In this document: piece after piece, positions 1 to 33,890 of the stretch | Position numbering within the stretch: position 1 is the stretch's first letter | Layout of the letters: the number at the start of each line of letters is the position of its first letter | Assembly: GCA_000961765.1 (NCBI GenBank) | Contig: LADT01000038.1 | Location: 1-33,890, forward strand | Reading direction: 5' to 3' | DNA: 33,890 nucleotides | Origin: Clostridiaceae bacterium BRH_c20a | Lineage (GTDB): Bacteria > Bacillota > Peptococcia > Peptococcales > BICA1-8 | Translations under genes and position numbers: made by a program | The notes under the pieces: model-generated | The model's database searches: none | Told to the model about the DNA's origin: nothing | The model's input: the letters and a program-made list of their open reading frames with translations, nothing else

Positions 1-8
1 ACTACGTA

Positions 9-40
9 AGATCCTTCGCTATCGCTCAGGATGACAAGCT
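9..40. repeat. Dispersed GTCATCCTGAGCG-type repeat, copy 1
   Basis: These 32 bases are the reverse complement of 25741-25772 with a single mismatch. The core on the opposite strand reads GTCATCCTGAGCGA followed by TAGCGAAGGATC. Words of this kind recur between genes in many bacterial genomes. The copy lies at the window edge, so its left boundary cannot be seen. Confidence 0.75.
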
Positions 41-166
41 TGGTTATTTGCCATATTGCTTAACTTTTTCAGTGCCCTCCTATTTCGGGTGCGTTCCTTT
101 TCCTGTTATAAAATCTATTCTTAACACCTATAATATTACAGTAGGTATTATGGGGAGTGGTTAAGG

Positions 167-2365
167 TTGAGATTTTTCAGAGTAACAAGGATAATTTTGC
201 TGATAGTATTGATCTTAATGCTATCTGAAAGTCCTTTTCAATCCCAGGCAGCGGAGACTTATACAAAGAAGGATAACTCAAAGTCAGCTATACTAATCAT
301 TTTAGACCGGATTAACATCGAGGATATATATGGTGGAGAATATCCTAATATAAAAAAACTTGCCGAAATAGGTACTAAAGGCTTGATGAATATTAGAACT
401 GCAGTTAGATATAATCCCGCAAACGGTTATCTTACTATAGGAGCAGGTACTAGAGCAGTTGTTCCAAGTGATGGCGGTAAGGCTTATAGCTTTTCGGAAG
501 TTGTAGAGGGAGAAAAAGCAGGTATAATATATGAAAACATTACGGGGGTAAAGCCATTAAACGGCAGTGTGTTGGTATTGGATATTCCTAGCATAATTGC
601 CGAAAATAAAAAACAGGACTATGAAATTATACCGGGACTTTTGGGAGACACCCTTAAAAAAAATGATATTAATGTGACCCTCCTAGGTGATGCTGATACC
701 TCAAAGGAAAAGGGACGATTAGCTGCCCTAGTTGGTATGGATTCTTTAGGCATGGTAAAAAGAGGTGAGATTGGTCAGTCGTTTACTATTAGAGATATAG
801 AAAGCTCCTATTTGGTGAAAACTGATTATCATAAACTTTTAGAAGCATTTGGAGAATACAAGGGGTCAAGCCAAGATGGCTTATTGATAATTCAACTAGG
901 AGATACGACCAGAGCAGATAACTACCAAAGTTTTGTATTAGAAGGTCGGAAGGAGTTATTAAGAAGAAAGGCCATAGCAGAAGCTGATAATTTTATTGGT
1001 ATGGTATTAAAAGAAATTGATTTACAAAAGGATTTATTACTGGTAGTGACCCCTTACCCCTCTCAAGCCGGATATAATGAAAAGAATTTGCTTACTCCCT
1101 TTTTTATGGCGGGACCCCATCTAAACACTGGTTTGGCTTTTTCAGCCACAACTCGCAGGGAAGGAATCATAGCTAATATTGATGTAGCTCCAACCATTCT
1201 GACTTTTTTTGGAGTGAAGGTCCCTGAGTTGATGATAGGTTATCCAATAGTAAGCAAAGCTTCTTTCGAAGGCATACAAAAACTTTATGAGATGAACCAA
1301 CAGATCCAGAGTACCTTTGTTCAAAGGGCATATATTATTAAACCCTTTGTTGGCCTTCAAATTATTGTGTCCCTAAGCTTTTTACTGGTATTTTTTTTCA
1401 AAAAGCGGTGGCTTAATGTAATCAGACCATTTATTCTTGCTAGTTTGGCAGTACCATTTATTTTATTAATACTTTCTTTATTTTCCTCTAACAGCCTGTT
1501 AGCTAACTATTTTTGGCTAATTCTTTTTATGATTTTTTTTACAATCCTTATTACTTTTGTTTTTAGAGATACGTTAAGTGCAATAGCTTTTATTTCTTTA
1601 ATTACCGCCTTTTCAATATTACTTGACTTATTTCAAGGTGCACCTTTAATGAAAGTATCTTCCTTAAGCTATGACCCTATCGGTGGTTCCCGTTATTATG
1701 GTTTAGGGAATGAATACATGGGGGTTCTAATAAGTACGTTAACAATAGGCTTGATGGCTATCCTGGATAAATACAAAGCCGGAAAAAGGGAGTACCTAGT
1801 AATTACCTTAATTTTTTCGGCAGCATTTTATTTAATATTATCTCCGGACTATGGTAGTAATGTAGGTGGAACCATAAGTGCATTTGGTGCTTTTACAGTA
1901 ACCCTTTTACTAGCCCTAGGTGTTAAAGTCAGATGGTGGCATCTCTTGTTTATAGTCTTAGGGATATTTTTAGCTTTACTAGTTCTATTTTTTTTCATAA
2001 GCCCTAAGACTTCGCCTAGCCATATTAGCAAAACTGTAGAGCTCATACAGACTAGAGGCTGGCAATCCTTAGCATTAATTTTTGGCAGGAAATTAGCCAT
2101 GAATTATAAACTGCTAAAATATACTGTCTGGACTAGGGCATTATTAACATCCATAGTCGTATTAGTAGCTCTCTTATATAAACCGCCCTATCTAATAAAG
2201 ATCATATTTAAAAAATACAGATTTCTTTATAGTGGTTTTATAGGTACCGGTGTCGGGTGCCTTTTAGCATTGTTTTTTAATGATTCCGGTATTGTAGCAG
2301 CGGCAACTATGATGATTTTTATAGCTCTACCAGTACTGCTTCTGGTAATAGATGAAAGCAACTAG
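167..2365 (+). CDS. Membrane protein with extracytoplasmic alkaline-phosphatase-like domain
   Basis: The 732-residue protein has an N-terminal signal or anchor segment (about residues 5-28). An extracytoplasmic domain of the alkaline phosphatase/phosphoglyceromutase superfamily follows (about 38-380), and then roughly nine or ten membrane helices run to the C-terminus. The domain call rests on ILDRI near residue 45, GYLTIGAGTRA near 90, LGDTTRADNY near 245, and the IDVAPTILTFFGV segment near 345 that is typical of sulfatase/AlkP folds. The start is TTG at 167, preceded by GGGGAG; no better ATG lies upstream. The gene stands alone between repeat-rich spacers. Substrate and reaction are not known. 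A role in envelope polymer or lipid phosphate chemistry is only an inference from the topology. Confidence 0.8.
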   Translation: MRFFRVTRIILLIVLILMLSESPFQSQAAETYTKKDNSKSAILIILDRINIEDIYGGEYPNIKKLAEIGTKGLMNIRTAVRYNPANGYLTIGAGTRAVVPSDGGKAYSFSEVVEGEKAGIIYENITGVKPLNGSVLVLDIPSIIAENKKQDYEIIPGLLGDTLKKNDINVTLLGDADTSKEKGRLAALVGMDSLGMVKRGEIGQSFTIRDIESSYLVKTDYHKLLEAFGEYKGSSQDGLLIIQLGDTTRADNYQSFVLEGRKELLRRKAIAEADNFIGMVLKEIDLQKDLLLVVTPYPSQAGYNEKNLLTPFFMAGPHLNTGLAFSATTRREGIIANIDVAPTILTFFGVKVPELMIGYPIVSKASFEGIQKLYEMNQQIQSTFVQRAYIIKPFVGLQIIVSLSFLLVFFFKKRWLNVIRPFILASLAVPFILLILSLFSSNSLLANYFWLILFMIFFTILITFVFRDTLSAIAFISLITAFSILLDLFQGAPLMKVSSLSYDPIGGSRYYGLGNEYMGVLISTLTIGLMAILDKYKAGKREYLVITLIFSAAFYLILSPDYGSNVGGTISAFGAFTVTLLLALGVKVRWWHLLFIVLGIFLALLVLFFFISPKTSPSHISKTVELIQTRGWQSLALIFGRKLAMNYKLLKYTVWTRALLTSIVVLVALLYKPPYLIKIIFKKYRFLYSGFIGTGVGCLLALFFNDSGIVAAATMMIFIALPVLLLVIDESN

Positions 2366-2440
2366 GAATTTTATATATTATTGCAGGAAAGAAGAGGTAA
2401 AATGTAGTAATTAATGCTCATGGGCTATACAGTATGTCTG

Positions 2441-2570
2441 TGCTACAGTGCTACAGTTCTACAGTTCTACAGAAAAACCGACCATGGACCAGACGATAGA
2501 CGATAGACGATAGACGATAGTCGATAGTCCATAGTCAATAGTCCATAGCCCATAGCCCAAGTCAATAGTC
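2441..2570. repeat. Octamer and heptamer tandem arrays upstream of asnS
   Basis: An octamer array (CTACAGTG/CTACAGTT, about 2441-2472) is followed by heptamers GACGATA and TAGTCCA/TAGCCCA (about 2491-2570). Related arrays occur at 16985-17039, 17139-17157, 20435-20463, 23292-23376 and 25029-25070. This spacer of about 245 bases shows no T-box or other leader element for asnS. Confidence 0.8.
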
Positions 2571-2611
2571 TTATTACCAGCCACCAGCCATTAAAACAAA
2601 GGGGGATATTT

Positions 2612-4003
2612 ATGCAAAAAGCAGTTGTTAAAGAAATTTATAGAGAAACAGAGAAGTTTATTCAGAAAAGGATAAAAGTATCCGGTTGGGTACGAACCAT
2701 TAGGTCCTCTAAAGCTTTCGGCTTTATTGAATTAAATGATGGGACATTTTTTAAAAATTTACAGATTGTCTTTGAAGAAGACCTGACTAACTTTTTAGAA
2801 ATAACGAAGATTAACATAAGCTCGGCTATTACTGTAGAAGGTATTCTAGTGGAGTCGCCGGGAGCAAACCAGGCTTTTGAATTAAAGGCAGAGAGAATAG
2901 AGGTTGTGGGGCCGTGTGATGCTGATTACCCACTACAAAAGAAAAGGCACTCCTTGGAATACTTGCGGACGATAGCCCATTTAAGACCTCGGACAAATAC
3001 ATTTGCCGCAGTATTTAGAGTGCGCTCCTTAGTTGCTTATGCAATCCATAAGTTTTTTCAGGAAAAAGGATTTGTGTACGTCCATACACCAATAATTACC
3101 GGTAGTGATGCTGAAGGTGCAGGAGAAATGTTTAGGGTAACTACTTTTGATATTGATAAGCCTCCCCACAATGAGCAAGGCGCCATTGACTTTACCAGGG
3201 ACTTTTTTGGTAAAGAGACAAACCTTACAGTGAGCGGTCAGCTTAATGTAGAAACTTATTGCATGGCTTTTAAAAATGTCTACACTTTTGGACCTACCTT
3301 CCGAGCGGAAAATTCCAATACTGCCCGTCATGCTGCGGAGTTTTGGATGATTGAGCCTGAGATTGCTTTTGCTGATTTGAGAGATAATATGGATCTAGCC
3401 GAAGAAATGATTAAATACATAATAAAATTCGCCTTAGAAAATGCTCCAGAGGAAATGGAATTTTTCAACAAGTTTATTGATAAAGAGTTGTTCACTAAAT
3501 TAGAAAATGTAGTAAACTCTAACTTTGAACATGTGTCATATACAAAGGCTATAGAAATTCTCGAAAATGCTCAAGAGAGCTTTGAGTATCCAGTGAGGTG
3601 GGGTAATGACCTGCAAACAGAGCATGAAAGATATCTTACAGAAAAATATTTTAAAAAGCCTGTTTTTGTTTCTGATTATCCCAAGGAGATCAAGGCCTTT
3701 TATATGAGGATGAATGATGACAATAAGACAGTAGCTGCCATGGATTTATTGGTCCCCGGAGTTGGTGAAATAATTGGCGGCAGTCAGCGGGAAGAAAGGT
3801 ATGATCTATTAGAAAAAAGGATAAATGAGATGGGGCTCCATAAAGAGGATTATTGGTGGTATATGGAATTAAGAAAATATGGTGGTACTAAACATGCAGG
3901 CTATGGCCTAGGATTTGAAAGGGCTATTATGTATTTGACAGGCATGTCTAACATTAGAGATGTGATAGCTTTTCCACGTACAACAAAAAATGCTGATTTT
4001 TAA
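2612..4003 (+). CDS. asnS: Asparaginyl-tRNA synthetase
   Basis: This cytoplasmic class IIb aminoacyl-tRNA synthetase charges tRNA-Asn with asparagine using ATP. Its 463 residues match the usual bacterial length. An OB-fold anticodon-binding domain occupies about residues 15-110 and the class II catalytic core follows. Visible signatures are [15 protein letters not shown] near 165, motif 2 ([21 protein letters not shown], about 230-250) and motif 3 ([13 protein letters not shown] near 435). The ending PRTTKNADF is typical of AsnRS. The ATG at 2612 follows GGGGG at good spacing. An amidase gene starts 34 bases downstream and may be co-transcribed. No T-box leader is present upstream, which is notable for a synthetase gene in this phylum. 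Confidence 0.97.
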
Positions 4004-4037
4004 TACAGATAATTTCAGTTATTTAGGGGGTCTTTTT

Positions 4038-5345
4038 ATGTATATTAAAGAAATTTCATTAGCTCAATTAGCGGCTTCTTTAAAAAGCGGGCATAAGAAT
4101 ATATTTGACTATATTAATGAAACCTGTGACTTAATAGATGATGTAGAACCTTATTTAAATGCTCTATTACCTGAGCCTGAACGTCGTAAGCGCTTGTTGA
4201 AAGAGGCCCAAGACTTAGAAAATAAATTCCCTAATCCTGATAAAAGACCGGCTTTATATGGAGTTTTAACAGGTATTAAGGATATCTTTAGTGTAGAAGG
4301 GTTTGCTACCCAAGCGGGTTCGAAGCTTCCCGGAGAGCTTTTTTCAGCTCCAGAAGCTCAGAGCGTGAAGTTAATAAAACAGGCGGGGGCGCTCATTTTG
4401 GGTAAGACTGTAACAACTGAGTTTGCATACTTCCATCCAGGTCCTACCCGTAACCCCCACAACCTAGAGCACACACCCGGAGGATCAAGCAGCGGCTCCG
4501 CTGCAGCTGTTGCCGCAGGTTTTTGTCCTTTAGCTTTTGGTACCCAGACTATTGGTTCGGTAATTCGTCCTGCTGCATATTGTGGCATTATCGGCTTTAA
4601 GCCAAGCTATAACCGTATTCCTGCAGAAGGCCTAGTGTATTTTTCCATGACCTCTGATCATGTGGGTCTCTTTACCCAGGATATAGAAGGTATGAATCTG
4701 GCGGCTTCTGTTTTATGTACCGATTGGCAGACAATTATTACTGCAAAGGAGAGATTGCCAGTTGTGGGTGTTCCTGAGGGTCCATATCTTGAACAGGCAA
4801 CTCCCGAAGCTTTAGCTGCCTTTGAACAGCAGATTAAATTTTTAGAAACTAAAGGTTATGAGATAAAGCGGGTAGGGGTTTTGGAAAATATAGGTGATAT
4901 AAACGACAGACACAGAAGTTTAGGAGCGGCGGAAATGGCTCAAGTCCATAGGTTATGGTATCAAAAATACAAAACTCTCTATAGTGGCCATTCGGCTCAA
5001 GTCTATGAAAAGGGTGAAAAAGTTACGGATCAAGAACTAGCCCAACTCCAAACTAAAGGTTTAGAGCTACGAGAGAGCCTTGCTAATAGTATGGCTCAAG
5101 CAGGAATAGACCTATGGATAAGCCCAGCAGCAACTGATTGGGCACCACGGGGTCTTGATTCAACAGGTAATCCCATAATGAATCTGCCCTGGACCCATGC
5201 CGGTATGCCTGCTATTAGCCTGCCGGCAGGAAAGGCTGACAATGGACTTCCTTTAGGAATACAAGTTAGTGCTCTTTTCGGAGATGACGAAAGATTATTA
5301 TCCTGGTCTGATAACATTGTTAAAGTTTTACAGAATATAAGATGA
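4038..5345 (+). CDS. Amidase of the amidase-signature family
   Basis: The 435-residue protein belongs to the amidase-signature Ser-Ser-Lys hydrolases, which cleave carboxamides. The expected catalytic set is visible: Lys81 in GIKDIF, the serine-rich GGSSSGSA loop at residues 148-155, and nucleophile Ser174 in TIGSVIRPA, followed by GIIGFKPS. The ATG at 4038 is chosen because AGGGGG precedes it; an in-frame start at 3990 would overlap asnS and has no ribosome site. The position after asnS could suggest a GatA role, but no gatB or gatC lies nearby and the C-terminal half differs from GatA. A stand-alone amidase of unknown substrate is more likely. Confidence 0.9.
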   Translation: MYIKEISLAQLAASLKSGHKNIFDYINETCDLIDDVEPYLNALLPEPERRKRLLKEAQDLENKFPNPDKRPALYGVLTGIKDIFSVEGFATQAGSKLPGELFSAPEAQSVKLIKQAGALILGKTVTTEFAYFHPGPTRNPHNLEHTPGGSSSGSAAAVAAGFCPLAFGTQTIGSVIRPAAYCGIIGFKPSYNRIPAEGLVYFSMTSDHVGLFTQDIEGMNLAASVLCTDWQTIITAKERLPVVGVPEGPYLEQATPEALAAFEQQIKFLETKGYEIKRVGVLENIGDINDRHRSLGAAEMAQVHRLWYQKYKTLYSGHSAQVYEKGEKVTDQELAQLQTKGLELRESLANSMAQAGIDLWISPAATDWAPRGLDSTGNPIMNLPWTHAGMPAISLPAGKADNGLPLGIQVSALFGDDERLLSWSDNIVKVLQNIR

Positions 5346-5465
5346 ATATTTCAATAAAATTGGAAATGTTTTCTCGAAAAAGATAGGATATTATAAATAA
5401 ATAGCGAATAAGGATATAAATATTTCTATTATTCAAAGTTTTTAAAGTGGATAGGGGGATTTTGT

Positions 5466-7004
5466 TTGAACCGAAGAAATAAGATATTATTATTTCAGAC
5501 TGTTTTAATAATAATCCTCCTTGCCGTCTTTTTTTTCGGTATTATCATCTATAATCTAAATTATTTAAACCTAATACTGTTAATCTTTATGAACGTTATT
5601 ATTGGATTAGGAATTTTCAAATATAATCGAAGGAGTCAGGAAGTTTTACGAAGTGAAATTTCTCTGCAAGAAAAGGAAAAATATCTTAAAGAGCTGGAAA
5701 CTTTAAACGGTGAGCTTAAATCACAAAAAGATGCTTATGCCTCCTTGTGGGAGGAGACAGCTGTACTAAATACAGAGTTATATGAAAAAAACAAGAATAT
5801 TAGTGAGCAGAAACAATCTATTGAGGCTCTTTGGGAGGAATCAAATGCTCTTAATGAAGAGTTAATCCAAAAAAATAGCGAGCTCAGTACTTTAAATAAT
5901 AAGATACAACTGGAAAAAGAAAAGTTAATTATGATTAACGGCATCGGGGAACATATGATTTCATCATCTGATCTTGATGTTGCTTTAGTGAATATCGTAA
6001 ATGTAACAAGAAAGATATTAGATTTTCAGACAGTTCGCATCTTAAAATACAATCCTTCGGATAAAAGCTTGGAATTATTAACTTCCATTGGCTATCAACG
6101 GGATGTAAGTAATAAATTAAAAATTCCACTTCAAAAAGGTATATCTGGTTATGCAGCTCAAAATAGAGAAATTGTGTTAGTGAATGATGTAGCTAAAGAT
6201 GAAAGATATATTTGTGAGCTAAATGCAACAAAAGCGGAATTAGCTATTCCTCTTTTAGTAAAGGATGAGCTATTGGGAGTGCTTGATTTACAGAATAACC
6301 AGCCCTTTATCTATAAAAGTGAAGCAGACCAGCTTTTATTAAAAGTATTAGGCAGTAATATTGCAATGGTCTTAAAAAATCACCAATTAAGTGAACAAGC
6401 CCGACAGTATTTCTTAGATATAGTTGAAGCACTGATAGCAGCAATCGAAGTTAAGGATAGCTATACCTCCGGTCATTGTGAAAGGGTAAAAGAAATAGCC
6501 TTAGAGATAGGAAAATTGATGGAATTAGATAAACAGGATTTGGAGATCTTAGAGTTAGCAGCACTACTACATGATATAGGCAAGATAGGTCTGCCTGAAG
6601 GTATTTTAAATAAAAAAGGAAAATTAACAAAAGAAGAATATGAATTAGTAAAAAAACATCCTCTAATTGGTTATGCTATGCTAGATGGTATTTCTTCCTT
6701 GCAACGTATAAATAAAATAATACTTCAGCACCATGAGAGAGTAGATGGACAGGGTTACCCAAATAAATTAAATGGCAATGATATTGATATTTTAGCAAGA
6801 ATTTTGGCGGTGGCAGATGCGATTGATGCCATGACCTCTGTCCGTCCTTATCGCGCCATCCAAAGCAAAGGGTATGTTTTGGAGCAGCTAGAAATGTGTA
6901 GCGGGACCCAATTTGATCAAAAAATTGCTGCCATAGCAAAAATTATTGTGCTCAAGAGTATTCATGAGGATAAATGTAAGATAAATAATAGTGATGTAAG
7001 TTGA
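5466..7004 (+). CDS. Membrane-anchored GAF/HD-GYP signalling protein
   Basis: The 512-residue protein begins with two hydrophobic segments (about 8-28 and 31-50). A coiled coil follows (about 60-155) in which an LWEE...LNEEL-like block occurs twice. Then come a GAF sensor domain (about 165-300) and an HD-GYP domain (about 313-500). The HD pair is H369-D370 in LLHDIGKIG and the GYP triplet is residues 430-432 in HHERVDGQGYP, both intact. HD-GYP domains normally hydrolyse cyclic di-GMP, so a membrane-tethered, ligand-controlled phosphodiesterase is likely. No GGDEF domain is present. The start is TTG at 5466 behind AGGGGGA. The gene appears to be transcribed alone from an AT-rich leader. Confidence 0.9.
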   Translation: MNRRNKILLFQTVLIIILLAVFFFGIIIYNLNYLNLILLIFMNVIIGLGIFKYNRRSQEVLRSEISLQEKEKYLKELETLNGELKSQKDAYASLWEETAVLNTELYEKNKNISEQKQSIEALWEESNALNEELIQKNSELSTLNNKIQLEKEKLIMINGIGEHMISSSDLDVALVNIVNVTRKILDFQTVRILKYNPSDKSLELLTSIGYQRDVSNKLKIPLQKGISGYAAQNREIVLVNDVAKDERYICELNATKAELAIPLLVKDELLGVLDLQNNQPFIYKSEADQLLLKVLGSNIAMVLKNHQLSEQARQYFLDIVEALIAAIEVKDSYTSGHCERVKEIALEIGKLMELDKQDLEILELAALLHDIGKIGLPEGILNKKGKLTKEEYELVKKHPLIGYAMLDGISSLQRINKIILQHHERVDGQGYPNKLNGNDIDILARILAVADAIDAMTSVRPYRAIQSKGYVLEQLEMCSGTQFDQKIAAIAKIIVLKSIHEDKCKINNSDVS

Positions 7005-7086
7005 GGTTAATGTTGATGTAATTAGGGGCTTTCTCTGGAGAGTCCTTTTCTCTTACAAAGTATCAATATCTAAGGGAGATTTAAGG

Positions 7087-7647
7087 ATGGAACAATTATA
7101 TCTAGTAGCTGTACCAAAAACTTCGCTAATAGATTTAGCCCAAAGACTAAGAAATCAAATAAATGAAGCCTTTCAGATTTATGGAGATTTTCAACCGGCT
7201 TTTCACGTCACTGTGGAGGTAGTTAAAATTCAGGATAACATTGATTTAGATAAGGCTAAAGAAATAATAAGGCGAATCTCAAAGCAATTCAGCCCTTTTT
7301 CATTGGAAGTAACAGGTTTTGTCTTCTTCCCACCCCCTTATAAGGCAATTACCCTGGCAATTAATAAAAATAATGAGATTGAGATACTATCAGGATTAAT
7401 ATATGAAGCCTTGCGGGAACAAGGAATGATCGGGCGAGAAGATTTTCACAGTTGGAAATTTCACATCACTGTAGCCAGCCCCTTTGGTGCCAAAAGAGAA
7501 TGGAGTGCTGAAGAATTTAATGCCGCATATATGCTTGTTAAAGACGCGAAAATAAGTGGACAGTGCATTATCGATACATTGGAATTATGGAGACCTATTG
7601 TTACACCCACTGAGATGATAGCAGACATATTTTCATTAAAGGGATAA
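7087..7647 (+). CDS. 2'-5' RNA ligase / 2H phosphoesterase family protein
   Basis: This soluble 186-residue protein carries the two HxTx motifs that define the 2H phosphoesterase superfamily: HVTV at residues 40-43 and HITV at 126-129. They are separated by a hydrophobic stretch with the FPPPYKAI turn. LigT-like members act on 2'-5' linkages or cyclic phosphodiesters of RNA or nucleotides; the actual substrate here is unknown. The ATG at 7087 follows AAGGGAG and AAGG. The gene lies 82 bases after the HD-GYP gene and 126 bases before a histidine kinase, on the same strand. No partner gene points to a pathway. Confidence 0.85.
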   Translation: MEQLYLVAVPKTSLIDLAQRLRNQINEAFQIYGDFQPAFHVTVEVVKIQDNIDLDKAKEIIRRISKQFSPFSLEVTGFVFFPPPYKAITLAINKNNEIEILSGLIYEALREQGMIGREDFHSWKFHITVASPFGAKREWSAEEFNAAYMLVKDAKISGQCIIDTLELWRPIVTPTEMIADIFSLKG

Positions 7648-7773
7648 TTTTAAGAACGTAAATTTAAAAAAAACTTTAATAATATATAAATTTGTAATAA
7701 TGCCTTGATTAAAGGAATATTGTGACGATAAAAAGAATATTAATTTGTAAAGTGGTAGTTAGAGGTGATTTAT

Positions 7774-9324
7774 GTGCTAAATAGAAAACCTTTGTTACTT
7801 ATTATTATCTTTTTATTTATAATTTTGACCTATTTTATAACTTATGAAGATGCATATAAAGAAAGAGAGAGGATTATCGAAGGTAATCTTGGTATAACCT
7901 CTAATATTTCCAGTGATATTGATCAATTTATTAATACCTACTTTTTATCAATGGAAATTCTAGGGGGAATTGACGACCCTCCTTATGTTTTAAAATTCTT
8001 TGAAAGATATAAAAATGTAAGCTCATTTTTGGTTTTGGACCCTAGCGGGAAAATAGTGAATGAATTTCATAAGGAACTCAATAAGAAAGAACAAGATAAT
8101 CTATTCCATCGTTATCTTCTTCCTTATTTACAATATCCGTTAAGTGGTGAAAGATATGTTTCCAACTTAATTCAAAGCTCCGATATCAATGAAGAATTAA
8201 TCGCCTTGGCTTCACCTTTATATGATGCAGGAGGCAAGATTTCGGGGGCAGTATTTCTTACAATCAAAATAGATGTCTTTATCCCTCTCTTAAAAGACTA
8301 TAAGATTGGAAAAAATGGTTATGTTTTTATTCGGGATGGCGCTGGAAATACCATTTACCATCCACAATATGAATTGGTTAAGGCATTAAACTATAAATTT
8401 TTTGATATTCCCCTAATTCCTAGGTCTGATCATAAAATCCAGAAATCTTCATTTGATAATGAAATAAAATATGTAACGTACCGACCGATACAAAATGCGG
8501 ATTGGATGGTATTTATTATGCAGCCTATTGATGAGTACCAGAGTCCTATTTATCTTATTTGGATAAAAAACGGTACATTATTGTTATTGCTGTTTTTATT
8601 CGTATATATACTTTATCATCTCGGAAAAAAAGAAAAAAGGCTCCTGCAAACCCAACTTAATAATGAGCGACTTGAAGTGGTAGCTGAAATGGCTGCCGGT
8701 ATTGCCCACGAAATAAAAAATCCATTGGTGCCCATTAAAGGCTTTATCCAATTAGAAAAATTGAAAGCTTCTTCATCATTAGGTCAGGAAACAATTAGGC
8801 TTCTGTTAGGTGAGATTGATCGTATTGAAAGCATAATAAATGATTTTATGACATTAGCCAGAAACAATCAAACTCAGTATGGTCAGGTTAAACTCTTGGA
8901 GACGTTAAAAGATGTGCTTTCCTTAATGCAGGTTGAAGCAGATAATAAGGGTATCCAGCTAACATCAAATGTCAGTACTATCGCTGAGAAGTTAGTTGTT
9001 TACGGGGACGGCAATCATTTGACCCAGCTGTTTTTAAATATCATAAAAAATGCCATGGAGGCCTCAAAGAGTCAGGAGGTTGTCGATGTGCAAGTGAAAA
9101 TAGAATCTAAAGATATACGGATTACTATCAAAGACACTGGCCAGGGTATACCCATAGAAAATCTTAGAAAAATCGGTACTCCTTTTTATTCTACCAAAGA
9201 GCAGGGAACAGGCATGGGCTTAGCTATTTCCCAGAGGATTGTTAAAAACCATAAAGGTAGAATGGAGATTACTTCCCAGGAGAGCAAGGGAACTACCGTA
9301 GATATTTATTTGCCTACTATCTAA
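7774..9324 (+). CDS. Orphan sensor histidine kinase with extracytoplasmic Cache-like domain
   Basis: The 516-residue protein has a membrane helix (about 5-23), an extracytoplasmic sensor of double-Cache type (about 28-260), a second helix (about 265-285) and a short linker without an obvious HAMP. HisKA with phosphoacceptor His312 (AHEIKNPLVPIKGF) and HATPase_c follow. The latter has the N-box NIIKNAMEAS, DTGQGIP, and the F/G2 region FYSTKEQGTGMGLAIS. The GTG at 7774 is preferred because AGAGGTGA lies five bases upstream; the in-frame GTG at 7765 lies inside that ribosome site. No response regulator adjoins it. This is the arrangement of phosphorelay or sporulation kinases, but that role is an inference. 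Confidence 0.9.
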   Translation: MLNRKPLLLIIIFLFIILTYFITYEDAYKERERIIEGNLGITSNISSDIDQFINTYFLSMEILGGIDDPPYVLKFFERYKNVSSFLVLDPSGKIVNEFHKELNKKEQDNLFHRYLLPYLQYPLSGERYVSNLIQSSDINEELIALASPLYDAGGKISGAVFLTIKIDVFIPLLKDYKIGKNGYVFIRDGAGNTIYHPQYELVKALNYKFFDIPLIPRSDHKIQKSSFDNEIKYVTYRPIQNADWMVFIMQPIDEYQSPIYLIWIKNGTLLLLLFLFVYILYHLGKKEKRLLQTQLNNERLEVVAEMAAGIAHEIKNPLVPIKGFIQLEKLKASSSLGQETIRLLLGEIDRIESIINDFMTLARNNQTQYGQVKLLETLKDVLSLMQVEADNKGIQLTSNVSTIAEKLVVYGDGNHLTQLFLNIIKNAMEASKSQEVVDVQVKIESKDIRITIKDTGQGIPIENLRKIGTPFYSTKEQGTGMGLAISQRIVKNHKGRMEITSQESKGTTVDIYLPTI

Positions 9325-9348
9325 AATACCTGCTCTCGCAGGTATTTT
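9323..9348 (+). terminator. Hairpin terminator after the histidine kinase gene
   Basis: The arms AAAATACCTGC and GCAGGTATTTT are perfect, with loop TCTC, and begin inside the TAA stop codon. The 3' arm ends in TTTT. Confidence 0.8.
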
Positions 9349-9434
9349 AAGGCTAAGGTTTCGCTACATTTCATTCCGCTAGGTTAAGGTTAAGATTTAA
9401 TTTTTCCTTAGCCTCAACCTAAGCCTTAGCCTTA
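9349..9434. repeat. CTAGCGAAGCGAAA/CCTTAACC-family repeat
   Basis: The segment alternates AAGGTTTCGCTACATTTC-like and TTAGCC/TCAACC words. The same vocabulary recurs at 9951-9985, 12015-12070, 17059-17134, 17503-17612, 20390-20432 and 24810-25021. It has no coding content. Confidence 0.7.
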
Positions 9435-9455
9435 ATTGTTGCCCACTATTAGACT

Positions 9456-9482
9456 AAAAAAAACGCCCGAGGGCGTTTTTTT
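9456..9482 (-). terminator. Bidirectional terminator between the kinase and zinc-ribbon genes
   Basis: The core ACGCCC-GA-GGGCGT is flanked by A and T runs on both sides, so it can act in either direction. It lies four bases beyond the stop of the - strand zinc-ribbon gene. Confidence 0.85.
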
Positions 9483-9485
9483 AAA

Positions 9486-9767
9486 TTATCTTTGGAAACA
9501 GTCGCGGCAATAAACAGGTTTTGTCCCATTAGGCTTAAAGGGAACCTGAGTTTGTACACCGCAGCTTGAACATGTTGCAGAAAACATTTGTCTTTGACCG
9601 CTGTTGGAATTACTAGTTGTACGTTGTTTGCGAACTTTCCGGCATGAAGGACATCTTTGTGGTTCGTTCTGAAATCCTTTTTCTGCATAGAATTCCTGTT
9701 CACTAGCGGAAAAAACAAAATCGCTATCACAGTCTTTGCAGGTAAGGGTTTTGTCTTGAAGTGCCAT
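9486..9767 (-). CDS. Small zinc-ribbon protein
   Basis: This 93-residue protein has four CxxC pairs: CKDC near residue 10, CPSC near 40, CSSC near 70 and CRDC near 88. The middle is basic and Ser/Asn/Gln-rich. It fits the family of probable zinc-ribbon domain proteins (zf-trcl type) common in Firmicutes and other bacteria, whose function is not established; nucleic acid binding is plausible. GGAGGT sits seven bases before the ATG. The gene is monocistronic, on the opposite strand to its neighbours, and ends at a bidirectional terminator. Longer frames across the same region on either strand lack these motifs and are shadows. Confidence 0.85.
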   Translation of the reverse strand: MALQDKTLTCKDCDSDFVFSASEQEFYAEKGFQNEPQRCPSCRKVRKQRTTSNSNSGQRQMFSATCSSCGVQTQVPFKPNGTKPVYCRDCFQR

Positions 9768-10088
9768 TTTATTAACCTCCTTTTTGGTGGATTACCGAAT
9801 ACTGTTATCTGGATACCTAATAAACCACCTGAAGGAGATTTAAGCATAGTCCTAAAATAACAGTCGGTCTTACATCTTATAGTATAAAGGTAAAAATTGA
9901 TATTGGCAAGGATTAGATGTATTTATTTTGGGATAATCTTCTACGGTATAACTAAGGCTTCGCTTCTCTAGGTTAAGGTTAAGAAAAAAATAATTCGAGG
10001 TTTAGGATGTAAAAATTTGAAAAATATAATGGTTAGGATATACTAAGGGAGGAAGTATTTACACTATCACTAGAAGGAGGAATTTACA
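9768..10088. other. Intergenic region between zinc-ribbon gene and yajQ
   Basis: About 320 bases carry divergent leaders. A short repeat of the CTAGCG/TTAACC family (AAGGCTTCGCTTC then TAGGTTAAGGTTAAG) lies at 9951-9985. I see no Dehalobox-like TTAAT-N4-ATTAA operator ahead of the yajQ-rdhA pair and no clear promoter hexamers. Confidence 0.5.
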
Positions 10089-10586
10089 ATGGCCAAAGAT
10101 GAATCTTTTGATGTAGTTTCTGAAGTAAATATGCAGGAGGTTGATAATGCTGTAAATCAAACAAATAAAGAAATTAAGCAGCGTTTTGATTTCAAAAATA
10201 GTAAATCAGAGGTTAGTTTAGAAGAAGATAAAAAAGAAATAAAGATTATTGCTGATGATGACTTTAAACTAAGGAATGTCATTGATATTTTACAATCTAA
10301 ACTTATAAGAAGGCAAGTTTCCATCAAAAACCTGGAATATGGAAAAGTGGAGGAGGCTAGCGGTGGGACGGTTCGCCAGATAATAAAGGTACAACAGGGA
10401 ATAGAAACAGAATTAGCAAAGAAAATTGTTAAAGATATTAAAAACCTAAAAATTAAAGTACAGACCCAAATAATGAATGATCAGATTAGAGTATCAGGAA
10501 AAGCTCGAGATGACTTACAGGCTGTTATTAAATTTTTAAGAGAACAGGAATATAACATCGAACTGCAGTTTATTAATTACCGTTAA
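10089..10586 (+). CDS. yajQ: YajQ-family nucleotide-binding protein
   Basis: The 165 residues match the full length of the YajQ/UPF0234 family. Visible hallmarks are the opening [42 protein letters not shown], and the ending QVRVSG-like segment (here [16 protein letters not shown]) with LQFINYR. Some members of this family have been shown to bind cyclic di-GMP and act with transcription factors, and others have been linked to nucleic acid binding. AAGGAGG precedes the ATG. Its stop is 13 bases before the rdhA-like gene, which has its own GGAGG, so the two are probably one transcript. Whether it influences that protein is unknown. Confidence 0.95.
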
Positions 10587-10599
10587 TTTTGGAGGTAGA

Positions 10600-11958
10600 A
10601 TGTTGGTTAGTTTATTAGTATTTATGGGCTGGTTACTCCTGCTTGGAATAGTTATTTTATTGATTCTAATGGTGAAAACTTTACAGGTTGAAGGGGAAAC
10701 CAATAAAATACAAAGGCTTCTTTTCCCTCTGGTTCCATTATTGATAGTAAGTACAGCTATCTTAACTTTTGATTTTCCTTTTAAGGCTTATTTCCTTGTT
10801 TTTGGTGAATTGCTAGTATTAATAATATTCCTACTATTAATACTTCCTAATGGTGAAGTTATTACTCAGGATAACCCTTCTAGTTCAGGACAATTGGACG
10901 AGAGGGATATCATGTTTGCTAGGGCAAACTACCAGCAGGGAAATGAAAACTATCGAGATTATTACAGCCGAAACCCTCAACGAAAAGAAATTGATGATAA
11001 TATTCGTAGCATGCCTAATCTTTGCAGTCCAGGAACCTTTACTTACAATCCTTTGGATGCAGCTGTTGCAGATGCTGCTTTTGTTTTTTTGGGTGATATA
11101 CGCCATCTGGCTGAAGGAGAAATAAATTCCCAAAAGCTAGAGGTAGAATCTGAAAAAATAAGCTTAAGATTAAAAGGCTTGGCTCAATACTATGGAGCGA
11201 AATTAGTGGGTATTACTGAAATAAAGCCTTATCACTATTACTCACACAGAGGGCGGCATCCTGAGGTTTATGGAGAAAAAATAGATAAACATGACAGGTA
11301 TGCTATTGTTTTTGCAGTGGAGATGGATTATGAAATTATGAAGGGTGCTCCCCAAATCCAAGTAGTAGCTGAGTCATCACGGCAGTATATTGAAGGGGCA
11401 AAAATTGGGATGATGTTAGCTTATTATATTCGGCAATTAGGATATCATGCCCGTAACCACATGGATGGCAACTATCTGGTAGTTGCTCCTTTATTGGCGC
11501 AAGATGCGGGATTAGGAGAAATAGGCCGCATGGGAATCTTGGTTACTGAAGAATTTGGGCCTCGGGTACGACTAGGTGTTGTTACTACTGATTTGCCCGT
11601 GATACCGGACAAACCAGTTGATTTTGGCGTGCAAAATTTCTGTATTATATGTAAAAAGTGTGCCCAGACCTGTCCTTCTCAGGCTATACCCCACGGTGAT
11701 AAGGAAAAAGTTGGCGAGATAAAAAGATGGAAAATCAATCAAGAAAGCTGCTATACCTTCTGGCGGAAAGCGGGAACAGATTGTGGTGTTTGCATGAGCA
11801 CCTGTCCCTACAGTAAGCCAAATACAATTTTACATAAATTTGTTCGCTTTAGTATCCGAAGATCCCAATTTGCTAGAAAAATGTTTCTGCTTTTAGATGA
11901 TTATATATATGGCAAAAGACCGTTGTCACTTAAGAAACCCAAATGGATGGAGTTGTAA
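10600..11958 (+). CDS. Membrane-anchored reductive-dehalogenase-like corrinoid/iron-sulfur protein
   Basis: The 452-residue protein starts with three hydrophobic helices (about 3-25, 40-57, 63-83) and has no Tat twin-arginine signal. An RdhA-type region follows: LDERDIMFARANYQQG near 100, SHRGRHPEVYG near 215, and the conserved GLGEIGRMGILVTEEFGPRVRL block near 306-327. At the C-terminus are two ferredoxin-like cluster motifs, C348/C351/C354/C358 and C384/C395/C398/C402. RdhA enzymes reductively remove halogens using a corrinoid and two [4Fe-4S] clusters. Here the anchor is fused rather than supplied by RdhB, and no rdhB, rdhC or CprK-like regulator is nearby. Epoxyqueuosine reductase QueG shares the fold but is shorter and soluble. 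Substrate and cobamide binding are unproven. Confidence 0.8.
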   Translation: MLVSLLVFMGWLLLLGIVILLILMVKTLQVEGETNKIQRLLFPLVPLLIVSTAILTFDFPFKAYFLVFGELLVLIIFLLLILPNGEVITQDNPSSSGQLDERDIMFARANYQQGNENYRDYYSRNPQRKEIDDNIRSMPNLCSPGTFTYNPLDAAVADAAFVFLGDIRHLAEGEINSQKLEVESEKISLRLKGLAQYYGAKLVGITEIKPYHYYSHRGRHPEVYGEKIDKHDRYAIVFAVEMDYEIMKGAPQIQVVAESSRQYIEGAKIGMMLAYYIRQLGYHARNHMDGNYLVVAPLLAQDAGLGEIGRMGILVTEEFGPRVRLGVVTTDLPVIPDKPVDFGVQNFCIICKKCAQTCPSQAIPHGDKEKVGEIKRWKINQESCYTFWRKAGTDCGVCMSTCPYSKPNTILHKFVRFSIRRSQFARKMFLLLDDYIYGKRPLSLKKPKWMEL

Positions 11959-12014
11959 TAAATTACCAAGCGATAGGCATTATCAATTATAGGTTTTTTT
12001 AGTTTTCATTTATT

Positions 12015-12070
12015 CTTAACCTAGCGAACAAAGTGAAGCGAAACCTTAATCTAACGAAGTGAAATCTAAA
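12015..12070. repeat. CTAGCGAAGCGAAA/CCTTAACC-family repeat
   Basis: It reads CTTAACCTAGCG...AAGTGAAGCGAAACC then TTAATCTAACGAAGTGAAATC: two diverged copies in tandem, abutting the terminator hairpin. Confidence 0.75.
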
Positions 12071-12094
12071 TAAGGACCGAAAGGTTCTTATTTT
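12068..12094 (+). terminator. Hairpin terminator downstream of the yajQ-rdhA pair
   Basis: Eleven-base arms AAATAAGGACC and GGTTCTTATTT pair with one G-U, around a GAAA tetraloop, and end in TTTT. Confidence 0.7.
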
Positions 12095-12149
12095 ACTGAG
12101 AATGCTTTTCAATTGCGTCTGATAATTAAAAAAATTTAAAAAATAAGTA

Positions 12150-12178
12150 TTGAAATAAGTAGAATGGTGTCGTAAAAT
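12150..12178 (+). promoter_or_regulatory. Sigma-A-type promoter of the permease gene
   Basis: TTGAAA (12150-12155), a 17-base spacer and TAAAAT (12173-12178) place transcription start near 12185, about 90 bases before the chosen permease start. Confidence 0.65.
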
Positions 12179-12194
12179 GACATTACTGGTTAGT

Positions 12195-12208
12195 CCTCAT
12201 CAATGAGG
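12195..12208. promoter_or_regulatory. Operator-like palindrome in the permease leader
   Basis: CCTCAT-CA-ATGAGG is a perfect 6+6 inverted repeat about 10 bases after the predicted transcription start. It could be the operator of the FCD regulator encoded downstream; that link is an inference. Confidence 0.4.
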
Positions 12209-12274
12209 AGGATAAGGTGCACCTTGTATAATCAGCGTAGTAAAAATTATCTTAATTTATTGGGAGGGCTTATA

Positions 12275-13666
12275 TTGGATACTCAAGTAACATTAAATTC
12301 ACTGCATTACATCTATTTTGCAATTGTTATTCTAATTATTGGTGTAATGGTAGCTCGAAGAGACACTGTTTTACCTTGTATTATCGGTCTTTTCGTAATT
12401 GGCTTAACTGCAACAAGTAGTATTGTCGGTGCCGTTCAAGTAATGTTTAATGCCTTAATGGCCGCCGGTGGGGAGTTTTTAGGACTTATAGTTGTTATTT
12501 CACTAGTTGTTGCCATGAGTAAGGCTATGGCTGATACAGGGACAGATTATTTAGTAATGCGCCCTGCAGCCAAAATAATGGTAAACAGAAATATTGCCTT
12601 TTTCTCAATGGGTATTGCTATGATGGTTGTTTCTTGGTTCGTTTGGCCTTCTCCTGCTGTTGCCTTAATTGGTGCTTTACTGTTACCGGTTGCGGTAAGA
12701 GCCGGACTGCCGGTAATTGGTGCCGCTATTGCTATGAATATTTTTGGACATGGTATAGGCTTATCTAGTGACTGGATTATTCAGGGGGCTCCTGGTATCA
12801 CAGCTAGTGCGGCTGGATTACCTGATGCTACTGCTGTAACTTATCCTGGTGCACCTTTATATATCGTAATGGCTGTTGTTACTGTAGCTGTTGCTTTTAT
12901 AATGCTGCAAAGGGATTTAAAGAAGAATGCTGCCAGCTATAATAAAGAATTAGCCTCGGCTACCAAAGACATGGAAAATAAAGACCGTAAGTTTAGTACT
13001 GTCTCCTATATTTTTGCTATCCTTATTCCTCTAGTATTTGTTGCTGATGTTGTAGCTATGTTAATGCTGGATTTAAAAGGTGGAGATGCAACTGCCTTAA
13101 TTGGTGGAACAGCTTTAGCTATTACTGCCGCTTTAGCAATGGCAGAGTTTAAAGGAGATTCCTTAGAGAAAGTCACCGATTATGTTAGAGACGGATTCCT
13201 CTTTGGTATTAAAATTTTTGCTCCTGTTATAGTCATTGGTGCTTTTTTCTTCTTAGGTAGTGAAGGTACTGCTAAGGCTATTCTAGGACCAGAAGCAACT
13301 GGTTTGCTAAGTGATTTAGGAAACTATCTTGCACAAAATGCACCGTTGAGTAAAGCTCCTGTTGCTTTTATCACTTTAATAATCGGTGCGATTACAGGCT
13401 TAGACGGTTCCGGTTTCTCAGGTTTACCCCTTGTAGGTTCTTTGGCTCAAACCTTCGGTACTGCTGTTGATGGTAATGTAGGTGTGATTGCTGCCCTAGG
13501 TCAAATCAGCTCAGTTTGGGTTGGTGGAGGAACAATAATTCCCTGGGGTCTTATACCAGTTGCTGCGATTTGTGGAGTAGAACCAATGGAATTAGCTCGT
13601 AGAAACTTTATCCCTGTAGTTATTGGCTTTTTTGTTACTACCATTGTTGCTATCTTTTTAATATAA
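12275..13666 (+). CDS. Polytopic permease, ion-transporter (GntP/NhaC-like) type
   Basis: The 463-residue protein is almost entirely hydrophobic, with about 11-12 membrane helices in two halves joined by a charged loop near residues 215-245 (LQRDLKKN...KDMENKDRK). Proline- and glycine-rich re-entrant stretches such as WFVWPSPAVALIGALLLP, FGHGIGLSSDWIIQGAPG and GLDGSGFSGLPLVGSLA are typical of ion-transporter superfamily carriers for organic anions or sodium exchange. The substrate cannot be named. The TTG at 12275 is preferred because GGGAGGG precedes it; the in-frame ATG at 12203 lies within the leader palindrome. An FCD-domain regulator gene follows 37 bases later and probably controls it. 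Confidence 0.8.
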   Translation: MDTQVTLNSLHYIYFAIVILIIGVMVARRDTVLPCIIGLFVIGLTATSSIVGAVQVMFNALMAAGGEFLGLIVVISLVVAMSKAMADTGTDYLVMRPAAKIMVNRNIAFFSMGIAMMVVSWFVWPSPAVALIGALLLPVAVRAGLPVIGAAIAMNIFGHGIGLSSDWIIQGAPGITASAAGLPDATAVTYPGAPLYIVMAVVTVAVAFIMLQRDLKKNAASYNKELASATKDMENKDRKFSTVSYIFAILIPLVFVADVVAMLMLDLKGGDATALIGGTALAITAALAMAEFKGDSLEKVTDYVRDGFLFGIKIFAPVIVIGAFFFLGSEGTAKAILGPEATGLLSDLGNYLAQNAPLSKAPVAFITLIIGAITGLDGSGFSGLPLVGSLAQTFGTAVDGNVGVIAALGQISSVWVGGGTIIPWGLIPVAAICGVEPMELARRNFIPVVIGFFVTTIVAIFLI

Positions 13667-13703
13667 TAATATTATAATTCTTTAATTATAGAGGTGTAGT
13701 TAC

Positions 13704-14423
13704 TTGCTGACTCGTCGGGATAGAAAAAAATACCATGTCTTGGAAATAATCGAAAACAGTACAATACCTGTAGGTGCTAGTCATGTAAGTAGTGAATTGT
13801 CTAAGCTTGGTATACATGTAAGTGAGGCTACAGCTGGTCGCTTTTTGGTAGAGTTTGATAAAGATGGCTTGACTCAAAAAGATGGCTATAAAGGGCGTAT
13901 TTTAACCAAATTAGGTGAAAATGAGTTAAAACAGATGCAGATGCAGCATGATCGGATGGAATATGGTGAGCAGTTCTTTAATATTCTAGATGGCAAGACG
14001 GAAAAGGGATTAGTAGATGTTTTAGTCGCCAGACGAGCAATAGAAAGAGAATTGGCTCGTTTGGCTGCCCTAAACTTGACTGACGAGATTGAACAGGAAA
14101 TGAAAGAAATTATCAAAAGGCAGCAAATGGAGGCAGAAAGATATAATACAAACCAGCATGATGCTGTGTTTCACGCCTTAATTGCTAGATCGGCGGATAA
14201 TAAGGTTTTGGAAGCTATGTTAAATATTATAAGACAGGATGTCCAGCTTGTTCCTGCTTTAGAGTATATACGCAAGCAGGTCAATAGTTTTATCGTTGTT
14301 GATCATATCAAAATTATGGAAGCTATTATCAAAAGAGATCCTGATGCTGCTGAAGCGGAAATGATTAATCATATCGAAAATTTGATTAGAGATGTTAAAA
14401 AGTTTTGGACAAGCAAAGGATAA
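13704..14423 (+). CDS. Winged-helix plus FCD-domain transcription regulator
   Basis: The 239-residue protein joins an N-terminal winged helix (about 10-70; VLEIIENSTIPVGASHVSSEL, SEATAGRFLVEF) to an FCD ligand-binding domain (about 85-230). The helix resembles the NrpR/RNase R type (HTH_12) rather than the GntR helix usual for FCD proteins. Candidate FCD metal ligands are visible: the Asp and His of HDAVFH near 155 and the histidines of DHIKIMEAI and INHIENL. FCD domains commonly bind carboxylates, which fits regulation of the adjacent permease. TTG at 13704 with GAGGTG upstream is the start. The gene closes its transcript at a strong terminator. Confidence 0.8.
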   Translation: MLTRRDRKKYHVLEIIENSTIPVGASHVSSELSKLGIHVSEATAGRFLVEFDKDGLTQKDGYKGRILTKLGENELKQMQMQHDRMEYGEQFFNILDGKTEKGLVDVLVARRAIERELARLAALNLTDEIEQEMKEIIKRQQMEAERYNTNQHDAVFHALIARSADNKVLEAMLNIIRQDVQLVPALEYIRKQVNSFIVVDHIKIMEAIIKRDPDAAEAEMINHIENLIRDVKKFWTSKG

Positions 14424-14430
14424 TAACTAT

Positions 14431-14460
14431 ATTCCTGCCATAAGGCAGGAATTTTTTTTT
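14431..14460 (+). terminator. Terminator after the FCD regulator gene
   Basis: ATTCCTGCC-ATAA-GGCAGGAAT followed by nine T residues is a textbook intrinsic terminator. Confidence 0.92.
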
Positions 14461-14545
14461 AACTATAGAAATAAATAAATGACTTTGTATGAATACTATT
14501 TTATGTATAATTAATTTGTATTTTTAATGTAGGAGGTGGACAAGC

Positions 14546-15211
14546 ATGTTTAAAAATAAAATGCTTATATTTATTTTAATTATTTGCCTTTTTATTACGT
14601 TAAGTTTAGGTTGTTCAAGGGGTGAAAAGGGTAAGGTGGATGAAAAACCACCAGAAACCAAACCACCGGAGGAACCGGCAAAGAAAGAACTGACCATACA
14701 GGACGTTTATCCCCTAAATCAAGGAGACTACTTGAAGTTTGCTGGTTCCGGCAATGAATACGCGGCATTTGAGCAAAAGGTGTTATTCCGAGAAGGAGAT
14801 AGAATTCAGCTGCAATCGGCAACAGGTGGCACAGTGATGGCATTTATTTATGAAATTAAGGATGGACAATTGATGGTTGTCTATAGTCAGGAAGAATTTT
14901 ATGAAGAAGAAAACATTTTAAATAGGGAAAATGAAATGTCAGAAGTAATTTTGAAAGAACCAATTGAAGCAGGAAATACCTGGGAGTCAGGTGAAAAGCA
15001 ATATACAATTGAGGCAATAGATGCTGTGATAACTACTCCCGCTGGAGAATTTAAGGATTGCATTCAGATTTCAGTTGCTACGGATGAATACAATTATAGA
15101 AGCAATGTGTTTTATAAACCTGGTTTAGGTTTAATTAAGCAGGAATATATTTCAGATGATTACCAGGTTGTAGCTGAGCTTGAGCAATACAATGTAAAAA
15201 CTTTCCGGTAG
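14546..15211 (+). CDS. Secreted lipoprotein of unknown function
   Basis: The 221-residue protein has a lipoprotein signal peptide with lipobox LSLGC and Cys23 as the lipidated residue. A Lys/Glu/Pro-rich spacer (about 24-48, with KPPETKPPEEP) follows, then a globular domain. The mature part, from DVYPLNQGDYLKFAGSGNEY to GLGLIKQEYISDD, resembles small beta-rich lipoproteins of Firmicutes with no assigned role. It should sit on the outer face of the membrane. AGGAGGT lies upstream of the ATG, and a TATAAT-like -10 is at 14506-14511. The gene is flanked by a terminator upstream and a nucleoside kinase about 107 bases downstream. Confidence 0.8.
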   Translation: MFKNKMLIFILIICLFITLSLGCSRGEKGKVDEKPPETKPPEEPAKKELTIQDVYPLNQGDYLKFAGSGNEYAAFEQKVLFREGDRIQLQSATGGTVMAFIYEIKDGQLMVVYSQEEFYEEENILNRENEMSEVILKEPIEAGNTWESGEKQYTIEAIDAVITTPAGEFKDCIQISVATDEYNYRSNVFYKPGLGLIKQEYISDDYQVVAELEQYNVKTFR

Positions 15212-15318
15212 GTTTTCTACTGGATTGTTTTCTTTTCAACTAGAAAGATAAATATGATTATTTAGTTTTTAATTTTATAAAAAGGGGTAAAGATAACTAA
15301 ACAGAGTGAGGTGGAATC

Positions 15319-16977
15319 ATGAACGAAGTAATCATTACACTAGAAAACGGGGAAACTGTTCGGGTAGAAGAAGGTACTACTTTAAAGGAACTTGTTAAGA
15401 AAATCAATATAAGTACTGAATCACCTATTGTAGCAGCACAAGTAAATAATGAATTAAAGGAGCTTAGTGAGGCTCTTATTAAGTCTTCGCAAGTAAAGTT
15501 CTTTGATTTATCAACGGAAATTGGAATGGGTATTTATGTAAGAAGTCTATCATTTGTATTTATTAGAGCTGCCAGGGAAATAATTCCTGAGTGCTGCTCC
15601 GTTAGCGTTGAACATTCCTTAGCCAAAGGCTTATATTGCGAAATAAAAGGTAAGGCATTAACCTTTTATATTGTTAAAAAAATTGAAGAAAGGATGAAAG
15701 AAATAATTGCTGCTGATGAACCTTTTGAAAAAAGAAAGGTTACAAAAGAGGAAGCGGTTGAGATATTTGAAAAGGATGGTCAAACTGATAAGGTTAGGAT
15801 ATTAAAATATCTAACTAAACCCAAGGGTAATATCTATAAGCTTGGTTGGCTTCATGATTTTTTTTATGGTTATTTAGTTCCCAGTACCGGCTATTTAAAA
15901 CATTTTAGCCTGCAATTTCACCTGCCTGGTGTTATAATTCGTTATCCTACCATGGCAAAGCCTAATCAACTTCCCGAATATATTCCCCAGCCAAAGTTAG
16001 CCGCAATTTTTTATGAAGCAGAACGTTGGGGAGAAATAATGGAAGTAGATACTATTGCAGCTCTTAATGATCTAGTAGTAAATGAAAAATTATCAACAAT
16101 TATCAGGGTGGCGGAGGCTTTACATGAAAAGAAAATTGCCAATATTGCTGATGAGATTTATAACCATAAAGATCGCGGTAATGTTATCTTAATTGCAGGT
16201 CCATCTTCTTCCGGCAAAACAACCTTTGCTCAGAGGCTTATGGTTCAGCTCATGGTTAATGGCTTAAAACCAGTATCCATATCTGTTGATGACTATTTTG
16301 TTAGCCGGGAAAATACTCCTATGGACGAAAAAGGAGAGGCGGATTTTGAAGCTTTAGAAGCCATCGACTTGGAATTACTAAATGACCATCTATCTAAACT
16401 TATACAGGGTGAAGAAATTGAAATACCTACCTTTAATTTTCAAGCTGGACATAAAGAATATTTGGGTAAAAAACTGCAAATAAAACCAGACCAACCTATT
16501 ATTATTGAAGGAATTCATGGTTTGAATGAAAAGCTGACTTACTCAATACCTAAGGACCACAAATATAAAATATATATTTCGGCCCTTACCCAGCTAAATA
16601 TTGATAATCATAACCGAGTTCCAACAACAGATGCAAGGAAGATTAGAAGAATGGTAAGAGATAATCAGTTTCGAGGGACAGATGCCATAAGAACTATTCG
16701 TCTTTGGCCATCAGTAAGAAGAGGGGAAGATAAGAATATCTTTCCTTTCCAGGAAGATGCTGATATTATGTTTAATTCCGCTTTAATTTATGAACTTGCA
16801 GTACTAAAACCTTATGCCGAGCAATTATTAAAGGCCATTGGCCCTGAGTATGAAGAACATTTAGAGGCTCAAAGGTTACTAAGGCTGTTAAGCTATGTGC
16901 TGCCTGCCGGTTGTGACAACATTCCATCCAATTCGATCCTTAGAGAATTTATCGGCGAAAGCTGTTTTGTACATTAA
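15319..16977 (+). CDS. TGS-domain nucleoside (uridine-type) kinase
   Basis: The 552-residue protein contains an N-terminal TGS domain (about 1-60), a threonyl-tRNA-synthetase-like second additional domain (about 65-230) and a phosphoribulokinase/uridine kinase domain (about 285-490). The P-loop is GPSSSGKTT with Lys300. Downstream SVDDYFVSRENTP and IIIEGIHGLNEKL match uridine kinases. This fusion is a recognised architecture in Firmicutes and other anaerobes. It is presumed to phosphorylate nucleosides in salvage, but substrate specificity and the role of the synthetase-like domains are not settled. The ATG at 15319 has GAGGTGG upstream. It appears monocistronic. Confidence 0.9.
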   Translation: MNEVIITLENGETVRVEEGTTLKELVKKINISTESPIVAAQVNNELKELSEALIKSSQVKFFDLSTEIGMGIYVRSLSFVFIRAAREIIPECCSVSVEHSLAKGLYCEIKGKALTFYIVKKIEERMKEIIAADEPFEKRKVTKEEAVEIFEKDGQTDKVRILKYLTKPKGNIYKLGWLHDFFYGYLVPSTGYLKHFSLQFHLPGVIIRYPTMAKPNQLPEYIPQPKLAAIFYEAERWGEIMEVDTIAALNDLVVNEKLSTIIRVAEALHEKKIANIADEIYNHKDRGNVILIAGPSSSGKTTFAQRLMVQLMVNGLKPVSISVDDYFVSRENTPMDEKGEADFEALEAIDLELLNDHLSKLIQGEEIEIPTFNFQAGHKEYLGKKLQIKPDQPIIIEGIHGLNEKLTYSIPKDHKYKIYISALTQLNIDNHNRVPTTDARKIRRMVRDNQFRGTDAIRTIRLWPSVRRGEDKNIFPFQEDADIMFNSALIYELAVLKPYAEQLLKAIGPEYEEHLEAQRLLRLLSYVLPAGCDNIPSNSILREFIGESCFVH

Positions 16978-16984
16978 TAAAAGA

Positions 16985-17157
16985 AGTGGCTAGTGGCTAG
17001 TGATAAGTCTATAGTCTATCGTCTATCGTCTATGGTCTAATGTATATAATATGGTTTCCTTAATCTAGCGAAGCAGAATCTAAGTTTTTGTTTTTTCCTC
17101 AACCTCAACCTAGCGAAGCGAAACCTTAGCCTTAGTCATACTGTAGCACTGTAGCAC
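16985..17157. repeat. Mixed heptamer, CTAGCGAAGC and octamer repeats
   Basis: In order: GTGGCTA and GTCTATC/GTCTATA heptamers (16985-17039), CTTAATCTAGCGAAGC and TCAACCTAGCGAAGCGAAAC words (17059-17134), then an ACTGTAGC octamer array (17139-17157). No gene is visible here. Confidence 0.75.
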
Positions 17158-17158
17158 G

Positions 17159-17186
17159 AAAGACCTGCCCGAAAAGGCAGGTCTTT
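17159..17186 (-). terminator. Hairpin between nucleoside kinase and DUF2892 genes
   Basis: Perfect 11-base arms AAAGACCTGCC and GGCAGGTCTTT surround CGAAAA. The T-rich side is on the + strand (TTTCTCTTT), but it lies just past the - strand gene and probably serves both directions. Confidence 0.6.
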
Positions 17187-17190
17187 CTCT

Positions 17191-17448
17191 TTATATTGTT
17201 TCATATTGTGCAACGGGTGTCTGCATCCTTCTTTCTTCCCTCACCGGTTGTTGTTCACTAATTTCATCCTCTTTAGTAGATATACCCAGTAAATAAAGCA
17301 TAGGACAAAATCTTGTCACGCCTTCGGCTACTTTTCCAGAACCTAAAGCCATCAAGGAATAAGAATCCCTATTTATGCCCATACCTAGCATAAATAAGCC
17401 ACCCCAGATTCTTATTAAAGCATCCACATCGCCAACATTTTTTTCCAT
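17191..17448 (-). CDS. DUF2892 (YgaP-like) small membrane protein
   Basis: The 85-residue protein matches the DUF2892 pattern: NVGDVDALIRIWGGLFMLGMG at residues 4-24, a second hydrophobic segment, and RFCPMLYLLGIST near 46-58. A polar tail follows. Related domains are found alone or fused to rhodanese. The arginine and cysteine of the RFCP block are conserved, but the function is not established. Only weakly hydrophobic helices are visible, so the topology is uncertain. AAGGAGGT lies ahead of the ATG on the - strand. It is a single-gene unit facing a hairpin terminator. Confidence 0.8.
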   Translation of the reverse strand: MEKNVGDVDALIRIWGGLFMLGMGINRDSYSLMALGSGKVAEGVTRFCPMLYLLGISTKEDEISEQQPVREERRMQTPVAQYETI

Positions 17449-17502
17449 TTCATTAACCTCCTTATTTTAAAATAGTTAAAGTAAAAAATGGATAGGAAGG
17501 TA

Positions 17503-17612
17503 AGATTCCACTTCGTTAGATTAAGATTTCACTACATTTCATTCCGTTAGATTATTTTAAAAAATCTAGCGAAGCGAAATCTCAACCTCAATCTCAACCT
17601 CAACCTCGCCTT
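17503..17612. repeat. CTAGCGAAGCGAAA/CCTCAACC-family repeat with inverted arms
   Basis: The left arm (CACTTCGTTAGATTAAGATTTC and ATTCCGTTAGATT) is the approximate inverse of the right arm (AATCTAGCGAAGCGAAATC), and a (CCTCAA)n-like tail follows. The segment can form a large cruciform or hairpin between divergent genes. Confidence 0.7.
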
Positions 17613-17723
17613 TATTATTTTTCCTAATATTATCTAGAATAATGACTGTGAAATACAGGGAAACTAAGGTAGAAGAATAGATTTTCGATAAGTTACACAT
17701 ATTAATTTTGCGGAGGGTTAACC

Positions 17724-17945
17724 ATGAAGGAAAAAGTTGTGGCTGTAAATAAAGACCCTGATGGCAATATCCTTTCAGTTAAAACAGATAAGGGTCGTGT
17801 CTACCGATTAGAGCAGGCAGTAATGCAGGTGGAAAGTGGTAATTTAGCAGGTATTCAGGTCATTGACCGAAATGGCCGGCAATACTTAAGAACTTACCCT
17901 GACCAAGTTGCAGAAAACAATCTAGATAATCTTCCGGAATTTTAA
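17724..17945 (+). CDS. DUF3892 small protein
   Basis: The 73-residue soluble protein fits DUF3892: an opening VVAVNKDPDGNILSVKTDKGR, a central EQAVMQVESGNLAGIQV, and the conserved ending YLRTYPDQVAENNLDNLP. The family is common in Firmicutes and has no known function; the short beta-rich fold and sequence give no catalytic hints. GGAGGGT precedes the ATG at 17724. A CBS-domain gene starts 68 bases downstream on the same strand, so the two may share a transcript. Confidence 0.82.
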   Translation: MKEKVVAVNKDPDGNILSVKTDKGRVYRLEQAVMQVESGNLAGIQVIDRNGRQYLRTYPDQVAENNLDNLPEF

Positions 17946-18013
17946 CCCACAGTATGTTATTAGTTTATAGTCGTTGGTTGTAGCAACTAAATAATAAAAG
18001 GATGGTGTAATAG

Positions 18014-18445
18014 ATGAAACTAAGGGAAATTATGACTAAAGATGTATCAGCAGTATCACCTCAAGATTCCATTATTGAAGCGGCAAAAATAATGCAAAAA
18101 AGAAATGTAGGTTGTATTCCTGTTTGTGATAATAACAAGCAGGTAAAAGGTATCTTAACAGATAGAGATATTGTTATCAGAGTTGTAGCAGAAGCACGAG
18201 ACCCAAAACAATTAGATGTTAATGCTGTAATGTCAACTGGACTGACTTTAGGAAGACCTGATATGGATGCAGAAGAAGGAGCAAAAATCATGGCTGAACA
18301 TCAGATTAGAAGGCTTCCAATAGTAGAAAACAATAAACTTTCCGGCATTGTTTCCATTGGTGACCTTGCAACAAATAATATTTTTGTGGATGAAGCAGGT
18401 CAGGCCCTGCAAGACATCTCCCAGCCCAGTCGCCCCTTGATGTAA
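18014..18445 (+). CDS. Tandem CBS-domain protein
   Basis: The 143-residue protein is made of two CBS motifs (about 7-60 and 70-125). Each has the usual signature of MTKDVSAVSPQDSI / GCIPVCD...VKGILTDRDIV and RRLPIVENNKLSGIVSIGDLA. Such stand-alone CBS pairs bind adenosine nucleotides or related ligands and often appear with general-stress genes. It is likely cytosolic and dimeric. The ATG at 18014 has GGATGGTG upstream. The transcript ends at a hairpin 18 bases past the stop codon. Target and ligand are unknown. Confidence 0.9.
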   Translation: MKLREIMTKDVSAVSPQDSIIEAAKIMQKRNVGCIPVCDNNKQVKGILTDRDIVIRVVAEARDPKQLDVNAVMSTGLTLGRPDMDAEEGAKIMAEHQIRRLPIVENNKLSGIVSIGDLATNNIFVDEAGQALQDISQPSRPLM

Positions 18446-18462
18446 TCAATATATTAAAGTTT

Positions 18463-18487
18463 AAAACCAGGTTATGCCTGGTTTTTT
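18463..18487 (+). terminator. Terminator after the CBS gene
   Basis: AAAACCAGG and CCTGGTTTT pair around TTATG and are followed by TT. Confidence 0.85.
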
Positions 18488-18552
18488 GCTGGACAGTGGG
18501 TACCAATGCGACTATTATAATAGTAGTTAATTTTTTTAAAAAGGTGTGGATT

Positions 18553-18972
18553 ATGATTATAGTTAGCGCATGTTTAGCCGGGGTTAACTGCCGTTATGAT
18601 GGTAAAAGTAAAAAAAATTCTCAGGTTATAGAGTTAATTGTTAAGGGTGAGGCTATCCCCCTTTGTCCTGAACAACTAGGTGGTCTGAGTACTCCTAGGG
18701 ACCCTGTAAATATTCAATCTGGGATAAATGTATTGGTAGGGACAGAAAGGGTTCTGACACTTGAAGGAGAGGATGTTTCCAGGAATTTTATCCAGGGAGC
18801 TTATGAGGTATTGAAAATAGCTGAACTAATTAAGCCAAGTCTAATAATCTTAAAATCCAAGAGCCCTTCTTGCGGGAATACAGGGGTTACTTTTGAATTA
18901 CTGCGGCAAAAAGGATTGCGGGTTTTAAGTGAATTAGAATGGGAGGGGAAAAATGAAAGACCTGAAGATTAA
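18553..18972 (+). CDS. DUF523 family protein
   Basis: The 139-residue protein is a full-length DUF523 member. Signatures are VSACLAGVNCRYDGKS at 4-19, PLCPEQLGGLSTPRDP near 37-52 and LKSKSPSCG near 108-116. The conserved cysteines and lysines suggest a metal or cofactor site, but the function is unknown. The ATG at 18553 is chosen because AAAAGGTGTG precedes it; frames extended to 18496 run into the preceding terminator region. Its last 20 bases overlap a small membrane-protein gene in another frame, so translational coupling is likely. Confidence 0.88.
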   Translation: MIIVSACLAGVNCRYDGKSKKNSQVIELIVKGEAIPLCPEQLGGLSTPRDPVNIQSGINVLVGTERVLTLEGEDVSRNFIQGAYEVLKIAELIKPSLIILKSKSPSCGNTGVTFELLRQKGLRVLSELEWEGKNERPED

Positions 18973-19132
18973 TCCTTTATGGATTGCTATTGCTACTGTT
19001 TGGATACCCGGACTTATTGCCAAATCTTTTTTGCCTGAAACACCTAAAACCATAATGATCTGGATAATCGTTGGTTTTCAAATATATTTATTATACATAG
19101 GAATCGATCGTCTACGGGCTGAGAAGAAATAA
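18953..19132 (+). CDS. Small two-helix membrane protein overlapping DUF523 gene
   Basis: The 59-residue frame begins MKDLKINPLWIAIATVWIPG and ends IGIDRLRAEKK. It has two hydrophobic helices (about 9-24 and 35-51), with a proline-containing turn and a basic C-terminus. GGGAGGGG lies five bases before its ATG, inside the end of the DUF523 gene (20-base overlap). This supports a real, coupled gene. I recognise no family. Confidence 0.65.
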   Translation: MKDLKINPLWIAIATVWIPGLIAKSFLPETPKTIMIWIIVGFQIYLLYIGIDRLRAEKK

Positions 19133-19224
19133 TATAATGAATTTGTAAGATAAAACATTATAAAGATAGAATATAAAGGTAACTAAGAAAAATACATTTC
19201 ATTTTAAAAAGTTTTCTAAAGAAA

Positions 19225-19250
19225 AAAACCAGCCAATTACTGCTGGTTTT
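19225..19250 (+). terminator. Terminator between DUF523 unit and rubrerythrin
   Basis: AAAACCAGC and GCTGGTTTT pair around an eight-base loop. A run of A on the left and T on the right allows use in both directions. Confidence 0.7.
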
Positions 19251-19257
19251 AGTTGGG

Positions 19258-19389
19258 GAGTGTCCCCTTTCATACGTTGGGGACATTCCTCAGCATAAAA
19301 TGAATCCCTAAAAGAGGAGTGTCCCCTTTCATACGTTGGGGACATTCCTCAGCATAAAATGAATCCCTAAAAGAGGAGTGTCCCCTTTC
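19258..19389 (-). repeat. 59-bp tandem repeat of the GGGGACA...TGTCCCC family
   Basis: Two identical 59-base units (19258-19316 and 19317-19375) plus 14 bases of a third. On the - strand each unit reads GGGGACACTCCTC, about 20 bases, then TGAGGAATGTCCCCAACG. The array begins one base after the rubrerythrin stop codon. The same element recurs at 26649-26700 and 30542-30713. Confidence 0.9.
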
Positions 19390-19390
19390 C

Positions 19391-19879
19391 TTAATACGAA
19401 ACAAACACTTCTCCTTTAGCTCCACAAATGGCACATTTTTCAGGAGCGGAGTTCTTTTCAATATTGCCACAAACGGGGCAAAGAAAGTAATTGACTACTT
19501 CTTTTGTATCAAGGTTTTCTAAAGCATCTTTATATAGATCAGCATGAACCTTTTCAGCGGCACTGGCAAAAAGAAAACTTCTCTGTGCATCACTGCGCCC
19601 CTCTTTTTTTGCTTCCTCAATCATGGGTGGATACATATTTTCGAATTCAAAGGTTTCACCAGTTATACCTTCTTTTAAGTTCTCAGCGGTAGATTTAATA
19701 CCATTTAAAGCTTTAAGATGGCTATGGGCATGAATTGTTTCGGCTTCTGCAGCTGCTCTAAACAGCTTTGCCACGCTTTCGAAGCCATCCTCTTCAGCTT
19801 TTTTTGCAAAAGCTAAATATTTTCGATTAGCTTGGGATTCTCCCGCAAAGGCTTCCTTTAAATTTTTATCCGTGTTCAT
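19391..19879 (-). CDS. Rubrerythrin
   Basis: This 162-residue non-haem diiron protein reduces hydrogen peroxide in anaerobes with electrons from rubredoxin or NADH-linked carriers. Diiron ligands are in place: Glu14, Glu47, His50, Glu80, Glu109 and His112 (EAETIH, SAAEKVH). The C-terminal rubredoxin-like knuckles are C134-P-V-C137 and C149-A-I-C152. The ATG at 19879 follows GGAGGTTGAG; the frame can be extended 11 codons upstream but without a ribosome site. The gene is monocistronic, and a tandem repeat starts one base after its stop codon. The [2Fe-2S] ferredoxin gene diverges from it about 200 bases away. Confidence 0.96.
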   Translation of the reverse strand: MNTDKNLKEAFAGESQANRKYLAFAKKAEEDGFESVAKLFRAAAEAETIHAHSHLKALNGIKSTAENLKEGITGETFEFENMYPPMIEEAKKEGRSDAQRSFLFASAAEKVHADLYKDALENLDTKEVVNYFLCPVCGNIEKNSAPEKCAICGAKGEVFVSY

Positions 19880-20080
19880 TATCTCAACCTCCAGAAAATA
19901 ATATAGAAACACTTAATTATTTTGTGTTACCTATTTTTATATATACACTAGTTAAGCTATATTTAAACCGGTCTAAAAAAGTTTACTAAAAAAATGCATA
20001 AAAATAACTAGGAAAAAGAAAAGATATTATTTGTATAGTTCTTTGTGTAGTAAAAAAATATACTCAAGGAGGTACTCCTT

Positions 20081-20353
20081 ATGAAAATGAGTTTTATACC
20101 TGGAACTGATGTGGTTGTTCAGGAAAATCAAACTGTATTACAGGCTGCCCTTGATAATGGTATGCACATTCAGCATACTTGCAATGGACAGGGTTCTTGC
20201 GGTACCTGTAAAGTGAGAATTTTGGGTGATGAAAATCAAAGGGTAAGTCAAAGTGAAAAACAACTCTTAAGTGAGCATGATATTAAAATGGGTTACCGAT
20301 TAGCCTGCCAAGTACAATGTAATGATAATATGGAAGTACATCCACAGCATTAA
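20081..20353 (+). CDS. [2Fe-2S] ferredoxin
   Basis: The 90-residue protein is a plant/adrenodoxin-fold ferredoxin. The cluster ligands are Cys34, Cys40, Cys43 (CNGQGSCGTC) and Cys76 (LACQV); Cys80 is extra. It should carry single electrons in the cytoplasm. AAGGAGG precedes the ATG at 20081; an ATG two codons later is possible but less well spaced. The gene has its own terminator, and its divergent neighbour is rubrerythrin, so a redox or peroxide-defence link is plausible but not shown. Confidence 0.92.
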   Translation: MKMSFIPGTDVVVQENQTVLQAALDNGMHIQHTCNGQGSCGTCKVRILGDENQRVSQSEKQLLSEHDIKMGYRLACQVQCNDNMEVHPQH

Positions 20354-20387
20354 GTAAAAAACCTGCTTGTTTGAGCAGGTTTTTTAC
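20354..20387 (+). terminator. Terminator after the [2Fe-2S] ferredoxin gene
   Basis: Fourteen-base arms GTAAAAAACCTGCT and AGCAGGTTTTTTAC surround TGTTTG; six T residues lie in the 3' arm. Confidence 0.9.
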
Positions 20388-20389
20388 TT

Positions 20390-20463
20390 CCTCAACCTCA
20401 ACCTCAACCTAGCGAAGCGAAACCTTAACCTTAGAACTGTAGCACTGTAGCACTATAGCACTG
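20390..20463. repeat. CCTCAACCTAGCGAAGC repeat with ACTGTAGC octamers
   Basis: TCAACCTCAACCTAGCGAAG-type words (20390-20432) run directly into an octamer array (about 20435-20463), the same two families in the same order as at 17059-17157. Confidence 0.75.
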
Positions 20464-20595
20464 AAGATTTTAGACTATAGAATTGGATAAAAATGTGTTA
20501 TTATAAAATTTAGGACACAAATGTTCTAGTTTATATTTTTAGGATATATACTATTTATCATTATATTAAATATCCAAAAAGGGGCCGCTAATTAT

Positions 20596-21492
20596 ATGTT
20601 AAAATTTCAACCAGTAAGTCTCGGAGATAAAGATTTGTTTAATAAGTTTTTACGCCAGAGGCGTTATGAGGGTTCGGAAAGCACTTTTATTAATTTATAT
20701 ATGTGGCAGGAATGCTATAATGTCCAATGGACGCTTATTGATAACTTCCTTTGTGTAAAGGGTAGATTGAAGGATATGAATTTTGTATTGCCACCATATG
20801 GAGCTACTGACGAGGGGATAGAAGTAGCTGTTGACCAGTTAATAGAGTATTTCCAGGATAATAATTTACCCTTTATGATGCGAGCAGTCTCCCAAAAGAT
20901 GAAAGATAGCTTGGAGGTTGTATGTCCCGGAAAATTCACTTTTACAGAAGAACCAGATGTTTTTGATTATGTATATCTCGCAGAGGATCTGATAAGTCTA
21001 GCTGGTAGAAAATATCACCGTAAAAGAAATCACATTAAACGATTTGAAAAGGAGTATCCAGGTTATCGGTATGTACCCTTAACTGAGGATTTAATAGAGC
21101 CATGTATTATAAATTTAAAAGATTGGTGCATAAAAAAGGGCTGTGAAGAAGATGAAAGTCTTGTGTGTGAAAGAGATGCGGTTATTAAGGCCTTTGAAGC
21201 CTTTCGAAAACTAGATTACATTGGGGGGGTTATTTTAATCAATAACAATGTTGAAGCCTTTACTTTTGGTGAAGCTTTAAATAAGGATACTGTTTTAATT
21301 CATGCAGAAAAAGCCAATAGTGATATCAATGGGATTTATCAGGTAATTAATAAGGAATTTTTAAGGAATAATTGGTCACAGATGAAATATGTTAATCGGG
21401 AGGAAGATATGGGGATTGAAGGGTTAAGAAAAAGTAAACTTTCATATTACCCGTTAAAAATGATAGTAAAATACAAAGCAGAGTTAAAATGA
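20596..21492 (+). CDS. DUF2156 family protein (aminoacyl/lysyl-transferase-like)
   Basis: The 298-residue protein matches DUF2156, a GNAT-like fold related to the C-terminal catalytic part of phosphatidylglycerol lysyltransferases. Typical segments are STFINLYMWQECYNVQW near 30, the basic stretch KYHRKRNHIKRFEK near 140, GEALNKDTVLIHAEKAN near 223, and YVNREEDMGIEGLRKSKLSY near 264. There are no membrane helices, so lipid modification is uncertain. It heads a four-gene operon; the next gene, also GNAT-related, starts 21 bases after it. GGGGCCG lies upstream of the ATG. The substrate is unknown. Confidence 0.85.
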   Translation: MLKFQPVSLGDKDLFNKFLRQRRYEGSESTFINLYMWQECYNVQWTLIDNFLCVKGRLKDMNFVLPPYGATDEGIEVAVDQLIEYFQDNNLPFMMRAVSQKMKDSLEVVCPGKFTFTEEPDVFDYVYLAEDLISLAGRKYHRKRNHIKRFEKEYPGYRYVPLTEDLIEPCIINLKDWCIKKGCEEDESLVCERDAVIKAFEAFRKLDYIGGVILINNNVEAFTFGEALNKDTVLIHAEKANSDINGIYQVINKEFLRNNWSQMKYVNREEDMGIEGLRKSKLSYYPLKMIVKYKAELK

Positions 21493-21513
21493 AACTTACA
21501 TTGAGGTGAACCA

Positions 21514-22680
21514 ATGGATATCCGTTTGACTACTATCCAGGACTTAGAGCAGGTAAAAAGCCTTTGGGCATATTGTTTTGAAAATCACGAGCCATTTTTT
21601 AGCTGGTATTTTCGGGAATACTATCAAGGTGATAATACCCTTGGGGCTTTTGAAAAAGATAAATTACTGTCTTCCCTACAGCTCATTCCTTATAATGTTT
21701 TTTTGCGAGGTCAGGTTTTACCTGCATCCTATATAGTGGGTGTTGCCAGTTTCCCTGAAGCAAGACGGGCTGGAACTGTCGGTAAGCTTTTAATAGAGTC
21801 ATTAGCGGAATTGCGTCGGAGAGGTCATACTATTAGCCTTTTGATGCCATTTAAAGCCAGCTTTTACTATCCTTATCAGTTTGAAATTTGCTATCATCAT
21901 TACAAATACGATATGAATTTAGATGACCTTAAACCTGTTACTTTAACCTATGGGGATTTTTTATCCATAAAGGGTACCGATAATATTTTGGAGTTTAATG
22001 AGGTTTATCAGCAATTTGTAAGGAATAAACACGGGTTTATTGTAAGGGATACAAGAAATTGGCGTCTTCTACTAGAAGAACATGAAGGTGAAAAGGGATA
22101 TAGCTATTTATTGAAAAAAGATGAAAAAGCTGAAGGTTACATAATGTATTATTTAAAAGACGATAAAATTACTATTCGAGAAATGGCGTATTGTAACCGG
22201 CAGGCTCAAATGTCTTTATTTCAGTTTATCTATAATCATCGTTCTCAAGTTAAGAAGCTAGAATGGAATGCACCTCTTGATGATACTACTTTCTTTTCCT
22301 TAGCTGACCCTAAAGAGGGGATTAGCCTTTATCCATTTCTAACTGCTAGAATAGTTGACGTAGAAAGCCTTTTGACTAAAATTAATTACTCAGCTGGTAT
22401 AAATGCTGACTTAATTATTGGTGTTTCTGATAATTGGGCTTCTTGGAATAATAGGAATTTCCGGGTTTCTGTTAACGATGGACAGGCTGAAGTTCAACCC
22501 ACGAAAGAGGAGCCCGATGTGTCCATCGAGTTGGGAGCCTTTACTCAACTCATCTTTGGCAGATTGAGTGTTCCGGATCTTTTATACAAGGAAAGCTTAG
22601 AACTAAAGGATAATAGCTATGGTTTAATATTAGACAAGCTTTTTCCGCCCTGCAATAACTATATCAATGAATATTATTAG
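21514..22680 (+). CDS. Eis-type GNAT acetyltransferase with SCP2-like C-terminus
   Basis: The 388-residue protein has the Eis architecture: an N-terminal GNAT domain (about 1-140), a second GNAT-like domain (about 150-280) and a sterol-carrier-like domain at the end (about 290-385). The acetyl-CoA loop is visible as GVASFPEARRAGTVGKLL (about 72-89), and SLLMPFKASFYYPYQFE is typical of the family. Known Eis proteins acetylate aminoglycosides or protein and polyamine amines; the substrate here is not predictable. GAGGTG precedes the ATG. It lies between the DUF2156 and thiamine-binding genes with short spacers, implying one transcript. Confidence 0.88.
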   Translation: MDIRLTTIQDLEQVKSLWAYCFENHEPFFSWYFREYYQGDNTLGAFEKDKLLSSLQLIPYNVFLRGQVLPASYIVGVASFPEARRAGTVGKLLIESLAELRRRGHTISLLMPFKASFYYPYQFEICYHHYKYDMNLDDLKPVTLTYGDFLSIKGTDNILEFNEVYQQFVRNKHGFIVRDTRNWRLLLEEHEGEKGYSYLLKKDEKAEGYIMYYLKDDKITIREMAYCNRQAQMSLFQFIYNHRSQVKKLEWNAPLDDTTFFSLADPKEGISLYPFLTARIVDVESLLTKINYSAGINADLIIGVSDNWASWNNRNFRVSVNDGQAEVQPTKEEPDVSIELGAFTQLIFGRLSVPDLLYKESLELKDNSYGLILDKLFPPCNNYINEYY

Positions 22681-22698
22681 AAAAAGGGGATGATTTTA

Positions 22699-22998
22699 AT
22701 GGTTATAGCAGAGATAGTAGTTGTTCCACTAGGTACTGGGACAAGTATTAGTAATTATGTTGCTAAATGTCATCAGGTTTTAGATGAATCTGGTCTTAAG
22801 TATCAGTTAACACCCATGAGCACTGTAGTTGAAGGTTCATTAGATAAAGTTTTAGAAGTGGTTAGAAGGATGCATGAAGTTCCATTTATAGCTGGCGCAC
22901 AAAGGGTATCTACTTCCATCAGGATTGATGACAGAAGAGATAAAAAATTGACCATGGAGGGGAAAATTAAAGCAGTCGAAGAAAAAAAGTTTAAATAG
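22699..22998 (+). CDS. MTH1187/YkoF-type thiamine-binding protein
   Basis: The 99-residue protein matches the MTH1187 (DUF77) family: [20 protein letters not shown] at the start, [21 protein letters not shown] in the middle and [14 protein letters not shown] near the end. It has a ferredoxin-like fold, and family members form tetramers that bind thiamine-like ligands. The ATG at 22699 is preferred to the ATG at 22690, because the ribosome site AAAGGGG ends at 22689. No TPP riboswitch or thiamine genes are near. It is the third gene of the DUF2156-Eis-Fd operon. Confidence 0.88.
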
Positions 22999-23057
22999 TA
23001 AAATTTTGGGTAAATTATTAGTTGTATTACTGAAAATTTTGAAAGGTGGTTAATAAA

Positions 23058-23249
23058 ATGAAGCTTTTTGTTGATCAAGATTTATGTATTGCTTGTGGTG
23101 CTTGTATTAGCTTGTGTCCTGAGGTATATGACTGGAATGATGATGGTAAGGCTGATGTAACTGTTGATGAAATTCCTTCTGATGTCGAAGAATCTGCTGC
23201 AGATGGAATGGATAGTTGCCCCACAGAGGCAATTCAAGAGAAGAAGTAA
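23058..23249 (+). CDS. Single-cluster [4Fe-4S] ferredoxin
   Basis: The 63-residue protein is a monocluster ferredoxin of the Moorella/Thermotoga type. Ligands are Cys10, Cys13, Cys16 and Cys54 (CIACGAC...CP). Cys20 is also present, but the second cysteine that forms a disulfide with it in Thermotoga-type proteins is absent, the region here being VEESAADGMD. The acidic surface is typical. It should carry electrons in the cytoplasm. The ATG at 23058 follows AAAGGTGG; GTG at 23046 is part of that ribosome site. The last gene of its operon, it is followed at once by a terminator. Confidence 0.95.
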   Translation: MKLFVDQDLCIACGACISLCPEVYDWNDDGKADVTVDEIPSDVEESAADGMDSCPTEAIQEKK

Positions 23250-23257
23250 AGGCGAGG

Positions 23258-23290
23258 ACCCTGCCCATAGTTAGGCAGGGTATTCTTTTT
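23258..23290 (+). terminator. Terminator of the DUF2156-Eis-MTH1187-ferredoxin operon
   Basis: ACCCTGCC and GGCAGGGT pair around CATAGTTA and are followed by ATTCTTTTT. Confidence 0.88.
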
Positions 23291-23291
23291 G

Positions 23292-23376
23292 TAGAATGTA
23301 GAACTATAATTTAATGTAGAATGTAGAATGTAGAATGTAGAATAGTCCATAGTCCATAGACGAATAGACGAACCGA
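23292..23376. repeat. GTAGAAT and related heptamer arrays
   Basis: Several GTAGAAT copies, including four in tandem, are followed by TAGTCCA twice and GACGAAT/GACGAAC. All share a seven-base period. Confidence 0.8.
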
Positions 23377-23551
23377 CGATATTATTTCCCCTTCTTGCTT
23401 TACTATTAATATGGTATTATTTAAACAACAAGCTTAATATAATTTCAATGTGGACAATTTAATGGTAATATTTATATGTAGCATTTTTGCTTATTTAGTT
23501 TGCAAATTATTGAACTTTCCTGCATAATCTTCTAAGTAAGGAGTTAAGTAT

Positions 23552-24067
23552 ATGCCTCAAAATCGACGGCAGATAATTTTAGATATTTTAAAGGAATCAC
23601 CTACGCCCACTAAAGGTAGTCAATTATCAGAGACACTAGGGGTTAGTCGTCAAGTCATTGTCCAAGATATTGCTTTATTGCGAGCTGAGGGTGAAGACGT
23701 CATTGCTACTCCACGGGGTTATCTGCTAATTAGAAATATTAATAATGCTCCTCAAAAATTATTTCGAGTTTTTGCTTGTCAACATAATTATCAAGGTATG
23801 GAGGAAGAATTAAAGACCATAGTTACCTTGGGTGGGAAAATTATCGATGTAATTGTTGAACATCCTTTATATGGTGAACTAAGAGGAAATATTATGCTGG
23901 AAAAAATGGAAGACGTCGAAGAGTTTCTCGGGAATTTAAGTAACTCAGGTGCGGAGCCGTTATCTGTACTAACAAAGGGGATTCATTTACACACAATTGA
24001 AGCACCTTCTCGGGTCATTTTGGATAATATACAGCATGAATTAAAAAAAGCCGGTTTATTGGTATAA
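23552..24067 (+). CDS. niaR: NiaR-type nicotinate-responsive repressor (HTH + 3H domain)
   Basis: The 171-residue protein combines an N-terminal HTH_11 domain (about 5-60; RRQIILDILKESPTPTKGSQLSETLGVSRQ, recognition helix RQVIVQDIALLRAEG) with a 3H domain (about 75-168). The three histidines lie in VEHPLYGEL, KGIHLHTIEAP and nearby. In Firmicutes this protein (YrxA/NiaR) represses NAD synthesis and niacin uptake genes when nicotinate is plentiful. No nad genes are in the window, so its targets are elsewhere. AAGGAGT precedes the ATG. It seems to be transcribed alone, with mecA-like having its own promoter. Confidence 0.9.
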   Translation: MPQNRRQIILDILKESPTPTKGSQLSETLGVSRQVIVQDIALLRAEGEDVIATPRGYLLIRNINNAPQKLFRVFACQHNYQGMEEELKTIVTLGGKIIDVIVEHPLYGELRGNIMLEKMEDVEEFLGNLSNSGAEPLSVLTKGIHLHTIEAPSRVILDNIQHELKKAGLLV

Positions 24068-24106
24068 TAAATTCAATTAAGAGTAAAAGTTTTTATCAAT
24101 TATCTA

Positions 24107-24134
24107 TTGACTTTGAGTATGTTTCACATATAAT
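24107..24134 (+). promoter_or_regulatory. Sigma-A-type promoter of the mecA-like gene
   Basis: TTGACT (24107-24112), a 16-base spacer and TATAAT (24129-24134) give a start near 24141, about 30 bases before the gene. Confidence 0.75.
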
Positions 24135-24170
24135 AATTGTACATTCCCCTTCCAATGGAGGTGGTTACCA

Positions 24171-24779
24171 ATGAAGTTTAAACGTTTAAGTGATGACAAG
24201 GTCCAAATAATTGTTAGCAGCGAAGATTTGGAGAAACGTGATGTAAAAAAATGGGATCTAATGCCTTCAAGTCCTAAAGCTCAAGAGCTTTTTCAGGAGA
24301 TGTTGGATCAAGCCTACGAAGAATGTGGTTTTGAAGTGGACTCAGAAACACAATTAATGGTAGAAGCTTATCCTATGACTACAGACAGCTTGGTAATTAC
24401 CTTAACAAAGGTCAAGCAAAGTGAAAAAGATGTTTTTGATACTGATTATGATGAAGATAGTGATGAGTTATATGATGAAGCAGATGATGAAGAAATTGCT
24501 GAGCTAGCAAGTGATGAGCTAATATATCTTTTTAAAGAGTTTGAAGATGTAGTTCAACTTTGCAAACTTATTAAGGGTGACTATCAAGAACAGTGCAGTA
24601 TGTTTAAATTGGGGAATGTTTATTATCTAGTATTTTTAAATCCAGATGGTTTGACAGACCATTCCTTAGGAATGTTAGGCGAATACAGTACTTTGGTGCA
24701 TTTGTCGGAAGCATATCTCCTAGAGCACGGGAAGATGATGATAGAAAATGATTCTGTAAAAGTGTTAGCGGGTATGTAA
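24171..24779 (+). CDS. mecA: MecA-family adaptor protein
   Basis: The 202-residue protein resembles the MecA/YpbH adaptors that deliver substrates to the ClpC unfoldase. The N-terminal domain (about 1-80) opens MKFKRLSDDKVQIIVSSEDLEKR and includes DLMPSSPKAQELFQEMLDQA. A very acidic linker (about 85-112; DTDYDEDSDELYDEADDEE) leads to the C-terminal domain (about 113-200), with YYLVFLNPDG and a LGEYSTLV segment. By family analogy the N-terminus recognises substrate and the C-terminus contacts ClpC. GGAGGTGG precedes the ATG, and a strong promoter and terminator make it a single-gene unit. Confidence 0.85.
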   Translation: MKFKRLSDDKVQIIVSSEDLEKRDVKKWDLMPSSPKAQELFQEMLDQAYEECGFEVDSETQLMVEAYPMTTDSLVITLTKVKQSEKDVFDTDYDEDSDELYDEADDEEIAELASDELIYLFKEFEDVVQLCKLIKGDYQEQCSMFKLGNVYYLVFLNPDGLTDHSLGMLGEYSTLVHLSEAYLLEHGKMMIENDSVKVLAGM

Positions 24780-24809
24780 AAGCAAGGAGCCTTGGGGCTC
24801 CTTGCTTTT
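24778..24809 (+). terminator. Terminator after the mecA-like gene
   Basis: Perfect 14-base arms AAAAGCAAGGAGCC and GGCTCCTTGCTTTT around TTGG, overlapping the TAA stop codon. Confidence 0.92.
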
Positions 24810-25070
24810 AAGGTTAAGGCTTCGCTCCATTTCATTACGCTAGGTTGAGATTGAGACTAGAATTAAGATTGAGATTTCGCTTCGCTAGATTAAACTACAA
24901 AATCTAACAAAATGAATTGTAGGGAAATTTAATCTAATAAAGTGACAGCTGTTTTTTAGTCTTAATCTAGCGGAATGAAATGTAGCGAAATCTTAATCTA
25001 ACGGAACGGAGTGGAGTGTAATCTTTTTCTGTAACACTGTAGCACTGTAGCACTGTAGCACTGTAGTCAC
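24810..25070. repeat. Long CTAGCGAAGC-family repeat block plus octamers before nth
   Basis: This fills most of the roughly 320-base spacer between mecA-like and nth. It holds diverged copies, in both orientations, of words such as GGTTAAGGCTTCGCT, TTAATCTAGCGGAATGAAAT and TCTAACGGAACGGAGT (24810-25021). An ACTGTAGC octamer array (about 25029-25070) follows. No open frame or RNA gene is evident. Confidence 0.8.
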
Positions 25071-25103
25071 TTGTCATCAGTAACTAATTAAGGGAGTCTA
25101 ACA

Positions 25104-25727
25104 ATGAATCATCAGGAAATTTTGGACAAGTTAAGAGAGTGTTATCCTGAGGTTAAAACAGCCTTGAGATTTCAAAACCCCTTTGAGCTTTTGATTGCAA
25201 CTATTCTATCTGCACAGTCTACGGATAAACAGGTAAATAAGGTAACACAGAGCCTTTTTGAGAAATATCCTGACGCTTATGGGATGAGCATGTTATCTGC
25301 TGAAGAATTAGAACAGGAAATAAAAAGCATTGGACTTTATAAAAATAAGAGTAAAAATATAGTTACAACAAGTAAAATGTTGGTGGAAAAGTATAACGGC
25401 ATAGTTCCTTGTACAAGAGAAGAACTAATTACTTTACCAGGGGTTGGCCGGAAAACTGCTAATGTTGTGTTAAGTAATGCATACAATATACCGGCTATAG
25501 CTGTTGATACCCATGTCTTTAGGGTTGCCAATAGACTGGGGTTAACTAAAAGTTCTAATCCTTTACAGACAGAAGAGCAGTTAATGGCAATAATACCTGA
25601 CAAAGACTGGTCTGATGCTCACCATTGGTTAATCTGGCATGGTAGATTAGTGTGTAAAGCCCGTAAGCCTGAATGTCAAAAATGCAGAGTCAATTATTTA
25701 TGTCAATATCTTAATAAAAGCGTATAA
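25104..25727 (+). CDS. nth: Endonuclease III
   Basis: This 207-residue bifunctional DNA glycosylase/AP lyase removes oxidised pyrimidines in base excision repair. The helix-hairpin-helix is LPGVGRKTANVV, with catalytic Lys117 and Asp135 (AVDTHV). The C-terminal [4Fe-4S] loop has Cys184, Cys191, Cys194 and Cys200 in the standard C-x6-C-x2-C-x5-C spacing. Length and all key residues are normal. AAGGGAG precedes the ATG. The terminator beyond the gene is separated from the stop codon by an inserted dispersed repeat. Confidence 0.97.
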   Translation: MNHQEILDKLRECYPEVKTALRFQNPFELLIATILSAQSTDKQVNKVTQSLFEKYPDAYGMSMLSAEELEQEIKSIGLYKNKSKNIVTTSKMLVEKYNGIVPCTREELITLPGVGRKTANVVLSNAYNIPAIAVDTHVFRVANRLGLTKSSNPLQTEEQLMAIIPDKDWSDAHHWLIWHGRLVCKARKPECQKCRVNYLCQYLNKSV

Positions 25728-25853
25728 ACGGGCAAATAGAAGCTTGTCATCCTGAGCGATAACGAAGGATCTGAGCATTTACGAGGTTTTAAAGATTCTT
25801 CATTACACTTCGTTTCACTCAGAATGACACGGAACTGGACTTTTTCACGGGCA
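25728..25853. repeat. GTCATCCTGAGCG-family element flanked by 7-base direct repeats
   Basis: The element includes 25741-25772, the inverse of window positions 9-40 with one mismatch. Toward its right end CACTTCGTTTCACTCAGAATGACA is the approximate inverse of its left end. ACGGGCA flanks it at 25728-25734 and 25847-25853, as expected for a duplicated insertion target. Confidence 0.7.
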
Positions 25854-25867
25854 TTGCCCGTTTTTTT
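25848..25867 (+). terminator. Terminator of nth, displaced from the gene
   Basis: CGGGC-ATT-GCCCG followed by seven T residues. An extra ACGGGCAA just after the nth stop codon can also pair with the right arm, giving a long-loop alternative. Confidence 0.7.
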
Positions 25868-25929
25868 AATTGTTTAAATCTGGTAAAATGAAGATATATA
25901 ATAAGTAAGAAGGTTAATGGAGGGATAGC

Positions 25930-26667
25930 ATGGATCATATAAAGAAAATTATTATTATACTTAGTATTCTTATTATTATTTCTTTATCTTTATCTGCTTG
26001 TGATAGAGTCTTCCAGGTAAAACGCATTGATGACGGACAGACTCAAGAAAAAGCAGATGGTGAGCAAAAGGAACCTGAAGAGGAAGAAGTACTAAAGGAA
26101 CAACCAGAGCAAAAGCAAGACCAACCTGAGCAAAAACAAGACCAAGACCAGGAAGTTGCAACTGCTGCAAGGGAATCTGAAAAGTCAGCTCGGGGAAATA
26201 ATAATGCCCAGGAAGAAGCTCTCTCTGGCGATAAGGAAAAAGAGGAAGTTGAAGCGCTTGCCATTAGTCAAGGCAAAGGAGAAGGTGTATTGAGTTATCT
26301 ATTATTAACAGATACCTATAAGGAAAATCAGTTGGGAAGTATGAAATTAGTATATCCGGTAGGGGAAGGGCATTTTGTACATTTGCTGGCAGGTTATTAT
26401 GACCAGCGGCAAAACCCACTGACTGTAAACATTAGCTGGGAGGATTATCAAGGAACTATAATATATAAAGAGGAAAGAAAAGAAATAGAAGCAGATAGCT
26501 TTGGTTTTTATAATATTTATTCGCTATTAGGACTTACTAAAAGAGTACCGGGGCAGGATAAACTACCTGATGCAATCGGTGATTATTGGGTAATAATAGA
26601 TATAGGCGAGAAGATAATTAGTAAAACAAAATTTAGTATAATAGGAGAGGGGACAAACCTCCCTTGA
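25930..26667 (+). CDS. Lipoprotein with acidic Gln/Glu-rich spacer
   Basis: The 245-residue protein has a lipoprotein signal peptide with lipobox LSAC and lipidated Cys24. A long low-complexity spacer (about 35-115) is rich in Glu, Gln and Lys, with two PEQKQDQ-like repeats. A globular domain follows (about 118-245; GVLSYLLLTDTYKENQLG, YWVIIDIGEKIISKTKFSI). The domain is not recognised; it looks beta-rich. GGAGGGA precedes the ATG. The final codons (GTNLP and the stop) lie within a GGGGACA-family repeat, so the C-terminus may have been rewritten by it. The downstream glycosyltransferase starts 51 bases later. Confidence 0.75.
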   Translation: MDHIKKIIIILSILIIISLSLSACDRVFQVKRIDDGQTQEKADGEQKEPEEEEVLKEQPEQKQDQPEQKQDQDQEVATAARESEKSARGNNNAQEEALSGDKEKEEVEALAISQGKGEGVLSYLLLTDTYKENQLGSMKLVYPVGEGHFVHLLAGYYDQRQNPLTVNISWEDYQGTIIYKEERKEIEADSFGFYNIYSLLGLTKRVPGQDKLPDAIGDYWVIIDIGEKIISKTKFSIIGEGTNLP

Positions 26668-26700
26668 AGATTCATCTTGGGCTGAGGAATGTCCCCAACG
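26649..26700 (+). repeat. GGGGACA...TGTCCCC element spanning a stop codon
   Basis: GGGGACAAACCTC (from 26649) to TGAGGAATGTCCCCAACG (ending 26700), the same orientation relative to the upstream gene as the copies at 19258-19389 and 30542-30713. It contains the stop codon of the lipoprotein gene. Confidence 0.88.
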
Positions 26701-26718
26701 AGTGAAAGGAGGATGGAG

Positions 26719-27861
26719 ATGGTTCTAGAACCGCTGAAAGTGCTTATTTTTTCCGTTTCAATAGGGTCGGGGCATGACAGTGTGGCAAATGCGTTGGCAC
26801 AAAAAATAAAGGAAAGGTCCCCTGATTCCCATGTCCTAATCGTGGATACCTTTAAGTACATTAACCCCATCTTAAATAGAGTTGTAGTGGGAAGTTATAT
26901 GGAAACTATTAAATTCACTCCTAAAGTTTGGGGATATTTATATGATCAGGCTGAAGATGGTGAGCGATTAGTGGATATGGGGCAAATTCTTTCGAAGCTT
27001 CTCTCCCCCAAGCTCGATCATTTGCTAGTTGATTTTAGACCAGATATATTGATTTGTACCCATGCCTTCCCAGTAGGAATTATGTCTGCTTTAAAAGAAA
27101 AAAAGAAATTTCGTCAGCCACTAGTGGCTTGTATTACAGATTTTACGGTACATAGTTTTTGGGTCCATCCTCTTGTGGATATCTATGTAATACCTAGTGA
27201 TGACCTAGTCTACCCATTTTTGGAGGAAAACACTAACATTGAAAAAGTAAAACCTTTTGGTATACCTATTAGGCCCCAGTTTCTAAATAAGCTTGACCAG
27301 AGCCAAGCTAGAGCTAAGCTTGGTTTAAGTCAGCTGCAAACTATATTAGTTATGGGTGGGGGATTGGGATTAGGTAAGATTGAAAAAGTTGTCTATAATT
27401 TACTAGATGAAAGTGAACTTCAGATTTTAGTTGTTACCGGTTCCAATGAAAAGTTAAAGAAGAACTTAGAGGTATTAAAGAAAAATAATAGGCTGCAGGT
27501 GTATGGTTTCATAGACAATGTCGCTGAATTGATGGCGGCTGCTGATATTATTGTAACTAAGCCGGGAGGAATAACCTGTGCAGAAGCTCTTGCAATGGAG
27601 CTTCCTATGGCTATTATTTCACCCTTGCCTGGCCAAGAGGATCGCAATACTGATTATTTCATTAATAAGGGTGTAGCCATAAAAGTGGGGAAGGTAGAGC
27701 ACTTGGTGCGGGAGTTGAATTTCCTTTGCGGTAACCAGTTAAGATTAAGGCATATGAAGGAAATGGCCGCCTATCTTAAAAAACCGGATGCTGCAGAGAA
27801 AACCATAGAAGCTTCATGGAATCTTGTGCAAAATAAACACAAGGAGTTTGTTCAATGTTAA
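26719..27861 (+). CDS. MGDG-synthase/UgtP-like glycosyltransferase (GT28)
   Basis: The 380-residue protein belongs to the family that transfers sugars from UDP donors to diacylglycerol. Its MGDG-synthase N-terminal domain has VSIGSGHDSVANAL near residue 14. The GT28 C-terminal domain shows GGGLGLGKIEK near 213, the nucleotide-sugar site KPGG at 281-284 with ITCAEALAM, and PLPGQEDRNTDYF near 303. It probably makes glycolipids at the inner membrane face, though other lipid-like acceptors are possible. The ATG at 26719 is chosen because AAAGGAGG lies six bases upstream; frames from 26689 start inside the repeat. The DUF503 gene overlaps its end by seven bases. Confidence 0.87.
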   Translation: MVLEPLKVLIFSVSIGSGHDSVANALAQKIKERSPDSHVLIVDTFKYINPILNRVVVGSYMETIKFTPKVWGYLYDQAEDGERLVDMGQILSKLLSPKLDHLLVDFRPDILICTHAFPVGIMSALKEKKKFRQPLVACITDFTVHSFWVHPLVDIYVIPSDDLVYPFLEENTNIEKVKPFGIPIRPQFLNKLDQSQARAKLGLSQLQTILVMGGGLGLGKIEKVVYNLLDESELQILVVTGSNEKLKKNLEVLKKNNRLQVYGFIDNVAELMAAADIIVTKPGGITCAEALAMELPMAIISPLPGQEDRNTDYFINKGVAIKVGKVEHLVRELNFLCGNQLRLRHMKEMAAYLKKPDAAEKTIEASWNLVQNKHKEFVQC

Positions 27862-28136
27862 TTGGATCAGTTGCAATTAAAATTTTTATTCCTGCATCTG
27901 CCTCCCTAAAAGATAAGCGCAGAGTTGTTAAAAGTTTAATAACAAGGCTAAAAAATAAGTTTAATGTCTCAGTAGCAGAAATAGATAGCTTGGAAGAATG
28001 GCAGGTTTCAGAAATTGGCATTGCCCTAGTGGGCAACGGAACTCAAATATTAAATAAACAAATTTCCCAAGTAATAAATTTTATCGAAAAGGAAGCGGAA
28101 TTTCAATTAATTGATATTAAAACCGAGATATTATAA
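27855..28136 (+). CDS. DUF503 (YlxP-like) protein
   Basis: The 93-residue protein matches DUF503: MLIGSVAIKIFIPASASLKDKRRVVKSL at the start, FNVSVAEIDSLEEWQVSEIGIALV in the middle and a C-terminal IDIKTEIL. The family, exemplified by YlxP, is small and cytosolic and lies in ribosome-maturation operons in bacilli; its function remains unclear. Here it is instead coupled to the glycosyltransferase gene through an ATGTTAA overlap, so it is likely translated by re-initiation. AAGGAG lies just upstream within that gene. Confidence 0.85.
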   Translation: MLIGSVAIKIFIPASASLKDKRRVVKSLITRLKNKFNVSVAEIDSLEEWQVSEIGIALVGNGTQILNKQISQVINFIEKEAEFQLIDIKTEIL

Positions 28137-28281
28137 AAAACTTATCACTAAAAATCTTGTTTTCTAAAAAAAAGTAGGGAAATTAATGATAATTGCAGGA
28201 AATTAAATGAGTAAGAAGAATATTAAACTAAAGTTTGGGTTTAAAAATATGTAGACATTGGTGAATATGAGGAGGTTAATT

Positions 28282-29127
28282 ATGACTGCAAAGGTAATTG
28301 ACGGCAAAGAAATAGCCAAAAGGCTAAGAGAAAGTATTAAAGCTGAGGTTGATAAGTTAAAGGTTGACGGAAAGGTTCCAGGTTTAGCCGTTATTTTAGT
28401 AGGAATTGATCCTGCATCTCAGGTATATGTTGGCCATAAAGAAAAAGCGTGTAAGGAAGCGGGTTTTCATTCCGAGGTTTACAAACTTGCTGAAAATACA
28501 TCTCAAGAAGAATTATTAAGCTTAATTGATAAGTTAAATAACGACACTAACATTCACGGAATTCTTGTTCAACTACCTCTACCAAAACACTTAGACGAAA
28601 AAGAGGTTATAAATAAAATCTCATTCAATAAGGATGTTGATGGTTTCCATCCATTGAGTGCAGGGGCATTATTTGTGGGAGAAAAGAGTTTAGTCCCCTG
28701 TACACCTAAAGGATGTATCCATCTTATAAAAGAAGTTGGCTACGACTTAAAAGGTAAAAAGGCTGTCGTTGTGGGTAGAAGTAACATTGTAGGTAAGCCT
28801 GTTAGTATTCTATTATTAAATGAAAATGCTACTGTTACAATCTGTCATTCACGTACTAAGGACTTAAAAGCTGAGCTCTTGGAGGCTGATGTTGTAGTAG
28901 CGGCCATAGGCAGACCTAATTTTGTGACTGGTGACATGATAAAACCCGGTGCAGTTGTCATAGATGTAGGAATCAATAGACTAGATAATGGTAAATTAGT
29001 TGGAGATGTTGAATATGAGTCTGCCGCTGAAAAAGCAGGCTGGATAACTCCAGTACCTGGCGGTGTAGGACCCATGACTATTGCTATGCTTATGCAAAAT
29101 ACATTAGAAGCCTTTAAAAGCTTATAA
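28282..29127 (+). CDS. folD: Methylenetetrahydrofolate dehydrogenase/cyclohydrolase
   Basis: The 281-residue bifunctional enzyme interconverts 5,10-methylene-, methenyl- and 10-formyl-tetrahydrofolate, serving purine synthesis and possibly an acetogenic C1 branch. The active-site signature Y49-VGH-K53 is present, followed by [17 protein letters not shown], the NAD(P) site [12 protein letters not shown] and the [10 protein letters not shown] block. The ATG at 28282 follows GAGGAGG; the in-frame start at 28258 has no ribosome site. The gene has its own terminator. No other C1-pathway genes are in the window. Confidence 0.97.
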
Positions 29128-29135
29128 ATAATAAG

Positions 29136-29170
29136 AATAAACCCTGCCTTAAAAAGAGGTGGGGTTTATT
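29136..29170 (+). terminator. Terminator after folD
   Basis: AATAAACCC and GGGTTTATT pair with an imperfect inner stem (GCCTT/AGAGG region). Confidence 0.65.
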
Positions 29171-29186
29171 TACGGGGTAATTATAA

Positions 29187-30542
29187 ATGAAATTTTTGAA
29201 CATAATGGATAATAACAAACAGATTTTTTTATTAGGGTATATGGTATTGTTTTTGCTTTATGCATTTTTCCCTTATAGTATTTTAAAAACCATAATGCTA
29301 CCTATTGTTATTCTAATTCTAATCACGTCTTATCCAAATTTAAAAGATTATAATAAATATTTAGCACTCGTCTTATTTGTAATAGGGACAGTATTAATGA
29401 TTTATAATAAGGCAAATATCGGGGATGTAATAAGAGGTTTTACAGATAATGCTGGGTTAATAAGTTTGATATTGACGGTTCCCCTATTAAGTGTCATTTT
29501 TGATTATGATAATTTCAACTCAATTATCTCAAGTCTAACTGAGAAATATATTACGTCACCTAAGAGCTTTTATGTGACTACCTTATTTATTATTAATAGT
29601 ATTGGGATGCTCTTAAACTTAGCAAGCATTCCTTTGGTACACCAAATTTTAGGTAATACTAGTCAGAATTACCACAAAAGACTGTATTATCGAGCTTTAA
29701 CAAGGGGCTTCTGTGTTAATTTGCTGTGGTCACCTAATTTTGTTTCAATTGCTATTGTCTTAAACTATATAGATATTTCCTGGTACAAGCTAGCACCATT
29801 TGGTTTCTTATTAGCTATGCTTAATAATATAATTGGACTATTTATGGAGAGAAAGTATTTAAAACAGGAACAATTCAGGGGTAAAATTGGGAAGGCGGAA
29901 CAAATAGATAAGAGAAAAGTATTTAAATTAGTTTTCCTTTTGTTAAGTTTAATTATATTTATAGTTTTGTTAGAATTTATTATTGGCAAGAGCGTTTTAG
30001 TAGTAGTGCCCTTGGTTTCCATTATCGCACCTGTAATTTTTGCCCTTGGATTAAAGAAACTAGATGTTTTAAAGAAAAAGGTGAATAAGTATTATACTGG
30101 AATACTTCTTGATAAGCATAATGAAGTTTTTTTATTTACAGCTATAGGTTTCTTCGGTTATGCCCTAGGCAATTCGCCCTTTAAACAATATATTCCAATG
30201 CTAATCGAAAAACTTGGAATAAATACTTCAGTTCCTATAATTCTCTTTATTCTATTGGTTATTGCGGGCCTTTCAATAATAGGTGTTCATCCCTTAGTAA
30301 GTATTTCTGCTATTGCTGTGACTGTCCCTGTTGCTTCTACTCCTTTAAATGAACTGCAGATGGCCCTTACATTATTGACTGGCTATATGATGTACAATCT
30401 ATTATCACCTTTTTCCATACCAACATTAGTAATGACAGGTTTAACAAGAGAAAGTCCACTTGCCGTATCCCTAAATATTAATTTATACTATGTAATGGTA
30501 TCAGGCATAATTACCACGTTGGTTTGTATGTTAATTGGATAG
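29187..30542 (+). CDS. Polytopic membrane protein, possible ion-transporter-superfamily permease
   Basis: The 451-residue protein has about 11-12 hydrophobic helices, with charged loops near residues 210-250 and 290-305. A repeated transporter-like organisation is suggested by the segments GMLLNLASIPLVHQILG near 140 and GLSIIGVHPLVSISAIAVTVP near 360, which resemble re-entrant loops of organic-anion carriers. I do not recognise a specific family. ATG at 29187 is preceded by a weak GGGGT; ATG at 29205 is an alternative. Its TAG stop is immediately followed by a GGGGACA-family repeat. The downstream glycerate kinase might be functionally linked, but this is a guess. Confidence 0.7.
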   Translation: MKFLNIMDNNKQIFLLGYMVLFLLYAFFPYSILKTIMLPIVILILITSYPNLKDYNKYLALVLFVIGTVLMIYNKANIGDVIRGFTDNAGLISLILTVPLLSVIFDYDNFNSIISSLTEKYITSPKSFYVTTLFIINSIGMLLNLASIPLVHQILGNTSQNYHKRLYYRALTRGFCVNLLWSPNFVSIAIVLNYIDISWYKLAPFGFLLAMLNNIIGLFMERKYLKQEQFRGKIGKAEQIDKRKVFKLVFLLLSLIIFIVLLEFIIGKSVLVVVPLVSIIAPVIFALGLKKLDVLKKKVNKYYTGILLDKHNEVFLFTAIGFFGYALGNSPFKQYIPMLIEKLGINTSVPIILFILLVIAGLSIIGVHPLVSISAIAVTVPVASTPLNELQMALTLLTGYMMYNLLSPFSIPTLVMTGLTRESPLAVSLNINLYYVMVSGIITTLVCMLIG

Positions 30543-30713
30543 GGGACACACCTCATTTATGGATTCATTTTTTGCGGAGGAATGTCCCCAACGAATATAG
30601 GGGACACACCTCTTTACAGGAGGCAGGAAGCAAGAAACATACAGGATAAAAGTCTATTCTTGTCACTTGCCTCTTGCTTCTTGTTCCTTGCTTCCTGAAT
30701 GAGTAATGTCCCC
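30542..30713 (+). repeat. GGGGACA...TGTCCCC repeats with nested heptamer hairpin
   Basis: One unit (30542-30589) starts at the last base of a TAG stop codon. A second begins 58 bases later (30600) and ends with TGTCCCC at 30707-30713. The centre of the second is replaced by an inverted element whose arms are CAGGAAGCAAG and CTTGCTTCCTG, with CTTGCCT/CTTGCTT/CTTGTTC heptamers (about 30671-30698). Confidence 0.85.
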
Positions 30714-30734
30714 AACTAATATGGAGGTTTGAGT

Positions 30735-31874
30735 ATGAAGAAAATTGTAATTGCTCCTGATTCCTTTAAAGGCAGTATGTCTGCCAAAGAGGTTGCTGAT
30801 GCAGTAGAAAGGGGGATAAAGGGAGTTTTAAGTGGTGTTGAAGTTGTAAAAATTCCTATGGCTGATGGTGGAGAGGGTACTGTAGAAACTTTGGTCGATG
30901 CAACAATGGGCAAAATAGTAAAATTAAATGTATTAGATCCACTTGGCAATGATGCCGAGGCGTATTTTGGAATTCTAGGGGATGGACGCACAGCTGTTAT
31001 CGAGATGGCTCTAGCCTCTGGATTAACAATGGTTCCTTCAGATAAAAGAAATCCTCTAATTACTACAACTTATGGTACCGGTCAACTAATTAAAGCTGCT
31101 TTAGACCATGGCTGTCAGGAGTTAATCATAGGTATCGGCGGTAGTGCTACTAATGATGGGGGAGTTGGAATGGCCCAGGCGTTAGGTGGGAGCTTTTTAG
31201 ATCAAGAAGGTCAGGAAATAGGATTCGGCGGCGGCAGCTTATCAGCTCTTAAGGAGATTAAGATAAGCCAGCTAGACCAAAGGATTAAAAGGTGTACTTT
31301 TAAGGTTGCTTGTGATGTTGATAACCCTCTTTGTGGGCCAAAAGGGGCCTCTCATGTTTTTGGTCCGCAAAAAGGGGCTGATTCCCAGATGATTAAAATA
31401 CTGGATGGGAATTTAGCCCATTTAGCAGAAATCATACAAAGGAATATTGGAATTGATGTAAAGAATGAGCCTGGTGCAGGGGCTGCAGGGGGATTAGGCG
31501 CGGGATTAATGGCCTTTTGTAATGCCCGATTGCAAAAAGGAATTGAACTGGTAATAGAGGCAACAAAGCTTGAGGAAAAGGTAAAAGGTGCTGACCTTGT
31601 TATTACAGGTGAAGGCCAGATAGATTTCCAAACAGTCCATGGAAAAACCCCTTATGGGGTAGCCCAAATAGCAAAAAAATATAAAATTCCGGTAGTTGCT
31701 TTAGTTGGAAGTATTGGTCCTGGTGTAGAAATACTATATAAGGAAGGAATTAACTCTATTTTTTCTATAGTAGAAGGACCTATGACTTTAGAAGCGTGCA
31801 TGAAAAATGGATCTCAACTGACTGAAAGGGCAGCAGGCAATATTATTCGGACGTTAAATATAGCTGATTATTGA
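30735..31874 (+). CDS. glxK: Glycerate 2-kinase (GarK/GlxK family)
   Basis: The 379-residue protein is a class II glycerate kinase, phosphorylating D-glycerate with ATP. Typical stretches are KIVIAPDSFKGSMSA at the start, IPMADGGEGTVETLV near 42, IGIGGSATNDGGVGMAQALG near 132, DVDNPLCGPKGASHVFGPQKGA near 192, and EPGAGAAGGLGAGL near 245, followed by VITGEGQIDFQT. The ATG at 30735 is selected because TGGAGG lies seven bases upstream; TTG at 30729 is too close. It follows the repeat block and probably has its own promoter there, or is read through from the membrane-protein gene. No terminator hairpin follows; tRNA-Pro has its own promoter. Confidence 0.95.
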   Translation: MKKIVIAPDSFKGSMSAKEVADAVERGIKGVLSGVEVVKIPMADGGEGTVETLVDATMGKIVKLNVLDPLGNDAEAYFGILGDGRTAVIEMALASGLTMVPSDKRNPLITTTYGTGQLIKAALDHGCQELIIGIGGSATNDGGVGMAQALGGSFLDQEGQEIGFGGGSLSALKEIKISQLDQRIKRCTFKVACDVDNPLCGPKGASHVFGPQKGADSQMIKILDGNLAHLAEIIQRNIGIDVKNEPGAGAAGGLGAGLMAFCNARLQKGIELVIEATKLEEKVKGADLVITGEGQIDFQTVHGKTPYGVAQIAKKYKIPVVALVGSIGPGVEILYKEGINSIFSIVEGPMTLEACMKNGSQLTERAAGNIIRTLNIADY

Positions 31875-31875
31875 T

Positions 31876-31904
31876 TTGCACTAACAAAAAGGAAAGATTA
31901 TAAT
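31876..31904 (+). promoter_or_regulatory. Promoter of tRNA-Pro
   Basis: TTGCAC (31876-31881), exactly 17 bases, then TATAAT (31899-31904). The predicted start near 31911 coincides with the first base of a 26-base palindrome. Confidence 0.8.
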
Positions 31905-31910
31905 ATATTT

Positions 31911-31936
31911 CATAGCGTGTAAATTTACACGCTATG
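31911..31936. promoter_or_regulatory. Perfect 26-base palindrome in the tRNA-Pro leader
   Basis: The 13-base arms CATAGCGTGTAAA and TTTACACGCTATG are exact inverses without spacer. The palindrome starts at the predicted transcription start and ends one base before the tRNA. It can be an operator in DNA or a 5' hairpin in the precursor RNA; no T run follows, so it is not a normal terminator. Confidence 0.85.
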
Positions 31937-31937
31937 G

Positions 31938-32014
<77 letters not shown>

Positions 32015-32157
32015 AATTAACTTATAATATGTACTCAACAAAAACGACGATACCCCCTCTTTTTTATTGAGTTTTTATATTAAGAAGGTATTTCTAATAT
32101 TGTCATTTAATATCTTCTTAATTTTTTTAAGCATGAAGTTATTTAAACTGCACATTC

Positions 32158-32507
32158 TTAAAGCATAGGTTTATACTGAGGGACTACTCCTAGCCAACCT
32201 TTTACTTTGCCAAACAAAATCATTTTGTCTATTATATCTATCTCCTGTACCAATAAATCCTTAAATATTCCTCTTAATCGGTCATTAGTGGTGCATTGTT
32301 TTATTGCTAAAGAATGTAACCATGCAGCCCCTATCATGCCCGTGAAAAGTGTCCTATACATATAGGAATCATCCATATTTGAACTACCCATATTTGAATC
32401 ATATCAATGCCATTATATTTTGTTGTAGTTATATCCCAAAGACCAAAAGCCTCTTCAACATTAAGCATAGATTGCTTTTCTGCTTTGCTTGCTATTTTAA
32501 AAAGCAT
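32158..32507 (-). pseudogene. Frameshifted DUF3231-like gene
   Basis: Reading from the ATG at 32507 (ribosome site AAGGAGT), the frame gives MLFKIASKAEKQSMLNVEEA then FGLWDITTTKYNGIDMIQIW, and runs out of family-like sequence before a stop at about 32339. The other part, in a different frame (from about 32391 to 32158), gives DDSYMYRTLFTGMIGAAWLH and ends KVKGWLGVVPQYKPML. Together they look like one small helical DUF3231-type protein, a family seen in spore-formers. The join coincides with a doubled TTCAAATATGG 15 bases apart. A frameshift or sequencing error is the simplest reading. Confidence 0.55.
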
Positions 32508-32600
32508 AAATGTTAACTCCTTAATTTTTACTTTATCTATTTCTTCATTTTATATTTGATATCTCCGATCTGACTTAACAACTATATGAGAAATAATGTA

Positions 32601-33098
32601 TTAATCTAACCTTCTTTTTAAAACCTTCTTCTCAAAGCCAGGGTTAAAAAAACCCATTTTCATTAAAATAAATACAGTAATTACTGCATAAATGATTAAA
32701 CTAAAAAGCATAGAGACTACATCACCAAGGAGGAACTTAATATCTGGTGGATAATAAAATATTCTAGAGAATATACCGAAATTTACTAACCATATCCCTA
32801 CACCTATACCCGCAGCTTTTAAGTAAATTTTTTTCTGAGAAAATATATATGTATACATAAAAGAAATGACTACACCAAAAAAAGCCCCAATTATAAGAGC
32901 AGTCATAAAGCCAAATAGCCAAAAAAGGATATTATGCTCGTAGTTTTTCATGATGACCGTAATAGCAGTAGCATTATTATCATATTTGGCTATACCCAAA
33001 AATTGGGTAAGTTCATTAAACCCATATTTTCCGATTGCTCCTACAATACCTGCTATGGAACCCTTTAAAAACTCTTCTCGCTGTTCTAATTTAAACAT
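32601..33098 (-). CDS. Four-helix membrane protein, unknown family
   Basis: The 165-residue protein has a short cytoplasmic N-terminus (MFKLEQREEF), about four membrane helices (near 12-32, 55-82, 95-112, 122-148) and a basic tail ending KKVLKRRLD. It resembles small conserved membrane proteins of spore-forming Firmicutes such as YqhR, but I cannot assign a family with confidence. The ATG at 33098 is chosen because GGTGG lies eight bases before it; an upstream GTG/ATG at 33113 would overlap that site. It is monocistronic on the - strand, 93 bases upstream of the broken DUF3231-like gene. Confidence 0.7.
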   Translation of the reverse strand: MFKLEQREEFLKGSIAGIVGAIGKYGFNELTQFLGIAKYDNNATAITVIMKNYEHNILFWLFGFMTALIIGAFFGVVISFMYTYIFSQKKIYLKAAGIGVGIWLVNFGIFSRIFYYPPDIKFLLGDVVSMLFSLIIYAVITVFILMKMGFFNPGFEKKVLKRRLD

Positions 33099-33262
33099 TA
33101 ACTCAACCACCATCTTTTTTTCTATGTTCTATATTTAGGTGTTGGGTTTATCATATATACTATTTTGCTCAAAAAGTTAATAAAAAATGTAGAAGTGACA
33201 ATAATAATTTAATGCATGGTATTTAATGGTATTTAGAGACGTACATGGTCACTAAGTAAAAA

Positions 33263-33290
33263 TTGCATATTAACAAAAACATGATATACT
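33263..33290 (+). promoter_or_regulatory. Promoter of the gene at the right edge
   Basis: TTGCAT (33263-33268), 16 bases, TATACT (33285-33290); start near 33297, leaving a leader of about 64 bases. Confidence 0.65.
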
Positions 33291-33319
33291 AATAAAAATA
33301 GGCGGAGATTAGGTAGAAT

Positions 33320-33337
33320 CAACTATAGGAATAGTTG
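33320..33337 (+). promoter_or_regulatory. Hairpin in the 5' leader of the edge gene
   Basis: CAACTAT-AGGA-ATAGTTG forms a perfect seven-base stem with an AGGA loop, about 13 bases before the ribosome site AGAGAGG. It might tune translation or mRNA stability. Confidence 0.4.
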
Positions 33338-33360
33338 TAGTTAAGAGAGGATGGCATTGA

Positions 33361-33890
33361 ATGCATCAAGAACGTAAAGTGTTAGATAATAAACTATTGG
33401 AAGTATATGAGGATCTGTCTAGGACTTTCAGGCATGTTAAAGAAAGTTTGGCAGAGATACCTTCCCAATATCCTGGCTTAGAAAGATGGACAAGATTTGA
33501 AATAAAATTAACCACTGAACGCAGGCTAATAGAAGAAATAAGTCTACCTTGTCGCTTTATTTTAGAGCATTTTACTAGTTTTATGGGTAAACCTGACCAT
33601 ACATTAGGGTATAGGGTTGGTCAATTTCAGGTCGGCAGGGGTTTATTAAGTGATTTTTGCATAGAAGAATGGGGCAATGTAAAGTTAAACTTGGGTAATG
33701 TTGAACTTACCTGGCGGGATGAGGACTATAGATACTTTTTTTATCCTGATAAAGTAATATTACGCCCCTGTGAAAGGACAAAGCCAGAGATACACCTTTA
33801 TTTTAGTTTTTCTTTTAAATATTCCCATCTATTAGAAATGTATCTGGATGTAAAAGAACATCCTCAAGTTGAATACTGGCATAATGACCT
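33361..33890 (+). CDS. Hypothetical protein, cut by the window edge
   Basis: The frame from ATG 33361 stays open for 176 codons to the end of the window. AGAGAGGATG gives a ribosome site, and a promoter lies upstream. The sequence opens MHQERKVLDNKLLEVYEDLS, then ERWTRFEIKLTTERRLIEEI and VGQFQVGRGLLSDFCIEEWG. It is soluble, charged and rich in aromatics, without signal peptide or membrane helix. I recognise no family. The ATG at 33351 opens only a nine-codon frame and is ignored. Confidence 0.75.
   Translation, partial: MHQERKVLDNKLLEVYEDLSRTFRHVKESLAEIPSQYPGLERWTRFEIKLTTERRLIEEISLPCRFILEHFTSFMGKPDHTLGYRVGQFQVGRGLLSDFCIEEWGNVKLNLGNVELTWRDEDYRYFFYPDKVILRPCERTKPEIHLYFSFSFKYSHLLEMYLDVKEHPQVEYWHND

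Follow-up and report, generated by a model that had tools for sequence, protein, structure and literature searches.

Canonical respiratory RdhAB systems have a Tat signal and an adjacent rdhB, whereas the locus at 10600-11958 of the window, the 33,890-nucleotide stretch of DNA analyzed here, encodes an RdhA-like protein with neither, which raises the question of what reaction this protein catalyzes, on which side of the membrane it works, and which donor supplies its electrons. Hybrid putative RDases with three transmembrane helices, an EXE motif, no Tat signal and no rdhB have been described (Atashgahi 2019, PMC6797604), and none had been shown to be functional as of PMC9303371. Such proteins are widespread, and the questions about their orientation, electron donor and role date from 2019. 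The window gene is a further member of this published, uncharacterized class: it shares the three N-terminal helices, the EXE motif in loop 1, the lack of a Tat signal and of rdhB at the locus, the two FeS motifs and a length of about 450 aa. An earlier sequence-only reading of this DNA had pointed to membrane-helix RdhA variants noted in genome surveys. It differs in its origin, as the published table names Bacteroidetes, Deltaproteobacteria, Chloroflexi, an archaeon and candidate divisions, with no Bacillota seen among them, while the window genome is of the Bacillota type.

A Fused rdh Gene with Neither Tat Signal nor Adjacent rdhB

The gene is an open frame with an ATG start, located 13 bases beyond the yajQ stop at 10586 (Table 1). 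Its product scores 178.8 bits against the RDH profile TIGR02486, above the curated cut-off of 160.35, and stays below the cut-offs of Pfam Dehalogenase (18.2 vs. 24.3) and of the QueG profile TIGR00276 (45.4 vs. 200). The TIGR02486 score and the presence of both cluster motifs bear out the earlier claim of an RdhA core with two four-cysteine motifs. Hydropathy segments at residues 5-23, 40-58 and 64-82 correspond to helices 2-30, 34-56 and 62-81 of the structural model described below, and neither the first 99 residues nor the 20 codons that precede the ATG in frame contain an RR, so that three membrane helices do stand in place of a twin-arginine signal. A Tat signal missed because of a wrongly placed start, a possibility raised in the same reading, is ruled out, since the upstream frame holds no RR; moreover, a GGAGG stands 4 nt before the ATG used here. 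No rdhB, rdhC, CprK or corrinoid gene was found among the window genes examined. The earlier statement that RdhB is lacking thus holds for the locus but not for the genome, which carries a separate canonical rdhABC cluster on another contig (C62).

Table 1. Features of the fused gene and its product, in window coordinates
Feature	Position	Strand	Basis
Hybrid reductive dehalogenase (membrane-fused RdhA-like), 452 aa	10600..11958	+	ORF, profiles, AlphaFold2 model
Ribosome-binding site GGAGG, 4 nt before ATG	10591..10595	+	sequence
TM1, residues ~2-25, related to RdhB TM2	10603..10674	+	hydropathy, model, profile comparison
Loop 1, residues 26-40, Lys/Arg-bearing, predicted cytoplasmic	10675..10719	+	charge pattern
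EXE motif EGE, residues 31-33, inside loop 1	10690-10698	+	alignment
TM2, residues ~41-57, in RdhB TM3 position	10720..10770	+	hydropathy, model, profile comparison
TM3, residues 62-81, no RdhB counterpart after EXE hairpin	10783..10842	+	hydropathy, model
DERD motif, residues 100-103, where the catalytic module common with soluble relatives starts	10897..10908	+	alignment
Catalytic Tyr263, aligned with a Tyr conserved in PceA and NpRdhA	11386..11388	+	invariant in 82/82 relatives
Catalytic Arg324, position of NpRdhA K488 and PceA Arg	11569..11571	+	invariant in 82/82 relatives
First [4Fe-4S] motif, C348-x2-C351-x2-C354-x3-C358-P	11641..11676	+	motif, alignment
Second [4Fe-4S] motif, C384...C395-x2-C398-x3-C402-P, extra upstream cysteine C384	11749..11808	+	motif, alignment
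Quinone-site-like helices: K406, H412, R416, D433, Y437	11815..11910	+	profile alignment to 8q4h, model

A Catalytic Module Very Probably of the Dehalogenase Type

A single genome scan gave 80 named loci, which together with the window protein and L034 make up a set of 41 fused and 41 soluble proteins. The fused proteins come from Bacteroidota, Chloroflexota, Chlorobiota, Calditrichota, Gemmatimonadota, Acidobacteriota, Actinomycetota, Zixibacteria, a Dethiobacter MAG and others, and the soluble ones, of about 354 aa, mostly from Clostridia, with Thermotogota. Throughout the set, the catalytic Tyr and Arg as well as all eight FeS cysteines are invariant (82/82).

An AlphaFold2 model built with 38 fused relatives (alignment A2) reached a pLDDT of 92.7 and a pTM of 0.90. 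Its top Foldseek match is DhPceA (8q4h_A, E 1.7e-20), and DALI-like Z scores are 38.8 to NpRdhA, 37.1 to DhPceA (351 residues, 89-452) and 15.4 to QueG. The best structural match, NpRdhA (4ras, 6zxu), is cytoplasmic, as predicted for the window protein, but it is soluble, bears a duplicated domain at its N terminus and a reductase at its C terminus, and has a Lys (Lys488) where the window protein has an Arg. DhPceA2B2, a menaquinol:organohalide oxidoreductase (8q4h, PMC10624902), shares with the window protein the catalytic fold, FeS clusters, Tyr/Arg pair, quinone-site residues and EXE motif; in contrast, the window protein is a single polypeptide with no Tat signal, predicted to face the cytoplasm rather than the P-side. 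We also considered and rejected QueG as an identity, on the profile and Z scores given above and on a tree that separates the QueG-like rows with a starred support of 99. Tree, model and catalytic pair, which the sequence-only reading had proposed as checks, therefore agree on a cobamide RDH fold, placed outside the QueG clade and equipped with the Tyr and the Lys/Arg expected of PceA and NpRdhA. Taken from its fold, cofactor motifs and catalytic residues, the protein is very probably a dehalogenase-type cobamide reductase; cobamide binding is predicted from the fold match, and a halogenated substrate would be the default by homology.

An RdhB-Like Anchor, Predicted to Be Turned Over in the Membrane

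Each of the two glutamates of the EXE motif is kept in 40 of the 41 fused proteins. Across these proteins, Lys and Arg average 3.46 in loop 1, 0.46 in loop 2, 0.39 in the N-terminal stretch and 2.37 in the segment following TM3; loop 1 exceeds loop 2 in every protein (41/41), and the overall charge pattern is N-out/C-in in 40/41. This pattern makes it likely that the catalytic domain lies on the cytoplasmic side, as had been guessed from the window sequence. A Rieske-style insertion of a later helix by Tat was considered and rejected, RR being found in the TM2-TM3 loop of 0/41 proteins; within loop 1, RR occurs in only 12/41, and the window protein is not one of them.

In the cryo-EM structure of DhPceA2B2, RdhB carries its EXE motif in the P-side loop that joins TM2 to TM3. 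Compared with this RdhB, the window protein lacks one of the helices that precede the EXE loop and has an additional one behind it. The EXE loop of RdhB bears 0.3 Lys/Arg per 19 residues (ten sequences, several of them close copies) vs. about 3.5 in the fused proteins. Using hhalign, the stretch from TM1 to EXE of the fused proteins aligned with that from TM2 to EXE of RdhB with a score of 33.7, against a maximum of 20.9 in 60 block shuffles and 14.2 for the reversed control. The alignment indicates that the anchor is derived from RdhB at least in part, and the simplest reading would then be that the EXE hairpin has been turned over in the membrane relative to RdhB. The earlier account of three helices with no RdhB at the locus is accordingly kept and refined: helix 1, together with the EXE motif, is recognizably RdhB-like.

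Quinone-Site-Like Residues Accompany the Anchor

The menaquinone of DhPceA sits between two C-terminal helices, with residues K489, H495, R499, D515 and Y520 (PMC10624902). By profile alignment to 8q4h, K489, H495, R499 and D515 have their counterparts in the window protein in K406, H412, R416 and D433, respectively, with the same spacing as in the published site, and Y437 falls one residue off Y520, the DhPceA numbering being taken from this alignment together with the paper. None of the 41 fused proteins departs from H412, R416 or Y437, D433 is likewise invariant in 38/38 (alignment A2), and the H, R and D positions hold other residues or gaps in the 41 soluble relatives. The Tyr at the last position is kept in 23 of these 41 soluble proteins, so that this residue alone is not diagnostic. 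At L039, no anchor was readable in the frames checked, and a Gln replaces the quinone-site His.

The soluble DERD-type RdhA proteins of Clostridia and Thermotogota (e.g., L072, L085 and L094) share the DERD motif, catalytic residues and clusters with the window protein, at no more than 59% identity over the 304 columns used for the tree, but have no transmembrane helices, no EXE motif and a different C terminus that lacks the H-x3-R...D set. The anchor thus occurs along with the EXE motif and the quinone-site residues, or all three are missing, suggesting that they form one functional unit. As a caution, the same quinone-site residues are conserved in RDases of quinone-free bacteria (PMC10624902), and we regard quinol as a plausible electron donor, with about even chances.

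The Window Protein Groups Beside the Soluble Family

The tree was built on the 304 catalytic columns only, excluding the C-terminal trait. It joins the window protein as sister (100/90) to the soluble clade, which is itself supported at 100/98, and the Dethiobacter fused protein is the next out (99/91); fused and soluble proteins together are set apart from the Tat-type and classical RDase rows at 92/95, not starred. The window protein would thus be the closest fused relative of the soluble clade among those found here, grouping beside the soluble Bacillota/Thermotogota proteins instead of within the main hybrid clade. A clade of all fused proteins appears in 0% of bootstraps, yet it is not rejected by an AU test (p 0.2). 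The tree therefore favors a loss of both anchor and quinone site on the way to the soluble clade but does not prove it.

A separate EXE-type membrane ORF is absent at all named fused loci, and a separate RdhB-like ORF, sought close to the soluble relatives, was found at 0/41. No gene neighborhood of the fused genes is conserved across phyla, and the clusters that do recur, ABC transporters among them, are generic or limited to close relatives. In the Dethiobacter MAG (L066, 1321-12462), the fused gene begins 17 bp after a LivF-like ABC transporter gene and is directly followed by genes for FchA-like, FtcD, HutI and HutU proteins (histidine degradation). Another contig, from genome G292, carries a tandem pair of genes for soluble RdhA-like proteins of about 380 aa with a YDE[RH]DN start (L147, 3527-5859), along with Tat-type rdhA genes.

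Proposed Mechanism and Its Alternatives

Our preferred reading, to which we give a probability of roughly 0.6, is that the window gene encodes a hybrid reductive dehalogenase facing the cytoplasm, probably fed by quinol, with a cobamide, two [4Fe-4S] clusters and a three-helix anchor. The protein would insert into the membrane without Tat, with its N terminus outside and its catalytic domain on the cytoplasmic side. Quinol would bind at the inner leaflet, with the EXE hairpin on one side of it and the two C-terminal helices (H412, R416, D433 and Y437) on the other, and pass two electrons through the two FeS clusters to the cobamide, which, with Tyr263 and Arg324, would strip the halide from a substrate located in the cytoplasm or the inner leaflet. 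As quinol site and catalytic site would both be on the N-side, the reaction itself would build no proton-motive force, and the enzyme would serve as an electron sink, in detoxification or in carbon release, rather than forming the outward arm of a redox loop; energy would not be conserved.

More tentatively, and with odds somewhat short of even, this reading may extend to the class: hybrid RDases would be inside-out versions of PceA2B2, free of Tat, with the EXE hairpin flipped and both quinol oxidation and dehalogenation in the cytoplasm, and the soluble clostridial RdhA family would have arisen from an anchored ancestor by joint loss of the anchor and quinone site. If the inside-out arrangement is true, organohalide reduction can be tied to the membrane for purposes other than respiration, and a quinol-linked dehalogenase needs no Tat export. 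The charge statistics, the comparison with RdhB and the co-occurrence of anchor and quinone site make the questions of orientation, donor and role specific and cheaply testable, and the soluble sister family offers a natural control with neither anchor nor quinone site.

The main weakness of a quinol-fed mechanism is that a complete menaquinone pathway was not found in the host genome. Family searches of this genome found a cobalamin synthase and two MenA prenyltransferases, and none of MenB, MenD, MqnA/D and MqnC above cut-off. The quinone might then come from a scavenged precursor, possibly dihydroxynaphthoate, or another donor may be used. The latter would fit an enzyme of the same class and topology that receives electrons from a cytoplasmic donor, ferredoxin or flavodoxin, its helices only anchoring it near hydrophobic substrates and its C-terminal residues being structural or proton-conducting. 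Proteins of the soluble sister clade must take their electrons from a soluble donor, and quinone-free organohalide respirers also keep the quinone-site residues (PMC10624902); against this, the joint presence of anchor, EXE motif and quinone-site residues in fused proteins, and their joint absence from soluble ones, suggests a single functional unit, and we consider a soluble donor rather improbable, if the most serious of the alternatives.

Somewhat less probable still is an RDH-fold cobamide reductase acting on a non-halogenated substrate. QueG performs other chemistry on the same fold, no halogen-related gene is conserved in the neighborhood, and in the Dethiobacter MAG the fused gene lies between a LivF-type gene and FtcD, HutI and HutU genes. 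The Tyr and Arg of dehalogenation are nevertheless invariant, and the protein falls within the RDH profile and not within QueG.

Far less likely is an outward-facing respiratory RDase, resembling PceA2B2 on the P-side, whose C-terminal domain would be exported by an unknown route. This would accord with the P-side EXE loop of RdhB and with the 2019 survey, where TMHMM calls on hybrids are mixed and place the C terminus on the exoplasmic side for many (Atashgahi 2019, PMC6797604). It conflicts with a positive-inside pattern that runs the opposite way in all but one fused protein, with an EXE loop richer in Lys/Arg than that of RdhB, and with the absence of a Tat motif before TM1 and of RR between TM2 and TM3.

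The Fused Gene in Its Host Genome

Within the searched class, the fused gene occurs in the host and in one other genome of the same family, G003, and is full length in no genome other than the host. At the matching locus of G003, which has the same gene order, only a frameshifted C-terminal remnant is left (L153, G003:C113, 7201-7431), and the yajQ gene, HD-GAF gene and Cache histidine kinase gene of the window are missing as well. The gene is therefore dispensable there. This remnant and the restriction to two carriers could suggest that the window gene, too, is decaying or marginal and has no important role, but its frame is full length, its catalytic residues are all intact and a ribosome-binding site is present, so that we give this explanation a slighter chance than even the outward-facing one. 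Lastly, the notion of a misnamed relative of QueG (epoxyqueuosine reductase), for which weak QueG similarity and the lack of any QueG above the TIGR00276 cut-off in the host genome could be cited, is refuted by profile, tree and model.

The host has two further rdh loci. Contig C62 (L151, 892-8356) carries a complete canonical rdhABC cluster, with genes for an MtbC-like corrinoid protein, an MtaA-like methyltransferase, a histidine kinase and an NtrC-type regulator (the latter two named by eye), a Tat-type rdhA, an rdhB with an EGE motif and an rdhC/NosR-like gene. Contig C81 (L152, 9969-11240) encodes a third RdhA, with a score of 244.8 bits and no Tat signal. Given rdhABC on C62 and the Tat-less RdhA on C81, the fused enzyme supplements the ordinary rdh system of its host and does not replace it. 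On C62, the corrinoid protein and methyltransferase genes form a pair immediately upstream of rdhAB. The RdhA gene on C81 is flanked by genes, named by eye, for tandem tripartite tricarboxylate transporters, AOR-like aldehyde oxidoreductases and a DASS-like transporter, and the region looks like an island for halo-acid uptake and catabolic dehalogenation.
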